Shown: in pieces, positions 1-64,000 of the stretch | Layout: each line of letters begins with the position of its first letter | Position numbering within the stretch: the first letter of the stretch is position 1 | Source of the DNA: Veillonella sp. T11011-6 | GTDB taxonomy: Bacteria; Bacillota; Negativicutes; Veillonellales; Veillonellaceae | Direction: 5' to 3' | Length of the DNA stretch: 64,000 nucleotides | Assembly: GCF_002959755.1 (NCBI RefSeq) | Contig: NZ_PPCW01000001.1 | Coordinates: 310,001-374,000 of the forward strand | Program-made: the position numbers and the translations under genes | Notes under the pieces: model-generated | The model's database searches: none | What the model was told of the DNA's origin: nothing | The model's input: only the letters and a program-made list of their open reading frames with translations

Positions 1-212
1 AAAAATCTATCGAAGCAGGCAACATCGAAGATATCAAAAAAGACAGTGAAGCTTTGGAACAACCATTACATAAATTAGCTGAGCAAATGTATGCAGCAGC
101 ACAACAAGCTCAACAAGCAGCTGGTGGTGCAGAGCAAGGTCAACAACAAACAAAATCTGATGACAATGTAGTTGATGCTGATTACACAGTAGTGGATGAC
201 GATAAGAAATAA
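1..212 (+). CDS. dnaK: DnaK chaperone, C-terminal end (partial)
   Basis: Seen: an open frame (codons start at base 3) runs in from the left edge and ends with TAA at 210-212, giving the last 69 residues. It has the charged helical lid followed by a Gln/Ala-rich linker and an acidic end, VVDDDKK, as in bacterial DnaK (Hsp70). The family binds exposed hydrophobic peptides in an ATP-driven cycle with DnaJ and GrpE in the cytoplasm; the acidic tail is the usual C-terminal segment. dnaJ begins 16 bases downstream, so the two are probably cotranscribed. The ATPase and substrate-binding domains lie outside the window. Confidence 0.93.
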   Translation, partial: KSIEAGNIEDIKKDSEALEQPLHKLAEQMYAAAQQAQQAAGGAEQGQQQTKSDDNVVDADYTVVDDDKK

Positions 213-228
213 GAAGGGTTGGTAACTA

Positions 229-1386
229 ATGGCACGTGATTATTATGACATCTTAGGGGTCAGTAAAAATGCCTCTCAAGATGAAATCAAAAAGGCCTTC
301 CGTAAAAAGGCACGCCAATACCATCCAGATGTAAATAAAGATAATCCAAAGGAAGCGGAAGCAAAATTTAAAGAAGCAAACGAAGCTTACGAAGTATTGT
401 CTGATGAAACTAAAAAAGCTCAATATGACCAATTCGGCCACGACGCCTTCAAACAAGGAGGCGGCGCTGGCGCTGGTGGTTTCCAAGGTGGCTTTGGCGG
501 TTTTGGTGGTCAAGCTGGGGGCTTTGGTGATATCTTTGGCGATATTTTTGGTGGCATGTTTGGCGGTGGTCGCCAACAACAAGGTCCTCAAAAAGGTAAT
601 GACTTGCGCGAAGATATCGATATTTCCTTTGAAGATGCAGCCTTTGGTAAATCTATGGAAATAGAAGTGCATCGTCATGAAGAATGTGATCACTGTCATG
701 GTACTGGTGGTGAACCAGGATCTCGTGTCGATACTTGTCCAAACTGTCATGGTTCTGGTCAAGAAGCGGTTATTCAAAATACTCCATTTGGACGTATGCA
801 ATCCGTTCGCACTTGTTCTCGCTGTCATGGTACTGGTAAAAGCATTGAAAAACCTTGTTCTAAATGCCGTGGTACAGGTGAAATGCTTGCAAAACGCAAG
901 ATTTCTATTAAAATTCCAGCAGGTGTAGATAGTGGTTCTCGCTTACGCGTTGCTAATGAAGGTGAACCAGGTATTTTGGGCGGTCCTAAGGGTGACCTTT
1001 ACGTATATATCTTTGTTCGTCCTCATAAGGAATTTGAACGAAATGGTAATGACGTTATTAGCCGTGTGAATATTAGCTTTGCTCAAGCTGCATTAGGTGC
1101 GACTATACAAGTTAACACCTTAGATGGTAAAGTAGAGTTAAAGATTCCGGAAGGTACTCAAACGGGAACGGCATTCCGCGTAAAGGGCAAAGGTATTCCA
1201 TATTTGCGTAACCCTAAGCAACGTGGGGACCAACATATTGTGGTAACTGTTCAAACGCCTAAGAAGTTGACAGATACTCAACGTGAGTTATTATTACGCT
1301 TTGCAAACGAAAGTAACGAAGATGTAAATAACTTACAAGTGAGCAAAAGTCTCTTTGAAAAAATTAAGGACGTTTTGACTAAATGA
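229..1386 (+). CDS. dnaJ: Chaperone protein DnaJ (Hsp40)
   Basis: Cytoplasmic co-chaperone that stimulates DnaK ATPase and delivers substrates. 385 residues, the normal length for type I DnaJ. Seen: N-terminal J domain with HPD at residues 32-34; Gly/Phe-rich linker about 76-120; zinc domain about 153-217 with four CxxCxGxG repeats ([32 protein letters not shown]); then the two beta-barrel C-terminal domains. A ribosome binding site (AAGAAGG) precedes the ATG. Directly follows dnaK. No CIRCE operator is visible, but the promoter of the operon is outside the window. Confidence 0.98.
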
Positions 1387-1441
1387 ACAGCTCATGTGAA
1401 GGAATGGTTTGTTCCGTCACATTCCCTATAAAGGAGCATAT

Positions 1442-2305
1442 ATGCAGTGGATAGAAGTATCCATTGTCTGTGAAAGAGTAGCCACCGATGAGGTGACTAC
1501 TCTTTTTGACGATTATGCAGACAATGGAATTATAGAAGAAGATGTAGAAAATCAACCAAATTTAATTAAATTAACTATGTATGCAGATCCATCATTGGAC
1601 TCTAATACAATTAAGTCAGACTTAGAAAAACGTCTTACAGAAGCAAATATTAGTGTCACATCTGTTGATACAAATATATTAGATGAATCTACATGGCTTA
1701 ATTCTTGGCAGCAATATATTGAACCTACAGAAATTCTACCTAATTTAATTATTAAACCTGCTTGGCAAGAATATGATAACGTCGACAATAAAACAATTAT
1801 AGAAATCGATTCCGATATTTCCTTTGGTACTGGTTCCCATGAAACGACTAGAACTTGTGCAGAGCTTTTAAAAGTTTATAGTGAATCTATGAATCTTGAT
1901 ACGGTTACATGTTTAGATATCGGTACTGGCACTGGTATTCTTTTATTGGTAGCAGCTCATTTAGGTATTAAACATTTGGTTGGTATTGATATAGAAGAGT
2001 ATGCAGCGAGTCAAGCTCGTATTAACTGTGAGAATAATCATGTATCTGCAGAGATTATTTGTGGTAATTTGGATAGTGATTTCAATGGTACGGCCCAATT
2101 AATTTTAGCTAACTTAACAGTGGATCCACTTAAAATACTATTACCTCAAATTGGTAATAAACTTGATGATAATGGTATCTTAATTATTAGTGGTATTATT
2201 GATGATCGGTATGATGAAATCTTGCCGTATATCACTGAATATTGGCATATTATAGAGGAACGCGTGGCGGGCCCTTGGCATACCTTTGCGTTAGAAAAGC
2301 TATGA
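1442..2305 (+). CDS. prmA: Ribosomal protein L11 methyltransferase
   Basis: Probable SAM-dependent methyltransferase that methylates ribosomal protein L11. 287 residues from the ATG at 1442, chosen because AAAGGAG lies just before it; an upstream in-frame start at 1409 has no such site. Seen: the SAM-binding motif DIGTGTGILLL mid-protein, a preceding FGTGSHETTR loop and the NLTVDPL motif after it (the N-x-x-x-[DP] region typical of PrmA). Lies between dnaJ and rsmE, the usual Bacillota order. Its TGA overlaps the rsmE start as ATGA, indicating translational coupling. Confidence 0.95.
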   Translation: MQWIEVSIVCERVATDEVTTLFDDYADNGIIEEDVENQPNLIKLTMYADPSLDSNTIKSDLEKRLTEANISVTSVDTNILDESTWLNSWQQYIEPTEILPNLIIKPAWQEYDNVDNKTIIEIDSDISFGTGSHETTRTCAELLKVYSESMNLDTVTCLDIGTGTGILLLVAAHLGIKHLVGIDIEEYAASQARINCENNHVSAEIICGNLDSDFNGTAQLILANLTVDPLKILLPQIGNKLDDNGILIISGIIDDRYDEILPYITEYWHIIEERVAGPWHTFALEKL

Positions 2306-3033
2306 AGAAAATATTTATCCCTACACCATTAGATGAAAGAATAGAATTACCGAAAGATGTGACACATCATGTGTTACATGTATTTCGTCATAATATGGAA
2401 AAACCCATTACTGTAACGGGCAGTGATAATCGTTGTGGTATCTATCAGATTACCGATGAAGTTGATGGTATAGCACAAGCTAAACTTATAGAATATGTAG
2501 CGACTGATGTATCGTCGTATCGAACTATTCTAGTTCAATCCTTATTGAAAGGTGAAAAGTTAGAATGGGTATTACAAAAGGCGACGGAGTTAAATGTAGA
2601 TACCATTTATCTTGTATCTACTGCTAACTGTGTAGCTAAATATGATGAAAAAAAATTACAATCAAAAGTCAGTCGTTGGGAAAAAATTATGCTAGAAGCA
2701 GCCCAACAATGTGGCCGCAATCAACTGCCCACACTTGTGGTAGGTGAAACGCTTTCACAAGTCCTTAAAATCGAGTCTGATGCATTAAAATTAGTGGCCT
2801 ATGAAAATGAAGATGGACATACTATTAAGACTGCACTTCAATCAATACACACTAATCAAACTATAACTGATATTCTAATCTGTATTGGTCCTGAAGGGGG
2901 CTATCAAGAGAAGGAAATCAATGCTATTATAGAGAGTGGTGGAAAATCAGTTTCTCTTGGTAATACTATTTTACGAGCAGAAACTGCTGCCATTGGATCA
3001 TTAGCAATGATTCAATATGAATTAGAACTATAA
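2302..3033 (+). CDS. rsmE: 16S rRNA (uracil(1498)-N(3))-methyltransferase
   Basis: SPOUT-class methyltransferase modifying U1498 of 16S rRNA (family knowledge). 243 residues from ATG 2302, which overlaps the prmA stop as ATGA; a longer in-frame start inside prmA (2242) was rejected. Seen: N-terminal PUA-like region with HHVLHVFR, central QSLLKGEKLEWVLQKATEL, and the SPOUT knot signatures CIGPEGGYQEKEI and LGNTILRAETAAI near the C-terminus, which bind SAM. mtaB follows 24 bases later, likely in the same operon. Confidence 0.95.
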   Translation: MKKIFIPTPLDERIELPKDVTHHVLHVFRHNMEKPITVTGSDNRCGIYQITDEVDGIAQAKLIEYVATDVSSYRTILVQSLLKGEKLEWVLQKATELNVDTIYLVSTANCVAKYDEKKLQSKVSRWEKIMLEAAQQCGRNQLPTLVVGETLSQVLKIESDALKLVAYENEDGHTIKTALQSIHTNQTITDILICIGPEGGYQEKEINAIIESGGKSVSLGNTILRAETAAIGSLAMIQYELEL

Positions 3034-3057
3034 ATTAAATAAGAATAGAGAGGTGCA

Positions 3058-4353
3058 ATGAAAACCGTTGCTTTTACAACCTTGGGCTGTCGTGTCAATC
3101 AGTATGACACAGATGCTATGAAAGGTTTATTTTTACAAAATAATTACGAAGCAGTAGACTTTGATGAAAAAGCTGATATATATGTAATTAATACATGTTC
3201 TGTAACGAATATGGGGGAAAAGAAATCCCGTCAATTGATTCGGAAAGCAAAACGCCAAAATGAAGATGCTTATGTAATCGTTACTGGTTGTTATGCTCAG
3301 CTTGATCCAGATGCGATTGCTGCTATTGATGGTGTTAACCTTGTTATAGGTACAAATAATCGCTCTAAAATTGTGGAATTAGTAGAACAATTAGAATCTA
3401 CAGAACGTCAAATTAATGCTGTGCGCGATATCATGAACGAATCCAATTTTGAGGAAATGCCATTATATGGTAATGAATCTGATAAGGCTCGTGCTTTCAT
3501 GAAAATTCAAGAAGGTTGTAATAACTATTGCGCCTTTTGTATCATTCCTTATACTCGAGGAAAATTGAAATCTCGTAAAGTGGATGATATTGTACAAGAA
3601 GCAAAACGTTTAGTAGAACATGGATTTCATGAAATCGTATTAACAGGTATACATTTGGGGAATTATGGTGTAGAATTGCCAGGTCGCCCTACATTAGCCG
3701 ATGTAGTAAAAGCTTTATTAGAGATTCCTAATTTATATCGTATTCGTTTCGGGTCTATTGAGTCTGTAGAGGTTTCTGATGAGTTAGTAGAATTAATGGC
3801 TACTAATAAACGTGTTTGTCCACATTTACATTTACCACTACAAGCTGGTTCTGATCATGTATTACAATTGATGAAACGCCACTATACATTACAAGAATAT
3901 AAAGACTTGATTGCAAATTTACGTTCTCGTATTAAAGATTTATCTATTACGACTGATATCATTGCAGGATTCCCACAAGAAACAGATGAAGATTTTGAAG
4001 AAACATTGAATACAGTACGTGAAATTGGATTTACCCATATTCATGCCTTCCCATACTCTATTCGTGAGGGCACACCTGCAGCTATTATGTCTGATCAAGT
4101 ACCTGAAGCCGTTAAAAAGACCCGTGTAGCACTTTTGAATGGTCTTAGCCAATCTGGTTATGAAGCATACGCAAAATCTCGCATTGGTAAGCCTGGTGAG
4201 ATTCTCATCGAAAAGGAAGAGAATGGATATTATATGGGCTTAACAAATGAGTATGTAAATGGTAAAGTAAAGTCTGATGGATTACATAAGATTGGTGATC
4301 TAATCGGAGGTACTGTTGTAGGTTTAGAAAATAATTATTTAATTATTGAATAA
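3058..4353 (+). CDS. mtaB: tRNA t6A37 methylthiotransferase MtaB
   Basis: Radical-SAM enzyme that adds a methylthio group to t6A at tRNA position 37 (ms2t6A). 431 residues. Seen: N-terminal UPF0004 domain with three cluster cysteines (LGCRVNQYDTD, NTCSVTN, VTGCYAQ); radical-SAM cluster motif CNNYCAFC with cysteines near 154, 158 and 161; C-terminal TRAM-like region. The LGCRVNQYDTD form separates MtaB from MiaB and RimO. GAGAGG precedes the ATG. HIT gene follows after 11 bases. Confidence 0.95.
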   Translation: MKTVAFTTLGCRVNQYDTDAMKGLFLQNNYEAVDFDEKADIYVINTCSVTNMGEKKSRQLIRKAKRQNEDAYVIVTGCYAQLDPDAIAAIDGVNLVIGTNNRSKIVELVEQLESTERQINAVRDIMNESNFEEMPLYGNESDKARAFMKIQEGCNNYCAFCIIPYTRGKLKSRKVDDIVQEAKRLVEHGFHEIVLTGIHLGNYGVELPGRPTLADVVKALLEIPNLYRIRFGSIESVEVSDELVELMATNKRVCPHLHLPLQAGSDHVLQLMKRHYTLQEYKDLIANLRSRIKDLSITTDIIAGFPQETDEDFEETLNTVREIGFTHIHAFPYSIREGTPAAIMSDQVPEAVKKTRVALLNGLSQSGYEAYAKSRIGKPGEILIEKEENGYYMGLTNEYVNGKVKSDGLHKIGDLIGGTVVGLENNYLIIE

Positions 4354-4364
4354 GGAGTTATCGT

Positions 4365-4709
4365 ATGAGTGACTGCATTTTCTGTAAAATTATCAATGGT
4401 GAAATTCCATCTAAAAAAGTATTAGAAAACGATAAATTTTATGCATTCCATGATATTGAACCAGTGAAAAAAGTACATGTTCTTATTGTGCCAAAAAATC
4501 ACGTAGCTAACATTGCTCATCTTACTGATAAAAATGAAGACTATGTAGAAGGTTTATTGCCATTCGTGCGTGATGTTGCAAAAGAACTTGGTATTTCCAA
4601 AGATGGCTATCGTTTGATTTTTAATACTGGCGCAAAAGCAGGTCAAACTGTATTCCATATGCATGCACATCTTTTAGGTGGCGAAGAAATGGGCTGGCCA
4701 GAAGCTTAA
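4365..4709 (+). CDS. HIT family nucleotide hydrolase (HinT type)
   Basis: Small histidine-triad hydrolase, 114 residues, matching HinT-like purine nucleoside phosphoramidases. Seen: N-terminal CIFCKIINGEIPS with a zinc-type CxxC, the FHDIEPV strand, and the catalytic triad HMHAH at 98-102, followed by LLGGEEMGWP. Substrates in vivo are uncertain for this family. AAGGAG precedes the ATG, 11 bases after mtaB, so it is probably the last gene of the dnaK-mtaB operon. rpsU downstream has its own strong promoter. Confidence 0.93.
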   Translation: MSDCIFCKIINGEIPSKKVLENDKFYAFHDIEPVKKVHVLIVPKNHVANIAHLTDKNEDYVEGLLPFVRDVAKELGISKDGYRLIFNTGAKAGQTVFHMHAHLLGGEEMGWPEA

Positions 4710-4774
4710 AATTGAGTATAATGTATTCTTTTTATAATACTTATTAAAATTCCTATAAAATATACCGGAAAATA

Positions 4775-4803
4775 TTGACAACATCTATACCTATACATAT
4801 AAT
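4775..4803 (+). promoter_or_regulatory. Consensus sigma-A type promoter of rpsU
   Basis: Seen: TTGACA (4775-4780) and TATAAT (4798-4803) separated by exactly 17 bases, a perfect match to the vegetative consensus. Transcription would begin near 4810, giving a leader of about 55 bases that ends in a strong GGAGGGAGGG ribosome binding site before rpsU. Confidence 0.88.
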
Positions 4804-4866
4804 ATTATATGTGCGTATGTAAATTATCAGCACTTCCCGAGATTATTTTTGGAGGGAGGGATATAG

Positions 4867-5046
4867 ATGTCTGAAATCAAAGTCGGTAAAAACGAAACGC
4901 TTGAAAGTGCTCTTCGTCGATTCAAACGCTCCTGCCAAAAAGCGGGTGTTTTGTCTGAAGTAAGAAAACGCGAACACTACGAAAAACCAAGCGTAAAAAG
5001 AAAGAAAAAATCTGAAGCAGCAAGAAAACGCAAATTCAGAGCATAA
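4867..5046 (+). CDS. rpsU: 30S ribosomal protein S21
   Basis: Component of the 30S subunit involved in initiation. 59 residues: starts [10 protein letters not shown] and ends in a Lys/Arg-rich tail ([16 protein letters not shown]) typical of S21. Seen: ATG at 4867 behind GGAGGGAGGG; consensus promoter at 4775-4803; own terminator at 5054-5100. The rpsU-yqeY order is common in Bacillota. It has a normal family length although it is very short. Confidence 0.97.
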
Positions 5047-5053
5047 GATGATT

Positions 5054-5108
5054 ACCCTAATTCTGCCTTTTCATGGCTTCATGAAATCCAGAATTAGGGT
5101 TTCTTTAT
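5054..5108 (+). terminator. Hairpin terminator after rpsU
   Basis: Perfect 12-bp inverted repeat (5054-5065 with 5089-5100, ACCCTAATTCTG arm) eight bases past the rpsU stop, with a 23-base loop and a short T-rich run TTTCTTT. The tail is weak, so some transcription may continue into yqeY, which starts at 5128. Confidence 0.72.
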
Positions 5109-5127
5109 ATATAAAATAGGAGGAACT

Positions 5128-5571
5128 ATGAGCTTAAAAGATCAATTAAAAGAAGATATGAAAGCGGCTATGAAAGCGCGTGAAGAAGGTAAAACTGCTC
5201 TTTCTGTAATTCGCATGGTTAATAGTGCTATTAAAAATACAGAAATCAATGATAAAGTAGAACTTGATGATAATGGTATTCTTGGTATTTTGGCAAAAGA
5301 AATGAAAACTCGTCAAGACTCGTTAACTGAGTTTGAAAAAGCTGGCCGTGAAGATTTGATCTCTCATGTAAAAGAGGAAATGGCAGTTCTTCAAAAATAT
5401 TTACCAGCTCAAATGAGTGAAGATGAAATTCGCACTGTTGTAAAAGAAGCTATTGCAGCCTGTGGCGATGCTGTAAACATGGGTAATGTTATGAAACATG
5501 TAATGCCAAAAACTAAAGGCCGTGCAGATGGTAAAGTAGTTAATAATATCGTTAAAGAATTACTTGGATAA
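5128..5571 (+). CDS. GatB/YqeY domain protein
   Basis: 147-residue helical protein of the YqeY family, related to the tRNA-binding tail domain of the GatB amidotransferase subunit. Its biochemical role is not established; a link with tRNA or translation is inferred from the domain. Seen: MSLKDQLKEDMKAAMKAREEGKTALSVIRM start region characteristic of the family, and the C-terminal MGNVMKHVMPKTKGRADGK segment. AGGAGG precedes the ATG. Located after rpsU as in many Bacillota. Confidence 0.93.
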   Translation: MSLKDQLKEDMKAAMKAREEGKTALSVIRMVNSAIKNTEINDKVELDDNGILGILAKEMKTRQDSLTEFEKAGREDLISHVKEEMAVLQKYLPAQMSEDEIRTVVKEAIAACGDAVNMGNVMKHVMPKTKGRADGKVVNNIVKELLG

Positions 5572-5681
5572 TCAATTATAAATATAGAAGTAAACATTTC
5601 ATATAGTCAGTATTTTCGATACATCAAAATAGAACTCTTAACCCCATAGTTAAGAAAATAATGAAATTCTATAGAAAGTTA

Positions 5682-5711
5682 TTGACATATATTTTTACTG
5701 TATGATATTAT
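5682..5711 (+). promoter_or_regulatory. Promoter of the glutamine synthetase leader
   Basis: Seen: TTGACA (5682-5687) followed after 18 bases by TATTAT (5706-5711). A transcript would begin near 5718, well upstream of the start codon at 5809, leaving a leader of about 90 bases that contains the terminator-like hairpin at 5738-5790. Confidence 0.7.
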
Positions 5712-5737
5712 GAGTGCAACAAAATAATTGGTCAACG

Positions 5738-5795
5738 AAGACTCCACTTTAGATATATGGAATATATATCTATTTGTTGGAGTCTTTTTATTTTT
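5738..5795 (+). promoter_or_regulatory. Leader terminator (attenuator) before glutamine synthetase
   Basis: Seen: long hairpin in which AAGACTCCA (5738-5746) pairs with TGGAGTCTT (5778-5786) and an inner arm AGATATAT (5751-5758) pairs with ATATATCT (5764-5771), followed at once by TTTTTATTTTTA and then the AGGAGG site. An intrinsic terminator between promoter and ribosome binding site implies transcription attenuation. A partial alternative pairing exists between 5717-5726 and 5771-5779 which would break the terminator top. The signal it answers to is unknown. Confidence 0.7.
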
Positions 5796-5808
5796 AGGAG
5801 GAACCATT

Positions 5809-7713
5809 ATGACAAATACTAAAGATTTATTGTATTACATTCCAGCAGGTCAATATGGTAAAGAAGGTGTTCTTGCACTATTAGAACAACATCCAGAAAT
5901 TAAATTTGTATCTCTTGTAGGTATTGATTTAGCTGGTAATGATACAGATGAAAAAATTCCTATGGCAGCATTCTTTGATGATTATGAAGCATTCTTCGAA
6001 GGTCGTGCTGTTCAAACAGATGGTTCTTCTGTAGTACTTACAAATATTGCAACATTGAATAATGCACGTGTAGATATGTGGGGCGATCCAAGTGTAAACT
6101 GGTTTGTTGATTATAACTATGAAAATATCGATGAAGCAACAGGTTTACCAACTGGTACACTTCGTATTCCTGCATTCTTGATGCATAACTACCGTTATGT
6201 TGACTCTCGTTCTATCTTAAAAAATAGCTGTGATTATGTTCGTGCAGAACTATTATCCTTGATTAAAGAACATGGTCTACCTGGTATGCCTCATGTGAAA
6301 GCTGATGACGTTGTAGATATTATCTTTACATCTGCTACAGAATTGGAATTCTGGGTAAAAACTCCATCTAGAACTGTTACTAAAAAAGAATTGTCCGTAT
6401 CTCAAAAATTACAAGAACAATACTGGCAACGTACTCATGGTACAGTTCGTACTGCCTTAGAACAAGCAGTTGAACGCTTAGACCAATACGGTATGGTTGC
6501 AGAAATGGGCCATAAAGAAGTAGGTGGCGTTAAAGCTAAACTTGATGAAGATGGTCATGAAGCAGTTGTTTTAGAACAATTAGAAATTGACTGGAAATTC
6601 TCTAATAACCCATTACAAACAGCAGATAATGAATTACAAGCTCGTATTATCGTTCGTGAAGTGTTCCGTGAAAATGGTCTTGATGTAACATTCAATGCAA
6701 AACCTATTATTGGCGTAGCTGGTTCTGGTGAACATACACACTTTGGTGTTATGGCTAAATTGAAATCTGGTAAACTTGTAAACTTGTTCAGCCCAGAAGA
6801 TATGCGTAAAGAATCTGCTAGCTCCTTAGGTATTGGTGCTATCATGGGGTTATTGAAACACTATGAAGCAATCAATCCATTTATCAGTTCTACAACAGAC
6901 TCCTTAAATCGTTTAAAACCTGGCTTCGAAGCTCCTGTATGTATCGTTACATCTTTAGGTACTGATCCTTCCGAACCAAGCCGTAACCGTACAATCCTTT
7001 GTGGTTTGATTCGTGATATCGACAACCCTATGGCTACACGTTATGAATTGCGTTCTCCAAACCCTTACACAAATACATATACTGCATTAGCATTGATCTT
7101 CATCTCTGCATTTGATGGAATGAAATATGCTATTACATCTGGTAAAACACAAGCACAATTAGAAGCAGAGCTTTCCAAAGAAGTGGGTGAATCTGCTGAT
7201 TACCTTGCTACAAATCGTGCATATCGTACAGAAAAAGACGTATTCGATGATTTCACTCAAGAAGAACGTAATCAAATGTTTGGTGTTGCACCAGCCACTG
7301 TATGGGAAAATATTAAAGGTTACCATAACAATCCTGAATTAGTTGAAACATTAGCTCAAGGCAATGCATTCGCTAAAGACTTGATGGATTCCTTCATCGC
7401 ATCTATCTTGAAACGTTGGAAACTTGTATTGGCTCACCGCTTAATTCCTGATAATCTTGATACAGTTCGTAAGATGGTAGCTATTCATACTGATAGCCGT
7501 AATAGTGTAGACGATAAACGTTTTGCAGAAGTTAATGACTTACGTTTCTATCTTGCTAAAGATAGCGATGATCGCAAATCTTTATTCACTCGTTTAATCG
7601 ATGCACTTAATGCTGGTGAATATGACTTAGCATCTCAATTGCAAATTGAAATGAACGATAAAATGGAAGAATTAGAAGGTAAATATTCTAACTATGCAAA
7701 AAATATCTTCTAA
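5809..7713 (+). CDS. Glutamine synthetase, long form
   Basis: Catalyses glutamate + ammonia + ATP to glutamine. 634 residues, longer than the about 440-470 of ordinary GSI; the extra length lies in an extended N-terminal half and a helical C-terminal tail (ending EMNDKMEELEGKYSNYAKNIF-like). Seen: TELEFWVK (metal-binding Glu strand), AGSGEHTHFG (equivalent of the NGSGxHxH loop), RLKPGFEAPVC, PSRNRTI and the ELRSPNPYTNTY active-site segment. Start 5809 chosen because TAGGAGG lies 7-14 bases before it; upstream in-frame codons to 5728 run through the terminator hairpin and are leader. Monocistronic between an attenuated leader and a strong terminator. Confidence 0.9.
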   Translation: MTNTKDLLYYIPAGQYGKEGVLALLEQHPEIKFVSLVGIDLAGNDTDEKIPMAAFFDDYEAFFEGRAVQTDGSSVVLTNIATLNNARVDMWGDPSVNWFVDYNYENIDEATGLPTGTLRIPAFLMHNYRYVDSRSILKNSCDYVRAELLSLIKEHGLPGMPHVKADDVVDIIFTSATELEFWVKTPSRTVTKKELSVSQKLQEQYWQRTHGTVRTALEQAVERLDQYGMVAEMGHKEVGGVKAKLDEDGHEAVVLEQLEIDWKFSNNPLQTADNELQARIIVREVFRENGLDVTFNAKPIIGVAGSGEHTHFGVMAKLKSGKLVNLFSPEDMRKESASSLGIGAIMGLLKHYEAINPFISSTTDSLNRLKPGFEAPVCIVTSLGTDPSEPSRNRTILCGLIRDIDNPMATRYELRSPNPYTNTYTALALIFISAFDGMKYAITSGKTQAQLEAELSKEVGESADYLATNRAYRTEKDVFDDFTQEERNQMFGVAPATVWENIKGYHNNPELVETLAQGNAFAKDLMDSFIASILKRWKLVLAHRLIPDNLDTVRKMVAIHTDSRNSVDDKRFAEVNDLRFYLAKDSDDRKSLFTRLIDALNAGEYDLASQLQIEMNDKMEELEGKYSNYAKNIF

Positions 7714-7735
7714 TATTGGTTGATTTTATTGCTCA

Positions 7736-7768
7736 AAAAGGGCTCCTACATTTGTAGGAGCCCTTTTA
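7736..7768 (+). terminator. Strong terminator after glutamine synthetase
   Basis: Hairpin with about 14 paired bases (AAAAGGGCTCCTACA with TGTAGGAGCCCTTTT), a very small loop and flanking A and T runs, so it can work on both strands. It separates glutamine synthetase (+) from the convergent psiE-like gene (-). Confidence 0.9.
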
Positions 7769-7806
7769 TTCATATTAACTTTTTTATAATTTAGTTATTA
7801 AAGATA

Positions 7807-8202
7807 TTACTCATTATGTCCAATGAACTTTTCTACTAAAACTAAGCTACATACGAGTACAAGAATTGCAACAGACCAAATCAAATTATCAAATGCTGAT
7901 TCATGATCAATAATTAGAAGTCTTACAATTGCTGTAATACCAATATATAAAAAGAAATCAAGAGGGAAGTGGAAGTTATTTTTAAAGTATTTTACGATGA
8001 GTGCAATAAACTCAAAGTATAAGAAGAAGGTAATTAATTCTTCAATTAATAAAGAGTAAGTACTATAACCTTGGATATTTGCCCACGTAATAAATCCTAG
8101 ACTAATTAATGTATTAATAAGAGCAATACAAAGTGCAATGCCTACGCCAACAAGAGCTATATTTTTTATAGTTAATAATAATTTAGAAATACGAATCCAC
8201 AT
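7807..8202 (-). CDS. PsiE-like membrane protein
   Basis: 131 residues, four predicted membrane helices (about 10-32, 50-70, 78-96, 103-125). Seen: the segment FFLYFEFIALIVKYF followed by FPLDFFLYIGITAIVRLLIIDH, which matches the phosphate-starvation-inducible PsiE family. No biochemical function is established for the family. Lies on the minus strand downstream of the thiol peroxidase gene, from which it is separated by a terminator hairpin (8245-8274), so it has its own expression or depends on read-through. No Pho box was recognised. Confidence 0.8.
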   Translation of the reverse strand: MWIRISKLLLTIKNIALVGVGIALCIALINTLISLGFITWANIQGYSTYSLLIEELITFFLYFEFIALIVKYFKNNFHFPLDFFLYIGITAIVRLLIIDHESAFDNLIWSVAILVLVCSLVLVEKFIGHNE

Positions 8203-8244
8203 TTATAATTTACCTACAATAAAAATCTAAATACTATACCACAT

Positions 8245-8275
8245 AAAAAAGACCGTACACCGTACGGTCTTTTTA
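8245..8275 (-). terminator. Terminator after tpx
   Basis: Hairpin GACCGTAC (8251-8258) / GTACGGTC (8262-8269) with a 3-base loop, flanked by six A on the left and T run on the right. For the minus strand it follows the tpx stop at 8314 and ends in a U run. Confidence 0.85.
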
Positions 8276-8313
8276 CGATTACACCACAGTATAATCAAGA
8301 GAATATCTAAGGA

Positions 8314-8829
8314 TTAGATATCAGCTTTAATTGCTTCTAATGCAGCATCGAAGTTAACTGCTTGAGTTACTTCAGGAACGTATTCAACATAAGTCACTTT
8401 ATTTTCTTTGTTGATTACTACTACGCCACGAGTTAAAAGACGAAGTTCTTCAATCAAGAAGCCATAATTTTCACCGAAGGAAGCATCTTTGTGGTCAGAC
8501 AAAGTAATAACTTTATCTACGCCAGCAGCGCCACACCAACGTTTTTGAGCGAAAGGTAAGTCCATAGAGATTGTCAATACTACAACATCATCAGAAAGTG
8601 CTGTAGCATCTTGGTTGAACCAACGAGTTTGAGCGTCACAAACGCCTGTATCAAGGGAAGGAACAACGGAGATAACTTTTACTTTACCTTCGAAATCTTT
8701 TAATGTTTTAGCTTGTAAGTCGTTACTTAAAACTGTGAAGTCAGGAGCTTGTTGACCTACTTTAACTTCTGGGCCAACCAATGTGATAGGGCCACCTGCA
8801 AATGTTACTACACCAGTACGTTTTTCCAT
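8314..8829 (-). CDS. tpx: Thiol peroxidase (Tpx)
   Basis: Atypical 2-Cys peroxiredoxin that reduces hydrogen peroxide and alkyl hydroperoxides with thioredoxin. 171 residues. Seen: N-terminal [12 protein letters not shown] region; peroxidatic cysteine C64 in [15 protein letters not shown]; second cysteine C99 in [11 protein letters not shown], in the place of the Tpx resolving cysteine; C-terminal [27 protein letters not shown] precedes the start. A likely minus-strand promoter is TTTACT-17-TATACT at 8921-8893. Useful to an anaerobe exposed to oxygen (inference). Confidence 0.95.
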
Positions 8830-8892
8830 GTTGTATTCCTCCTAAGAGTTTTAATTCTAATTTATGTAAGGATACGTTTTGTATCTATGCAT

Positions 8893-8921
8893 AGTATAAC
8901 ATTTACATTACCATAAGTAAA
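8893..8921 (-). promoter_or_regulatory. Probable tpx promoter
   Basis: On the minus strand TTTACT (8921-8916) and TATACT (8898-8893) are 17 bases apart, giving a transcript start about 55 bases before the tpx ATG. No PerR-type operator was recognised nearby. Confidence 0.55.
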
Positions 8922-9111
8922 CTAAAAAATTCGATATAGTGTTTTTAAGGGAATAAATAGTATATTATTAGCTTCATAATAAAGAAAATATCTTATAACT
9001 ACATTATATACGTATAGGTGTATTAAGATATATGAAAAAAATGTGTATACTATAAGGAGTGTATTTAAATAATGATAATCCTGTAATATAGAAATTTAAC
9101 TGAGAGGTCCT

Positions 9112-10839
9112 ATGAAACCTATAGAGCTATTTATGCAGTTTTTCCGCCGAGAAGGCTGGGTGTATGCCATCGGATTAACTATGCTAATTGCTATTGATAT
9201 AGCATTTTTATTTGTTCCACAATTCATTGGTAATGCCATCGATACACTAAGTCAAAATAAAGAGGGCTTAGTCAATTATATTATTTACTTTATTTTATTA
9301 TTTATTATTATAACGATTCTAAAAGTTATTTCGCGACGTACCTTACTTGGTTCCATCCGTCGTATGGAGTACCTTTTTCGTGAAATTTTGTGTAGAAAAG
9401 CATTACAAATAAAAACAACATACTATGAGGCAAATGGACCTGGTAAAGTTATGGCGTTGATGACAAATGATGTTACATCTCTTCGTGTAGCGTTAGGTTT
9501 AGGTGTTATGATCGTGGTGGATATTATATTTTATTCCATTGTAGGATCTATTATTTTAATACAAAAAATAGATGGTCTATTAGCTTTTAAAATCATGACA
9601 CCTGTATTCTTCATCATTGTTGCAATATTTGTGTTGGGCAGAAAATTACGTGCTAAACAGCGTAGTGCTCAAGCTACTTATAGTGATATGACAGAATTTG
9701 GGCAAGAATTATTCCAAGGTATAGATGTAATTAGAGCCTTTAATCGAGAACATATTATTTCTGACTCTTTTGAAAAAATAAATAAATTGAACTATAAGAA
9801 AAATATGGAGGTTGCCTTACTAGACTCTGTACTAACACCGTTAACGAGAATTGCTCCTTTTATTTGTATTAGTATCAGTATTTTTATATGTGGTCACCTA
9901 GCTGTAGATGGTCAAATGTCTATAGGTGAATTTGTAACTATCAACTCATTCATTATGCTAATCGTAGGACCTTTAATTGGCTTTGGTGGACTCATTTCGA
10001 TTGTACAAAAAGGCTTGGCATCTTTAGATCGTATTACCGATTTCTTACGACTACCAATAGAGTCAATTAATGACTCAACTGAAGTATTACCACTTGAGGA
10101 TATTAATATACGATATTTAGATTTTAATTATGAAAATTCTAAAGGTCATGCATTGTCTCAAGTATCTACAACTATTCGTAAAGGCTCTTTTATAGGCATT
10201 GTTGGTAAGCCTGGTTCTGGTAAAAGTACGCTTTTTAAATTACTCATTGGTTTGCAACAAAGCCCCGCTAAAGCTATTTATTTTGGGAACCAAGATATTT
10301 CAGATATACCTTTATCTAAGCTTCGAAATTCAATAGCTTATGTACCCACTCAATCTTACTTATTGAGTACTACTATTGAAGATAATATTAAATTTGGTAA
10401 AGATTTACCTATGCATGAATCTGTAGAGGCGGCTGCTAAAAAAGCCGACCTATATAGAGATTTAGGTAATCTATTAGATAATGACTTACATACTCTTGCA
10501 GAAGAAGGACATGACTTATCTGGTGGTCAAAAGCAACGTATTAATATGGCTCGAGGTTTTTATAAAAATGCACCATATTTATTATTAGATGATTGTTTCT
10601 CAGCTTTAGATGCAGTAACAGTAAATACTATTTTAGAGACATTACATATGGTAAATACACAAACTATATTATGTATTTCACAACGATTAGAGGTTATTGA
10701 AAAAGCTGATAAAATTATTGTCTTTGATGAAGGTCATATAGTTGAAGAGGGGACACATGAGGAATTATTAAATCTGAATGGTTTATATAAAACACTCTAC
10801 GAAGCACAGAAAGGAGAGGCTCATTATGAAAAAGCGTAA
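9112..10839 (+). CDS. ABC exporter half-transporter, degenerate ATPase subunit
   Basis: 575 residues: six-helix membrane domain (about 1-310) fused to an ATPase domain. Seen: Walker A GKPGSGKST about 366-374, canonical signature LSGGQ near 469, Walker B LLLDD ending at D493-D494, so the usual catalytic Glu is Asp, and the switch histidine is Gln (ISQR). These changes match the degenerate partner of heterodimeric exporters such as TM287/288, BmrCD or LmrCD. The second subunit overlaps its 3' end by 14 bases. Substrate unknown; drug or lipid export is possible. GAGAGG precedes the ATG; a TATACT at 9046-9051 may be the -10. Confidence 0.9.
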   Translation: MKPIELFMQFFRREGWVYAIGLTMLIAIDIAFLFVPQFIGNAIDTLSQNKEGLVNYIIYFILLFIIITILKVISRRTLLGSIRRMEYLFREILCRKALQIKTTYYEANGPGKVMALMTNDVTSLRVALGLGVMIVVDIIFYSIVGSIILIQKIDGLLAFKIMTPVFFIIVAIFVLGRKLRAKQRSAQATYSDMTEFGQELFQGIDVIRAFNREHIISDSFEKINKLNYKKNMEVALLDSVLTPLTRIAPFICISISIFICGHLAVDGQMSIGEFVTINSFIMLIVGPLIGFGGLISIVQKGLASLDRITDFLRLPIESINDSTEVLPLEDINIRYLDFNYENSKGHALSQVSTTIRKGSFIGIVGKPGSGKSTLFKLLIGLQQSPAKAIYFGNQDISDIPLSKLRNSIAYVPTQSYLLSTTIEDNIKFGKDLPMHESVEAAAKKADLYRDLGNLLDNDLHTLAEEGHDLSGGQKQRINMARGFYKNAPYLLLDDCFSALDAVTVNTILETLHMVNTQTILCISQRLEVIEKADKIIVFDEGHIVEEGTHEELLNLNGLYKTLYEAQKGEAHYEKA

Positions 10840-12571
10840 TTTAAAAAATGATTGGGCTTTGTTCTCCTATATAACTGCGTATATTAAGCCTTATTTGGGT
10901 ATTTTATTGTTAGCTACCATTGCGCTAGCTAGCAATTTAGTACTTTTGCTTTTACGGCCTTATTTAACGAAACAAGTTATTGATCTCGGCTTTGCTACAA
11001 ATGATATTAATGTTATCGAATATTATGCTGTAATATATGGATTTACTATTATTGGTAGTGTGTTATTTATATTTGTAGAAAATTATTTTTTGAAAAGCTT
11101 TGGACAAAAGATTATTTATAATATACGTGCCATTATATTTCAAAAGATACTTCATAAGTCCCATGATGAGTTTTATAAATTACCTATTGGTAATTGGGTA
11201 ACTCGTATCACAAATGATGTAGAGTCATTGCGCACCTTATATACAGATGTATTACTAAATTTAGCAAGTAGCACTCTAATGATCATCGGCATTTTAGGCT
11301 TCATGTATGCTATTAATGTACCTTTAGCAATTATCATGACCATTTTATTGCCAATAATGGGCACAATCATTTGGGTATTCCAAAAGTTTTCTCGTAAAGC
11401 ATTCCGTCAAGTTCGACGTTCTGTTGCGGCCTCTAATGCGAGCATTAAAGAGCTATTAAACTACATAGTCATTGTTAAATCTTATGGCGGTGAAAAAGAA
11501 ATCGAGGAACGTTACAAGACGGTTAATAAAGGTTTCTTAGAGGCAGGCCTTTTTGAAGTGACTACGTTTTCCATTTTTAGACCTCTCGTAGATGGTTTAT
11601 TCTTTGTAGCATTAATCGTTATTTTTACTACTACAAATGTAATAGATTCTGTGGCCGATGCTGGGACTGTCTTTGCCTTCATCCAATATATGGATCGATT
11701 CTTTCAACCATTAAAGGACATTGCAGACAAATATAATTCCCTGCAAAGTGCATTAGCTGGTGCAGAACGGTTAGTTCCATTATTAGAGGAAAAAGAGCGA
11801 AATATGGTAGATGAAGTTCCAAAGGAACTGATTCCTGTAGAATCAATTGAATTTGATCATGTTTGGTTTTCCTATGAAAATAACGATGTCTATGCATTAC
11901 AAGATTTCACCTTACATATTAAAGCTGGCGATTTTACCGGTATTGTAGGTCCATCCGGTAGTGGTAAGTCGACATTATTGTCCTTACTAATGGGTATCTA
12001 TAAACCTACAAAGGGTTCTATCTACATTAATGGTATTGATATTTCAAAATATGATAGTTCTGTACTTCGTCATTTAATGGGCTATGTTTTCCAGCAAGCC
12101 TACCTATTTAAAGGTTCTATAAAGGATAACTTAACACTATTTGATACGTCTATTTCATTTGATGATATGGTAGATGCAGCGAAACAAGTAAATTTAGACA
12201 GTATGATTGAACAACTGCCAGAGGGTTATAATACACCTGTAGGTTATTTAGGTTCTCTATTATCTGATGGACAAAAGCAATTATTGGCATTTGGACGCAC
12301 GCTAATTAGAAAAACACCTATTCTATTGCTAGATGAGGCTACAGCCAATATAGATAGTCATACGGAGAAGCAAATTCAAGCAAGTATTGAAAATATTCGT
12401 GGTACTAAAACTATTGTAAGCATTGCTCATCGACTATCCACGGTACAGGATGCTAATAAAATAGTGTATATGGAATATGGTAAAATAATAGAAAGTGGAT
12501 CTTTTGAAGAACTTATCGATTCAAAAGGTGCCTTTTATAATCTCTGGAGTAATCAACAAAGCGGGAGTTAG
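10826..12571 (+). CDS. ABC exporter half-transporter, catalytic subunit
   Basis: 581 residues from ATG 10826, which follows AAAGGAG and overlaps the end of the first subunit; an upstream start at 10778 lies deep in that gene. Membrane domain about 1-320 with six helices, then ATPase: Walker A GPSGSGKST, Walker B ILLLDEA with the catalytic Glu, and switch histidine IAHR, all canonical. The signature is LSDGQ instead of LSGGQ. In a heterodimer this altered signature would sit in the same ATP site as the Asp-type Walker B of the partner, so one site is degenerate and one complete. Confidence 0.92.
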   Translation: MKKRNLKNDWALFSYITAYIKPYLGILLLATIALASNLVLLLLRPYLTKQVIDLGFATNDINVIEYYAVIYGFTIIGSVLFIFVENYFLKSFGQKIIYNIRAIIFQKILHKSHDEFYKLPIGNWVTRITNDVESLRTLYTDVLLNLASSTLMIIGILGFMYAINVPLAIIMTILLPIMGTIIWVFQKFSRKAFRQVRRSVAASNASIKELLNYIVIVKSYGGEKEIEERYKTVNKGFLEAGLFEVTTFSIFRPLVDGLFFVALIVIFTTTNVIDSVADAGTVFAFIQYMDRFFQPLKDIADKYNSLQSALAGAERLVPLLEEKERNMVDEVPKELIPVESIEFDHVWFSYENNDVYALQDFTLHIKAGDFTGIVGPSGSGKSTLLSLLMGIYKPTKGSIYINGIDISKYDSSVLRHLMGYVFQQAYLFKGSIKDNLTLFDTSISFDDMVDAAKQVNLDSMIEQLPEGYNTPVGYLGSLLSDGQKQLLAFGRTLIRKTPILLLDEATANIDSHTEKQIQASIENIRGTKTIVSIAHRLSTVQDANKIVYMEYGKIIESGSFEELIDSKGAFYNLWSNQQSGS

Positions 12572-12572
12572 T

Positions 12573-13367
12573 ATGGAATTTATCCAATCGAAAGATAATA
12601 AAACTATAAAGCACATTATCTCATTAGGTCAGCGTAAGAATCGTCAAAAAAGTGGGGAATATATTGTTGAAGGCATACGCTCTATTCGTGATATTGCAGC
12701 TATGGGGGCAGTTAAAATAATTTTTATTCGTGAATCTAAATCGCAAGATAAAAACGTATTAGATTTATTAGCATTAGATGCTGTTCAATCTTTACCTACG
12801 TATATAGTTCAAGATCCTGTATTTGATAAAGTAGACAATACTGTGAATGGTCAAGGTGTTGTTGCCATAGTAGCCAAGCCAAAACATGATATTGATTCTG
12901 TTTCTATTGAAGACGGTTTATATATTACATTAGATGGTGTTCAAGATCCTGGTAATCTAGGCACCATTATTAGAACTGCTGTTGCAGCAGGTGTAAAAGG
13001 TATATTTTTGATGAAAGGTACTGTAGATCCTTTTAATGATAAAACGGTACGTAGTACAATGAGCGCCTTACATAAAATACCTTTATACGAGGATGTTACT
13101 TTGTCTATGTTACATGATATTGTAGCCGAGTCTAATATGACTACTTATGTTACTGCCTTAGAAGATTCTGAGCCTTATCATTCTGTGGATTATGCTAAAC
13201 GAACTATGTTAGTGTTAGGTAACGAAGGTAATGGTGTGACACCAGAGGTGATGAATCTCTGTACTAATCGCATCATGATTCCTATGTATGGAGATATGGA
13301 GTCATTAAATGTAAGTGTAGCAGCGGCATTATGTATGTATAAGGTTCAAGAGCAATTGATGAGTTAA
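12573..13367 (+). CDS. TrmH/SpoU family RNA 2'-O-methyltransferase
   Basis: 264 residues from ATG 12573 (GGGAG just upstream; one base after the preceding stop). SPOUT methyltransferase probably acting on rRNA or tRNA ribose. Seen: N-terminal substrate-binding part IQSKDNKTIKHIISLGQRKNRQKSGEYIVEG, then LDGVQDPGNLGTIIRTA (motif 1), VLGNEGNGVTPE (motif 2) and MESLNVSVAAALCMY (motif 3). Resembles the RlmB/TsnR-like group; exact nucleotide not predictable. Cotranscribed with the ABC exporter. Confidence 0.9.
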   Translation: MEFIQSKDNKTIKHIISLGQRKNRQKSGEYIVEGIRSIRDIAAMGAVKIIFIRESKSQDKNVLDLLALDAVQSLPTYIVQDPVFDKVDNTVNGQGVVAIVAKPKHDIDSVSIEDGLYITLDGVQDPGNLGTIIRTAVAAGVKGIFLMKGTVDPFNDKTVRSTMSALHKIPLYEDVTLSMLHDIVAESNMTTYVTALEDSEPYHSVDYAKRTMLVLGNEGNGVTPEVMNLCTNRIMIPMYGDMESLNVSVAAALCMYKVQEQLMS

Positions 13368-13494
13368 ATTCGTATTGCTCAATAATACTGTATTTTTTAT
13401 AGAGTATTATTTTACATAGAGCATAACTCCTTTAATTTAACCTTCGTTAAATGTATTCAATTTTCTATTTATGACAAAAATTTATAACATTATA

Positions 13495-13530
13495 AAAAGT
13501 CCTCTACTAGTATACAAGTAGAGGGCTTTT
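13495..13530 (+). terminator. Terminator after the RNA methyltransferase
   Basis: Hairpin CCTCTACT (13501-13508) with AGTAGAGG (13517-13524), extended by AAAAG/CTTTT-type pairs on both sides, loop of 8 bases, T run after. It closes the ABC exporter-methyltransferase operon. Confidence 0.85.
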
Positions 13531-13533
13531 GTA

Positions 13534-13563
13534 TTGATTTTATAGCTCTGTATTTGGTACAAT
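13534..13563 (+). promoter_or_regulatory. Promoter of the chbG-like gene
   Basis: TTGATT (13534-13539), 18-base spacer, TACAAT (13558-13563). Transcription would begin about 13570, only ten bases before the terminator hairpin at 13580. Confidence 0.6.
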
Positions 13564-13579
13564 AACATATATCCTTTGT

Positions 13580-13606
13580 GGGAGAACAAAGTTCTCCCTT
13601 TTTTTT
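13580..13606 (+). promoter_or_regulatory. Promoter-proximal terminator in the chbG-like leader
   Basis: Perfect 8-bp hairpin GGGAGAAC/GTTCTCCC with loop AAA and eight consecutive T, a textbook intrinsic terminator. It sits between the promoter at 13534-13563 and the AAGGAAG site of the gene at 13625, so most transcripts should stop after about 35 bases unless antitermination occurs. No room for a standard aptamer upstream. Confidence 0.75.
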
Positions 13607-13624
13607 ATGAAAAGGAAGTAAACT

Positions 13625-14479
13625 ATGTCCAAATTAATAGTAAATGCCGATGACTTTGGTCTTCATAGTGCAGTTAATGCTGCCGTCATTGATGGTCATC
13701 GTACAGGTATCATTACGAGTACCTCTCTATTAGCAGGAGGCGAAGCTTTTACAGAAGCTGTAAGTATGGCAAAAAATAACCCTAAGTTGGGCATTGGTGT
13801 TCATATCGCCTTAGTAGGTGGACTTAAACCAGTATGTAATCCAGCTGAAGTTCCATCGCTGCTGACCTCTGAGGGCGTATTTCCAGAAACATATATCGAT
13901 TTTATGAAGCGAATTTATACTGGAAAGATTAATTATAGTGAATTGCGCAAAGAAATTCACGCTCAAATGGAACGTATTATGGATTCTGGTTTACATGTAA
14001 CACATATTGATGGTCATCAACATATGCATGTATTACCGACGGTACTACCAATCGTAATAGAGCAAGCAAAACATTATGGTATTAATGCTATACGCATTCC
14101 AGATGAGTCTTCTTTATTTGTCAATTATATGTACTCTCCGGTGCGATTGTTAGGTAAGGTGGGATTATCTACTGTGGCTGCAAAAGCACGTCCTACAATA
14201 CGTGATAATGGCATGTATTCCACACAATATTTTTGGGGTATGGTAAATGGAGGACACATTAACCAAAAAACGTTAATGGGTATATTAAAATCCATATCTA
14301 AAAAATCGGGTACTCATGAATTGATGATTCATCCAGGTTTAAATAATACGCTTCTTGGAAATCAATATAAATGGGGCTATCATTGGGAAGATGAATTACA
14401 AGCTGTATGTTCAAACCATACGCATTTATATATTAGACAACATAATATTGAGCTAATTAATTATGGAGACTTGATATGA
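13625..14479 (+). CDS. ChbG/HpnK-type carbohydrate deacetylase
   Basis: 284 residues of the YdjC/ChbG family, metal-dependent deacetylases of N-acetylated sugars (chitooligosaccharides, hopanoid sugars). Seen: NADDFG at 7-12 with the catalytic/metal Asp pair, HIDGHQHMH about 124-132 with metal histidines, and a late MIHPG motif. The next gene, a flippase-like membrane protein, overlaps by 4 bases, which suggests a joint role in a membrane-linked glycolipid or sugar modification (inference). Substrate not predictable. Expression probably limited by the leader terminator. Confidence 0.9.
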   Translation: MSKLIVNADDFGLHSAVNAAVIDGHRTGIITSTSLLAGGEAFTEAVSMAKNNPKLGIGVHIALVGGLKPVCNPAEVPSLLTSEGVFPETYIDFMKRIYTGKINYSELRKEIHAQMERIMDSGLHVTHIDGHQHMHVLPTVLPIVIEQAKHYGINAIRIPDESSLFVNYMYSPVRLLGKVGLSTVAAKARPTIRDNGMYSTQYFWGMVNGGHINQKTLMGILKSISKKSGTHELMIHPGLNNTLLGNQYKWGYHWEDELQAVCSNHTHLYIRQHNIELINYGDLI

Positions 14480-15468
14480 GTAAAATGATGAAGAGAGGCA
14501 TTTTTATGTTTCTCTTACTATTGGCTGTGTCAATTGGTATCATTTACTACACTATTGATCTAGATGCATTAAAAACAATTTCATCATTTAATAGTATTTC
14601 TTTATTATTGGCTTTAGTGGCCTTAATAGCAGGCATGTATTTTGATGGTTTACGGTTACAAAGACTCGTAAAAATCGGAGGATATAAGTTATCTATAAAG
14701 GCTGTACTTCGTGTAATCTTTAGTAATTATTTCATGGCTATGTTAACCCCAGGTGCTAGTGGAGGGGCTGTTGCTCAAGTATTAGTATTACGGAGTTATG
14801 GTGTGCCAATATCTAAAGGGACTCCTATTGTATTAATACGTACCGTATTTTCTATTATGTTCCTTGTTATTATGTTACCCTTCGTATTCTTAAGAGATGC
14901 TATTGAAATTCCATATATTTCAAGAGATATGCTATTAATTTTTGCAGTACTATCGGTCATTGCAATACTGGTAGGTACTTATATCTTACAAACCAAATAT
15001 ATGCGTCAATTTGTATATAACTTAGCGCAACGGTTTAAAGCACATAAAACGAAAGATTGGCTTTCTAAATTAGAAACGTTAAATCAAGGTTTAGGATTAC
15101 TATATAAACAACCAATTCAATCGTTTATTGTATTTATTGAATCTGGGTTGAGTCTATTATGCTTATACTGTATTGCGCCAGCATTAATGTATGCTTTTAC
15201 ACCAGATATTCCGATCATTAATATATTAGATCGAATGATTCTATTGAATCTTATTTTATATTTTGCACCAACACCAGGGGGAACAGGGATTGCAGAAGGA
15301 CTATTTGTAGTATTGTTTAGTACCTTTGTCCCTAATGGAACGGTTGGTATTATTGCTGTAGCATGGCGTGTTATGGCAGAGTATTTGCCATTTTTTGTCG
15401 GCATGTATGCGGTGTTAACATTATATGGGCGTCAATTTGTAGCCCAAGAAACTTCAACAGAACAATAA
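14476..15468 (+). CDS. LPG synthase/flippase-domain membrane protein
   Basis: 330 residues with about eight hydrophobic helices; matches the UPF0104/AglD-like 'lysylphosphatidylglycerol synthase transmembrane region' family. Seen: MLTPGASGGAVAQV near residues 88-100, an SGG-type motif typical of the family, and FAPTPGGTGIAEG near 260. The soluble aminoacyltransferase domain of MprF is absent, so it is a stand-alone membrane module with possible lipid-flipping role. ATGA overlap with the deacetylase gene upstream shows coupling. The ACT protein gene follows 15 bases later. Confidence 0.85.
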   Translation: MSKMMKRGIFMFLLLLAVSIGIIYYTIDLDALKTISSFNSISLLLALVALIAGMYFDGLRLQRLVKIGGYKLSIKAVLRVIFSNYFMAMLTPGASGGAVAQVLVLRSYGVPISKGTPIVLIRTVFSIMFLVIMLPFVFLRDAIEIPYISRDMLLIFAVLSVIAILVGTYILQTKYMRQFVYNLAQRFKAHKTKDWLSKLETLNQGLGLLYKQPIQSFIVFIESGLSLLCLYCIAPALMYAFTPDIPIINILDRMILLNLILYFAPTPGGTGIAEGLFVVLFSTFVPNGTVGIIAVAWRVMAEYLPFFVGMYAVLTLYGRQFVAQETSTEQ

Positions 15469-15483
15469 GGGAGTGTGTGTTCT

Positions 15484-15933
15484 ATGACTAAACCAAAAAA
15501 AGATAAGTTTTATCTGGTGCAAGAAGATATTTTACCAGAAGCGATAAAAAAGACGATTAAGGTAAAAGAAATTTTGAAACTAGGTGAGGTTAAGACTATT
15601 AATGAAGCAGTGGAAAAGATGGATTTGAGTCGTTCTGCATACTATAAGTATAAAGATTATGTATTCCCATTTTTTGAAATTGCTCAAGGTAAAATTGTAA
15701 GCATTTATGTTTCAATGTCTAATGAATCAGGTATGTTATCTAGTGTGTTAAAAGCAATTGCAGAGCGCAATGGTAGCATATTGACAATCAATCAAGACAT
15801 TCCACTACAAGGTATAGCTAATAGCAGCATTTCCTTTGAAACTAAAGACTTACAAGGTTCATTAGAAGATTTATTATTAGATATTCGCTCTATGAAGGGC
15901 ATTATTAAAGTAGAAATTTTAGGCCAAGCATAG
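15484..15933 (+). CDS. ACT domain-containing protein (PheB type)
   Basis: 149 residues from ATG 15484 (AAGGGAG about ten bases before; a GTG at 15475 is too close to it). Seen: N-terminal helix-turn-like segment LKLGEVKTINEAVEKMDLSRSAYYKYKDYVFP, then an ACT domain about 75-147 beginning VSIYVSMSNESGMLSSVLKAIAERNGSILTINQDIP. The ACT module usually binds an amino acid. The family often adjoins hom, as here (24 bases), so a regulatory or sensing part in threonine/methionine synthesis is inferred, not shown. Confidence 0.88.
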   Translation: MTKPKKDKFYLVQEDILPEAIKKTIKVKEILKLGEVKTINEAVEKMDLSRSAYYKYKDYVFPFFEIAQGKIVSIYVSMSNESGMLSSVLKAIAERNGSILTINQDIPLQGIANSSISFETKDLQGSLEDLLLDIRSMKGIIKVEILGQA

Positions 15934-15957
15934 GCTAATTAAGAGAGTAGGACAATT

Positions 15958-17247
15958 ATGACCACTATAAAAATTGCGTTATTAGGTTTTGGTACTGTTG
16001 CACAAGGTACATTTAATTTATTGCAAGATAATGCTGAGTTAATTAGAAATCGCACAGGTGTTAATGTTGAAATTTCTAAAATCTTTGTACGTAATCCTGA
16101 TAAATATAGCGATATTACATTGCCTGAAACAGCTCAATATGTAACAGATATTGATGAAGTACTAAAAGATGATTCCATTCAAATGGTTGTGGAATTAATG
16201 GGTGGTACAACCTTTGCTAAAGATTGTGTAGAAGGCGCTTTAAAGGCTAAAAAAAATGTAGTAACTGCAAATAAAGATTTGTTAGCAGAATCTGGCCCAT
16301 ATCTATTAGACTTAGCTAGCAAAAACGGCGTAGATTTACGCTTTGAAGCATCTGTATTAGGTGGGATTCCAATTATCCGTACATTATATGAGTCCTTAGC
16401 TGGTAACCGTATTACTGAGCTCATCGGTATTATGAATGGTACTACAAACTTTATTTTAACTAAAATGTCTGAAGAAGGTTTAAGCTATCAAGACGTACTA
16501 AAGGAAGCGCAAGATCTTGGTTATGCTGAGGCCGATCCTACAGCAGACGTTGAAGGTCTAGATGCAGCTCGTAAACTTGCTATCCTTGCATCTATTAGTT
16601 TCAATCGTCGCATTTTCTTTGAAGATGTATCCGTAGAAGGTATTACTTGCATTGATACGGAAGATATTAAATTCGGTAAAGAATTTGGTTATAACATCAA
16701 GCTATTAGGTATTGCAAAAGAAACTAGTCAAGGTTTATCTCTAAATGTATACCCAGCATTTATTCCTACCACACATCCTTTAGCATCTGTTCGCGGTTCT
16801 TATAATGCAATTTATGTAAAAGGTAATGGTATTGATGATGTAATGCTATACGGTCGTGGTGCTGGTAGCTTACCTACAGGTAGCTCTGTAGTATCCGATA
16901 TTATGGAAGTGGCTAAAAATGTTTCATATAACGAAACAGGTCGTTTGAAACCATTCTATTATGACCAAAAGAATATTTACGCTCCTGGTAAGATTCAATC
17001 TAGCTATTACTTACGTTTGGAAGTAGATAATAAAACAGGTGTATTAGCTAAAATTTCTGCCAAATTGGCAGAACAAAAGATTTCTGTTTTATCCATCGTT
17101 CAAAGAAATATGGATCCAGAAACTGCTGTATTAGCGATTGTAACATCTAAATGTCCTAGATCTTATATTTTAAATCTTATCGATTCCTTTAACAGCTTGC
17201 GTTCCGTTAAGTCTGTTAATAGTGTAATTCGTATTATGGAAGCTTAA
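15958..17247 (+). CDS. hom: Homoserine dehydrogenase
   Basis: NAD(P)H-dependent reduction of aspartate semialdehyde to homoserine, the branch point to threonine and methionine. 429 residues, standard for the ACT-containing form. Seen: nucleotide-binding GFGTVAQGTFNLL near 9-22; catalytic segment GIMNGTTNFIL and EAQDLGYAEADPTADVEGLDAARKL around 175-205; C-terminal ACT domain about 350-425 (YLRLEVDNKTGVLAKISAKLAEQ-like), probably for threonine feedback. thrB starts 3 bases after the stop. Confidence 0.97.
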   Translation: MTTIKIALLGFGTVAQGTFNLLQDNAELIRNRTGVNVEISKIFVRNPDKYSDITLPETAQYVTDIDEVLKDDSIQMVVELMGGTTFAKDCVEGALKAKKNVVTANKDLLAESGPYLLDLASKNGVDLRFEASVLGGIPIIRTLYESLAGNRITELIGIMNGTTNFILTKMSEEGLSYQDVLKEAQDLGYAEADPTADVEGLDAARKLAILASISFNRRIFFEDVSVEGITCIDTEDIKFGKEFGYNIKLLGIAKETSQGLSLNVYPAFIPTTHPLASVRGSYNAIYVKGNGIDDVMLYGRGAGSLPTGSSVVSDIMEVAKNVSYNETGRLKPFYYDQKNIYAPGKIQSSYYLRLEVDNKTGVLAKISAKLAEQKISVLSIVQRNMDPETAVLAIVTSKCPRSYILNLIDSFNSLRSVKSVNSVIRIMEA

Positions 17248-17250
17248 ACT

Positions 17251-18165
17251 ATGAACACTGTTCGCGTACAAGTACCAGCCACTAGTGCTAATTGTGGACC
17301 TGGTTTTGATTGCTTAGGTTTGGCACTCAATCTATACAATATTTTTAGCTTTACACCTGATGTAAAAGCTACTGAATACACCTATACTTTTGAAGGTTTT
17401 GGCGCAGACATTTTACGTGCTGAAGATCCTAAAAAAAATCTTATTGGCTTTGCGATGGATCAAGTTTTTGCTACTGTGCAAGAACCAATTCAATATGGAC
17501 ATATTACGTCTGAAACTTTAATTCCTCCATCTCGTGGGCTCGGTAGTAGTAGCACAGCAATTGTAGGCGGCTTATTATTGGCTAACGCGTTAGTTAAACA
17601 TCCACTTTCAAAAGAGGAATTGTTAGTCATTGCAAACCGTATGGAAGGTCATCCAGATAATGTGGCACCTGCTATTTTCGGTAATTTATGCTGTGCTACA
17701 GGCTTAAAAACAAAGGTATTAAATACGGTTATCTCTGTTCCATCTGAATTGCATTTTGCCGTAGTCGTACCTGAGGTTATGGTTTCTACAGAATACGCTC
17801 GTTCTGTGTTACCTAATCATGTACCATTTAAAGAGGCTGTGCAAAATGTGAGCCATGCATCTTTATTTGTAACTAGTTTGATTACACATCAATTAAACAA
17901 TTTATCTGTTGCATTAGATGATAATTTGCATGTACCATATCGTAAAACATTAATACCACATTGTGATGCAGCCTTTGAAGCAGCTAAAGCTGCTGGCGCA
18001 TATGGTGCAACTATTAGTGGATCTGGTTCCACTCTAATTGCCTATGTAGATAAAGCCCACGTACAAGCTGTGGCAGATGCTATGGGTGCTGTATTTACAT
18101 CTAATGGAATTGAAAATAGAACATATTGCTTAGAAGCCGATAGTAAAGGAGCATCAATTATTTAG
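17251..18165 (+). CDS. thrB: Homoserine kinase
   Basis: GHMP-family kinase: homoserine + ATP to O-phosphohomoserine. 304 residues. Seen: N-terminal VQVPATSANCGPGFDCLGLAL, ATP-binding PPSRGLGSSSTAIVGGLL about 91-108, EGHPDNVAPAIFG, and C-terminal GAYGATISGSGSTLIA, all GHMP motifs. Follows hom by 3 bases. No threonine synthase gene (thrC) adjoins, so it must lie elsewhere. The htpX promoter overlaps the end of this region. Confidence 0.96.
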   Translation: MNTVRVQVPATSANCGPGFDCLGLALNLYNIFSFTPDVKATEYTYTFEGFGADILRAEDPKKNLIGFAMDQVFATVQEPIQYGHITSETLIPPSRGLGSSSTAIVGGLLLANALVKHPLSKEELLVIANRMEGHPDNVAPAIFGNLCCATGLKTKVLNTVISVPSELHFAVVVPEVMVSTEYARSVLPNHVPFKEAVQNVSHASLFVTSLITHQLNNLSVALDDNLHVPYRKTLIPHCDAAFEAAKAAGAYGATISGSGSTLIAYVDKAHVQAVADAMGAVFTSNGIENRTYCLEADSKGASII

Positions 18166-18169
18166 TTTG

Positions 18170-18210
18170 TGGTATAATTATAGTGTTAGGCATAGTCCAT
18201 AACTATAATT
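18170..18210 (+). promoter_or_regulatory. htpX promoter and leader inverted repeat
   Basis: Seen: extended -10 TGGTATAAT (18170-18178), then a 9-bp inverted repeat AATTATAGT (18176-18184) / ACTATAATT (18202-18210) ending just before the GGAGG site of htpX. The repeat overlaps the -10, so it may be an operator, or in RNA a hairpin next to the ribosome binding site. Confidence 0.5.
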
Positions 18211-18220
18211 GGAGGAAACT

Positions 18221-19096
18221 ATGAACAATATAAAAACAACGCTTTTATTAGCGACTTTGACAGCCATTTTAGTGGTCTTAGGTGATATGATTGGCGGTAG
18301 AAGTGGTATGATGATTATGTTCGTTATATCCATGGGCATGAATTTTATGTCCTATTGGTATAGCGACAAAATCGTTTTAGCACAATATGATGCACAACAA
18401 GTTACTGCACAATCTAACCCAAAATTATATGGCATGGTAGAACGTTTGGCTAAGAATGGTAAGTTACCAATGCCAAAAGTGTATATCATTCCAAGTGATG
18501 TACCTAATGCATTTGCAACAGGCAGAAATCCGAGTCATGCAGCAGTTGCTGTTACAGAAGGTATTCAACGACTATTAACAGATGACGAGCTAGAAGGTGT
18601 TCTAGGACATGAATTAACCCATGTTAAGAATCGTGATACATTGATCAGTACTATTGCTGCTATGATGGCAGGCGCAATTTCTATGATTGCTTATGTGCTT
18701 CAATTCTCAGCGATTTTTGGTCGTTCAGATGACCGTGAAGGCTCTAACCCGTTAGAGTTAATAGGCGCCATAGTTATTGCACCTATCGCAGCAGGACTCA
18801 TTCAAATGAGTATCTCTCGAGCTCGTGAGTTCTTAGCTGATGAGGGGGGCGGAGAGATGTGTCGCAATCCTTTAGCTTTGGCATCTGCCCTTGCAAAAAT
18901 TGATTACTATTCAAAACATGGTGCATTGCCAAATGCAAGTAATGCAACAGCCCATATGTTTATCATCAACCCTATGGTTGGTATTGGTGAAAGCTTGAGC
19001 AATCTTTTTAGTACACATCCTCGTACAGAGGAACGTATTGCAAAATTGAAACAACAAGCAATGAATCCTAAATATAAAGAGAAAGCATTATTTTAA
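18221..19096 (+). CDS. htpX: Membrane zinc metalloprotease HtpX
   Basis: M48B protease of the cytoplasmic membrane for quality control of membrane proteins. 291 residues from ATG 18221 behind TTGGAGG; an earlier TTG at 18209 precedes that site and was rejected. Seen: two N-terminal membrane helices, zinc motif HELTHVKNRD near 130, two more hydrophobic segments (about 143-163, 180-200), and the third zinc ligand in SRAREFLADEGG. Own promoter with an inverted repeat across the -10. Confidence 0.95.
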   Translation: MNNIKTTLLLATLTAILVVLGDMIGGRSGMMIMFVISMGMNFMSYWYSDKIVLAQYDAQQVTAQSNPKLYGMVERLAKNGKLPMPKVYIIPSDVPNAFATGRNPSHAAVAVTEGIQRLLTDDELEGVLGHELTHVKNRDTLISTIAAMMAGAISMIAYVLQFSAIFGRSDDREGSNPLELIGAIVIAPIAAGLIQMSISRAREFLADEGGGEMCRNPLALASALAKIDYYSKHGALPNASNATAHMFIINPMVGIGESLSNLFSTHPRTEERIAKLKQQAMNPKYKEKALF

Positions 19097-19118
19097 TTAA
19101 TATCTACAGGAGGATATC

Positions 19119-19526
19119 ATGCAAGAAACATTAGTTTTAATAAAACCAGATGCAGTTAAGCGTCAATTAAGTGGTGAAATTATTAGCCGTTATGAACGTA
19201 AAGGTCTTGTCATTAAAGCGTTAAAACTTTTACAAGTACCTCGTGAACTAGCGGAAGAGCATTATGCTGAGCACAAAGAAAAACCATTCTTCGGTGAATT
19301 AGTTGATTTCATCACATCTGGTCCAGTTCTTGCTTTCGTATTGGCCGGAGATAATGCCATCGTATCCGTACGTGCTTTAAACGGTGCCACAAATCCTGTA
19401 GATGCTGCCCCTGGTAGTATTCGTGGTGACTATGCCCTAACAATGGATGCAAACGTAGTACATGCGTCTGATTCTCCGGAGGCTGCTGCTCGTGAAATTC
19501 ATCTTTGGTTCCCAGAATATAAATAA
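19119..19526 (+). CDS. ndk: Nucleoside diphosphate kinase
   Basis: Transfers the gamma phosphate between nucleoside triphosphates and diphosphates. 135 residues, the family norm. Seen: N-terminal [20 protein letters not shown] and the active-site histidine H115 in [22 protein letters not shown] precedes the ATG, 22 bases after htpX, so cotranscription is likely. Confidence 0.97.
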
Positions 19527-19591
19527 TCTCAAGGTTGAGAACATATAGCTTTTCATTCTACATTTATGTATTTCTATAGGAGGTAATACAT

Positions 19592-20107
19592 ATGGCAAGT
19601 AGTGTTTACACAAAAACAGGCGATGCTGGTACAACTGGTTTATATACTGGTGAACGAGTACCTAAATCCTCATTACGCGTAGAAGCTTATGGTACAATCG
19701 ATGAATTACAAGCCTTTTTAGGCTTGGCTCGTTCCTATGCGGAAAATTCACGTGTTGCTACTGAATTATATGATATTGAGCGCAACTTATGGACTTTAAT
19801 GGCAGATATTGCTAGTTTAAATGCGGCGCCAGTCATTACAGAGCAACATGTTAAACATTTAGAAAAGGTTATTGATCGCTTTGACGAAAAACTTGAACCA
19901 TTATCTAATTTTGTGATTCCTGGTGAAAAACAATCTTCAGCTTATTTACATGTAGCGAGAACGATTACTCGACGTGCTGAACGTGCTTTATGGCGTGTAT
20001 TAGATGCTGGTGAAAGCGTTCACGAATCTAATTTAAAATATTTAAACCGTCTATCCGACCTTTGCTTTATTATGTGTCGCGTAGAAGAGGAAATTGGAGC
20101 TGAATAA
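19592..20107 (+). CDS. Cob(I)alamin adenosyltransferase, PduO type
   Basis: Adds the 5'-deoxyadenosyl group to Co(I) corrinoids to form coenzyme B12. 171 residues. Seen: N-terminal YTKTGDAGTTGLYTGERVPKSS (ATP-binding segment of the PduO fold), RVEAYGTIDELQAFLG, and C-terminal ARTITRRAERALWRV with the catalytic Arg region, then NRLSDLCFIMCR. TAGGAGG precedes the ATG. A terminator follows, so it is separate from the cob genes starting at 20554, but functionally linked. Confidence 0.94.
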   Translation: MASSVYTKTGDAGTTGLYTGERVPKSSLRVEAYGTIDELQAFLGLARSYAENSRVATELYDIERNLWTLMADIASLNAAPVITEQHVKHLEKVIDRFDEKLEPLSNFVIPGEKQSSAYLHVARTITRRAERALWRVLDAGESVHESNLKYLNRLSDLCFIMCRVEEEIGAE

Positions 20108-20111
20108 ACAA

Positions 20112-20140
20112 AAAAAGCTATGTATTTTACATAGCTTTTT
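20112..20140 (+). terminator. Bidirectional terminator between pduO-type gene and orphan gene
   Basis: Hairpin AAAAAGCTATGTA (20112-20124) / TACATAGCTTTTT (20128-20140) with loop TTT. A and T runs on either side let it end both the plus-strand adenosyltransferase transcript and the minus-strand gene at 20155-20490. Confidence 0.9.
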
Positions 20141-20154
20141 GCTCGTTATAGACC

Positions 20155-20490
20155 TTATTGTGAAATTGTTTGATTTAAAACATCGTGAGGACTTGGATAG
20201 TAGAAGAAAATATGAGGAATTTCATAACGGAATTTTTCTCTCAATAGATCAGAAAGTGTTGTTTCGAAGTTTATAATTTTATCAGCTCCGAAATCAAAAT
20301 CTTCTACTAGAACCAATAACTGTGGTTCTACTTGAGGTGCATTTTCTGGTAACATTTCTGGTGGTAGTGGAACATTTACTACTACACGTGCGGTGCCAAT
20401 ATATTTACCTTGTCCATCGTCAATGGCAACACGATAGGTATTATCCCATAAAGTAGCCATCATTTTTAGTTTCATATTCATAATTTCCAT
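20155..20490 (-). CDS. Hypothetical protein, 111 residues
   Basis: Not recognised. Start 20490 is supported by AAAGGAG seven bases upstream on the minus strand, and the gene ends against a shared terminator. Seen: a mixed beta-rich protein beginning MEIMNMKLKMMATLWDNTY, with a proline-rich stretch PLPPEMLPENAP near 42-53, an acidic VLVEDFDFGADKI segment, no signal peptide, membrane helix or cysteine motif. It is convergent to the adenosyltransferase gene and divergent from cobU. A competing plus-strand frame through the same bases lacks a good start site. Confidence 0.72.
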   Translation of the reverse strand: MEIMNMKLKMMATLWDNTYRVAIDDGQGKYIGTARVVVNVPLPPEMLPENAPQVEPQLLVLVEDFDFGADKIINFETTLSDLLREKFRYEIPHIFFYYPSPHDVLNQTISQ

Positions 20491-20553
20491 AGTATCGCTC
20501 CTTTGTTATACTTATAATGATACTGAAATTATAAATTCTTGTATAGGTGCATT

Positions 20554-21132
20554 ATGAAATCACAAATTATATTGTGTTCCGGTGGGGCACGAAGTGGAAA
20601 AAGTGAATTTGCAGAACGTTTAGCCCTCGCTACAGAAGGTCGAAAAGCTTATGTAGCAACAGGACAAGCTTTTGATGATGAAATGGTTGATCGTATAAAG
20701 AAACATCAAGAGCGACGTGGTAATATATGGACGAATTTTGAAATACCATTATATTTGGCCGAAGAGTGGCAACATATTAGCAGTGTAGCGGATGTAATAC
20801 TCATAGACTGTTTAACCATGTTTACAACAAATCATATGATGGCTCATGGGTCAATTCAAGGCCAAGAAGATGCAAATCGGTTAGAAGATATGGTACTTTC
20901 AGAATTAGAAGCATTATTAAATCTAATCAAAGTAAGTGATGATAAAATAGTTATATTTGTAACTAATGAAATTGGTCTTGGTATTGTACCAGATAATAAG
21001 CTAGCAAGATATTTTAGAGATATTGCAGGCCGCGTCAATCAAACAGTAGCAACTGAAGCTGACAAATTATACTTAACGATTAGTGGCGTTACCATTGAAT
21101 TAAAATCCCAGGAGGTTCATATAAATGGCTAA
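20554..21132 (+). CDS. cobU: Adenosylcobinamide kinase/guanylyltransferase
   Basis: Phosphorylates adenosylcobinamide and transfers GMP to make adenosylcobinamide-GDP. 192 residues from ATG 20554; a TTG at 20539 lacks a site. Seen: P-loop SGGARSGKS at 9-17, YVATGQAFDDEM (family motif), H-containing KKHQERRG, and VTNEIGLGIVPDNKLARYFRDIAGRVNQ. cobQ overlaps by 8 bases. First gene of the cob operon; only 63 bases separate it from the divergent orphan gene and no B12 riboswitch fits there. Confidence 0.95.
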   Translation: MKSQIILCSGGARSGKSEFAERLALATEGRKAYVATGQAFDDEMVDRIKKHQERRGNIWTNFEIPLYLAEEWQHISSVADVILIDCLTMFTTNHMMAHGSIQGQEDANRLEDMVLSELEALLNLIKVSDDKIVIFVTNEIGLGIVPDNKLARYFRDIAGRVNQTVATEADKLYLTISGVTIELKSQEVHING

Positions 21133-22642
21133 GAAAATTATGTTCCAAGGAACAAGTTCCAATGTAGGCAAAAGTATTTTATGTACTGCATTATGCCGTA
21201 TCTTTTATAGAAGAGGTTTTAAAACTGTTCCCTTTAAAGCTCAAAACATGGCCCTCAATTCTTATGTGACAAAATGGGGTGATGAAATTGGTCGTGCTCA
21301 AGTAGCGCAAGCTGAGGCTGCTGGCATAGATCCAATTGTACAAATGAACCCTGTGTTATTAAAACCTACAGGTAATCAATCTTCTCAAGTTGTATTAATG
21401 GGTAAACCTGTGGGCGTTTATAGTGCTAAGGAATACCATACAAAATATTCTTTAACAGCCCTTGATAAAGTAAAAGAATCTATCGACTTCTTGGATTCCA
21501 ACTTTGATATGATGGTTATAGAAGGTGCAGGTAGCCCAGCAGAAGTTAATCTCAAAGCAAATGATATCGTAAATATGCGCATTGCAAAGATGACGCAAGC
21601 TCCTGTATATCTCATTGCTGATATCGACCGTGGTGGTGCTATTGCATCTATCGTTGGTACCTTAGAATTATTAGAACCGGAAGAGCGAGATTTTATTAAA
21701 GGTATTGTTATCAATAAATTCCGTGGTGATATTAAATTATTAGAACCTGCCCTTACATTCATCGAAGAAAAAACAGGTAAAAAGGTAGTAGGTGTTATCC
21801 CTGCTATTGAAAACCTAGATATCGATGAAGAGGACTCTGTGGCACTGGAAAATAAACGCAATAGCGGTGCTAAAGAGATTCAAGTAGTAGTTATGCAAAC
21901 ACCTAAAATTTCTAATTTTACCGACTTTGATGCATTAAATTATGAACCAGATGTATCTGTTCGTTTTGTGGGCCCTGGCGATGTTATTGGTAAACCGGAC
22001 TTAATCATTTTACCTGGTTCCAAAAATACACTAGCAGACCTTACATATCTTCGTAATTCTGGTTTTGCTGATGAAATTAAGCAGCTTGCTGAACAAGGCA
22101 CACCTGTTATCGGTGTATGTGGTGGTAATCAAATGTTAGGTAAAACAATATATGATCCGCATCATATGGAAGGTGATATTGAAGAAGTTGAAGGCCTTGG
22201 TTTAGTAGATTCCTCCACCACAATGAAGGATCAAAAAACGACACACCAAGTAGAATTTAATGTATCTAATCTTCAGTTTTTAAATGGTACATTTACAGGT
22301 GAAAAGTTAGTAGGCTATGAGATTCATATGGGGGATACTACGCCATTAGTAGATACCGTGAGCCGTTGTTTCACTATTACGAGCCGCAGTGAAGAGGCGG
22401 TCAATGTAATTGATGGCTTTATCGATGGCAATCATCAAGTAATGGGGACATATATTCACGGTGTATTTGATAATGATGAATTTAGACGCTTTATTATCAA
22501 TCAGTTACGCGAACGTAAGGGGTTAGAACCATTAGATGTAGTATTCCATTATTTTGATCACAAAAATGCAGCTTACAATCGATTAGCTGATATTGTAGAA
22601 GAACACTTAGATATGGATTATATTATGTCTACCTTGGGTTAG
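21125..22642 (+). CDS. cobQ: Cobyric acid synthase
   Basis: ATP- and glutamine-dependent amidation of adenosylcobyrinic a,c-diamide at four side chains (CobQ/CbiP). 505 residues, family norm. Seen: dethiobiotin-synthetase-like ATP domain with FQGTSSNVGKS near 8-17 and NPVLLKPTGN; C-terminal class I amidotransferase with nucleophile Cys in GVCGGNQMLGK and late His in GTYIHGVFDN. AGGAGG inside the end of cobU serves its ATG. Confidence 0.96.
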   Translation: MAKKIMFQGTSSNVGKSILCTALCRIFYRRGFKTVPFKAQNMALNSYVTKWGDEIGRAQVAQAEAAGIDPIVQMNPVLLKPTGNQSSQVVLMGKPVGVYSAKEYHTKYSLTALDKVKESIDFLDSNFDMMVIEGAGSPAEVNLKANDIVNMRIAKMTQAPVYLIADIDRGGAIASIVGTLELLEPEERDFIKGIVINKFRGDIKLLEPALTFIEEKTGKKVVGVIPAIENLDIDEEDSVALENKRNSGAKEIQVVVMQTPKISNFTDFDALNYEPDVSVRFVGPGDVIGKPDLIILPGSKNTLADLTYLRNSGFADEIKQLAEQGTPVIGVCGGNQMLGKTIYDPHHMEGDIEEVEGLGLVDSSTTMKDQKTTHQVEFNVSNLQFLNGTFTGEKLVGYEIHMGDTTPLVDTVSRCFTITSRSEEAVNVIDGFIDGNHQVMGTYIHGVFDNDEFRRFIINQLRERKGLEPLDVVFHYFDHKNAAYNRLADIVEEHLDMDYIMSTLG

Positions 22643-22654
22643 TAGGGGAGATGT

Positions 22655-23647
22655 ATGGAACATTTAACAATTTTACATTGGTTTACAAAGTATAGCTTTG
22701 TATGTATTCCAATCTTAGCATTTATATTGGATTTGCTTATTGGAGATCCCAATAGTAAATACCATCCTGTGGCTATAATTGGCCGTATTATATCCTTTTT
22801 CGAGGCAGTTCTATATAAAGATACTGATAATGATACAAAAAAACTATGGTACGGCGGTATTGCAGTAGGTTTAATCCTTGTTTCTGTATATATTATAGTG
22901 TCTTTGATTCTTTGGCTTGGTGGCGTAGTTGATGAATGGGTAGAATACGCTCTTGAAGTAATTATTCTTTACATTGCTATATCTCCACGCTCACTAGCTG
23001 GTGCTGGTTTTACTATTAGCCAATTAATTAAGCAAGATAATATTGAAGAAGCTCGCAAGCGATTATCTTGGATTGTAGGGCGCGATACAGAAGAATTAGA
23101 TGAAAGCGAAATTACACGAGCTACGGTAGAAACCATTGCAGAAAACACAGTGGATGGGATTATTGCTCCGTTATTCTTCTTTATCCTTGGCGGTCCAATG
23201 GGTGCAATTCTATATAGAACTGCCAATACTATGGACTCTATGCTTGGGTATAAGAACCAAAAATATTTATACTTTGGTCGAGTAGCAGCTCGCTTTGATG
23301 ACGTGCTCAACTGGATTCCTGCACGCATTACCTTTATATTATTAATAATTTCTGCATTCTTTTTACGCTTTGATGCTAAAAAAGCCTTACAAATTGGCTT
23401 GCGTGATGCCCATAAGCATCCAAGTCCTAATGGCGGTTATGCAGAAGCACCAGTTGCAGGAGCCTTACATATTCGATTAGGTGGTTACAACCAATATTTC
23501 AAAAAAATGACCTTCCGTGAATACATGGGAGATCCCATTGAAAAATTAAATCGTAACCACATTACACGTACAATTTATATGATGTATTTTACGACTATAC
23601 TAATGATTATAATTAGTACAGCCATTACTTATGGGATGAATGTATAA
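22655..23647 (+). CDS. cbiB: Adenosylcobinamide-phosphate synthase CbiB
   Basis: Membrane enzyme joining aminopropanol phosphate to adenosylcobyric acid. 330 residues with about five membrane helices. Seen: AFILDLLIGDPNSKYHPVAIIGRII near the N-terminus, ATVETIAENTVDGIIAPLFFF, YRTANTMDSMLGYKN and SPNGGYAEAPVAGALHIRLGG, all conserved in CbiB/CobD. Starts 12 bases after cobQ with GGGGAG; its TAA overlaps the cobS ATG. The linker substrate would come from the pduX-like and cobD-like genes downstream. Confidence 0.96.
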   Translation: MEHLTILHWFTKYSFVCIPILAFILDLLIGDPNSKYHPVAIIGRIISFFEAVLYKDTDNDTKKLWYGGIAVGLILVSVYIIVSLILWLGGVVDEWVEYALEVIILYIAISPRSLAGAGFTISQLIKQDNIEEARKRLSWIVGRDTEELDESEITRATVETIAENTVDGIIAPLFFFILGGPMGAILYRTANTMDSMLGYKNQKYLYFGRVAARFDDVLNWIPARITFILLIISAFFLRFDAKKALQIGLRDAHKHPSPNGGYAEAPVAGALHIRLGGYNQYFKKMTFREYMGDPIEKLNRNHITRTIYMMYFTTILMIIISTAITYGMNV

Positions 23648-24540
23648 TGACACCTTTTTTCATAGCATTACAGTTTCTAACACGTTTAAAAATCGTTAAT
23701 CAAACAGAATGGTCTGTAGAAGATTTTGGTAAATCCGTTGTAGCCTTTCCCTATGTAGGCTTAATTATTGGCCTTATTTTAGCATTATTGTATGGTATAT
23801 TATCACCATTTATACCGTTAGTACCATTGATGTTAATCCTTGTGATAGCGGAATTCTTAATTACAGGTGGTCTCCATGCTGATGGCCTAATGGACACCAG
23901 TGACGGTTTATTTTCTGGACGTGAAAGGGACCGTAAGTTAGAAATTATGAAAGATAGCCGTATAGGCTCTTTTGGTGTTGTTGCTTTTGTATTTGTTACA
24001 CTTTTAAAATGGCAATTATTAACAGCGATTCCAACAGCGGAATTTATTCCAATGGCACTAATTATGATGCCATTAATGAGCCGTTGGTCCCTTGTTTTGA
24101 GTATTCGATCCTATCCTTATGCACGAGAGCAGGGGATGGGGGCTGCATTCGCTAATTTAGCACCAAAACATGTTATTACGTACAATACACTTTCAACCTT
24201 CTTTATGCCTATTGTAATATTACTAATTGGTGTAATTTTATATACCCTTTTATATGGCGTATATTCTATTTTTTCCATAGCTGATGTAGGCTATGTTGTT
24301 GGATTAGGTGTATTGGTTTACGCTACATTAGGTATTTTTCAAATCAATATTGTAAGTATGATTATTACCTATATTATCAATCGTATACTCAACCATTATA
24401 TTGTTAAGCAACTTGGTGGTACTACAGGTGATACTTACGGATTTGTTGTTGAAGTTACAGAGGTTTTACTACTTTTAATTTATATTATTATATTATCTGT
24501 ATTATCTGCTTCTGTAGCTTCTAATACTACGATGTTTTAA
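23647..24540 (+). CDS. cobS: Adenosylcobinamide-GDP ribazoletransferase
   Basis: Cobalamin synthase: joins alpha-ribazole (phosphate) to adenosylcobinamide-GDP at the membrane. 297 residues with six to seven hydrophobic segments. Seen: QFLTRLK near the N-terminus, GGLHADGLMDTSDGLFSGRERDRKLEIMKDSRIGSFG-type catalytic region near 80-112 with the Asp-rich metal motif, and GGTTGDTYGFVVEVTE near the end. Overlaps the cbiB stop by one base. Confidence 0.95.
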   Translation: MTPFFIALQFLTRLKIVNQTEWSVEDFGKSVVAFPYVGLIIGLILALLYGILSPFIPLVPLMLILVIAEFLITGGLHADGLMDTSDGLFSGRERDRKLEIMKDSRIGSFGVVAFVFVTLLKWQLLTAIPTAEFIPMALIMMPLMSRWSLVLSIRSYPYAREQGMGAAFANLAPKHVITYNTLSTFFMPIVILLIGVILYTLLYGVYSIFSIADVGYVVGLGVLVYATLGIFQINIVSMIITYIINRILNHYIVKQLGGTTGDTYGFVVEVTEVLLLLIYIIILSVLSASVASNTTMF

Positions 24541-24605
24541 TAATTATTTATCCATTGTTTTATAAAAACAATTACTGTTTTTGTTTAATGCGAAAGGAGT
24601 TTAAT

Positions 24606-25490
24606 GTGACCTATTATGTAAGAGCCCCAGGTACATGTGGGGAATTTCTACAAGGTTCTATTAATGGCCAGTCATTTTTAGTGACTTGTCCTATTAATCG
24701 TTACTCCTACGCATTAAGTAATGTAAAACATCCATTTTCACAACATTATTGTGCATTACAACCTAAGTCAGCTCTGGCAAGACAATTAGTACAACGATTA
24801 TTAGAGAAAAAAAATATAGATCAAACTTGTCCACCTGTATATGTACGTTCTGACATTATACAAGGTAAAGGGATGGCTTCAAGTTCTGCGGATATTTCTG
24901 TAACGGCTATGGCTACTGCTTTAGCTATGGATTATAATTTATCACTAAAAGAACTAGAGCAAATCTGTTTATCCGTAGAACCTACAGATGCTTCATTTTA
25001 TCAAGGTGTTACGCAGTTTGATTATATTAAAGGTACCATTTCTCAACCACTAGGAATGTGTCCGCCATTGAAAATTCTTGTATTTGATGAAGGTGGTAGT
25101 ATAGATACCATTACCTTTAATCAACAAGTAGATTTACAAACTAAAATTTTAGAAAAAGAGCCTATTATACGTGAGTCACTAGATTTATTTAAACAAGGCT
25201 TAAAAACACATGATATCAATTTAATTGGTCAAGCAGCTACATTGAGTGCTTTTGGTAATCAACGCATACTATATAAAGCAAACTTATATGATTTTCACGA
25301 TATAGGAAATTACTATAACAGTGTTGGTACAATCATAGCTCATAGTGGTACTATTATGGGACTGCTATTTCCAGTAGATTACAGTCGCATTGATGATTGT
25401 AAGCAAGAAATCATACGTAAGTTACCTCACTTATCCTATGTGGATACAGTAGAAACTACAAATGAAGGATTAACCTATATTAAACGATAA
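24606..25490 (+). CDS. PduX-like L-threonine kinase
   Basis: 294 residues from GTG 24606, chosen because AAAGGAG ends seven bases before it; the ORF is open further upstream, but that part lacks a site and similarity. GHMP-fold kinase that in Salmonella (PduX) makes L-threonine phosphate for B12. Seen: YYVRAPGTCGEFLQGSINGQ (PduX-type start), ATP loop GKGMASSSADIS about 87-98, and EPTDASFYQG. Lies between cobS and the cobD-like gene, which uses its product, supporting the assignment. Confidence 0.88.
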   Translation: MTYYVRAPGTCGEFLQGSINGQSFLVTCPINRYSYALSNVKHPFSQHYCALQPKSALARQLVQRLLEKKNIDQTCPPVYVRSDIIQGKGMASSSADISVTAMATALAMDYNLSLKELEQICLSVEPTDASFYQGVTQFDYIKGTISQPLGMCPPLKILVFDEGGSIDTITFNQQVDLQTKILEKEPIIRESLDLFKQGLKTHDINLIGQAATLSAFGNQRILYKANLYDFHDIGNYYNSVGTIIAHSGTIMGLLFPVDYSRIDDCKQEIIRKLPHLSYVDTVETTNEGLTYIKR

Positions 25491-25514
25491 TATATTTAAT
25501 AGAAAGAGAATTAA

Positions 25515-26645
25515 ATGTCTAAGATACATGGGGGCAATATATTTCAGTTTGCCCATGAACAACGAATTGAACCATATGAGGTGGTCGACTTTAGCGCTAA
25601 TATTAATCCCCTTGGACCTAGTCAACGTGGATTAGACGCATTAAATGCACAATTGCGCTATATTTCTCATTACCCTGATGCTACCAATGATGATGTATTA
25701 AATGCTATTGCTGATACATATGGAATGGATAAACATCAAATTATAGTTGGTAATGGTGCAGCCGAGCTATTATATGCTATTTGCCGTTTACCTGGATATA
25801 CAGGTGCTTTTGTACCAGCACCAGGATTTTCTGAGTATAAAGAGGCTCTTGAAGCAAGTAAGATTCCTGTACGTGATATTTTTTATCGACCTCGGGAAGA
25901 TGATAATGAAAAACCTTATTTTGAGGTACCATATTTGGCATTAGAAACCTTTGCAGCTGAACTAAAAGGGCAAGATGGTCGCATCATTGTATTTTTAGGT
26001 AATCCTAATAATCCAGATGGTACATTACTTGATAAAGATCATATTCGCACTGTAGCGAGCATGTTGAAAGATGCAAATAGCTTACTTGTTATAGATGAAT
26101 CATTTATCGATTTTGTTGGAAATGATCCATTACAAGATAATGAGCATTCTATGCGCTCTTTAGTAAATGAATTCGATAATATCATCGTAGTTCATTCCTT
26201 CACAAAATTCTATGCTGTACCTGGTTTACGCATTGGTGCCGCTTTTGCTAACGAAACATTAATTACTCAATTACAGCAATATATTCCTAGTTGGTCTGTA
26301 AACACATTAGCGCAAGCATATACAAAGGCTGCCTTGAATGATGTGGATTACATTAAGCAAACTAAACAAGAATTAAATGAAGAAAGAGCATTCATGTACA
26401 ATGCATTAGATGATATAGAAGGAATTACTGTATATCCACCTTCAGCTAATTTTATGTTGTTCCAAGTTAATCAAAAAGGAATTACAGCAAACTATATTAA
26501 TGAAGAGCTGAAAAAATATAATATGATTGTGCGCAATTGTGACTCCTATGTAGGTTTAACTAATCACTGGGTACGCATTGCTATTAAAGATCATGAGACT
26601 AATATCAAACTAGTGGATAAACTGACAAATATTTTGAAAGTATAG
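25515..26645 (+). CDS. cobD: Threonine-phosphate decarboxylase (CobD-like aminotransferase fold)
   Basis: PLP enzyme converting L-threonine phosphate to (R)-1-aminopropan-2-yl phosphate. 376 residues, class I/II aminotransferase fold. Seen: HGGNIFQFA and DFSANINPLGPS at the start (CobD-type), GNGAAELLYAI, NPNNPDGTLLD, LLVIDESFIDF, and the PLP lysine K231 in HSFTKFYAVPGLRIG. HisC is the close alternative fold, but the cob operon context and the start motifs favour CobD. Confidence 0.92.
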   Translation: MSKIHGGNIFQFAHEQRIEPYEVVDFSANINPLGPSQRGLDALNAQLRYISHYPDATNDDVLNAIADTYGMDKHQIIVGNGAAELLYAICRLPGYTGAFVPAPGFSEYKEALEASKIPVRDIFYRPREDDNEKPYFEVPYLALETFAAELKGQDGRIIVFLGNPNNPDGTLLDKDHIRTVASMLKDANSLLVIDESFIDFVGNDPLQDNEHSMRSLVNEFDNIIVVHSFTKFYAVPGLRIGAAFANETLITQLQQYIPSWSVNTLAQAYTKAALNDVDYIKQTKQELNEERAFMYNALDDIEGITVYPPSANFMLFQVNQKGITANYINEELKKYNMIVRNCDSYVGLTNHWVRIAIKDHETNIKLVDKLTNILKV

Positions 26646-26652
26646 GAAGATT

Positions 26653-27291
26653 ATGAAGACATTATATATTGTGCGTCATGGTGAAACTGATTGGAATAAA
26701 ATGGGGAAATATCAAGGTATTACAGATATTCCCCTCAATGAAAACGGTTTGAATCAAGCTAAAGCATGTGGTAATGCCCTTAAAGATGTTACCTTTGACC
26801 GTATCTTATCTAGTGATTTAAGTCGTGCCTTAGTTACAGCCGAAACGATTCGAGGTGACCGCACAACACCTATCACAGTAGATAAACGATTGCGAGAGCT
26901 TAATTTTGGTGACTGGGAAGCTATGCTATTTTCAGACATTGAAGCACGTTGGCCCGGCCTTATTGATGAGATGTATTTGCGGCCTCATCTTGTAAAAGTA
27001 CCAAATGGCGAAAGCTTTAAAGATTTGCAAGATCGTGCCTGGGCTGGTCTGGAAGAATTCCTCAATGTTAATGATAAGGAAGAGACTCTTTTAATAGCAT
27101 GTCATGGCGGAACAATTAGAACCTTATTATGTAAATTATTAGATATTTCTATTAGTCATTGTTGGAATTTCAGCCAAGGTAATACAGCTATTAACCGTAT
27201 TTTCTATAATGGTATGGGCGAATATGATCATAATATTTTGAATTTGCTCAATGATACAGCTCATGTTGAATTACTCCAAGGACATGTATGA
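26653..27291 (+). CDS. cobC: Histidine phosphatase, probable alpha-ribazole phosphatase
   Basis: 212 residues of the phosphoglycerate-mutase-like phosphatase family. Seen: RHGETDWN at 8-15 with the catalytic His, QGITDIPLNENG, SSDLSRALVTAETI, RELNFGDWE and the second His in ACHGGTIR. In the cob operon this points to CobC, which dephosphorylates alpha-ribazole phosphate or adenosylcobalamin phosphate. The sequence alone could also be another small-molecule phosphatase. Its TGA overlaps the next start. Confidence 0.82.
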   Translation: MKTLYIVRHGETDWNKMGKYQGITDIPLNENGLNQAKACGNALKDVTFDRILSSDLSRALVTAETIRGDRTTPITVDKRLRELNFGDWEAMLFSDIEARWPGLIDEMYLRPHLVKVPNGESFKDLQDRAWAGLEEFLNVNDKEETLLIACHGGTIRTLLCKLLDISISHCWNFSQGNTAINRIFYNGMGEYDHNILNLLNDTAHVELLQGHV

Positions 27292-27989
27292 TGCGACTCG
27301 ATAAATTATTAGCTAATAAAGCTTATGGCAGTCGAAAAGAAGTTCATCAACTCTTAAAGGATCAAAGAGTTACTATTAATGGTGAAATAACAACAAAAAA
27401 AGATATCCACGTTGATATTGAGTCTGATGTAATAACGGTTGATGGACAAGTAGTTAATACTAAGCAGCAGTATTATGTAAAATTTCATAAACCCAAAGGC
27501 TATGTTACCGCTGTGGAGGATGCAAATCATCCTGTTGTAATGGATTTATTGCCACCTGAATATATTAAAATGGGAGTAGTTCCAGTCGGAAGGTTAGACA
27601 AGGATACAGAAGGATTACTGTTGCTTACCAATGATGGTGTTTGGGGACATTCAATCATTAATGGTAATAAACATGTATCCAAGGTTTATTACGTAGAATA
27701 TGATGGTGAGTTAACAGAAGAAGGAATTCAACGTATAAAAGAGGGGATTGTACTAGGTGACGGAACCCATTGCAAGCCTGCTTTAATTGATGTTGTATCT
27801 TCTCAATCTCTGCATATTACCATTGAAGAAGGCAAATATCATCAGGTAAAACGTATGATTGGTGCTGCAGGCGGTACTGTTACATATTTAAAACGGTTAA
27901 CTATAAGCCATATAGATTTAACAGGGATTGAAGAGGTTGGTTCTATACAGGACTTAACCATTGGTGATATAGAGGCTTTCAAAAAATAG
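27288..27989 (+). CDS. RsuA-family rRNA pseudouridine synthase
   Basis: 233 residues. Seen: N-terminal S4 RNA-binding domain (MRLDKLLANKAYGSRKEVHQLLKDQRVTING-like, first 60 residues) and catalytic Asp in PVGRLDKDTEGLLLLTNDG around 102-120, followed by YVEYDGELTEEG and GKYHQVKRMIGAAGG. Likely makes one pseudouridine in 16S or 23S rRNA; RsuA, RluB, RluE and RluF cannot be told apart here. Two consecutive ATGs (27288, 27291) overlap the cobC stop. Confidence 0.92.
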   Translation: MMRLDKLLANKAYGSRKEVHQLLKDQRVTINGEITTKKDIHVDIESDVITVDGQVVNTKQQYYVKFHKPKGYVTAVEDANHPVVMDLLPPEYIKMGVVPVGRLDKDTEGLLLLTNDGVWGHSIINGNKHVSKVYYVEYDGELTEEGIQRIKEGIVLGDGTHCKPALIDVVSSQSLHITIEEGKYHQVKRMIGAAGGTVTYLKRLTISHIDLTGIEEVGSIQDLTIGDIEAFKK

Positions 27990-28059
27990 CATAAAATTCT
28001 ATTCAATATAGGTATTTTATGGTAAGATTAATTGTACTTTATTGACTAGGAGCATGATT

Positions 28060-29133
28060 ATGAATGGTTTAAATCTGCTACAACAGTATATTAAAGAGCA
28101 AGAATTAACAGGTGTCATTTTGATGAGCCCTATTAATCTACATTATTTTGCTGGTTTTACTGGTACTACAGGCTTTGCTATCATTACACAAGATAAAGCC
28201 TTTATGATTACTGATTTCAGATATACTGAGCAAGCTACAAAACAATGTGAAGGATATACAGTCATTCAATATGAATCCTCTGTTATGGATACTCTTGTAG
28301 ATATATTCAATGAGCATCATATTCACGAAGGTTTATTCGGTATTGAAGGCAAGCAAATGCCGGTAGATACGTATGAAACCTTATGTGATACATTAGATGA
28401 ACGCTTTAATTTTACATCTATCAATTTTGCTAAACTACGAGCAGTTAAGCGAGAGGATGAATTAGAATTATTGCGAAAAGCCGCTAAAATTGGTGACGAC
28501 GCCTTTGCTGCATTACTGCCACAATTAAAGGTAGGGATGACAGAAAACGAAGCGCGCATCATATTAGAAACAGAAATGTTAAAACGTGGGTCAGAGGAAC
28601 CTTCCTTTGCAACCATCGTTGCTTCTGGTAACCGTTCTAGTATGCCTCATGGTGTAGCCAGTGATAAGGTCATTGAAGCAGGTGATTTTGTTACCTTCGA
28701 CTTTGGCTCCGTATATAAGGGTTACCATTCAGATATGACTAGAACTATTGTAATGGGTCCTGCCTCTGAATTACAAAAAAAGCTGTATAGTATAGTTTTA
28801 GAAGCACAAAAACGCGGTGTAGCTGCTGTTCGGGCTGGTATTACTGGTAAAGAACTCGATGCAGTATGTCGTGATTATATTAAAGAACATGGATATACCA
28901 AGGAATTTAATCACGGCACTGGTCATGGCATAGGTCTTGAGATTCACGAAGAACCAGTGGCTAATACAAAATCCGATACGGTATTTACAGAAAATATGAT
29001 CATTACGGTAGAGCCTGGTATTTATATTACAGGTACTATCGGATTGAGAATAGAGGATAGTGTCATCGTCAAATCTGACGGCTATGAGGTGTTGACACAT
29101 AGTCCAAAAGAGTTAATTGAAATAGGTATTTAG
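28060..29133 (+). CDS. M24 family Xaa-Pro peptidase
   Basis: 357 residues from ATG 28060, seven bases after AGGAG; ORF-extending codons upstream are before that site. Aminopeptidase P-like enzyme that removes N-terminal residues next to proline. Seen: N-terminal creatinase-like domain, then the pita-bread fold with metal ligands in VTFDFGSVYKGYHSDMTRT, HGTGHGIGLEIHEEP, TVEPGIYI and RIEDSV. Placed before efp, a frequent pairing in Bacillota, and fits with Pro-rich translation only by association. Confidence 0.94.
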   Translation: MNGLNLLQQYIKEQELTGVILMSPINLHYFAGFTGTTGFAIITQDKAFMITDFRYTEQATKQCEGYTVIQYESSVMDTLVDIFNEHHIHEGLFGIEGKQMPVDTYETLCDTLDERFNFTSINFAKLRAVKREDELELLRKAAKIGDDAFAALLPQLKVGMTENEARIILETEMLKRGSEEPSFATIVASGNRSSMPHGVASDKVIEAGDFVTFDFGSVYKGYHSDMTRTIVMGPASELQKKLYSIVLEAQKRGVAAVRAGITGKELDAVCRDYIKEHGYTKEFNHGTGHGIGLEIHEEPVANTKSDTVFTENMIITVEPGIYITGTIGLRIEDSVIVKSDGYEVLTHSPKELIEIGI

Positions 29134-29148
29134 AAGGAGAAGAGTTAG

Positions 29149-29706
29149 ATGATTTCCAGTAATGATTTTCGTCCAGGTGTAACCGTTGAAATCGACGGTA
29201 ATGTATGGCAAGTAGTTGATTTCCAACACGTTAAACCAGGTAAAGGTGCTGCATTCGTACGTACTAAAATGAAAAATTTGCAAACTGGTTCTGTAGTAGA
29301 ACGTACGTTCAATGCTGGTGAAAAAGTGCCTAAAGCACATGTTGACCGTCGTCGTATGCAATACTTATACGAATCTGATGGCGCTTACACATTCATGGAT
29401 AACGAAACTTATGATCAAGTTGAACTTAACCTTGAACAACTAGGTGATGCTAAAAACTTCCTTCTTGAAAATATGGAAGTATCCATCATGTTCTTCCAAG
29501 GTATCGTAATCGGTATCGATTTACCTGTAGCTGTTGAACTTCGAGTAGTTGAAACAGACCCTGGTATCCGTGGTGATACTGCTACTGGTGGTAACAAACC
29601 AGCTGTATTGGAAACAGGCTACACTGTAAAAGTACCTCTCTTCATTGAAGTAGATGATGTACTTCGTATTGATACTCGTACAGGTCAATACATCGAACGT
29701 GCCTAA
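29149..29706 (+). CDS. efp: Elongation factor P
   Basis: Binds the ribosome and relieves stalling at polyproline. 185 residues, three beta-barrel domains. Seen: [40 protein letters not shown] start, with Lys at the tip position in KPGKGAAF, and C-terminal [34 protein letters not shown] precedes the ATG, 15 bases after the peptidase gene. Confidence 0.98.
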
Positions 29707-29780
29707 TACGTATTGATATGTATTGGGGCTAGATCTTTTCATGGAATCTGATTCCCCATATATCTAACATTTGCACTGTA

Positions 29781-29828
29781 AGCACTTGTCGTCTATGTAA
29801 TTATATATAGGGACAAGTGCTTTTTTTG
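29781..29828 (+). terminator. Terminator after efp, immediately before the asp23 ribosome binding site
   Basis: Perfect 10-bp stem AGCACTTGTC (29781-29790) / GACAAGTGCT (29812-29821) with an inner CTAT/ATAG pairing, followed by eight T. The next gene's AGAGG site is only a few bases past the T run, so it either ends the efp operon with asp23 read-through, or acts as a leader attenuator. Confidence 0.85.
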
Positions 29829-29840
29829 AAAGAGGCCAGT

Positions 29841-30221
29841 ATGACCAAGAAAAATACTGAACTAGAGTCTGGTAAAATTAAGATTAGTGAAGATGTATAT
29901 GCTACGATTGTTACTATAGCAGCGCTTGAAACAAAGGGTATACATCATATGAGCTCCACCTTTAATGATGATGTAAATGCCTTCTTTAGACGTAAATCTG
30001 ATTATGAAGGTGTAAAGATATCATTTAACGATGAAGGAGCTCTTTCTGTAACATTATATGTTTGCATTCAATATGGATACCGTATCCCTGATGTGGCCTT
30101 ACGTTTACAAGAACGTATCAAAACAGCTTTAGTTTCTTATACCGAAATTGAGGTACAAACCATTGATGTAGTGGTACAAGACATTATTTTTGATGATTTA
30201 GTAACACCATCACAGCCTTAG
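29841..30221 (+). CDS. Asp23/Gls24 family envelope stress protein (first copy)
   Basis: 126 residues from ATG 29841, after AGAGG; a TTG-type start at 29817 lies in the terminator. DUF322/Asp23 family, cytoplasmic or membrane-associated proteins of Gram-positive envelopes. Seen: LESGKIKISEDVYATIVTIAALETKGIHHMSS, the typical opening, and a beta-alpha pattern VTLYVCIQYGYRIPDVALRLQERIK. Biochemical role unknown. Followed 12 bases later by a second, diverged member of the family. Confidence 0.9.
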   Translation: MTKKNTELESGKIKISEDVYATIVTIAALETKGIHHMSSTFNDDVNAFFRRKSDYEGVKISFNDEGALSVTLYVCIQYGYRIPDVALRLQERIKTALVSYTEIEVQTIDVVVQDIIFDDLVTPSQP

Positions 30222-30233
30222 GAGGGTATCTAT

Positions 30234-30629
30234 ATGAGTTCAGACAATCAATTAAACTATGGATTAGATATGGATACCATTGATATTGCAGACTCTGTCA
30301 TCATCGATGTAGCTACTAAAACATTAGCTACGATTCCAGGTATTCATTCTTTAAGCCCTCGCTTTTACGATGAACTAGTAGAGGGTATTACACATGCCTT
30401 TGGTCAACGTAGTTTACCAGGTATTAATGTTAAACATCGTAAAGGTTTTATTGAAATTAATATTTATATTAAAGCCTTGTATGGATACAATCTTATTGAA
30501 TTATCCAAACAATTGCAGTTAGAAATCAAACAAACCTTAAAGAATATGCTTGATCTTAATCATGTTAAGGTTGATGTTCATATTGAAGGTATTGTTAAAG
30601 AAAAGGAGTCAACTCCACATGGTAATTAA
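30234..30629 (+). CDS. Asp23/Gls24-like protein (second copy)
   Basis: 131 residues, diverged from the first copy. Seen: DSVIIDVATKTLATIPGIHSLSPRFYDELVEGITHAFGQ, then INIYIKALYGYNLIELSKQLQLEIKQTLKNML, which keeps the alternating pattern of the family. GGAGGG precedes the ATG. Its 3' end overlaps nusB by 11 bases. The order asp23-nusB is known in many Bacillota; two tandem copies could form hetero-oligomers (inference). Confidence 0.83.
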   Translation: MSSDNQLNYGLDMDTIDIADSVIIDVATKTLATIPGIHSLSPRFYDELVEGITHAFGQRSLPGINVKHRKGFIEINIYIKALYGYNLIELSKQLQLEIKQTLKNMLDLNHVKVDVHIEGIVKEKESTPHGN

Positions 30630-31023
30630 GCGAAATCGACGTGAAGCACGTCAATACGCATTTCAAATGTTATATGCTAATGAATTTCATTCAGACCAAA
30701 GTGATGTTCAATTTCCAGAAGGACATATGCATAAATCTATGGATAAGGCCTATGCGAATAATATTATAAATGGTGTATTATCCACTTCTGAAATTATAGA
30801 TGCAACATTACAGCCATTTTGTAAATCACGTAAAGTTGAAAACTTAGACAAGGTTGATCGTGCTATTTTACGTATTGCTCTATGGGAAATGACAAATGAA
30901 GATGAACCTTTAGAACCATCTATAGCTATTAATGAAGCTATTCAATTAGCTAAAGATTTTGGTTCTGATTCTTCCTATAAATTAATTAATGCAATTCTAG
31001 ATGCATATAATAAGAGTAAATAA
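30619..31023 (+). CDS. nusB: Transcription antitermination factor NusB
   Basis: Binds boxA RNA with NusE (S10) in rRNA antitermination. 134 residues from ATG 30619 behind AAAAGGAG; upstream in-frame codons to 30550 overlap the previous gene and were dropped. Seen: RREARQYAFQMLYANEF start, and the C-terminal helices DRAILRIALWEM and EPSIAINEAIQLAKDFGSDSSYKLINAILD. Its stop overlaps the next ATG. Confidence 0.95.
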   Translation: MVIKRNRREARQYAFQMLYANEFHSDQSDVQFPEGHMHKSMDKAYANNIINGVLSTSEIIDATLQPFCKSRKVENLDKVDRAILRIALWEMTNEDEPLEPSIAINEAIQLAKDFGSDSSYKLINAILDAYNKSK

Positions 31024-31976
31024 TGAAACGATATTACTTAGGCATTGATACTAGTTGCTACACTACAAGTTGTGCCATTATAGATAGCGACTTTCAAATA
31101 GTTGGGGAAGCTCGCAAAATATTAGAGGTCAAACAGGGTGAGCGAGGACTACAACAATCAAATATGGTCTTTCAACATACAAAGGCATTGCCTAAGTTGA
31201 TATCTGAATTGCCACAACTACCAATTAGCGGTATCGGTGTTAGTGGTTTTCCTAGACGTGAGGAAAATTCCTATATGCCAGCCTTTATGGTAGGGCTAGG
31301 GTATGGTCAATCTCTAAGTCATATGTTGAATGTACCTTTACAAGTTTTTGCACATCAAGAAAATCATATTTTAGCTGCCCTTCGAGAACTAAAAACAATT
31401 CCTAAAGATCCATTTTTAGCACTTCATTTATCAGGTGGTACTACAGAACTCGTGTATTGTCATTATAAAGGAGAAGGCATATTTGAGTCTCACATTATTG
31501 GCGGCTCTAAGGATTTACAAGGCGGTCAATATGTAGATCGTATTGGTGTTGCAATGGGTTTGCCATTTCCTGCAGGCAAACATCTAGAGACATTAGCATT
31601 ACAAACTACAGAATATGAACCATTACCATCTTCTGTAAAAGAAGGTTGGATAAGCTTTGCTGGGCCATGTAGTGCGGCTATGCGACGCATTAGTGATTCC
31701 ATGAATGATATGGAAAAATCTAATCTATCGCGAGCTGTATTCACCTCTATTGGAAATGCACTAGAAAAAATGATTACCTATCATTTAAAAAATAAACCTG
31801 TTAAAACATTAATTGCCGTAGGTGGTGTAATGAGCAATAGTATACTTCGTCATCGTATGGAGCATTATTGTATGCGTAATCACATTACATTACACGTGGC
31901 ACAACCACAATTTTCTGTTGATAATGCCACTGGCAATGCTTTTGGCGCTGCTTTTTTAGAGGAAATTAGAGGATAA
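31023..31976 (+). CDS. Kae1/TsaD-like protein (TsaD paralogue)
   Basis: 317 residues of the Kae1/TsaD ASKHA ATPase fold. Seen: LGIDTSCYTTSCAIID phosphate-binding start, HQENH at about 113-117 in place of the HxExH metal motif of TsaD, LHLSGGTTELV, GGSKDLQGGQYVDRIGVAMGLPFPAGKHLE, and C-terminal VGGVMSN. The true TsaD is usually about 340 residues; this shorter form sits between nusB and xseA in several Bacillota, so a paralogue of unknown function is more likely than the t6A enzyme itself. Confidence 0.82.
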   Translation: MKRYYLGIDTSCYTTSCAIIDSDFQIVGEARKILEVKQGERGLQQSNMVFQHTKALPKLISELPQLPISGIGVSGFPRREENSYMPAFMVGLGYGQSLSHMLNVPLQVFAHQENHILAALRELKTIPKDPFLALHLSGGTTELVYCHYKGEGIFESHIIGGSKDLQGGQYVDRIGVAMGLPFPAGKHLETLALQTTEYEPLPSSVKEGWISFAGPCSAAMRRISDSMNDMEKSNLSRAVFTSIGNALEKMITYHLKNKPVKTLIAVGGVMSNSILRHRMEHYCMRNHITLHVAQPQFSVDNATGNAFGAAFLEEIRG

Positions 31977-31978
31977 TC

Positions 31979-33202
31979 GTGAATGTATTAACCATTACAC
32001 AATTAAACAATCTTATAAAGCGCACCTTAGACCGTGAATATCTACTTAAGAATCTTTATGTTAGCGGTACTATTATTAACGCTAAGCGTCATAGTAGTGG
32101 TCATATGTATTTCTCGTTAAAAGATGAAGAATCCGCTATTGATGTTACCATGTGGTCTAGTACAGTTATGCAAAAAGGACTGGCCAATGCCATTCAAAAT
32201 GGATTATTAGTCACTGTGAAAGCATCTGTTAATTTTTACAATAAAATGGGCCGTTTAAATCTCATTGCATCAGATATGCAAATAGGTTCTAAAAGTCCGT
32301 TACAGATCGAATTTGATGCATTGAAACGGGAACTAACTGCCTTAGGATACTTTGATGATAGCCATAAACAAAATTTACCATACATGGCAAGTTGTATCGG
32401 GATTGTTACATCTCAATCAGGCGCTGTATTACATGATATTTTACATGTCAGCGAAAGACGAAACCCATTAGTTCAATTTAAATTGTTCTCTGTTCCTGTC
32501 CAAGGTAATACAGCAGGACCTGTTATAGCTAAAGGAATAGCAGCGGCTGATGCTGATCCAGAGATAGACCTTATCATCGTTGGTCGTGGTGGTGGATCTA
32601 TGGAGGATTTATGGTGCTTCAATGATAGAGCAGTTGTAGAGGCTATATATACTGCTAATACACCAGTTATCTCAGCAGTAGGTCATGAAACAGATTATAC
32701 CTTATGTGATTATGTAGCAGATGCTCGTGGAGCAACGCCAAGTCACGCTGCAGAAATGGCTGTACTTCCTATCATTACACTACAAGATCAATTAACAGAA
32801 AAAGAAGAATACCTACACGAGTTTATACGTTATACATTACAGCAGAAACGTACAGATTTGACATTGCTCTTTAATCGTAGATTAGGTATTCCAGCTCTAC
32901 AATTTTTGCATAAACAGAAAACGCATTTACAAGAGCTTTCACAATCATTAACTAATGCTACAAAAGAACGATGCAATACAGAGAAACATAGTTTAGCATT
33001 ATTAGCTCAACAATTAGAATCTCTAAATCCATTACAAATGATGGTAAAAGGGTTTGCAAAGGTTGAACATAATGATAAACCTATAACGTCTGTTACTCAA
33101 TTACATCCAAAGGATGATATACGAGTTACACTTGCTGATGGTTATGTGAATGCTACGGTAAAGGAGGCGCATAAAGATGGCCGCATCACTAAAAAGTTAT
33201 GA
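31979..33202 (+). CDS. xseA: Exodeoxyribonuclease VII large subunit
   Basis: Catalytic subunit of a single-strand exonuclease. 407 residues from GTG 31979, after AGAGGA. Seen: N-terminal OB fold (LYVSGTIINAKRHSSGHMYFSLKDEESAIDVTMW-like), catalytic domain with GIVTSQSGAVLHDILHVSERR and VGRGGGSMEDLWCFNDR, SAVGHETDYTLCDYVADARGATPSHAAE, then a coiled-coil tail. Overlaps xseB by 26 bases. Confidence 0.96.
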   Translation: MNVLTITQLNNLIKRTLDREYLLKNLYVSGTIINAKRHSSGHMYFSLKDEESAIDVTMWSSTVMQKGLANAIQNGLLVTVKASVNFYNKMGRLNLIASDMQIGSKSPLQIEFDALKRELTALGYFDDSHKQNLPYMASCIGIVTSQSGAVLHDILHVSERRNPLVQFKLFSVPVQGNTAGPVIAKGIAAADADPEIDLIIVGRGGGSMEDLWCFNDRAVVEAIYTANTPVISAVGHETDYTLCDYVADARGATPSHAAEMAVLPIITLQDQLTEKEEYLHEFIRYTLQQKRTDLTLLFNRRLGIPALQFLHKQKTHLQELSQSLTNATKERCNTEKHSLALLAQQLESLNPLQMMVKGFAKVEHNDKPITSVTQLHPKDDIRVTLADGYVNATVKEAHKDGRITKKL

Positions 33203-33383
33203 AAAAAAATATAAAGCCTTAGAGGATATTGTGAAACAATTGGACGATGGTGATATGACCATCTCTGAACTCTTAACTCAATATAAAAAAGGCTTAACAT
33301 TAGTAAAAGAATGTGCAGAAATGCTCGATTCAGTTGAAAATGAAGTTCAACAAATTATCGAAGAAGTTCGCATCAGCGAATAA
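33177..33383 (+). CDS. xseB: Exodeoxyribonuclease VII small subunit
   Basis: 68-residue helical subunit that binds the coiled coil of XseA. Seen: SYEKKYKALEDIVKQLDDGDMTISELLTQYKKGLTLVKECAEML, the conserved pattern of the family (usual length 60-90). AAGGAGG within xseA serves its ATG. Confidence 0.95.
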   Translation: MAASLKSYEKKYKALEDIVKQLDDGDMTISELLTQYKKGLTLVKECAEMLDSVENEVQQIIEEVRISE

Positions 33384-33392
33384 GGAGATTCT

Positions 33393-34271
33393 ATGTTCAA
33401 AGATTATTTAGGGTCTAGCAAACAACATATTGAACAATGGTTAGGTGAGGTATTAAGTAGCCCAAATCAAGAATTTAAACCTCTTTATGAATCCATGAGT
33501 TATAGCTTAATGCAAGGCGGTAAGCGGATCCGACCAATCTTATCTAAAGCTGTGTTAGAAATGCTTCATAAAGATCCAGCTGAGTATAAGGAATTTCTAT
33601 GTGCCATGGAGTGTATCCATACATATTCCTTAGTACATGATGATCTACCAGCTATGGATAATGATGATTATCGCAGAGGTAATTTAACAAATCATAAAGT
33701 TTATGGTGAAGGTATGGCTATTCTAGCTGGTGATGGTTTATTAACTTATGCTTTTCAACTAATGACTGAGAATAAAACTGCTACGCCTCAGCAAAAAATA
33801 GATGCTATTAAATGTGTAGCTACTGCAGCAGGCCCGGAAGGTATGGTCGGTGGTCAAGCCTTCGATATGCTCAGTGAAGATAAGCATATCCCACTAGAAG
33901 AGTTAAAGGTTTTGCACAGTGGAAAAACGGGTGCATTATTTAATGCGTCAGTAGAATTAGGCCTTATTTTAGGCAATGCAGATACGGCTACTCGAAAAGC
34001 GCTTATGGAGTATGCTAATTGTTTAGGATTGTTATTCCAAATTACTGATGATATTCTAGATGTAACTGGAACAATTGAAGAACTAGGAAAGACTCCTGGT
34101 AGTGATATTCGACAACATAAATCGACGTATGTATCTTTCCTTGGTTTAGAAGGAGCAAAAGAGCAAGCCGCATTAGTTGGCCAACAAGCTCACGATGCAT
34201 TAGATTCTGTTTCTTATGATACATCTATATTATCTGCTCTAATTGATTATCTTTTAGAACGAACTAATTAA
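33393..34271 (+). CDS. ispA: Farnesyl/geranyl diphosphate synthase
   Basis: Condenses isopentenyl diphosphate with allylic diphosphates to make farnesyl diphosphate for undecaprenyl and quinone chains. 292 residues. Seen: GGKRIRP near 46, first Asp-rich motif DDLPAMDNDD near 86-95, GQAFDM, HSGKTGALF and second motif QITDDILD. AAGGAG precedes the ATG. xseA-xseB-ispA is a standard Bacillota order; dxs, often next, is not here. Confidence 0.95.
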   Translation: MFKDYLGSSKQHIEQWLGEVLSSPNQEFKPLYESMSYSLMQGGKRIRPILSKAVLEMLHKDPAEYKEFLCAMECIHTYSLVHDDLPAMDNDDYRRGNLTNHKVYGEGMAILAGDGLLTYAFQLMTENKTATPQQKIDAIKCVATAAGPEGMVGGQAFDMLSEDKHIPLEELKVLHSGKTGALFNASVELGLILGNADTATRKALMEYANCLGLLFQITDDILDVTGTIEELGKTPGSDIRQHKSTYVSFLGLEGAKEQAALVGQQAHDALDSVSYDTSILSALIDYLLERTN

Positions 34272-34299
34272 TTGGTATTACCTGAAGAAGGTATAAATA

Positions 34300-34779
34300 A
34301 TGATTGATATATTACCACAAATAGCACACAACTACATAGCACAAGCTGCATTTTGGGGATGGTTTACTGCGCAGGCTATCAAATTTGTATGGCAACTAGT
34401 TCGGCATGGTAAATTTAGTCCAGAACGCCTTGTGGGTTCTGGGGGATTTCCCAGTTCCCATACATCCTTTGTAATCGCTACAACTACGGCTATATATCTA
34501 AAAAGTGGAGCTTCGGATCTATTTATTCTATCCTTAGTATTTTCTATTGTAGTTATGTATGATGCATCTGGGGTGCGATTAGAAGCTGGGCGTCAAGCTC
34601 AAATTCTAAATCAAATTGTAGATTATTTTACAAAGAAAAACATACCTGTTGTCATTACTCGTAAAGAGGCCTTAAAAGAATTATTAGGACATACACCAAT
34701 AGAGGTATTTGGGGGATTAATCCTCGGTATTCTTGTTGCATGTATTCAATTTTATTATATTTATAATGGTGTTATATGA
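34300..34779 (+). CDS. Divergent PAP2 family membrane protein
   Basis: 159 residues, YuiD/DUF212 'divergent PAP2' family, with about four membrane helices. Seen: KFSPERLVGSGGFPSSHTSFV with the PSSH equivalent of the PAP2 PSGH motif, and DASGVRLEAGRQAQILNQIV. Activity of the family is unproven; a lipid phosphatase role is suggested by the fold. Stop overlaps the tlyA start by 4 bases. It occupies the position between ispA and tlyA where dxs is found in many relatives. Confidence 0.88.
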   Translation: MIDILPQIAHNYIAQAAFWGWFTAQAIKFVWQLVRHGKFSPERLVGSGGFPSSHTSFVIATTTAIYLKSGASDLFILSLVFSIVVMYDASGVRLEAGRQAQILNQIVDYFTKKNIPVVITRKEALKELLGHTPIEVFGGLILGILVACIQFYYIYNGVI

Positions 34780-35579
34780 GCAGTAAAGAACGTTTAGACA
34801 TACTCCTCGTTAACCGAGGACTTTTTGAAAGTAGAGAAAAGGCAAAAGCGGCCATAATGGCTGGCCAAATCTTCATGGATACTACGCGTATTGATAAGGC
34901 AGGTACCAAAATTCCTATAGATGCCAATATTGTAGTAAAGGGCAATACTTTGCCTTATGTTAGTCGCGGTGGATTAAAGTTAGAAAAAGCCATTCAAACG
35001 TATCCTATCAACTTACAGGATGCTATTATGGTTGATATAGGTGCTAGCACAGGTGGTTTTACAGATTGTGCCCTACAAAATGGTGCATCTAAAGTCTTTG
35101 CCATTGACGTAGGCTATAATCAATTGGCTTGGAAATTGCGTCAAGATCCGCGTGTGATTAATATGGAAAAGCAAAATATCCGTACTGTTACACCTGAGCA
35201 ACTTGGTGAACTTGTGGACTTTATTTCTATTGATGTAGCATTTATTTCTTTGGACAAAGTTCTGCCAGTTGCGACTACCTTATTAAAGGATACAGGAGCT
35301 CTTGTAGCTTTGATTAAGCCTCAATTTGAGGCGGGTAAAGAGAATGTAGGTAAAGGCGGTATTGTACGGGATTCTGAAATCCATAAAGAAGTTTTACATC
35401 GTATTTTACACGTTGCTCATGATTGTGGATTATATATTCACGGCTTAACGTTCTCACCAATTAAAGGCATGGAAGGTAATATTGAGTTTTTAGGTTATTT
35501 TAAAAAGTACGAAGAAGGGGCTTTAGCCATTGATAATGCTTTAATTGATTCAGTGGTTGCAGAAGCCCATTCATTATAG
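34776..35579 (+). CDS. tlyA: TlyA family rRNA 2'-O-methyltransferase
   Basis: 267 residues. Methylates ribose of cytidines in 16S and/or 23S rRNA in characterised TlyA proteins; some relatives are haemolysin-like by name only. Seen: N-terminal S4 domain (RLDILLVNRGLFESREKAKAAIMAGQIF-like, about 5-65), SAM motif VDIGASTGGFTDCALQNGA about 86-104, and DVAFISL with the catalytic Lys-Asp-Lys-Glu set (LIKPQFEAG). ATGA overlap upstream; nadK follows after 9 bases. Confidence 0.93.
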   Translation: MSSKERLDILLVNRGLFESREKAKAAIMAGQIFMDTTRIDKAGTKIPIDANIVVKGNTLPYVSRGGLKLEKAIQTYPINLQDAIMVDIGASTGGFTDCALQNGASKVFAIDVGYNQLAWKLRQDPRVINMEKQNIRTVTPEQLGELVDFISIDVAFISLDKVLPVATTLLKDTGALVALIKPQFEAGKENVGKGGIVRDSEIHKEVLHRILHVAHDCGLYIHGLTFSPIKGMEGNIEFLGYFKKYEEGALAIDNALIDSVVAEAHSL

Positions 35580-35588
35580 GAGATTACA

Positions 35589-36473
35589 ATGCGTATCGGA
35601 TTCTTCCCAAACATGGGGAAAAGCAATATTATGGCAGTTCTAAAAATGGCTGCACATATTTGTAAAGATGAAGGTATCGAAGTATTTTTGCCAGATGATC
35701 TCGAATCAGATGCACCTGCACGAGTACTTAAGATTCCTGAAACTCATATTTTAAGTCGTCCAGAAATCTTTAAACAAATTGATATTGCCTTTAGTTTTGG
35801 TGGTGATGGTACCATCATCCATTTGGCAAGACAAATTTACCCATATAATGTACCTGTTTGTGGTATTAACCTTGGTGAGCTAGGCTTTTTAAACCAAATT
35901 GAAGTTCATCAAATGCAAAGTCACATTAAACGTATTGCAAATGGTGATTATAATATAGAAAAACGTGGACATTTATATGCATATATTGACCGAAATAATG
36001 GTAATGAAGAAGAATTAGTACCTATCATTAATGAAATCGTTATTACCCGTGCTGAACCAGCAAAAATGGCACGTATTAACATGTCCATCAATAATCAACA
36101 TACACAAATGTATCCTTCAGATGGATTGATTATTTCCTCTGCAACCGGGTCTACGGGATATAATCTATCCGCAGGTGGCCCTATTATGAAGCCTGATAAT
36201 AGATCTATTATTGTTACACCTGTAGCACCACATCTGATTCAAGGTGTTTCACTTGTATTAGAAGAGCATGATACAATCCAAATCACGATGCCAGAACGTG
36301 AACCACAATTACATATCTGTATAGACGGTACATTTGACTATACGTTTACCAATAAAGAAACACTACATATAAACTCTAATCCTGTATATTGTTTATTCGT
36401 ACGTTTTAAAGATCAATGTTTCTTTGGTACATTATTTAAAAAACTAGCATCTCGTCGTGACGAGTTGTTGTAA
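35589..36473 (+). CDS. nadK: NAD kinase
   Basis: ATP-dependent phosphorylation of NAD to NADP. 294 residues. Seen: FSFGGDGTIIHLAR with the GGDG motif, GINLGELGFLNQIE, the NEIVITR segment, and YPSDGLIISSATGSTGYNLSAGGPI, all family hallmarks. ATAGGAG precedes the ATG. Between tlyA and argR, as in Bacillota. Confidence 0.96.
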   Translation: MRIGFFPNMGKSNIMAVLKMAAHICKDEGIEVFLPDDLESDAPARVLKIPETHILSRPEIFKQIDIAFSFGGDGTIIHLARQIYPYNVPVCGINLGELGFLNQIEVHQMQSHIKRIANGDYNIEKRGHLYAYIDRNNGNEEELVPIINEIVITRAEPAKMARINMSINNQHTQMYPSDGLIISSATGSTGYNLSAGGPIMKPDNRSIIVTPVAPHLIQGVSLVLEEHDTIQITMPEREPQLHICIDGTFDYTFTNKETLHINSNPVYCLFVRFKDQCFFGTLFKKLASRRDELL

Positions 36474-36500
36474 TACTAAAATCTCAAGTGGGGTGATTTT

Positions 36501-37076
36501 GTGATTAACATTAACAATGCTGTTCAGTTTCAACATTTAATCTGGGATCGAGTAATGAAACACGCTAATGTTGTAGTAGATGCAACATGTGGTAATGGGC
36601 ATGATTTACTATATTTAGCAAAACGAGCAGAAAAAGGCTGTCATTTATATGGTATCGATATTCAAATGAAAGCGATTAATAACAGCCAAGAGTTATTGCA
36701 GTCAAATGATATAGCACAAGATGTAAGTCTAACATTTATTCATGATTCCCATGATCGTGCATTAGCTAATCAATTAAAAGATGAAGTTATTGATTTAATG
36801 ATCTTTAACCTAGGCTATTTACCAGGTGGTGATCATCAAGTTATAACTAAACCGCATCAAACTATTGATGCCATAAATGAAGGCTTAGAAAAATTATCGA
36901 AGTCTGGAGTTATCACAATTGTTGCTTACCCTGGAACAACAGAAGGGTTTGAAGAAATGCAGATGCTTAAATCGTATTTATCAGATTTAGAACAAAAATT
37001 GTATAATGTATGTCATTGGCATCCAATGAATCAAATCAATAATCCACCTGAGTTATTTATATTGCAAAAACGATAA
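36501..37076 (+). CDS. Class I SAM methyltransferase, YtqB type
   Basis: 191 residues from GTG 36501 (GGGGTG upstream). 'rRNA methylase' family related to YtqB. Seen: VVDATCGNGHDLLYLAKRA SAM-binding motif near 22-40, NLGYLPGGDHQVITKP, and VTIVAYPGTTEGFEE. The substrate is not established; YtqB-type proteins have been linked with tRNA mnm5s2U formation in some Gram-positive bacteria, which would be an inference here. Last gene before a terminator. Confidence 0.88.
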   Translation: MININNAVQFQHLIWDRVMKHANVVVDATCGNGHDLLYLAKRAEKGCHLYGIDIQMKAINNSQELLQSNDIAQDVSLTFIHDSHDRALANQLKDEVIDLMIFNLGYLPGGDHQVITKPHQTIDAINEGLEKLSKSGVITIVAYPGTTEGFEEMQMLKSYLSDLEQKLYNVCHWHPMNQINNPPELFILQKR

Positions 37077-37124
37077 AACGAAATATATCTTTATTCATTA
37101 TGAATAAAAGTCATAAGAAATATG

Positions 37125-37156
37125 TAAAAGCCCCTTTATAGGGGCTTTTATTTATA
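37125..37156 (+). terminator. Terminator after the methyltransferase gene
   Basis: Hairpin TAAAAGCCCC (37125-37134) / GGGGCTTTTA (37141-37150), loop TTTATA, followed by TTTAT. Ends the asp23-to-nadK operon. Confidence 0.9.
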
Positions 37157-37303
37157 CATGTATAATCTTCTAATTTTAAATTATTAATTTCATATAAATA
37201 GATGAAGCCTATAGGATATGTGTTTATACGCTATCAGTATATAGAAAATTAACAATATTTTAAATATTAATATAATATGCATAACTAGTATGAGACATTC
37301 AAT

Positions 37304-37339
37304 TTATACCATATATTAATTATGAATATATGGTATAAT
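37304..37339 (+). promoter_or_regulatory. argR promoter overlapped by a 14-bp palindromic operator
   Basis: Seen: perfect inverted repeat TTATACCATATATT (37304-37317) / AATATATGGTATAA (37325-37338) with 7-base spacer. The right arm contains an extended -10, TGGTATAAT (37331-37339). A protein bound here would block RNA polymerase. ArgR autoregulation is the obvious candidate, but the arms do not match the known TGAAT-type ARG box well (one ATGAATA lies across the spacer). Confidence 0.65.
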
Positions 37340-37396
37340 AATAGCAGAAAGATACTATTCTCTTTTATGTGCAAGGTTTAAAAAAGGGAGTTCAAA

Positions 37397-37852
37397 ATGA
37401 AACGCTATCGCTATAACAAAATCAAAGAAATCGTGCAGTCCAAGGCGATTGAAACTCAGGAGGAATTAGCAGCGGCCTTATTAGAAGAAGGTATTGAAGT
37501 AACGCAAGCTACAGTTTCTCGTGATATTAAGGAATTGATGTTAATCAAAATTCCTACAGGCGATGGACACTATCGATATGCATTATCTCCAGAAGAAAAT
37601 GTAGTTCTATCTCGTAGTCGAATCAATCGATTATTCCAAGATTCTCTAATTAAGGTAGATCACAGCTTAAATCAAGTAGTATTACATACAATTCCTGGTT
37701 CAGCTCAATCCGTAGCATTTTCCATTGACCATGCAAAATGGTCTGAAATTATTGGTACATTAGCTGGTGATGATACAATTTTGTTAATTGCAAAATCTGA
37801 AGCTGAAGTTCCAGCGATTTTAGCTAAAATTCAAGATTTAATGAAGGACTAA
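37397..37852 (+). CDS. argR: Arginine repressor ArgR/AhrC
   Basis: Arginine-dependent hexameric transcription regulator. 151 residues. Seen: N-terminal winged helix with RYNKIKEIVQSKAIETQEELAAALLEEGIEVTQATVSRDIKELMLIK and the VTQATVSRDI recognition helix; C-terminal arginine-binding domain about 80-150 with GTLAGDDTILLI (GDDT arginine contact). GGGAG upstream. Promoter carries a palindrome across the -10. recN follows by 4 bases, the classic argR-recN pair. Confidence 0.96.
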   Translation: MKRYRYNKIKEIVQSKAIETQEELAAALLEEGIEVTQATVSRDIKELMLIKIPTGDGHYRYALSPEENVVLSRSRINRLFQDSLIKVDHSLNQVVLHTIPGSAQSVAFSIDHAKWSEIIGTLAGDDTILLIAKSEAEVPAILAKIQDLMKD

Positions 37853-37856
37853 ATAG

Positions 37857-39521
37857 ATGTTAACGCAAATGAGCATTCGCAACTTTGCGTTGATTGAGCA
37901 AATGAATATTTCATTTAATGATGGCATAACTATCTTTACCGGCGAAACTGGGGCAGGGAAATCCATATTAATGGATGCCTTTAGTATCCTTTTGGGAGAA
38001 CGCGCAAGCAGCGAGTTCATTCGTCACGGTAAAGATAGTTTTGTTATAGATGGAATATTTGATATTGCCGATCACCAAAGTATACAAGAGCTATTAGAAT
38101 CTAAAAATATTATGGTTGAAGATGGGGAATTAATTCTCTCCCGTTCATTTAATCGCAATGGTAAATCTACTATCTTAGCTAATGATCAACCTATACCATT
38201 AAAAGCATTAAAAGAAATTGGTCAATATTTAGCAGATATTCATGGTCAATATAGCAATCAACGATTGTTAGATGCAGATACTCATCATGAATATTTGGAT
38301 ACGTATAATAAAGAAGGCCAAGTAGCTTATAAGGCCTATTTAGATGCCTATAAAGTATATAAGCAAGCTAAACAAGATGTGGATCACTTACAAGAAAATA
38401 TGTCTGAACGAGCACGTGAGCTCGATATGCTACGATACCAAATTGATGAAATTGAAGAAGCTGGTCTCACTATGGGTGAAGATATCTCTATTGCAGAAGA
38501 ATTAAAACGTCTTGATAGCTTTGAGCATATTGATAAGGTATTAGGTTCTTGTTATGACGCCTTCTATAATGGACGTCAACCATTACTAGACACTATTAAC
38601 TCTATCAAGGTAGAGGTTAATGATCTTGTAAAGTATGATAGTGAATTAAAGGAAGTATCTGAAATGGTTGACTCTGCTTATTTTCAATTAGAGGAAGCAG
38701 CCCAATCATTAGATCGCTACAGAGATACTATCAGCTATGATGAAGAGCGCTATAAGTATTGTCAAGATCGTGACACATTACTTTATGGGTTAAAGAAAAA
38801 ATATGGTGAAACCATAGAAGAAATTCTAGGATACGAAGAAAAAGCACAAGCCCGTTTAGAAGAACTTGAAAGCCTTGTATTTGCACAAGATGAATTAGAG
38901 GCTCGTCTTCATAAAGTGCAAAAAGTAGCAGAAGAGGCTTTAACGGTTTTACATGACATTCGTCAAAAAAATGCAAAAGCTATAGCTAGTGCATTACATC
39001 AAGAATTAGTAGATTTAGGAATGCCAAAAGGTGATATTCAGTTCCATATAGAGGACGGCGAAGGATTATCTCCTTTAGGTGCTAAATCAATTGAACTACT
39101 ATTTTCTGCCAATAAAGGGGAGCAATTATTACCGCTTCACAAGGTAGCCTCTGGTGGTGAATTAGCTCGTATTGCGCTAGCCTTCAAATCTGTATTCCGT
39201 ACTGACACTTTCAAAACAATGGTATTTGATGAAATCGATGTTGGTATCAGTGGAGATATAGCGTTAAAAGTAGCTGAAAAGATTCTACATCTATCTAAAA
39301 CTAATCAAGTATTCTGTATCACTCATTTACCTCAAACTGCAAGTATTGCTAAGCAGCATTATCACTTGTCTAAAATAGAGCAAGATGACCGTACAGTTTC
39401 AACATTATCTGTACTTAATGAGGATGAACGTGTTACGCAAATCGCTTCCATGATGTCTGGTCGAGGTATGTCCTCAACAGCATTAGCAGCGGCAAAAGAA
39501 CTAATTGCCCATTTTAATTGA
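37857..39521 (+). CDS. recN: DNA repair protein RecN
   Basis: SMC-like ATPase that tethers DNA ends in recombinational repair. 554 residues. Seen: Walker A GETGAGKS at 29-36, coiled-coil arms about 150-370, signature VASGGELARIALAF, Walker B MVFDEIDVGISG and QVFCITHLPQTA. Read with argR, so expression may follow the argR promoter; no LexA box was seen upstream. The promoter for the dap riboswitch overlaps its stop codon. Confidence 0.96.
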   Translation: MLTQMSIRNFALIEQMNISFNDGITIFTGETGAGKSILMDAFSILLGERASSEFIRHGKDSFVIDGIFDIADHQSIQELLESKNIMVEDGELILSRSFNRNGKSTILANDQPIPLKALKEIGQYLADIHGQYSNQRLLDADTHHEYLDTYNKEGQVAYKAYLDAYKVYKQAKQDVDHLQENMSERARELDMLRYQIDEIEEAGLTMGEDISIAEELKRLDSFEHIDKVLGSCYDAFYNGRQPLLDTINSIKVEVNDLVKYDSELKEVSEMVDSAYFQLEEAAQSLDRYRDTISYDEERYKYCQDRDTLLYGLKKKYGETIEEILGYEEKAQARLEELESLVFAQDELEARLHKVQKVAEEALTVLHDIRQKNAKAIASALHQELVDLGMPKGDIQFHIEDGEGLSPLGAKSIELLFSANKGEQLLPLHKVASGGELARIALAFKSVFRTDTFKTMVFDEIDVGISGDIALKVAEKILHLSKTNQVFCITHLPQTASIAKQHYHLSKIEQDDRTVSTLSVLNEDERVTQIASMMSGRGMSSTALAAAKELIAHFN

Positions 39522-39546
39522 CTAAAATCGCATAATTACTTATACT
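39518..39546 (+). promoter_or_regulatory. Promoter of the dap operon
   Basis: TTGACT (39518-39523), 17-base spacer, TATACT (39541-39546). The -35 overlaps the recN stop codon. Transcription would begin near 39553, just upstream of the lysine aptamer. Confidence 0.75.
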
Positions 39547-39568
39547 AATAGTATTAAGTGAATATGTT

Positions 39569-39728
39569 GATAGAGGTGCGAGTATAAATAGTAATCATGA
39601 GGAGTAGGCATGCATTGATCCATGATAAAAGGGATGCTTGCCGAAGTTCGGTGATTGCGACTCATCGTTCTGGTTGTCTATTTAATAAATGGACGACTGT
39701 CATCAATTTGAATTGGTGGAGTGCTATC
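39569..39728 (+). ncRNA. Lysine riboswitch (L box)
   Basis: Seen: the closing stem GATAG (39569-39573)/CTATC (39724-39728) and conserved core pieces in order: AGAGGTGCG, AAATAGTAA, GAGGAGTAGGCA, GCTTGCCGAAG, GACTCATCGTTCTGGTTGTC, GACGACTGTCA and GGAGTGCTATC. These match the lysine-sensing element that precedes dap, lysC or lysP genes in Bacillota. It controls dapB-asd-dapA through the terminator at 39771-39798. Confidence 0.9.
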
Positions 39729-39770
39729 ATTGAGCTTTTAGTAACAGTTATAAGCTATATAAACTATAAG

Positions 39771-39798
39771 GCCAGTGGATGCATCCACTGGCTTTTTT
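39771..39798 (+). terminator. Riboswitch expression-platform terminator before dapB
   Basis: Stem GCCAGTGG (39771-39778)/CCACTGGC (39785-39792), loop ATGCAT, then six T. It lies one base before the GGAGG site of dapB, so lysine-bound RNA should end here. Bases 39731-39770 could form the competing antiterminator. Confidence 0.88.
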
Positions 39799-39808
39799 GG
39801 AGGTATAT

Positions 39809-40606
39809 ATGATTCGAGTAATGGTAAATGGCGCTGGCGGTAAAATGGGCCGCGAAGTAGTCAAAGCAGTACATAATGATCCTGAGTTAACATTGGTAGG
39901 CGGTATCGATCCTACTAAGGCAGGTCAAGATGTAGGCTCCGTAGCAGGCATCGAACAATTAGGAATTACAATGAATGCCTCCATTGATGAGGTTCTAAAT
40001 ACTAATAAACCTGATGTAATTGTAGATTTTACAAATCCTGCTGTTATTTATGAAAATGCTAAAAAAATGTTATCTGCAGGTATTCATGTAGTTATTGGTA
40101 CTACAGGTTTAACTGCGGAACAACGTGACGAATTAGATGCTATTGGTCGCCAAAATAATGCCAATTGCCTTGTAGCTCCTAATTTCTCTCTTGGTGCAGT
40201 TATGATGATGAAGGTTTCTGCAGAATTAGCACCATATTTCCCTAATGTAGAGATTATTGAACTACATCATAACCATAAATACGATGCTCCATCTGGTACA
40301 TCTATTTTAACAGCTAAATTAATTAACGAAGCTAAACAAGCTGCGAATGCAACGCCTGATGAGGATTTGACTCGTGAAAGTTTACCAGGTGCTCGTGGCG
40401 CTAAGGTTGATGACGTAACAATCCACAGCGTTCGTTTACCTGGTTACGTAGCTCACCAAGAAGTACTATTTGGTGGCTATGATGAAACGTTAACAATTCG
40501 TCACGATAGTTTAAGCCGACTTTCCTTCATGCCAGGTGTAGTATTAGCATGTAAAAAAATTAGTGCTAAAACTGGTTTAACTTACGGCTTAGAGCATTAT
40601 TTATAA
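39809..40606 (+). CDS. dapB: 4-Hydroxy-tetrahydrodipicolinate reductase
   Basis: NAD(P)H-dependent step of diaminopimelate/lysine synthesis. 265 residues from ATG 39809 behind GGAGG; an ATG at 39779 lies in the terminator. Seen: nucleotide-binding VNGAGGKMGREVV at 4-16, GTTGLT, PNFSLGAVMMM, and the catalytic ELHHNHKYDAPSGTS. asd follows after 23 bases. Confidence 0.97.
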   Translation: MIRVMVNGAGGKMGREVVKAVHNDPELTLVGGIDPTKAGQDVGSVAGIEQLGITMNASIDEVLNTNKPDVIVDFTNPAVIYENAKKMLSAGIHVVIGTTGLTAEQRDELDAIGRQNNANCLVAPNFSLGAVMMMKVSAELAPYFPNVEIIELHHNHKYDAPSGTSILTAKLINEAKQAANATPDEDLTRESLPGARGAKVDDVTIHSVRLPGYVAHQEVLFGGYDETLTIRHDSLSRLSFMPGVVLACKKISAKTGLTYGLEHYL

Positions 40607-40629
40607 TATTAGAGCAAGGAGATATAGTA

Positions 40630-41661
40630 ATGAAAAAACCTAATGTTGCAATTCTTGGTGCTACTGGTGCAGTAGGTGCTGAATTTATTACACTGATTGA
40701 AGAGCGTAATTTCCCATATGAAAATTTAAAATTGTTGGCATCTGCTCGTTCTGCAGGTACTGAACTTATAGTGAATGGAAAAACATATGTAGTAGAGGAA
40801 GCAAAGCCAGAATCCTTTGAAAATATTGATATCGCATTATTTGCAGGTGGTTCTATTTCTAAAACATTAGCACCAGAAGCAGCTAAACGTGGTGCAATTG
40901 TTATCGATAACTCTAGTGCATTCCGTATGGATCCTGAAGTACCTCTTGTTGTACCAGAAGTAAATCCAGAAGATATCTTAAAACATAAAGGTATTATTGC
41001 TAACCCAAATTGCTCTACTATTATTATGAGCTTAGGTCTAAAACCACTACATGATATTTCTCCAATTAAACGCATCGTTGTAAGTACATATCAAGCAGTA
41101 TCCGGTGCTGGTAAAGAGGGTATTGAAGAACTTGAAAACCAAGTAAAACAATATGCTGCTGGTGAAGAAATGACTGCAAACTTATTGCCAACAGGTTCTG
41201 CCCCTAAACATTATCCTGTAGCATTTAACTTATTGCCACAAATCGATGTGTTCTTGGACAATGATTACACAAAAGAAGAAATGAAAATGGTCAATGAAAC
41301 ACAAAAAATTCTTCATGACGACACAATTCAAGTAGTACCAACTACTGTACGTGTTCCAGTGTATCGTTCCCACTCTGAATCTGTTTTAGTAGAAACAGCT
41401 GAACCAGTTTCTGTAGAAGCTTTCAAAGCAGCATGTGAAAAATTCCCAGGTTTACAAGTAAAAGATAATCCTGCAGAACAAATTTATCCAATGCCATTAT
41501 ATACGTCTAATCAAAATGACTGTGAAATTGGTCGTATTCGTAAAGATTTATATAACGACAAAGGTATGAATTTCTGGATTGTAGGGGACCAAATTCGTAA
41601 AGGTGCAGCACTTAATGCGTTGCAAATTGCTGAGTACTTGGTAGAAAAACAAGCATTTTAA
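40630..41661 (+). CDS. asd: Aspartate-semialdehyde dehydrogenase
   Basis: NADPH-dependent reduction of aspartyl phosphate, feeding lysine, threonine and methionine. 343 residues. Seen: GATGAVGAEFI at 10-20, the catalytic cysteine in IANPNCSTI near 128, STYQAVSGAGKEG, and VPVYRSHSESV with the active-site His. CAAGGAG precedes the ATG. Its product is the substrate of dapA here and of hom at 15958. Confidence 0.97.
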   Translation: MKKPNVAILGATGAVGAEFITLIEERNFPYENLKLLASARSAGTELIVNGKTYVVEEAKPESFENIDIALFAGGSISKTLAPEAAKRGAIVIDNSSAFRMDPEVPLVVPEVNPEDILKHKGIIANPNCSTIIMSLGLKPLHDISPIKRIVVSTYQAVSGAGKEGIEELENQVKQYAAGEEMTANLLPTGSAPKHYPVAFNLLPQIDVFLDNDYTKEEMKMVNETQKILHDDTIQVVPTTVRVPVYRSHSESVLVETAEPVSVEAFKAACEKFPGLQVKDNPAEQIYPMPLYTSNQNDCEIGRIRKDLYNDKGMNFWIVGDQIRKGAALNALQIAEYLVEKQAF

Positions 41662-41682
41662 TCTATCAAGGGGAGGACAGAT

Positions 41683-42570
41683 ATGAAAACCTTTGGTCGA
41701 GTATTAACGGCTATGATTACATCATTTAATAATGATGGATCCCTTAACATAGAAAATAGTGTAGCTATTGCTCATCATTTATTAGATAATGGATCCGATG
41801 GACTCGTTGTATGTGGTACAACAGGGGAAAATCCATCCATGTCAAAAGAGGATAAATTAGCATTATTTACAGCTATTGCTAAAGAATGTGGTCATAAAGG
41901 TTCTATTATTGCTAATGTAGGTTCAAATGACACAAAAGCTTCTGTAGACTTTGTAAAAGAAGTATCTAAAATTGATGGAATCGATGGTTTATTAGTTGTA
42001 GTACCTTACTACAATAAGCCAAATCAACAAGGTCAATACTTACACTTTAAAGCTATTGCAGAGGCTACTACACTGCCAATCATGGTATATAATGTACCAA
42101 GCCGTGTAGGAACAGGCATTTTCCCAACAACACTAGCACAATTACATAGTGAGTATCCACATGTATGCGCCATTAAAGAGGCTAGTGGCAATCTTATGAT
42201 TGCATCTGAAATCAAACGCTTAATGCCTGAGGACGACTTCATGGTATATAGTGGGGATGATGGTCTTACATTACCAATGCTATCTGTGGGAGCATGCGGT
42301 GTTGTATCCGTAGTTTCTCATGTAGCGGGCAAAGATATGAATGCGATGATTCAAGCTTATGAATCTGGTCATAATCACGAAGCACTTCGTATTCATCAAA
42401 GCTTAGCGGATATCATAAAAGCTATGTTTATTACTACAAATCCTATTCCTGTTAAATATGCAGTCCGTAAAATAGGTTTACCTGCTGGTGTATTTAATTT
42501 ACCAATGTGTGATCCAACTGCTGATGAATCAGCATATATTGATAAAGCATTAGCGGAATATTTACAATAA
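41683..42570 (+). CDS. dapA: 4-Hydroxy-tetrahydrodipicolinate synthase
   Basis: Condenses pyruvate with aspartate semialdehyde. 295 residues. Seen: CGTTGENPSMSKEDK (substrate loop), VVPYYNKPNQQG with the catalytic Tyr, YNVPSRVGTGI, and the Schiff-base Lys in CAIKEASGN. GGGGAGG precedes the ATG. Last gene of the lysine-riboswitch operon, closed by a terminator. Confidence 0.97.
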   Translation: MKTFGRVLTAMITSFNNDGSLNIENSVAIAHHLLDNGSDGLVVCGTTGENPSMSKEDKLALFTAIAKECGHKGSIIANVGSNDTKASVDFVKEVSKIDGIDGLLVVVPYYNKPNQQGQYLHFKAIAEATTLPIMVYNVPSRVGTGIFPTTLAQLHSEYPHVCAIKEASGNLMIASEIKRLMPEDDFMVYSGDDGLTLPMLSVGACGVVSVVSHVAGKDMNAMIQAYESGHNHEALRIHQSLADIIKAMFITTNPIPVKYAVRKIGLPAGVFNLPMCDPTADESAYIDKALAEYLQ

Positions 42571-42585
42571 TATATTATAACTATA

Positions 42586-42622
42586 AAACCAGTAGCTACA
42601 TTGTAGTTACTGGTTTTGTTTT
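42586..42622 (+). terminator. Terminator after dapA
   Basis: Hairpin AAAACCAGTA / TACTGGTTTT with inner CTACA/TGTAG pairing and loop of 2-3 bases, then TGTTTT. Ends the dap operon. Confidence 0.85.
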
Positions 42623-42663
42623 ATAATTCTTCTATTAGTTACTAACAGTTATAGCCTAATAAT

Positions 42664-42697
42664 AAAAAATCGGCAACCGTAAGTTGCCGATTTTTTT
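42664..42697 (-). terminator. Terminator after lexA
   Basis: Stem AAAAAATCGGCAAC / GTTGCCGATTTTTT with 5-base loop CGTAA. A run on the plus strand gives the U run for the minus-strand lexA transcript; the T run would also stop plus-strand transcripts. Confidence 0.9.
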
Positions 42698-43367
42698 ATA
42701 TTCTATCTCGTACAAGACCAATAACAAGACCTTCAATATGACAATCATCTACGATGATTGGATCAAAGTCGTCATTTTCAGGTTGTAAACGAATATGACC
42801 ATTTTCTTTATAAAAACGTTTTACTGTAGCTTCATCATCGATACGTGCTACAACAACATCACCATTATTAGCAGTATTTTGATGGCGTACGATGAGCATA
42901 TCACCTTCATACATACCAATATTCATCATGGATTCGCCTTGAACGCGTAGTAAAAAGCAGTCAGAATCACCAGTTAATTGAACAGGTAATGTAAGAGTAG
43001 ACTCTAAATTTTCTACCGCTGTAATAGGCATACCTGCTTGTACAGTACCAATAAGAGGCACTTGTTTCAACCCAGCCCCTAAGAACTCAAAATTATCAGA
43101 ACTTGATGTTTCATTACCGTCTACAGAAATAGAAGGTTTTGTATCCTCTAATACTGTAATAGCCCGATTTTTATTAGGATCGCGTTTAATATAACCAAAC
43201 TTTTCAAGAGCATTCAAATGAGATTGCACAGTAGAAGTAGAACTAAGGCCTACATGTGTACAGATTTCTCGAACAGTAGGACAACGATATTCATTATGTA
43301 AAGAGTCCTTAATAAAATCTAATATACGGCGCTGTTTTGTATTAATATCTGTAGCAGGGCGTCTCAC
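42696..43367 (-). CDS. lexA: SOS repressor LexA
   Basis: Self-cleaving repressor of DNA damage genes. 223 residues from GTG (43367-43365), nine bases after GGAGG. Seen: winged helix domain about 1-70 (KQRRILDFIKDSLHNEYRCPTVREIC), cleavage bond A111-G112 in GTVQAGMP, catalytic S146 in VQGESMMNIG and K183 in EATVKRF. Minus-strand promoter TTGCAA-17-TATAAT (43513-43485) with a LexA-like box across its -35, so autoregulation is expected. Divergent from a small LysM gene as in Bacillus lexA-yneA. Confidence 0.97.
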   Translation of the reverse strand: MRRPATDINTKQRRILDFIKDSLHNEYRCPTVREICTHVGLSSTSTVQSHLNALEKFGYIKRDPNKNRAITVLEDTKPSISVDGNETSSSDNFEFLGAGLKQVPLIGTVQAGMPITAVENLESTLTLPVQLTGDSDCFLLRVQGESMMNIGMYEGDMLIVRHQNTANNGDVVVARIDDEATVKRFYKENGHIRLQPENDDFDPIIVDDCHIEGLVIGLVRDRI

Positions 43368-43484
43368 GATGAACCTCCATAATCAATGTAATGTCAAAAT
43401 AATATCAATATGTATATGAGGAAAAATTTACTCATTTCGTACTATATAATAAAAACATAAGATAATTACTAATCTTATATACCT

Positions 43485-43513
43485 ATTATAGGCAATTTTA
43501 AAAGTTTTTGCAA
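43485..43513 (-). promoter_or_regulatory. lexA promoter
   Basis: On the minus strand TTGCAA (43513-43508) and TATAAT (43490-43485) are separated by 17 bases. The LexA-like sequence CAAACATTTGTTCT (43511-43524) covers the edge of the -35. Confidence 0.7.
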
Positions 43514-43524
43514 ACATTTGTTCT
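43511..43524. promoter_or_regulatory. LexA-like box 1 (lexA side)
   Basis: CAAACATTTGTTCT resembles the Gram-positive SOS box CGAACRNRYGTTYC, with deviations at the ends. It overlaps the lexA -35 element. Confidence 0.55.
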
Positions 43525-43531
43525 AAAACAC

Positions 43532-43561
43532 TTGACCGAACATTCGTTCGTGTGCTAATAT
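43532..43561 (+). promoter_or_regulatory. Promoter of the LysM gene with SOS box in the spacer
   Basis: TTGACC (43532-43537), 18-base spacer, TAATAT (43556-43561). The spacer is filled by the LexA box at 43537-43550. Confidence 0.75.
43537..43550. promoter_or_regulatory. LexA (SOS) box 2, near-perfect
   Basis: CGAACATTCGTTCG matches the Bacillus-type SOS box with a perfect CGAAC/GTTCG inverted repeat. Its place between -35 and -10 predicts full repression of the LysM gene until DNA damage. Confidence 0.85.
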
Positions 43562-43572
43562 AAGCATGTAAA

Positions 43573-43586
43573 CAAACAAATGTTCT
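43573..43586. promoter_or_regulatory. LexA-like box 3 (early transcribed region)
   Basis: CAAACAAATGTTCT, similar to boxes 1 and 2, lies just past the predicted transcript start of the LysM gene. Weaker match to the consensus. Confidence 0.5.
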
Positions 43587-43621
43587 CAGATATTATGTTC
43601 GATGTAAATGTGAGGTATGAG

Positions 43622-43930
43622 ATGAAAAATATATTAATGATGGTAGGAATGTGCTTAACAATCTTGTTCGGCTATAATATGACAACCCCTGTAACAGAAG
43701 CAAATACACATGCTGTCCGTGAAGTAAAGGTTCAAGCAGGAGATACTATGTGGGATATTGCAGCTCGCACAGCTCATAAAGATATGGATGTTCGTGAAAT
43801 GGTATATGCTATGAAGGAACTTAACAAAATTGATGACTCTGGTGCATTAGTTCCTGGTACAGTTTTAAAAGTACCAGTTAAGAAAAATGATAGTCCAGTT
43901 AGAGCTTTGGACTATGTGGCTCAAAACTAA
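43622..43930 (+). CDS. Small membrane-anchored LysM protein, YneA-like
   Basis: 102 residues from ATG 43622 (GAGGT upstream; an ATG at 43580 lies inside the operator region). Seen: an N-terminal membrane helix about 4-19, then one LysM domain about 33-86 (REVKVQAGDTMWDIAARTA ... ALVPGTVLKVPV). Size, build, SOS box in the promoter and divergence from lexA all match YneA-type SOS division inhibitors, where the protein delays septation after DNA damage. Sequence identity to YneA was not tested, so function is inferred from arrangement. Confidence 0.8.
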   Translation: MKNILMMVGMCLTILFGYNMTTPVTEANTHAVREVKVQAGDTMWDIAARTAHKDMDVREMVYAMKELNKIDDSGALVPGTVLKVPVKKNDSPVRALDYVAQN

Positions 43931-43953
43931 ATATATATGGGTATAACCCACGC

Positions 43954-43991
43954 AAAAAAGCAGCTACTCTGATAGAGATAGCTGCTTTTTG
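43954..43991 (+). terminator. Bidirectional terminator between LysM gene and recombinase
   Basis: Stem GCAGCTA (43960-43966) / TAGCTGC (43979-43985) with inner TCT/AGA pairing, six A before and five T after, placed between convergent genes. Confidence 0.88.
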
Positions 43992-44008
43992 TTATTTAAA
44001 TTTTGTTT

Positions 44009-45019
44009 TTATCTAAATCGTTTTTCAAAGATTGTTGAAATAGGATTATCTACAAACTTATTGGCTTCATTAATGTAGCGACGAACCATATTAACACTAT
44101 GATGACGTGTTTGTCTCATAATATTACGTTCTTCCACACCATAAGCTGCTGCAGTTGTGGCAAATCCATGACGTAAACTGTGGGCACCATACATAGATGG
44201 ATCAAGACCAATGAGAGAAACATATTTCTTTACAATTTCTGCAATCATTTTATCGGATATAGCTGTTTTACGAAGTGACATATTTTTAGTAAAACCTCTA
44301 AATACAGGACCTTCCGTAATACCAGAGGCACGTAACCATTGCTGTAAGGCACGTACTGCGTCAAGTGGAGAACCAGATAGGTGCGGAATCGCTACAACAG
44401 CACCTTGACCTTCTTGGTCAGCTTTTGATGATGGTACAAAGATTTCAACACCTTGTGGAGAAAACTGAAGATGTTCTACTGTAATGGCCGCAATTTCACT
44501 ACGACGAAAAGCCCCCATAAATCCAATTAAAAGTATGGCTTTATCACGCAATAATTGCAACTCAGACACATCTAGTTTATCCATACACTCCAGAATATCT
44601 TCAATATCTTCTAATAGAACTGGTGTTTTACCTTGTTGGAACGTACCTTTTAAACGTCTAATCCCTCGTAACGCTTGTTTTACTATAGGTGCCATACAAG
44701 GATTCTCCCTATGACCAGAAGCATTATAATTCTCCGATATGGCGCTAATGCGACGAGATATTGTATTAGCCTTAGCATAATCAGCTAGATCATTTATATA
44801 GTTCACAATTGTTTCTGGTGTGGCTGGAAAATAAGATACCTTTTGATAGGTACACCAATCAACGAAATCATCCCAATCCGATTCGTACGCATCAACAGTA
44901 TTCTCAGCCTTAGATAACAATATGCTTTGTTTTGCTTTCATAGACAACTTAGTGCTATTCATAAGCGCATCATTATTGCGCAAATAGAAATGTTTCTGTT
45001 GCTCTTTAGACTTTGACAT
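44009..45019 (-). CDS. Tyrosine recombinase/integrase
   Basis: 336 residues. Seen: N-terminal SAM-like core-binding domain about 30-125, catalytic domain with R172 in GAFRRSEIAAI, a candidate Lys at 199, H280-S-L-R283, H307 in RHHSVN, and nucleophile Tyr315 in RRYI, so the active site looks complete. AAGGGTG precedes the start. No excisionase, tRNA gene, phage genes or direct repeats were seen nearby, so this is a lone recombinase: either domesticated (XerC/D-like dimer resolution) or the remnant of an element. Confidence 0.9.
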   Translation of the reverse strand: MSKSKEQQKHFYLRNNDALMNSTKLSMKAKQSILLSKAENTVDAYESDWDDFVDWCTYQKVSYFPATPETIVNYINDLADYAKANTISRRISAISENYNASGHRENPCMAPIVKQALRGIRRLKGTFQQGKTPVLLEDIEDILECMDKLDVSELQLLRDKAILLIGFMGAFRRSEIAAITVEHLQFSPQGVEIFVPSSKADQEGQGAVVAIPHLSGSPLDAVRALQQWLRASGITEGPVFRGFTKNMSLRKTAISDKMIAEIVKKYVSLIGLDPSMYGAHSLRHGFATTAAAYGVEERNIMRQTRHHSVNMVRRYINEANKFVDNPISTIFEKRFR

Positions 45020-45076
45020 AGTTCACCCTTACCCTAAAATTATCAATATAATTGTACCATAGATTGGACGGTAATA

Positions 45077-45085
45077 TGCTATAAT
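45077..45085 (+). promoter_or_regulatory. Extended -10 promoter of the VanW-family gene
   Basis: TGCTATAAT, an extended -10 element, about 40 bases before the start at 45125; no good -35 at normal spacing, which is usual for extended -10 promoters. Confidence 0.6.
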
Positions 45086-45124
45086 TAGAGAATATGATAA
45101 CTAATTCGGGAGAGTTTATAAATA

Positions 45125-46474
45125 ATGACAAAGAAATATATTTTAGTAGGAACAATGCTTGTTCTCTTAGGGACGAGCGGCTGTTCATACATTCCAACAG
45201 AAAATATTTCTTATGGTGTATATTACAATGATACAGATCTATCTAATACACCTAAGAATGAATTACAAGCTCGCTTACAAGATTTAAATAGTAAAATTCC
45301 ACAAACCATATCTATTGATATGGGCAATAATAAAAAACAACAAGCTTCCTATCATGATTTAGGGATTCAAATCGATACTGATGCAATGGTAAAAGCTATT
45401 TCTACCTATGGCTATGAAGAGGATTTGTGGACACTGCTTTCACATAGATTCCATGCATTCTATTATGGACAACACTTTACACCACAATATAAGCTTGATG
45501 AAGTTAAGGGTAAAACATATCTAACAGAGTTGGCAAAAACAATTGATACCCCTGGTCATGATGCATATTTAAGTCTTGAGAATGGACAAGTGGTATTCCA
45601 TCCTGCAAAGGAAGGTAAGCGTATCGATATTGATGCTACCCTTAAGAAATTAAAAGATGATTTACAGGCCGGTGATAGTATTAATTCCTTGTCTATGGTA
45701 TTTACTACACAGAATACTGTAAAAGTAAGTGATGCCGATTTAAAACCATTGAATACGGTATTAGCGTCTTACACTACAGAGTATGATCCTAGTAATGAAA
45801 GTAGAACCCATAATATCCAATTAGCATCTGATAAAATAAACGGTACCCTAATTAAACCGGGCGCACAGTTCTCCTTTAACGATGTTGTCGGTGAACGTAC
45901 TGCAGAGGCCGGCTATGATGATGCACCTGTTATGATTGATGGTAAATTGGTTCCAGGTATTGGTGGTGGCATTTGCCAAGTAAGTTCAACTATATTTAAT
46001 ACAGCGTTATTATCCGGTATGAATATTATCGAGCGTACACCACACTTTGAGCCAGTAGGATATATTCAAGCTGGTCGGGATGCTACAGTAGCTTGGGGCT
46101 ATTTAGACTTTAAGTTTAGAAATCCTTACCAACAATCCATTTATATCCTTAGTGTTATGAATAATGGAACGTTAACGATCTACATTATAGGTACAGCTCA
46201 AGATAAGCCTAAAAATGTTTCTATTTCTGTAGGTGATTATGGCGAAATTCCTAATAAGACTATCACTAGGGTAGATCCAGCATTAAAAGAAAAAGAAGTG
46301 CAGGAGGGGCATGTAGGTTTAACAATGAATACGTATAGAACCATTACCTATGGTAATTGGGTTACACAAACAGATTCCTTTGAGTCTGTATATGATCCAG
46401 TAGATACGATTATTACAATGCCTGCAGCAGCGCCACCAAATCCACCTAACAAAACGGATAAAAAGAAATCATAA
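45125..46474 (+). CDS. VanW family exported protein
   Basis: 449 residues. Seen: N-terminal hydrophobic export signal (ILVGTMLVLLGTSGC; Cys20 follows TSG, which is an imperfect lipobox), a peptidoglycan-binding-like region about 30-215 of the YoaR type, and the VanW domain about 245-345 with FSFNDVVGERT, GGGICQVSSTIFNTAL and HFEPVGY motifs. VanW occurs in some vancomycin clusters but its activity is unknown; no other van genes are here, so no resistance is implied. GGGAG lies before the ATG; extended -10 upstream. Confidence 0.9.
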   Translation: MTKKYILVGTMLVLLGTSGCSYIPTENISYGVYYNDTDLSNTPKNELQARLQDLNSKIPQTISIDMGNNKKQQASYHDLGIQIDTDAMVKAISTYGYEEDLWTLLSHRFHAFYYGQHFTPQYKLDEVKGKTYLTELAKTIDTPGHDAYLSLENGQVVFHPAKEGKRIDIDATLKKLKDDLQAGDSINSLSMVFTTQNTVKVSDADLKPLNTVLASYTTEYDPSNESRTHNIQLASDKINGTLIKPGAQFSFNDVVGERTAEAGYDDAPVMIDGKLVPGIGGGICQVSSTIFNTALLSGMNIIERTPHFEPVGYIQAGRDATVAWGYLDFKFRNPYQQSIYILSVMNNGTLTIYIIGTAQDKPKNVSISVGDYGEIPNKTITRVDPALKEKEVQEGHVGLTMNTYRTITYGNWVTQTDSFESVYDPVDTIITMPAAAPPNPPNKTDKKKS

Positions 46475-46492
46475 TTAAAGATTTTATTAAAT

Positions 46493-46542
46493 ATAGCCTA
46501 AACTATTGACCATATGAAACAAATAGTTTAGGCTATTATTTG
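46493..46542 (+). terminator. Terminator after the VanW-family gene
   Basis: Perfect 15-bp stem ATAGCCTAAACTATT (46493-46507) / AATAGTTTAGGCTAT (46522-46536), followed by TATTTG. T run is modest, stem is strong. Confidence 0.8.
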
Positions 46543-46664
46543 AACTATAATTGAGAAATCATTTGATACATAATCCAGTATGTTAGAATAAATTACTCAA
46601 TAACAGAGAACATTATCAATTCATTCTCAACGATTATCATTTAATAAAAATAGAAGAGGACACT

Positions 46665-47282
46665 ATGGACACAATCTTACAATTTGATCACTCTTTAATC
46701 TTCTATGTACATGATCACCTTGTATATAGTTTTTTAACGCCTATTATGGCATTTATTTCAAAAATTACTGGCAGCGGTGCCTTATGGATTGTAATTGCCT
46801 TGTTATTAATGTTACAGAAAAAATATCGTGTATTAGGCGTAGCTATAATTATTGCCTTAGGATTTGTATTTATCATCGGTGACCAAGGTTTAAAACCACA
46901 TGTAGCTAGATTAAGGCCATTTGTAGATTTTCCTAATATAACAGTACCATTAGAATCTGCATTACCTAAAGCAAATAGTTATTCATTCCCGTCAGGCCAT
47001 AGTTTTGGTTCATTTGCATCAGCCATGACCATTTACCTAGGCTTGAGCCAAATAGCGCCTCAGAAGCGATATTTGGGAATTATAGCATTACTTGGGTCAT
47101 TAGTAGTAGCATTTTCTAGAGTATATCTATTTGTACATTATCCAACAGATGTATTAACAGGTTTAGTATTGGGAATTATCGTAGGGTTCATTGCTTGGAA
47201 GTTAGCAAGAGTTGGTTGGAACTGGTGGACTAACCGTAATAAAGATGTAGAATACGAACCATATACATTTAAACGTAAATAA
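46665..47282 (+). CDS. PAP2 family membrane phosphatase
   Basis: 205 residues, about five membrane helices. Seen: the three-part phosphatase signature: K-x6-RP in LKPHVARLRPF near 88, PSGHSFGS near 108-115, and SRVYLFVHYPTDVLTG near 146-161. Likely dephosphorylates undecaprenyl pyrophosphate or phosphatidyl phosphates at the outer face of the membrane; which one is not decidable. AGAGGA precedes the ATG. Terminator at 47317-47342. Confidence 0.93.
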   Translation: MDTILQFDHSLIFYVHDHLVYSFLTPIMAFISKITGSGALWIVIALLLMLQKKYRVLGVAIIIALGFVFIIGDQGLKPHVARLRPFVDFPNITVPLESALPKANSYSFPSGHSFGSFASAMTIYLGLSQIAPQKRYLGIIALLGSLVVAFSRVYLFVHYPTDVLTGLVLGIIVGFIAWKLARVGWNWWTNRNKDVEYEPYTFKRK

Positions 47283-47316
47283 GCTTAAAAAACTAAAAAA
47301 TCATATAACATAAGGG

Positions 47317-47342
47317 ATTGGGCCAATTAGGCCCAATTTTCT
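47317..47342 (+). terminator. Terminator after the PAP2 gene
   Basis: Stem ATTGGGCC (47317-47324) / GGCCCAAT (47330-47337), loop AATTA, then TTTCTT. Confidence 0.82.
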
Positions 47343-47349
47343 TAATATA

Positions 47350-47427
47350 ATTACTTCCGATAATATATCGTTATCAGAAGTAATTTAAAAACAAATAAAA
47401 AACTAGCCTATATATATAAGCTAGTTT
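47350..47427. repeat. Two further inverted repeats in tandem
   Basis: Arms 47350-47357/47377-47384 (8 bp, plus 5 more beyond a mismatch) and 47400-47407/47420-47427 (8 bp). Neither is followed by a long T run. They may be structural RNA, operators or remnants of an element edge. Confidence 0.5.
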
Positions 47428-47891
47428 AAATACATTTCAACCCATATAAGCCTTTAAATTACTCAATCAACAGATCCTATCGTTTCATATTATGTAATCC
47501 AGTCTATTACACAATATTTAACTCAATTTATCTAACCTTATAATTCTAATTTAATTTATGTAACCTAGTTAATCTCACTATATAAAACTTAATATATGTA
47601 AATATTTAAATTATGTTTTCTAAGCTTATTAATCATTAACCTAAGGTGTATATACATATAAGCTCTTAAATAATGTTTAGTATCTAATACAACTATCTTT
47701 TTATATAACATCATTTAGCTATATATATTTATATAAGTCTTACATAACCTTAATATATACCAAACTAACTAGATGCTTATGATTCCTTATTTTATGTAGG
47801 TTTATGGTAACTATAATTTTATTATTATAGATGTATGTGTAGAATTATTATTATTTAATTTTAAATACATATTGAAATTTTTGATATAAGG

Positions 47892-47920
47892 TTGTAAAAT
47901 AAGCATATAAGTTATGTAAT
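47892..47920 (+). promoter_or_regulatory. Possible promoter of the 49-residue gene
   Basis: TTGTAA (47892-47897), 17-base spacer, TGTAAT (47915-47920), about 25 bases before the CACGGAGG ribosome binding site. In so AT-rich a region this match is only suggestive. Confidence 0.4.
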
Positions 47921-47951
47921 TTACTCATATTAACTCTCACGGAGGTATTAT

Positions 47952-48101
47952 ATGTGCTGGTGTGACATCGTAAGTAAAGCCAAAATTGGCAGTTTAAAAC
48001 ATTTAGGTAATGGTATGGAAGGTTCCTTAAGATTCTTAGCTGAAATTATTGTAGGTCTTAGTATCCTTCGTGTATTCGTTAACTGGATTTTCGGAGTTTA
48101 G
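47952..48101 (+). CDS. Small membrane-type protein, 49 residues, unknown
   Basis: Not recognised. Seen: ATG 47952 seven bases after a strong GGAGG site, TAG at 48099-48101, and a clear terminator 25 bases further, so this is a complete transcription unit. The protein begins MCWCDIV (Cys at 2 and 4), has a basic stretch SKAKIGSLKHLG, and a hydrophobic segment about 28-47 (FLAEIIVGLSILRVFVNWIF), compatible with one membrane helix or an amphipathic peptide. Base composition is richer in GC than the surrounding 600 bases, as expected of a coding region. Could be a small membrane regulator, peptide toxin or bacteriocin-like peptide; nothing decides. Confidence 0.7.
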   Translation: MCWCDIVSKAKIGSLKHLGNGMEGSLRFLAEIIVGLSILRVFVNWIFGV

Positions 48102-48125
48102 ACCTTACAATTAAATATAATATAT

Positions 48126-48157
48126 AAAAGACGCTTAGTATGCTAAGCGTCTTTTTT
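48126..48157 (+). terminator. Bidirectional terminator after the small gene
   Basis: Stem AAAAGACGCTTAG (48126-48138) / CTAAGCGTCTTTT (48143-48155), loop TATG, extra T after. Also positioned to end the minus-strand DUF4241 gene (stop at 48210). Confidence 0.9.
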
Positions 48158-48209
48158 GTATATATTAAGTTTATTAGGTTTATATCTTTACATACTACAC
48201 TAGATCATA

Positions 48210-48953
48210 TTATTGATATGCTTCGCTGCAATCGATATACTCCATAATCAATTGGCAAATTTGACCATCTTTATCAAAGGCCCAGTATACAGGATATAAA
48301 CCATCACCAAAGCCGGATTGAATCATAGGTACTGTAAGTTCAGTATCAGGAATTGTAAAGTTAATCCAATCCCCTTTAGACCGTTGGAATTGTGGATATG
48401 CCAATGCATTTAACTGGAACAAATCACTGTAGTAATCATCATAGATATTTTTATCAGGATAGTTTGTATGCCATTGATCATAGAACTTTCTATAGGTTTC
48501 GATAGTTTCTGCATCAACCACAGTAGCCAGTCCAGAATCTACAGGGAACCCGATGTAGCTTTCACCATCATCAAGATCTGTTAAGTCTTCCGTACCTTTT
48601 AAAGCCAATTCATAGTTCACAGGCTCATTGCCACTAAAAACAACACGACTTGCCACATAGCGATACTCATTTGGTTCCATTTCAATAATTTTTGTTTCTA
48701 ATAAATACGTACCTGGTTCTATCGTTCTAATATACGTATCTGGTTTATTAGGTAATGTTACCAAAGGATCACAGCACGTAATATGGCCTGTTGGGAATGT
48801 TACAGTCCACATAGGCAATGTATGTAAGGGAAATCCTTTTAGCTCTTTACGGTTGAATAAATCATGATATGGTACGGTAGGTTTTAATTTACCTTCAGAA
48901 CCTAAACGATTAAACGTTTGAATCCATTCACTTGTCAATTTAGATTGTTCCAT
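48210..48953 (-). CDS. DUF4241 domain protein
   Basis: 247 residues from ATG 48953 (GAGGAG upstream); a start at 48992 overlaps the previous gene needlessly. Seen: GHITCCDPLVTL, PGTYLLETKIIE, VASRVVFSG, GFPVDSGLATVVDAET and the C-terminal SGFGDGLYPVYWAFDKDGQI, which fit DUF4241. Function unknown; some members occur beside toxin-immunity genes, which is not evident here. Starts one base beyond the stop of the HAD gene upstream, so the two are coupled. Confidence 0.82.
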   Translation of the reverse strand: MEQSKLTSEWIQTFNRLGSEGKLKPTVPYHDLFNRKELKGFPLHTLPMWTVTFPTGHITCCDPLVTLPNKPDTYIRTIEPGTYLLETKIIEMEPNEYRYVASRVVFSGNEPVNYELALKGTEDLTDLDDGESYIGFPVDSGLATVVDAETIETYRKFYDQWHTNYPDKNIYDDYYSDLFQLNALAYPQFQRSKGDWINFTIPDTELTVPMIQSGFGDGLYPVYWAFDKDGQICQLIMEYIDCSEAYQ

Positions 48954-48954
48954 A

Positions 48955-49866
48955 TTACTCCTCTGCTTCGTGTTTACAATGAATATACTCACCCTCTAAC
49001 ACTTCATATGCTGCTGTTTTACGTATAATTTGTTTAACTAATGTATCTAACTGGGAACCATTTGTATAGTCTGCAGGTGCATAATAGCGTATACGGTGAT
49101 GACGCATCATCTTATACACCTTATCTTTATCCTTTTTAATAGGATCATACACACCTATGGAATGGCCTCCATTTGCGTTAACAAGGCTCATGCAAGGAAT
49201 ATCTGTATCACTATCCCCAATATAAATCATATTGCGGAATGGGACACGTTGGTCCTCAGGCTTAATATAATCGTTAACGCCTGTATCATTAATATCTAGA
49301 ATCCCCTTTTGAATACGGAACAAAAACTGAGTTTTATTCGTATAGTTAATTGCTTGCGCAGGCCACACAGCTACGCCCTTATCATCAAACATGAATGCGC
49401 TGGCATAGATTTTTGTGAAAGCTCCCTCTTTCGCCATTTCAGTGCCTTCTATCATCTCTTTCAATCCAGAAGAGATAATATAATGCTCAATGCGTACCCC
49501 ATGTTCTAATCCATATTCTCGAATACGTTCAAACCAAGTGCGAACACCGTCATACAATTCTACTTGATTCCCATATTCCATGAGCTTTTCTTTAGTTACA
49601 TAAAAGCGACCTACTGCTTCTTGAATCATCTTGTACATATAGGCTAAGTTATTATCCATATCATTTTTCTTAGCCAATTGATTAGATTCTTGCCAGAACT
49701 GCTTGATTTGCTCCTCATCATAGCCAACAGATTGAATAAAGCCTTGTGCCTGCATATCATCAGGGGTTAAAGTCTTATCAAAATCATAGCACATGGCAAG
49801 AACTGGCATAGAATCTTCACGTGATACTAAGGATGAATCTTTAGTATCACTTTTGTATGTTATCAT
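48955..49866 (-). CDS. HAD superfamily hydrolase
   Basis: 303 residues from ATG 49866, after AGGAGG. Seen: nucleophile motif CYDFDKTLTPDD near 22-33, motif II in IISSGLKEMI, and motif III/IV YIGDSDTDIPCM; the cap region between is helical and about 75 residues long. Probable phosphatase; substrate unknown. Cotranscribed with the DUF4241 gene. Confidence 0.88.
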   Translation of the reverse strand: MITYKSDTKDSSLVSREDSMPVLAMCYDFDKTLTPDDMQAQGFIQSVGYDEEQIKQFWQESNQLAKKNDMDNNLAYMYKMIQEAVGRFYVTKEKLMEYGNQVELYDGVRTWFERIREYGLEHGVRIEHYIISSGLKEMIEGTEMAKEGAFTKIYASAFMFDDKGVAVWPAQAINYTNKTQFLFRIQKGILDINDTGVNDYIKPEDQRVPFRNMIYIGDSDTDIPCMSLVNANGGHSIGVYDPIKKDKDKVYKMMRHHRIRYYAPADYTNGSQLDTLVKQIIRKTAAYEVLEGEYIHCKHEAEE

Positions 49867-50017
49867 ACGACACCTCCTTGTGATAATAAAACAACTAAAC
49901 AATTAATAAGTCTATTCACTCTCTTATATTCCTGAGGTGTCCCTTTGACAACCCCCTTTGTTATCTATTTTACACGATACGTCAACGAAACAGCGTTATA
50001 TAGCATCGTAATTCCAT

Positions 50018-50956
50018 CTAAAATAGAGTTTCTTGCCTGTAATTTGTATCAACAATCCAGCTTTTTTCCATGCTTTCTTTAATAATTGCTGTTTTTGAAA
50101 GCTGGTCAATAAGTAAACTAGAATTTGGATCATGTAACAAACGATTATGCCGGACCGCCGCCTGATTTGTATTAGCATAACAATAGCGACAGAAATGACT
50201 ACAACTATCATAGGCACCTATATCACCATGTAAATAACAATTACATTCTGGTCTCGCTGGTGTCCGTTTAGGTGCTTTTAACGTAACATTCCAAGCCCGT
50301 TCATAACAATCTAAGGTCAAACAACCTTCCGTATTAGCCCCTAATTCTTTAAATGCGTCCCCTTCTCCACAGGTTTTAAGGTCCATATTGCAAGAATGAG
50401 CAATAGAAACAAGCTCCTTAATAATGTTATGTTGTACATCAACACTTGGTCTAAAACCTTCAGGGAAGTTCTGAGCCACCTTATCAAATATATCTAAGAA
50501 ACTTACAACTACCGTATCCGTATATCCTTCTAGCGCCTTAGCCATGTTATAAAAGCTTTCAAAATGGAAATCTATTGTGTAGATATGGGTTAAAATAATA
50601 GGATCATAACGCCACACCATGGATTGAGGATTCAGTCTTGTTGATATTTGTTTAAATCCGTCTATTACAGAATCTGCTTTTGGTACATAGGGCTCGATAT
50701 CTGGACCATAAGGGGTTATAGTCATGTGCCAAAACTGTCTATAATCATTTATTTCATGTAAGAGCGGAATAAATGGCAAAGGATTCTTTGTACAAAACGC
50801 AATACCATCTACTACTTCATGATTAATAGGATACCGTGTTATCTGCATTGGGTTATAGGGATTTCGTACATCTACAAATCCTTGATGAACACGATTAATC
50901 AACCATTGCCCATAAAAGGCAGGAATATCCGTACGTTGTCCCGTCTGCAAAATCAT
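50018..50956 (-). CDS. DUF1848 domain protein
   Basis: 312 residues. Seen: N-terminal LQTGQRTDIPAFYGQWLINR, VDGIAFCTKNPLPFIPLL, ITPYGPDIEP, VWRYDPIILT, and a cysteine-rich C-terminal region with CLTLDCYERAW, CNCYLHGDIGAYDSCSHFCRYCYAN, typical of DUF1848. The CxxxCxxC arrangement resembles a metal or iron-sulfur cluster site of the radical-SAM-like type (inference); the function is unknown. AGGGCAGGA lies before the start. Separated by about 150 bases from both neighbours. Confidence 0.85.
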   Translation of the reverse strand: MILQTGQRTDIPAFYGQWLINRVHQGFVDVRNPYNPMQITRYPINHEVVDGIAFCTKNPLPFIPLLHEINDYRQFWHMTITPYGPDIEPYVPKADSVIDGFKQISTRLNPQSMVWRYDPIILTHIYTIDFHFESFYNMAKALEGYTDTVVVSFLDIFDKVAQNFPEGFRPSVDVQHNIIKELVSIAHSCNMDLKTCGEGDAFKELGANTEGCLTLDCYERAWNVTLKAPKRTPARPECNCYLHGDIGAYDSCSHFCRYCYANTNQAAVRHNRLLHDPNSSLLIDQLSKTAIIKESMEKSWIVDTNYRQETLF

Positions 50957-51103
50957 TGTCCTGCCCTTTCATAAAACAAAAATATAGATGTATTATATCA
51001 TATTCAATATTAATTATTTATGTAGTAAGTGTGATATTTATAGTATGGTACATTCTCATTTTATGGTACTATTAAGTGTATTAAAAATGAGGAGAACAAA
51101 AAG

Positions 51104-51853
51104 ATGAACGATATATTTGAAAAGAATCATCCTATGAAGGATGACAAAGAGTTTATTACCGCTTATTGGAGCGATCGAGCACGTGATTTTGGGTCATTGC
51201 GAGCTAAAGAATTAGAAAGCCCTAAACTTAAATTATGGAGAGATGAACTAACGAGTCATATCTTTGATTCTGATCGCTCTTTACGTATTTTAGACATTGG
51301 TTGTGGTGCAGGCTTCTTTAGTATTATCCTCTCTCAACTAGGACATACAGTACACGGCATCGATATTACGCCTAATATGATAGACGAAGCAAATCAACTG
51401 GCAGAATCCCTTGATTGTGATGCTACCTTCTCCGTCATGGATGCTGAAAATCTCAGCTTTGACTCCAATACCTTTGATATCGTTGTAGCCCGCAATGTAA
51501 CATGGAACTTACCACATCCAGATAAAGCCTATGCTGAATGGTTACGCATCATTCGTCCAGGCGGTTTAATCCTCAATTATGATGCGGAACATGCTCGCAA
51601 TCACCATGACTTACCACAATCTGTTCATCATGCCCATGAGCATGTAAGCAATGACTTAAAAGAGCGGTGCCATACGATTTATCATATGCTTGAAATTTCA
51701 TCCTTTACACGCCCTCAATGGGATAAAGAAGTGCTCACAAAATTAGGTGCTAGCTCCGTCACTATTGACTCCACAGTAGGTCCTCGTATTTACAACGAAG
51801 AAGATGAATTTTATATTCCTGTACCAATGTTCTTGGTGAAAGTAATAAAATAG
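51104..51853 (+). CDS. Class I SAM-dependent methyltransferase
   Basis: 249 residues. Seen: SAM motif I ILDIGCGAGFFSIIL near 62-76, acidic loop GIDITPNMIDEAN, motif DAENLSFDSNTFDIVVARNVTWNLPHPDKAY, and motif RIIRPGGLILNYD, of the Methyltransf_11 type (UbiE-like). Substrate not predictable. GAGGAG precedes the ATG. Convergent with a lipoprotein gene. Confidence 0.9.
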   Translation: MNDIFEKNHPMKDDKEFITAYWSDRARDFGSLRAKELESPKLKLWRDELTSHIFDSDRSLRILDIGCGAGFFSIILSQLGHTVHGIDITPNMIDEANQLAESLDCDATFSVMDAENLSFDSNTFDIVVARNVTWNLPHPDKAYAEWLRIIRPGGLILNYDAEHARNHHDLPQSVHHAHEHVSNDLKERCHTIYHMLEISSFTRPQWDKEVLTKLGASSVTIDSTVGPRIYNEEDEFYIPVPMFLVKVIK

Positions 51854-51878
51854 CATTCAAAGTAAAACATTACAAAAT

Positions 51879-51958
51879 AAACCCACTCCATGTGATATGT
51901 ACCCCTTTTATTAGGTATCTAATAAAGGAATATATCATACTATGAGTGGGTTTTATTT
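51879..51958. terminator. Long bidirectional hairpin between methyltransferase and lipoprotein genes
   Basis: Outer stem AAACCCACTC (51879-51888) / GAGTGGGTTT (51944-51953) with inner pairing around TGTGATAT/ATATCATA. T-rich after on the plus strand and A-rich before, so it can end both convergent transcripts. Confidence 0.75.
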
Positions 51959-51964
51959 TATTTA

Positions 51965-52627
51965 TTATTTCTTATTGTCTTTAATGATAGAGTCATCAAA
52001 GTTATAGGTTGTTATAAACTTTGTTTTAGGATTTGCTGCATTGCCAATCTCTTCTAAATATTTATTAGAAGCTACTTGAAGATCTTTCTTATACGCATCG
52101 GCTAATGTTTGTAAATTGTTCGTTTCGTTTACTCGTTTAAAGGTTTGATCCATAAATTTAATAGTATCTGTTTTTGAATCATAAATAAGAGCAGTATTTG
52201 GTATGCCAGTAATATCCATCTTAATTGTATTAGAATTTGAGCTATCTGCATTACCTACTATATCGTTAGCACTCATTACAAGTGTAAGTGCCGTAATATA
52301 ATTTAGACGAGTTTCCTTTATATCCCCTACCATTTGAGTAGATTCAATAACAGGTCTCTTTTCAGGCGTCGTATATTGATAGTTATAAGCTTTCATATCT
52401 GCTGTATAAATCGTCTTACTATCATTTCGAGCTGTAAGATTCATCGTAAAAATAGGCGTGTCAACAGCACTCACTACATTTTGAACGGTATAGCCTGAGT
52501 AAGCAATCCATTCCCCTTCAGGTCCTTTAGGCTGAGAAGACGCACTATTACTACTACAACCAGCTAATATCAACAAACTAACTAAGGCGATACAAAGTGA
52601 AAGGTATTGAAGTATTCTTTTTAGCAT
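51965..52627 (-). CDS. Lipoprotein of unknown function
   Basis: 220 residues from ATG 52627, seven bases after GAGGT; the ATG at 52642 has no site. Seen: signal peptide with lipobox LAGC (LLILAGCSSNSASS), so the mature protein begins at Cys 25 or so and is lipid-anchored; Ser-rich linker; then a beta-rich domain without recognised motifs. No family assigned. Convergent with the methyltransferase; downstream of mtaD-like gene's terminator. Confidence 0.8.
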   Translation of the reverse strand: MLKRILQYLSLCIALVSLLILAGCSSNSASSQPKGPEGEWIAYSGYTVQNVVSAVDTPIFTMNLTARNDSKTIYTADMKAYNYQYTTPEKRPVIESTQMVGDIKETRLNYITALTLVMSANDIVGNADSSNSNTIKMDITGIPNTALIYDSKTDTIKFMDQTFKRVNETNNLQTLADAYKKDLQVASNKYLEEIGNAANPKTKFITTYNFDDSIIKDNKK

Positions 52628-52692
52628 AGCAGTACCTCGCATACAAACTTATATTATATAAATACAAACCTAACTAGTACTAAACTAGACAA

Positions 52693-52726
52693 GAAAAAGC
52701 TAATCAATTACAGCTATAGTTTTTTT
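52693..52726 (-). terminator. Probable terminator after the mtaD-like gene
   Basis: A-run, AAAAAGCTA / TAGTTTTTTT-type inverted repeat with an inner AGCT/AGCT pair, six bases past the mtaD stop on the minus strand. Pairing is imperfect. Confidence 0.5.
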
Positions 52727-52732
52727 AATATA

Positions 52733-54022
52733 TTAGTTACTGAAATACTCTTGAGCCTTAGTGATTTCTGCACGAAGTTTTTCTTCATCAATAGTAAGCA
52801 ATTCTTTGTCTTTCATAAGAACTTTGCCACCTACAATTGTAGTATTTACATCAGAACTGTTAGCAGAGTATACAAGTGCCGCTAAATCGTTGTAACGAGG
52901 CATCCAGTGCATACCAGATACGTCATATAGCACGATATCTGCACGATAGCCTTTCGCTAATACACCAAGATCAGTATAACCAAGGGCTTTTGCGCCTTCT
53001 ACAGTGCCCATATGCCAAGCTGCTTGTGCAGGAATGGCTTTAGGATCGTAGAGACGTGCTTTATGTAGAGTAGCAGCAAGGCGTACTTCTTCGAGCATAT
53101 CCGCGTTATTATTAGATGCGGAACCATCCGTACCAAGACCAACGGTTATACCTTTACCGATCATTTCAGGCACAGGTGCAATACCACTTGCTAATTTTAG
53201 GTTAGATTGCGGATTATGTGCTACTGCTACATTATTTTCAGCCATAATTGACATATCTTCATCTGTAACATGAACACAGTGTGCAGCTAATGTAGTATTC
53301 CAGAATAAACCTAGGTCATGCATATGAGCGATTGGAGTTTTACCTGTAGCTTTCATTACATTCTCCACTTCCCCTTTAGTTTCGGACAAGTGCATGTGAA
53401 TGCCACAGTTTAATTCATGAGATAAGGAGATAACCTTCTCCATATAAGCATCTGGACAAGTATATGGCGCATGTGGTCCTAATAATACCTTGATGCGGTC
53501 ATTATCAAAGCCATTCCATGTGCGGAATAAATCAGCATTCTCAACTAATGCTTGATCTGCTGTTGGAGAAACACCTGCTAAGCCACGAGATAATACAGAG
53601 CGAATGCCCGTTTCTTTTACTACCTCAGCCGTAGTATTCATAAAGAAATACATGTCGCTAAAGGTTGTAGTGCCAGTACGCAGCATTTCCGCAATTCCAA
53701 GTTGTGTGCCATAACGTACGTAATCATCGTTTAGCTTAGCTTCTGTCGGCCAAATCGCAGTTTCAAGCCATTCCATAAGTTCAAGATCATCTGCATAGTT
53801 TCTAAATAGCCCCATCGCAATATGAGTGTGCGTATTTACAAGACCTGGCGCTGCCAATTGGCCTTTACCATCTAGTACGTCCTTAGCAGTATCTTTTGCT
53901 TTAATAGCTTCACTATCCTTTAAAATAGCTGTAATATAGCCATTTTCAATTTCAATAGCATGATTTTTAAGAACGCCCTCATCGGTGAGGACGTCTACAT
54001 TAGTAATCAATAAATCGGACAT
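52733..54022 (-). CDS. mtaD: 5-Methylthioadenosine/S-adenosylhomocysteine deaminase
   Basis: Amidohydrolase that deaminates MTA and SAH (and sometimes related nucleosides) to the inosyl forms. 429 residues. Seen: metal ligands NTHTHIAMGLFRNYADD near 59-75, HMHLSETKGEV, AAHCVHVTDED, HNPQSNLKL and GLGTDGSASNNN. Last gene of the minus-strand mtnP-mtnA-ahcY-mtaD group; a 10-bp hairpin lies in its leader (54040-54066). Specificity between MTA, SAH and other purines cannot be told from sequence. Confidence 0.9.
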   Translation of the reverse strand: MSDLLITNVDVLTDEGVLKNHAIEIENGYITAILKDSEAIKAKDTAKDVLDGKGQLAAPGLVNTHTHIAMGLFRNYADDLELMEWLETAIWPTEAKLNDDYVRYGTQLGIAEMLRTGTTTFSDMYFFMNTTAEVVKETGIRSVLSRGLAGVSPTADQALVENADLFRTWNGFDNDRIKVLLGPHAPYTCPDAYMEKVISLSHELNCGIHMHLSETKGEVENVMKATGKTPIAHMHDLGLFWNTTLAAHCVHVTDEDMSIMAENNVAVAHNPQSNLKLASGIAPVPEMIGKGITVGLGTDGSASNNNADMLEEVRLAATLHKARLYDPKAIPAQAAWHMGTVEGAKALGYTDLGVLAKGYRADIVLYDVSGMHWMPRYNDLAALVYSANSSDVNTTIVGGKVLMKDKELLTIDEEKLRAEITKAQEYFSN

Positions 54023-54039
54023 AGTCTTCCCTCATAGGT

Positions 54040-54066
54040 ATAACCGAGCCATAAAAGCTCGGTTAT
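54040..54066 (-). promoter_or_regulatory. Leader hairpin before mtaD-like gene
   Basis: Perfect 10-bp stem ATAACCGAGC (54040-54049) / GCTCGGTTAT (54057-54066), loop of 7, about 18 bases before the start codon at 54022 and right before its GAGGGA site. No U run follows on the minus strand, so it is not a standard terminator. May be an mRNA stabiliser or a protein site. Confidence 0.5.
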
Positions 54067-54142
54067 AGTTATTAATTCTGAAAGTATATAGTAGTAATAA
54101 TACACCTAAGCCTATCATTTACTATTACATTTCCATTCAATA

Positions 54143-55387
54143 TTAGTTTACTTTTGTTAAGTAGTCGATTTGTTCTTGTGTCAAAGAATCTAAATCATAG
54201 CCCATGGAGTTCAATTTAAGTTTAGCGATTTCCACATCTAATTCATGAGGCAATACATATACTTTTGGCTCCATTTCTTTGCCGTTTTTCAAGATATGCT
54301 CTGCAGCAAGGGCTTGCATAGCAAAGGACAAGTCCATGATTTCTGCTGGGTGACCATCACCAGCTGCAAGGTTAACTAAGCGACCTTCAGCCAATACATA
54401 TAGTTTACGGCCATCAGCCATAGTATAGCCTTCGATATTTTGACGAACACGCTCATGGCTTACAGCAAGGTCAGCTAATTCAGCTACATTTACTTCGCAG
54501 TCGAAGTGACCTGCATTACACATGATTGCTTTATCTTTCATCACTTCGTAATGTTCTTTTACAATAACGTCTTTACAACCTGTTACAGTACAGAAAATAT
54601 CCCCTACTTTAGCAGCTTCAATCATAGGTAACACTTTGAAACCATCAAATACAGCTTCAATAGCTTTAATTGGATCTACTTCTGTTACATATACATGAGC
54701 ACCGAGGCCTTTTGCACGCATAGCAACGCCTTTACCGCACCAGCCATAACCAGCAACAACTACGTTTTTACCTGTTACAGTTAAGTTTGTAGTACGCATG
54801 ATACCATCCCAAACAGATTGACCTGTACCATAACGATTATCAAAGAGATATTTACAGTAAGAATCGTTTACTGCAATCATAGGGAATGTCAATTGTTTTG
54901 CATTTTCTAATGCATAGAGACGATGTACACCTGTAGTAGTTTCTTCACTACCACCTAATAGGCGTTCTTTTGCGTCTTGGCGAGTTGTGTGCAACAAGTT
55001 TACCAAATCGCCACCATCATCGATGATAATATGTGGTTTGTGGTCAAGTGCCTTATTAAGGAAATTGAAGTATTCCTCTTCAGTACAATCATACCAAGCA
55101 TATACAGTAAGGCCCATATCAACGAGACCTGCAGCCACATCATCTTGTGTAGATAATGGATTGGAACCAGTTACGATAACATCAGCACCACCACGTTTTA
55201 AAACAGTAGCTAAGTATGCTGTTTTTGCTTCCAAGTGAACACTTACAACAATTGTTTGACCTTTGAAAGTTTGTTCTGCTTCAAAGCGGTCACCCAATGT
55301 ATTTAATGTAGGCATAAAGTTAGAAACCCAGTCAATTTTCTTACGGCCTTCTGCGGCTAAATTAATATCTTTAATTAAAGATTGCAT
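54143..55387 (-). CDS. ahcY: Adenosylhomocysteinase
   Basis: NAD-dependent reversible hydrolysis of SAH to adenosine and homocysteine. 414 residues, the shorter bacterial/archaeal type. Seen: [51 protein letters not shown] (substrate and NAD-binding), Rossmann [21 protein letters not shown], and C-terminal helix [20 protein letters not shown] precedes the ATG. Confidence 0.96.
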
Positions 55388-55457
55388 AATATCTCCTTTT
55401 ACTCATACAAGTAGATTAAATAAAAATATGCATGGTTAATCCACTTGGATTTTTTTG

Positions 55458-56522
55458 TTATTTAGATTCTACGATCTGACGTAGCTTATCAATAGACTCT
55501 TCATAGTTCGGTTTTAATACACCTTCTTCAGTAATGATGGCAGTCACCAATTCATGTGGTGTCACATCGAAGGCTGGATTAAGCACATCAATACCATTAG
55601 GTGCTGTTTGAACCCCATGCAATGATGTAACTTCATAATCGTCGCGCATCTCAATAGGAATATCAGCACCATTTTCAAGGGTAAAATCAAATGTGCTATA
55701 TGGCGCTGCTACATAGAATGGAATGTTATGGAATTTAGCTAGTACTGCTACACCATAGGTACCAATTTTATTGGCTACATCCCCTTTTGTAGTAATGCGG
55801 TCAGCACCGACGATAACGGCATCAATGAGTCCATGTTGCATCGCATAGGCCGCCATATTATCAGTCTCAAGAGTAACAGGAATACCATCCTCATGAAGTT
55901 CAAAAGCAGTAAGTCGAGCACCTTGTAATAATGGTCGTGTTTCATCAGCATACACGCGTTCTAATTGTCCATTTTCATGTAATTTACGGACAACACCTAG
56001 TGCTGTTCCTAAACCACCTGTAGCTAGTGCACCAGCATTACAATGAGTTAGAATGCGAATATTTTTTTGACCTTCAAATAGAGTTGCTCCTGCTTCAGCC
56101 ATACGACGGTTCAATGACACGTCTTCTTCGTGAATTGTAATAGCCTCTTTTCTAATGAGATCTACTACTTCACTCATAGAAGACATACTTTCAACATGAT
56201 TTTTTACAAGAGAAATAACACGATCTACGGCCCAAGCTAAGTTAATTGCGGTAGGACGAGTTTCCTTTAAGGTCTCACTAAATTCATATAAACTTGTAAG
56301 TTGTTCACTAAACGGAACCTCCAAACGGCCTGCTTCCATAGCCGCTAAAATGAGGCCATAACTGGCAGCAACACCAATAGCAGGTGCGCCACGAACGCGA
56401 AGCATTTTTATAGCTTCAGCCACTTGTCGCCAATCTGTACAGTGAACATACGTAATTTCAGTAGGCAATTTAGTTTGATCTAATAGTACTAGCGTATCTT
56501 TACGCCATTCAATATTAATCAT
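55458..56522 (-). CDS. mtnA: S-methyl-5-thioribose-1-phosphate isomerase
   Basis: Converts methylthioribose-1-phosphate to methylthioribulose-1-phosphate. 354 residues, eIF2B-related fold. Seen: VRGAPAIGVAASYGL, catalytic cysteine in ILTHCNAGALATGGLGTALG, and catalytic Asp in VIVGADRITTKGDVANKIGT. AAGGAG precedes the ATG. 42 bases after mtnP. The later genes of the methionine salvage pathway are not nearby. Confidence 0.95.
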   Translation of the reverse strand: MINIEWRKDTLVLLDQTKLPTEITYVHCTDWRQVAEAIKMLRVRGAPAIGVAASYGLILAAMEAGRLEVPFSEQLTSLYEFSETLKETRPTAINLAWAVDRVISLVKNHVESMSSMSEVVDLIRKEAITIHEEDVSLNRRMAEAGATLFEGQKNIRILTHCNAGALATGGLGTALGVVRKLHENGQLERVYADETRPLLQGARLTAFELHEDGIPVTLETDNMAAYAMQHGLIDAVIVGADRITTKGDVANKIGTYGVAVLAKFHNIPFYVAAPYSTFDFTLENGADIPIEMRDDYEVTSLHGVQTAPNGIDVLNPAFDVTPHELVTAIITEEGVLKPNYEESIDKLRQIVESK

Positions 56523-56564
56523 ACCTTCTCCTTCGATGAACTATTATGTTTCGTTATGAATGGA

Positions 56565-57359
56565 TTATAGTTTAAAGCCACCATATTCTTGCATGCGATT
56601 ATGCGCGTCATAACGAGCATCTACATCGATTGCATCAATAGCACCTAAAATAAGAGATTTAAGTTGAGCAGCCATGTCGCCCATCATTTCTACCACTTCA
56701 CCATGTGTCAACGCAGATTCAGAAATACCTGCTGCATAGTTTGTAATCATAGAAATAGTAGCATATGCCATTTCTGCTTCATTAGCTAAGTTTACTTCCG
56801 GTACATTTGTCATACCTACTGTATCACCACCGAGCATGTGGAACATTTTAATTTCCGCTGGTGTTTCAAAACGAGGACCTTCTGTACAAACATAGGTACC
56901 GCCATTATGAATTGTGAGACCTTGTTCAGTCCCTACCTTTTGAAGAATGTCACGTAATTCAGGGCAGTAAGGATTTGTAACATCAAGATGTGCTACTGGA
57001 CGGTCACCACCTTCATAGAATGTAGTGATGCGGTTCTTTGTGAAATCTAAGAATTGATCAGTCAACACAAAATGACCAGGCTTAAAGTTTTCATTTAAGG
57101 AACCTACAGCTGTCGTGGAGATAATAAATGTAACGCCTAATTTTTTGAGGCCCCAAATATTAGCACGATAATTAATTTTGTGTGGAGGAATTGTATGATC
57201 TTTGCCGTGACGAGCAACAAAGATTACTGTTTTCCCATGGTATGTACCTTGTACATAATCTATTTCACCATATGGTGTCATTAAGGATTCTTCATGAATA
57301 TTTTCAAAGATGGATGGATCATAAACGCCAGTACCACCAATTACGCCAATTGCACTCAT
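56565..57359 (-). CDS. mtnP: S-methyl-5'-thioadenosine phosphorylase
   Basis: Splits methylthioadenosine with phosphate to adenine and methylthioribose-1-phosphate. 264 residues. Seen: IGVIGGTGVYDP start, FVARHGKDHTIPPHKINYRANI (phosphate-binding His/Arg), YVCTEGPRFETPAEI and MTNVPEVNLANEAEMAYA (substrate pocket), in the MTAP subgroup of purine phosphorylases. AGGAGG precedes the ATG. First gene of the MTA/SAH group. Confidence 0.94.
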   Translation of the reverse strand: MSAIGVIGGTGVYDPSIFENIHEESLMTPYGEIDYVQGTYHGKTVIFVARHGKDHTIPPHKINYRANIWGLKKLGVTFIISTTAVGSLNENFKPGHFVLTDQFLDFTKNRITTFYEGGDRPVAHLDVTNPYCPELRDILQKVGTEQGLTIHNGGTYVCTEGPRFETPAEIKMFHMLGGDTVGMTNVPEVNLANEAEMAYATISMITNYAAGISESALTHGEVVEMMGDMAAQLKSLILGAIDAIDVDARYDAHNRMQEYGGFKL

Positions 57360-57409
57360 TGTGACCTCCTATTATTAATCACTCTATCTTTTATTTTCTC
57401 ATAGAATAG

Positions 57410-57449
57410 AAAAACAGGCTATAGGAAAAACCTAGTAGCCTGTATTTTT
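57410..57449 (-). terminator. Terminator after hslO
   Basis: Stem ACAGGCT (57414-57420) / AGCCTGT (57437-57443) with inner ATAGG/CCTA(G)T pairing, loop of five A; U run on the minus strand. Plus-strand T run also present. Confidence 0.8.
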
Positions 57450-57467
57450 TCAACATATTATAAAGTT

Positions 57468-58346
57468 TTATTGAATTGGACCTTTAGGAGCAAACATATC
57501 TTGTAACTCTTCACGTGTGAAATGATATTTTTCATTACAATAGTGACAAACAAGCTCTGTTACTTCATCTTCTAGAATAGCCTCTTTATCTTCTTCTCTT
57601 AATGTCATAAGTACGGCACCAAAGCGATCGCGACCGCAACGACATTGGAAATGAATCGGTTCATTATATACTTCATTCACAGTTAAGCCATCAAGAACGC
57701 GTTCCATAAGGCCTTTACCATCTGGATTTGCTTTCAAATATTCTGTAATTGGGCCTAATTCATTAATATTCTTTTCTACTTGTGCTAACGCTTCATCTGT
57801 AGCATCTGGTAAAGCTTGTACGATAAAGCCACCAGCTACAACTGTATGATAATCTGGGTCTACCAATACACCTAAGCTAATAGTAGAAGGTACTTGTTCA
57901 GAAGCATATAAATAATAAGCCAAATCTTCTGCTACTTCACCACTTTGAATTGGACTTGTAGAGGTATAATCTTGTGCTAGTTGAGTAAAGCGAGTAACTT
58001 GTACTTCACCATTATGTCCAACAGCAGCACCTACATCAAGCTTACCAGCTCGTTTTAAAGGTACATCTACATGTGGCTCATCCACATAGCCACGAACTGT
58101 ATTATCTGCAAAAGCATCTACATGAACAACGCCTAGAGGGCCATCACCTTTAATACGCAAACTTACATTTTCATGATTTTTAAAATCACCAGCTAATAAA
58201 ATAGCCCCAGTCATAGCACGACCTAAAGCAGCTGTTGCTACAGGCCACAAATCGTGACGCACGCGAGCTGTTTCAACAGTATCTGTTGTTACCGCTAAAG
58301 ACATACGGACCCCTTCGCGGGTCGTAAAACGTTTTATATAATCCAT
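57468..58346 (-). CDS. hslO: Redox-regulated chaperone Hsp33
   Basis: Cytoplasmic holdase activated by oxidation. 292 residues. Seen: N-terminal domain with SLRIKGDGPLGVVHVDAFADNTVRGYV, and the C-terminal zinc switch with cysteines at 235, 237 (CRC) and 267, 270 (CHYC). Start behind AAGGAATG on the minus strand; promoter TTGAAA-18-TATACT at 58431-58402, with a perfect 12-bp inverted repeat upstream of it (58439-58486). Confidence 0.96.
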   Translation of the reverse strand: MDYIKRFTTREGVRMSLAVTTDTVETARVRHDLWPVATAALGRAMTGAILLAGDFKNHENVSLRIKGDGPLGVVHVDAFADNTVRGYVDEPHVDVPLKRAGKLDVGAAVGHNGEVQVTRFTQLAQDYTSTSPIQSGEVAEDLAYYLYASEQVPSTISLGVLVDPDYHTVVAGGFIVQALPDATDEALAQVEKNINELGPITEYLKANPDGKGLMERVLDGLTVNEVYNEPIHFQCRCGRDRFGAVLMTLREEDKEAILEDEVTELVCHYCNEKYHFTREELQDMFAPKGPIQ

Positions 58347-58401
58347 TCTATCATTCCTTATTTCTAATTAATAAATCGTACACACTTAATAGTGCTTATA
58401 T

Positions 58402-58431
58402 AGTATATCATGTCATAGAATTACTTTTCAA
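58402..58431 (-). promoter_or_regulatory. hslO promoter
   Basis: Minus-strand TTGAAA (58431-58426) and TATACT (58407-58402) with 18-base spacer, about 55 bases before the hslO start. Confidence 0.7.
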
Positions 58432-58437
58432 TAATAG

Positions 58438-58487
58438 GGAATATATGTTCGTCTACTCTAATTCCAAATTAAAAGAACATATATTCG
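58438..58487. repeat. Perfect 12-bp inverted repeat upstream of the hslO promoter
   Basis: GAATATATGTTC (58439-58450) and GAACATATATTC (58475-58486) with a 24-base spacer, just upstream of the hslO -35. Each arm with one flanking base, GGAATATATGTTCG and AGAACATATATTCG, differs by two bases from a LexA box of the form CGAACATATGTTCG. Not followed by a T run, so an operator pair is more likely than a terminator. Confidence 0.55.
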
Positions 58488-58494
58488 ATAATAT

Positions 58495-58529
58495 AAAAAC
58501 ACCCAGTATCATGAGATACTGAGTGTTTA
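58495..58529 (-). terminator. Terminator after ribH
   Basis: Stem CAGTATC/GATACTG (58504-58510 with 58515-58521) extended past one mismatch by AAACAC/GTGTTT, loop ATGA, then a U run on the minus strand. Ends the riboflavin operon. Confidence 0.85.
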
Positions 58530-58540
58530 CTATGTAATTA

Positions 58541-59002
58541 TTAGAATTGATCGATAAGGTTAACCATTTCAATAGCGCCCATAGCACAGTCGTAACCCTT
58601 ATTGCCAGCTTTAGTACCAGCACGTTCGATAGCTTGTTCAATGTTTTCTGTAGTTACTACACCGAACATAACAGGAACACCTGTTTCTAGAGAAACATGA
58701 GCAATACCTTTAGCTACTTCATTACATACATAGTCATAATGAGTTGTAGCACCACGAATAACAGCACCAACACAGATAACCGCATCGAAGCGACCAGATG
58801 AAGCAGCTTTTTTAGCAATCAATGGGATTTCATAAGCACCTGGTACCCAGATAACAGTGATATCCTCTTCTTTTACATCGTGACGCAATAAGCAATCTTC
58901 AGCACCACCAATTAATTTGGACGTAATGAACTCATTAAAACGAGAACCGATAATAGCAAATTTTTTACCACTACCTAATAAATTACCTTCTTGAACCTTC
59001 AT
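58541..59002 (-). CDS. ribH: 6,7-Dimethyl-8-ribityllumazine synthase
   Basis: Penultimate step of riboflavin synthesis; forms capsids or pentamers. 153 residues. Seen: [36 protein letters not shown] and [20 protein letters not shown], family motifs with the catalytic His. AGGAGG precedes the ATG. Last gene of the FMN-riboswitch operon. Confidence 0.97.
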
Positions 59003-59074
59003 TATGTTGACCTCCTATATTCCTATAAAGGAAATTCTTATGTGTCGAGCAAGTTGTTAAATAGAACTAAATGA

Positions 59075-60277
59075 TTAGTCTTCTAACATATGACCCATTT
59101 TTTCTTCTTTTGTCTTTAAGTACCCTGCATTAAATTTATTGGCTGCAATAATGAGCGGTACACGGTTAGTTACATCAATCCCCCAATGTTCTAAGCCATG
59201 ACGTTTTTCTGGATTGTTTGTCAACAATCGAATACTCTTAATACCTAAGAAACGAATAATTTGAGCTGCTAAGGAATATTCGCGCATATCTGCAGGGAAA
59301 CCTAATTGTTCATTAGCCTCTACAGTATCTAAACCTTGCTCTTGTAAAGCATAGGCTTTAATTTTATTTGTTAAACCAATGCCACGGCCTTCTTGGCGCA
59401 TATATACTACAACGCCTTTGCCTTCTTTTTCGATGGCACGTAACGCATGATCTAATTGCTCACCACAATCACAACGTTTAGAACCGAATACATCGCCTGT
59501 TAAACATTCAGAGTGAATACGTACAAGAACATCGTCACAGTTTTGTACATTACCTTTAACGATAGCTAAATGTTCTTTATGATCTAAATCATTTTTAAAT
59601 ACAAAAATATTAAAGTCACCAAATTTAGTAGGTAGTTTAGAACAAGCACCGAGTTCTACCATATCTTCATGTTGTTTACGATACTCAATAAGTTCTGCTA
59701 CAGATGCAATTTTAAGATTATGTTCTTTAGCAAATTGTAATAGATCTGGCAAACGAGCCATATCGCCATCGTCTTTTGTGATTTCACAAATAACAGCAGC
59801 CTCTTGCAAACCAGCTAAGCGACAAAGGTCGATAGATGCTTCTGTATGGCCTTGGCGAACTAATACGCCACCCTCTTTATATACTAGAGGGAATACGTGA
59901 CCAGGACGACGGAAGTCTTCTGGTTTAGCATTAGGATCTAATAATTTTTGAATTGTATAAGCACGTTCTGCTGGAGATACGCCTGTTGTAGTATCTACAT
60001 GGTCAACAGTAACGGTGAAAGCAGTTTCATGGTTATCTGTATTTTTGGCAACCATTGCAGGAATGCCAAGTTTTTCTAAGGCTTCACGACGCATAGGTGT
60101 ACATACGATACCACGTGCGTATTTAACCATAAAGTTAATATTTTCTTGTGTAGCAAACTCTGCAGCGATGATAAGATCGCCTTCGTTTTCACGGCTTTCA
60201 TCATCAACGATAATAACAGGTTTACCAGCTTTAAGGTCTTCTAAGACCTCTTCAATTGAATGTAATTGTTCGCTCAT
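59075..60277 (-). CDS. ribBA: Bifunctional 3,4-DHBP synthase/GTP cyclohydrolase II
   Basis: Makes both precursors of riboflavin: dihydroxybutanone phosphate from ribulose phosphate, and the pyrimidine from GTP. 400 residues. Seen: RibB part about 1-200 with [27 protein letters not shown] and [11 protein letters not shown]; RibA part about 205-400 with [20 protein letters not shown] (zinc cysteines), [11 protein letters not shown] and [10 protein letters not shown]. Both halves appear complete. AGGAGCG upstream. Confidence 0.97.
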
Positions 60278-60294
60278 AGGAACGCTCCTTACTT

Positions 60295-60951
60295 TTATAT
60301 AAATCCATTCTCTACTAAGAGGGATTGCATAGATTTCTTAGGTTTTTCTTCGGTAGGTTCACTACCAAGATTCATAAAATGACGAATATATCGACCAGCG
60401 ATATCCGTTTCTAAATTAACCTCTGTACCAATATGGGCAGAGCCTAGAATAGTTTCGCTCAAGGTGTGAGGAATGATCGATACAGAAAAACTGCTGTCCG
60501 TTCGTCGCATAATAGTGAGGCTAATACCATCGATCGTAATCGATCCTTTATAGATAACATAATCCATAACAGATTTTGGAGCCTCTATGGTAAAGATAAT
60601 GGCATTATCCGTTTGTTCACGGTTAATGATGCGGCCTGTACCATCTACATGTCCAGCTACAATGTGACCACCAAATCTACCGTTAGCAAGCATAGCTCGC
60701 TCTAAATTGACAGGTTGATGTACTTTCAAATTAGTGAAAGTAGTCATCTTAATCGATTCAGGCATTACATCAGCTGTAAATACACCATTACCAATTGTGG
60801 TCGCCGTCAAGCACACACCATTAACAGCAACGGAGTCACCGATTTTCAGATCACTAAAAATCTTTTTACCCCGAATTGTAATAGCTAAGGATTTAGGGCC
60901 TTTTTTAATGCTTTCTACACGGCCGATTTCTTCAATGATCCCCGTGAACAT
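60295..60951 (-). CDS. ribE: Riboflavin synthase (alpha chain type)
   Basis: Dismutates two lumazines to riboflavin. 218 residues from ATG 60951, after AAGGAGG; upstream in-frame ATG at 60984 lies further inside ribD. Seen: two tandem lumazine-binding repeats starting [10 protein letters not shown] and [24 protein letters not shown] and [11 protein letters not shown]. Overlaps the end of ribD by 20 bases, indicating coupling. Confidence 0.95.
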
Positions 60952-62146
60952 AAGCGCCCCTCCTTCCTTGACGATACGCTTCAATACGGATGTTATTATC
61001 TAATACAGTTGTTTTTGTAAAGGTTAATTGTGGCGAAGAGTCTAAACTTTCAAAACCACGACCACCTACGGCAGGTGTAGCCTCTGTACCACCGATTATA
61101 GTATTACCAATATAGGTAACCACCTTATCAAAGTTCATGGTCTCTACAAAAGAGCTGATAATAGCTGAACCACCTTCAACTAAGACAGAAGTATAACCAA
61201 AATCTCCCAACTTTGTAAGAATATCATCAATAGATAATTTCTTAATATCTATGACGATATCAGTACTTTTACTTTTACGAGTAGACACTGATTCAACAAC
61301 CGTTACAAGAGCACCTACTTGTTCTAAAGCCTGTATCCGTTCTTTAGGACAACCTTTAGATACAAATATATGAACCTTACGAGTATCTACTTCAAATACA
61401 CGACTTGTGGTAGGTGTTCTACCAAGACTGTCTAATATAATGACATCTGGTTGATGAACTGGGATAGGCTCATTAAGAATGTTTCTATCCAATATAGCAT
61501 CTGCTAATTCATCATCACTGAGTCGACAGTTTAACTGAGGATTATCTGCTAAGATTGTACCAATACCAACGAGCATAGCATCATGAGTAGCACGTAGTAC
61601 ATGTCCATCACAACGAGAGGATTCATTAGTAATCCATTGGGATTGGCCTGTAATCGTTGCAATCTTACCATCAAGTGACATAGCGCTTTTAATAGTTACA
61701 AATGGCTTTCCCGTCTGTATGTACGTAAAGAAATGCTCATTTAGCTCAGCACATTCATCACTACAAACAGGAACTACAACTTCTATCCCCGCTTCTTTAA
61801 GATGCTCAATACCCTTACCAGCAACAAGTGGATTAGGATCTGTACTGCCAATTACTACCTTTGCTATCCCCGCTTCTATGATACGAAGTGCACAAGGTGG
61901 TGTTTTACCATAATGAGAGCAAGGCTCTAATGTCACATATAGAGTGGCACCTTTAGCATTTTCACCCGCTTGATTCAGTGCATGCACCTCGGCATGAGCC
62001 GTACCAGCTTTGTGATGATAACCTTCACCGATTATTGTATTGTCTTTCACCACTACAGCCCCCACCAAAGGATTTGGAGAAGTGTGACCTGTGGCCAATT
62101 TTGCCAGTGCAATGGCGCGTTTCATATATGCTACGTCATCCACCAT
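60932..62146 (-). CDS. ribD: Bifunctional riboflavin deaminase/reductase RibD
   Basis: Deaminates and reduces the pyrimidine intermediate. 404 residues. Seen: deaminase about 1-145 with zinc motif HAEVHAL and PCSHYGKTPPC, GATLYVTLEPC; reductase about 150-400 with SAMSLDGKIA, THDAMLVGIGTILADNPQLNCR and VEGGSAII. First gene behind the FMN riboswitch; GAGGTGAT serves the ATG at 62146. Confidence 0.96.
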   Translation of the reverse strand: MVDDVAYMKRAIALAKLATGHTSPNPLVGAVVVKDNTIIGEGYHHKAGTAHAEVHALNQAGENAKGATLYVTLEPCSHYGKTPPCALRIIEAGIAKVVIGSTDPNPLVAGKGIEHLKEAGIEVVVPVCSDECAELNEHFFTYIQTGKPFVTIKSAMSLDGKIATITGQSQWITNESSRCDGHVLRATHDAMLVGIGTILADNPQLNCRLSDDELADAILDRNILNEPIPVHQPDVIILDSLGRTPTTSRVFEVDTRKVHIFVSKGCPKERIQALEQVGALVTVVESVSTRKSKSTDIVIDIKKLSIDDILTKLGDFGYTSVLVEGGSAIISSFVETMNFDKVVTYIGNTIIGGTEATPAVGGRGFESLDSSPQLTFTKTTVLDNNIRIEAYRQGRRGAYVHGDH

Positions 62147-62157
62147 ATCACCTCAAT

Positions 62158-62184
62158 AAAAAAAGGACTATATACATAGTCCTT
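62158..62184 (-). terminator. FMN riboswitch expression-platform terminator
   Basis: Stem AAGGACTAT (62163-62171) / ATAGTCCTT (62176-62184), loop ATAC, with a U run on the minus strand (62164-62158) ending just before the ribD ribosome binding site. Confidence 0.88.
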
Positions 62185-62219
62185 GGGTAATCATAATTGC
62201 GCACAACAAATGTGCCTTG

Positions 62220-62332
62220 TCTTTTCTCATCCAGACTGTACTGTCGGTATCGGAATTGCACCGATTCATACCCATAAGGTTCGCGGACTATACCGCCGGT
62301 AAGGAATTTCACCTGTCCCCAAAGACTCATCT
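62220..62332 (-). ncRNA. FMN riboswitch (RFN element)
   Basis: On the minus strand the conserved blocks appear in order: TCTTTGGGGACAGGTGAAAT, TTCCTTACCGGCGGT, AGTCCGCGA, GAATCGGTGCAATTCCGA, TACCGACAGTACAGTCTGGA and GATGAGAAAAG, the RFN consensus. It senses flavin mononucleotide and, through the terminator at 62158-62184, controls the ribD-ribE-ribBA-ribH operon. Confidence 0.95.
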
Positions 62333-62349
62333 ATTTTCTTTATGAATTA

Positions 62350-62378
62350 ATAGTAACACTTTTATTAGGGTTATGCAA
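62350..62378 (-). promoter_or_regulatory. Probable promoter of the riboflavin operon
   Basis: Minus-strand TTGCAT (62378-62373), 17-base spacer, TACTAT (62355-62350), with the riboswitch starting about 15-20 bases later. Confidence 0.65.
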
Positions 62379-62622
62379 CAATAAGAGTTTTGTATTGAGA
62401 AAAGATATTAAATATATAACCTGGAATAAAATAACTATTATTATATTTCTATTTTTATTAGATTGAAAATATATTATAATAACAATATAAACATATATAA
62501 ACTATGTATACATTAAATAGTAACTTTTATCACATAATTACACTACAAAGAGGTCTAATATAATAATATATGGTTTTATAACAATATTTAATTGATATTA
62601 TTTATTAAATATAGGTGATAAT

Positions 62623-64000
62623 ATGGCAAAAAAACGAATTTCTGATGTACTGATAGATGTCTTAGCCAATGCGGGCATCAAACGCATTTATGGTATCACT
62701 GGCGATAGTTTAAACTCTGTAAACGATAGTCTACGCCGCAATGGTAAGATTGCTTTTGAACATGTTCGACATGAAGAAACTGCAGCCTTTGCTGCAGGTG
62801 CAGAAGCAGCCTTAACTCATAAATTAACTGTATGTGCTGGTAGTTCTGGTCCTGGTAATTTACACTTGATCAACGGTTTATTTGATTGTCATCGCAATCG
62901 TGTTCCAGTATTGGCTATTGCCTCTCATATTCCGCAATCTGAAGTAGGCTTAAATTACTTCCAAGAAACACATCCAGAAAACTTATTCAAAGAATGTTCT
63001 TGTTTCTGTGAACTTGTTTCTAATCCAAAACAAATGCCTGAAATTCTATTCCGTGCTATGAATGCTGCTATTGGCAACCAAGATGTTGCTGTTATCGTCC
63101 TTCCTGGGGACGTGGCAGTTATGGAAATGGAAATCGACGAGTTACCTGTATGGAACCAACCTCGTTTACCTCATATCGTTCCACAACACGATGACATCGA
63201 AGAAATGGCTGCTCATTTAGAAACAGGCAAACGAATTACCCTCTTCTGTGGTGCAGGCTGTGAAGGTGCACATGATGAGGTCGTAGAATTAGCAAAACGC
63301 TTACAAGCTCCTGTAGTACATGCGTTCAGAGGTAAAGAATGGGTTGAATGGGATAATCCATATGATGTAGGTATGACAGGCCTATTAGGCTATACCTCTG
63401 GTTATCGTGCTATTGAACAATGCGACACACTCGTTATGCTTGGTACAGACTTCCCTTACCGTCCATTCTATCCGGAAAATGCAAAAGTAATCCAAGTTGA
63501 TAGAGATCCTAGTGCATTAGGTCGTCGTGTTCCTCTTACACAAGGTATTATTGGTACTGTAAAAGATACATTGAAAGAATTATTACCTCTCGTAGGCCAA
63601 CGCGGTGATACTGAATTTATCGACACTGTACGTAAAGCATATACTAAATTTAGAGGTGACTTAGATAGCTATGCAGTAGCTGAACCAGATGGTGTTGCAA
63701 TTCATCCACAATATTTTGTTAATCGTTTGAATAAGCTAGCAAGTGAAGATGCTATCTTTACCTTTGACGTAGGTACTCCAGTTATTTGGACTGCTCGTCA
63801 CTTAAAAACAAATGGTAAACGACGTATCTTAGGTTCCTATAACCATGGCTCCATGGCTAATGCTATGATGCATGCTATTGGAGCTCAAAATGCATGTCCA
63901 AACCGTCAAGTCATTTCCCTCTCCGGTGATGGTGGTTTCACAATGATGATGGGCGAAATGTTAACATTAAAACAACTTAACTTGCCAGTTAAAATCTTTG
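62623..64000 (+). CDS. Pyruvate oxidase/dehydrogenase (quinone), PoxB type (partial)
   Basis: Starts at ATG 62623 after AGGTGAT and runs out of the window with 459 codons visible. ThDP- and FAD-dependent oxidation of pyruvate to acetate and CO2 in the PoxB family. Seen: YGITGDSLNSVNDSL, HEETAAFAAGAEAAL with the catalytic Glu, CAGSSGPGNLHLINGLFDCHRN, YFQETHPENLFKEC and, near the end, the ThDP motif start LSGDGGFTMMMGEM. Strong resemblance to PoxB by motif order; acetolactate synthase would lack several of these. C-terminal membrane tail not visible. Confidence 0.9.
   Translation, partial: MAKKRISDVLIDVLANAGIKRIYGITGDSLNSVNDSLRRNGKIAFEHVRHEETAAFAAGAEAALTHKLTVCAGSSGPGNLHLINGLFDCHRNRVPVLAIASHIPQSEVGLNYFQETHPENLFKECSCFCELVSNPKQMPEILFRAMNAAIGNQDVAVIVLPGDVAVMEMEIDELPVWNQPRLPHIVPQHDDIEEMAAHLETGKRITLFCGAGCEGAHDEVVELAKRLQAPVVHAFRGKEWVEWDNPYDVGMTGLLGYTSGYRAIEQCDTLVMLGTDFPYRPFYPENAKVIQVDRDPSALGRRVPLTQGIIGTVKDTLKELLPLVGQRGDTEFIDTVRKAYTKFRGDLDSYAVAEPDGVAIHPQYFVNRLNKLASEDAIFTFDVGTPVIWTARHLKTNGKRRILGSYNHGSMANAMMHAIGAQNACPNRQVISLSGDGGFTMMMGEMLTLKQLNLPVKIF

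Follow-up and report, generated by a model that had tools for sequence, protein, structure and literature searches.

The glutamine synthetase gene of Veillonella sp. T11011-6 is preceded by a short leader that very probably serves as a transcription attenuator run by the ANTAR-domain protein P0002, probably together with the kinase P0003. This assignment, deduced from sequence comparisons, follows from the conservation of a hexaloop hairpin before the gene, the agreement of its loop with the ANTAR consensus, covariation of its stem, its overlap with an intrinsic terminator, its loss along with the ANTAR domain, and the presence of a single EutV-like regulator in the genome. Coordinates given without a prefix are positions in the window, i.e., the whole 64,000-nt stretch of this genome that was analysed. 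The leader and its gene comprise the following features:

5682–5711, + strand: strong promoter, with TTGACA at 5682–5687, an 18-base spacer, and TG followed by TATTAT at 5706–5711 (extended −10)
5721–5728, + strand: conserved A-rich start of the RNA, AAAATAAT; an alignment of 25 distinct leaders gives an AARATAAT-like form for the family
5730–5743, + strand: ANTAR P2-type hairpin GGUC-AACGAA-GACU, with the hexaloop at 5734–5739 (A1 at 5734, G4 at 5737)
5737–5796, + strand: intrinsic terminator, composed of a two-part hairpin (5737–5787) and a U-rich tract to 5795
5796–5801, + strand: ribosome binding site AGGAGG, read from the sequence
5809–7713, + strand: glutamine synthetase gene P0001 (634 aa), with the ATG start at 5809 and a Gln-synt_C domain (PF00120)

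The PF00120 match confirms the gene call made in an earlier sequence-only reading of this DNA. The V. infantium and V. parvula SKV38 synthetases share 99% and 97% identity, respectively, with P0001, which represents a distant type of glutamine synthetase, scoring below the cut-off of TIGR00653. The promoter, the two-part hairpin with its U tract, and the ribosome binding site described in the same reading are all present in the sequence, and its general proposal, that a nitrogen-assimilation gene here has a regulated leader with a terminator, is supported. The promoter agrees with the consensus at 11 of 12 positions, its placement relative to the hairpin is kept in relatives, and transcription would start near 5718. 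The first transcript bases (AARAUAAU-like) are nearly invariant across the 28 family genomes despite variable spacing to P2.

Within the terminator, the outer stem pairs 5737–5746 with 5778–5787, and the inner stem pairs 5750–5759 with 5763–5772. The hexaloop hairpin (P2) and the outer stem are mutually exclusive, while P2 and the inner stem are compatible. Of 200 shuffles of the leader, 197 fold less well than the natural sequence (z −2.6). In stepwise folding of the nascent RNA, transcripts of 26–40 nt form the hexaloop hairpin alone, which is thus the first structure to appear; at 60 nt it is accompanied by the inner terminator stem, and the full terminator is formed from about 66 nt. Such an order is the pattern expected of an antiterminator/terminator switch.

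Each of the 28 family genomes, including 14 from the same genus, has the hexaloop hairpin before its synthetase gene. The family leaders share, besides the A-rich 5′ end, the sequence GUCAAYGRNGRC, to which the hairpin belongs. By the strict pattern, it was found before the gene in 30 of 32 other genomes of the order, a count that includes G039, whose only match is at an unrelated site and which was dropped from later counts, as well as in 32 of 39 sampled ANTAR-positive Negativicutes genomes outside the order; the same pattern occurs in 0.3% of shuffled upstream regions. Class-wide, the loop reads A (rarely G)-A-N-G-N-N, with G at the first position in G038 and G057, and G4 is invariant in 69 distinct 18-mers, though it was part of the search pattern. 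When five genomes were searched with a model of the hairpin, the best match was the synthetase leader in every case; other matches that were inspected appear to lie in coding sequence. No such leader hexaloop was seen in the inspected Clostridium, Geosporobacter, and Eubacterium relatives of this synthetase.

The stem of the hairpin covaries. The 69 distinct 18-mers give a covariation score of 0.389, as against 0.124 (sd 0.020) for shuffles, none of 500 being as high, and in slid registers it reaches at most 0.20. The closing pairs change in concert, from GUC/GAC to GGC/GCC in several families and to GAUC/GAUC in G109, and the outer pairs vary among A-U, G-C, U-A, and G-U. The search pattern required a compatible middle pair; in a count redone without that demand, this pair is formed in 91 cases versus 12 unpaired. 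The next pair outward, likewise unselected, is A-U in 26 cases, G-C in 13, U-A in 8, G-U in 4, and C-G in 1, and is unpaired in 17. In 85 of 94 leaders, the 3′ strand of P2 coincides with the 5′ arm of a terminator ending in a T run, compared with 10% for shuffled downstream sequence, and the T run lies 24–56 nt beyond this strand in nearly all leaders. Since the 5′ strand of the hairpin is outside the terminator, the terminator alone cannot explain the covariation.

The genome of the window strain encodes exactly one ANTAR-domain protein, P0002, a response regulator built of a receiver and an ANTAR domain (PF00072 + PF03861), whose gene adjoins that of the HisKA_2 kinase P0003 near G000:C1:480,000, outside the window. 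By sequence, the nearest solved structure is EutV (6wsh/6ww6, E 1e-44), the entry being recognized as such from its sequence and residue numbering. In EutV, Y164 stacks on the flipped G4 of the hexaloop, and M172 is essential (PMC8934654). P0002 keeps R142, K143, K147, E160, Y164, M172, and R175 of EutV (numbering of PMC8934654), and it possesses the receiver, the ANTAR domain, the G4-stacking tyrosine (its Y161), and the plug methionine (its M169) of an EutV-type regulator. Against the ANTAR reading, K149, N173, and R177 of EutV are replaced by T, K, and S, respectively. The family ANTAR proteins recovered by a pattern keep the tyrosine (phenylalanine in two) and the methionine, though the pattern itself required both.

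The hairpin and the ANTAR domain tend to be present or absent together. At least one ANTAR protein is encoded in all 61 genomes of the order, while 35 of 220 class genomes have no detectable ANTAR domain. Among 30 ANTAR-less class genomes with a synthetase gene, 13–15 of which were called ANTAR-less by their absence from the ANTAR table, the strict motif was found in one, versus the 32 of 39 ANTAR-positive genomes outside the order (Fisher 1.4e-11). Counted by genus, the motif is present in 26 of 33 ANTAR-positive versus 1 of 9 ANTAR-less genera (p = 4e-4), and within the two families that hold both kinds of genera, in 14 of 17 versus 0 of 6 (p = 8e-4); genus g82, which shows both states and lacks the motif, was placed with the positives in the former test and omitted from the latter. 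All these are counts by genome or genus, not on a tree. Still, the losses of the motif are spread over several genera, and of all the computational evidence this points most strongly to the ANTAR protein as the factor involved. The sequence-only reading had seen no obvious ANTAR-type hexaloop pair: a pair is indeed absent, but one ANTAR-type hexaloop is present and tracks the ANTAR protein across the class.

There are exceptions that weigh against the ANTAR reading. One genome, G148 (bin SKW2, 88% complete, 240 contigs), bears the motif with no ANTAR gene found; its synthetase leader (L320) contains a pair of AANG hexaloop hairpins, spaced at 56 nt, of which the latter lies at a second terminator. 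Conversely, the ANTAR-positive genomes G064, G068, G074, and G211 have no hexaloop at the synthetase leader. None was found in the corresponding leader of Pelosinus fermentans JBW45 (L321) either. Recognizable variants of the hairpin are carried by G109, G136, and G176, and the ANTAR-less genus g63 has a hairpin with an AGCGUU loop, which may reflect decay.

The absence of an upstream hexaloop (P1) also counts against the ANTAR reading, given that EutV needs P1 in vivo. Promoter calls were usable in 92 leaders, and the stretch from the −10 element to P2 contains no A1/G4 hexaloop with a stem of 3 bp or more in any of them. In the Megasphaera-family leaders L065, L069, L071, L073–L075, L078, and L080, P2 is preceded by an extra 5′ hairpin of the AUGAUUU/AAGUCAU type with an A-rich loop, which does not qualify as an A1/G4 hexaloop. 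The distance from the predicted start to the G of the hairpin has a median of 16 nt (13 nt in Veillonella) and shrinks to 0–5 nt in several genomes of family f18 (G117, G090, G209, G165, and G215). Such near-zero distances leave no room for P1 in about a dozen leaders, three of which (order family f4) rest on weak or doubtful promoter calls.

In the eut leaders, deletion of P1 or an altered linker length strongly lowered induction (PMC3369931). In the EutV–RNA structure, contacts are confined to a single hexaloop, and the minimal binding motif has been redefined as one hexaloop (PMC8934654). P1 was retained in that work as a recruitment hairpin, needed if antitermination is to occur in the limited time that transcription allows, and single-hexaloop sites were expected where polymerase imposes no such limit; why two hexaloops are needed when the dimer grips one was left open (PMC8934654). 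In the leaders studied here, recruitment by P1 could be replaced by the early emergence of P2 (within the first ~26 nt), by the T run that follows 24–56 nt on, or by the conserved 5′ end. On balance, we favour the view that glutamine synthetase is controlled class-wide by ANTAR antitermination at a single 5′-end hexaloop and that P1 is dispensable when P2 emerges first, with the A-rich 5′ end or the timing of the terminator possibly acting as a substitute. The set of about 90 natural terminator-coupled one-hexaloop leaders, some of which apparently start at the hairpin itself, makes the role of P1 directly testable.

The attenuator would probably operate as follows. RNA polymerase would start near 5718, and folding indicates that some 26 nt of transcript suffice for the hairpin GGUC-AACGAA-GACU to form. 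Left unheld, the hairpin would give way to the outer stem of the terminator, for which the same GACUCC strand is required, and transcription would stop at the U tract. The active ANTAR protein, presumably phosphorylated and dimeric by analogy with EutV, would grip the hexaloop via the flipped-out G4; the base of the terminator then could not close, and the synthetase would be made, so that the regulator would work in the “on” direction. P0003 would probably be the kinase that phosphorylates it, and the signal is presumably nitrogen or glutamine. Without the upstream recruitment hexaloop of the described systems, capture would fall to a single hairpin at the very start of the RNA.

Several other explanations of the leader should be considered. 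An RNA-binding factor other than the ANTAR protein could recognize the hexaloop, which would agree with the absence of P1 and with the ANTAR-positive genomes devoid of the motif; such a factor is unlikely, however, given that the loop letters agree with the ANTAR consensus and that genera without ANTAR have lost the motif. The chances of a small-molecule riboswitch or a T-box are slimmer still. The gene context and the candidate riboswitch found before gltD in the same bacteria (PMC8632094) speak in its favour, but the transcript is only ~20–26 nt long by the time the hairpin is complete, too small for a known aptamer, and Rfam gives no match in the leader at the gathering score, with only sub-threshold animal RNA models at E ≤ 10. 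This search agrees with the sequence-only reading, where no glutamine riboswitch or T-box had been recognized. Elsewhere in the window, Rfam strongly matches a lysine riboswitch aptamer at 39563–39734 (+) and an FMN riboswitch aptamer at 62215–62330 (−). It is scarcely credible that the leader is a plain, unregulated terminator with a chance hairpin. In favour of this view are the small size of the hairpin and the fact that the terminator in any case limits variation of the 3′ strand; but the 5′ strand, although outside the terminator, changes along with the 3′ strand, the loop is under constraint throughout the class, and the strict pattern is rare in shuffled upstream regions, as stated above.

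Hardly any probability can be assigned to the switch proposed in the sequence-only reading, where 5717–5726 pairs with 5771–5779 and removes the top of the terminator, an alternative fold that would be under some other control. This helix does exist in the letters (nine pairs with one bulged A), and the complementarity is found in the window and its closest relatives, but it decays beyond the closest Veillonella and is not kept in the family. No family leader clearly surpasses shuffled 5′ ends in this pairing, the fraction of shuffles as good being 0.07–0.83. Besides, base 5717 would be at or upstream of the probable start (~5718), and in full-length stepwise folds the terminator is preceded by the hexaloop hairpin, not by this helix. 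The comparison of leaders from relatives, which had been suggested as a check, did reveal a conserved covarying stem, but this turned out to be the overlooked hexaloop hairpin at 5730–5743.

A scan of 2.03 of the 2.05 Mb of the window genome for A..G hexaloops fused to terminators gave seven sites; it required an unbroken six-pair stem and can miss sites. Among the seven, an AANGRR loop before a nitrogen gene occurs only at the synthetase leader. One site (L205:3500–3560; G000:C1, about 163,500) is an AAAGUU-loop hairpin fused to a terminator, placed between a TATAAT-like box just upstream and a macrodomain-like gene; it may be a chance occurrence, the terminator of the preceding gene, or a second target. 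Others were read as ordinary end-of-gene terminators or coding sequence. The synthetase leader is a likely target for the two-component ANTAR pair found in Veillonella and related bacteria, and it offers a compact one-hairpin antiterminator. The one-hexaloop leaders suggest that two-hairpin search models miss such sites and that the two-hairpin rule for ANTAR antitermination sites may not hold here.

As for other nitrogen leaders, ANTAR targets that lie ahead of nitrogen genes in other bacteria, among them glutamine synthetase, have the same kind of gene and the same regulator domain; unlike the Veillonella leader with its one hexaloop, they were found by a two-hexaloop search model (PMC3369931, PMC3369936). 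The earlier description of the leader as undescribed therefore can hold only for the one-hairpin form, as reports of ANTAR targets before glutamine synthetase already exist (PMC3369931, PMC3369936). A literature search of freely readable main texts yielded no earlier report of the one-hairpin motif and no start-site or 3′-end data for Veillonella; synthetase targets are tabulated by Ramesh et al. The gltD riboswitch candidate is also a cis-regulatory leader of nitrogen assimilation in the same bacteria, described with a downstream hairpin that may hide the ribosome binding site (PMC8632094). The leader of a gltD-type gene (L261, minus strand) looks longer than the synthetase leader and unlike it, with no Rfam match; it is probably the candidate of PMC8632094.

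Recognition of one hairpin has precedents in the EutV minimal motif and the EutX sRNA (PMC8934654) and in the light-switched NmPAL (PMC11381354), but EutX sequesters its regulator and the NmPAL hairpins are engineered translation switches, neither being a natural terminator-coupled single site. The closest parallel is EutV/EutW with the eut leaders of Enterococcus faecalis, where a receiver–ANTAR regulator is likewise accompanied by a neighbouring histidine kinase (PMC3369931, PMC8934654). The eut P2 consensus AGCAANGRRGCUY overlaps the terminator (PMC3369931), and both kinds of leader have a P2 hexaloop AANGRR with A1 and G4 that overlaps the 5′ arm of an intrinsic terminator. By contrast, eut combines P1 and P2 through a spacing-sensitive linker, whereas here a lone P2 stands at the 5′ end of the RNA before glutamine synthetase. 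Judged by the dual-hexaloop definition (Ramesh 2012), the leader has the P2 (a stem of at least 3 bp and the hexaloop AACGAA with A1 and G4), its overlap with the 5′ arm of the terminator, and the encoded ANTAR protein, both in the window genome and in the 61 order genomes, but no upstream P1 with A1 and G4; judged by the minimal motif (Walshe 2022), it has the single short-stem hexaloop with G4. Most likely, then, to judge from sequence, the synthetase leader works like the EutV system, fitting the one-hexaloop definition of binding and falling outside the dual-hexaloop one.
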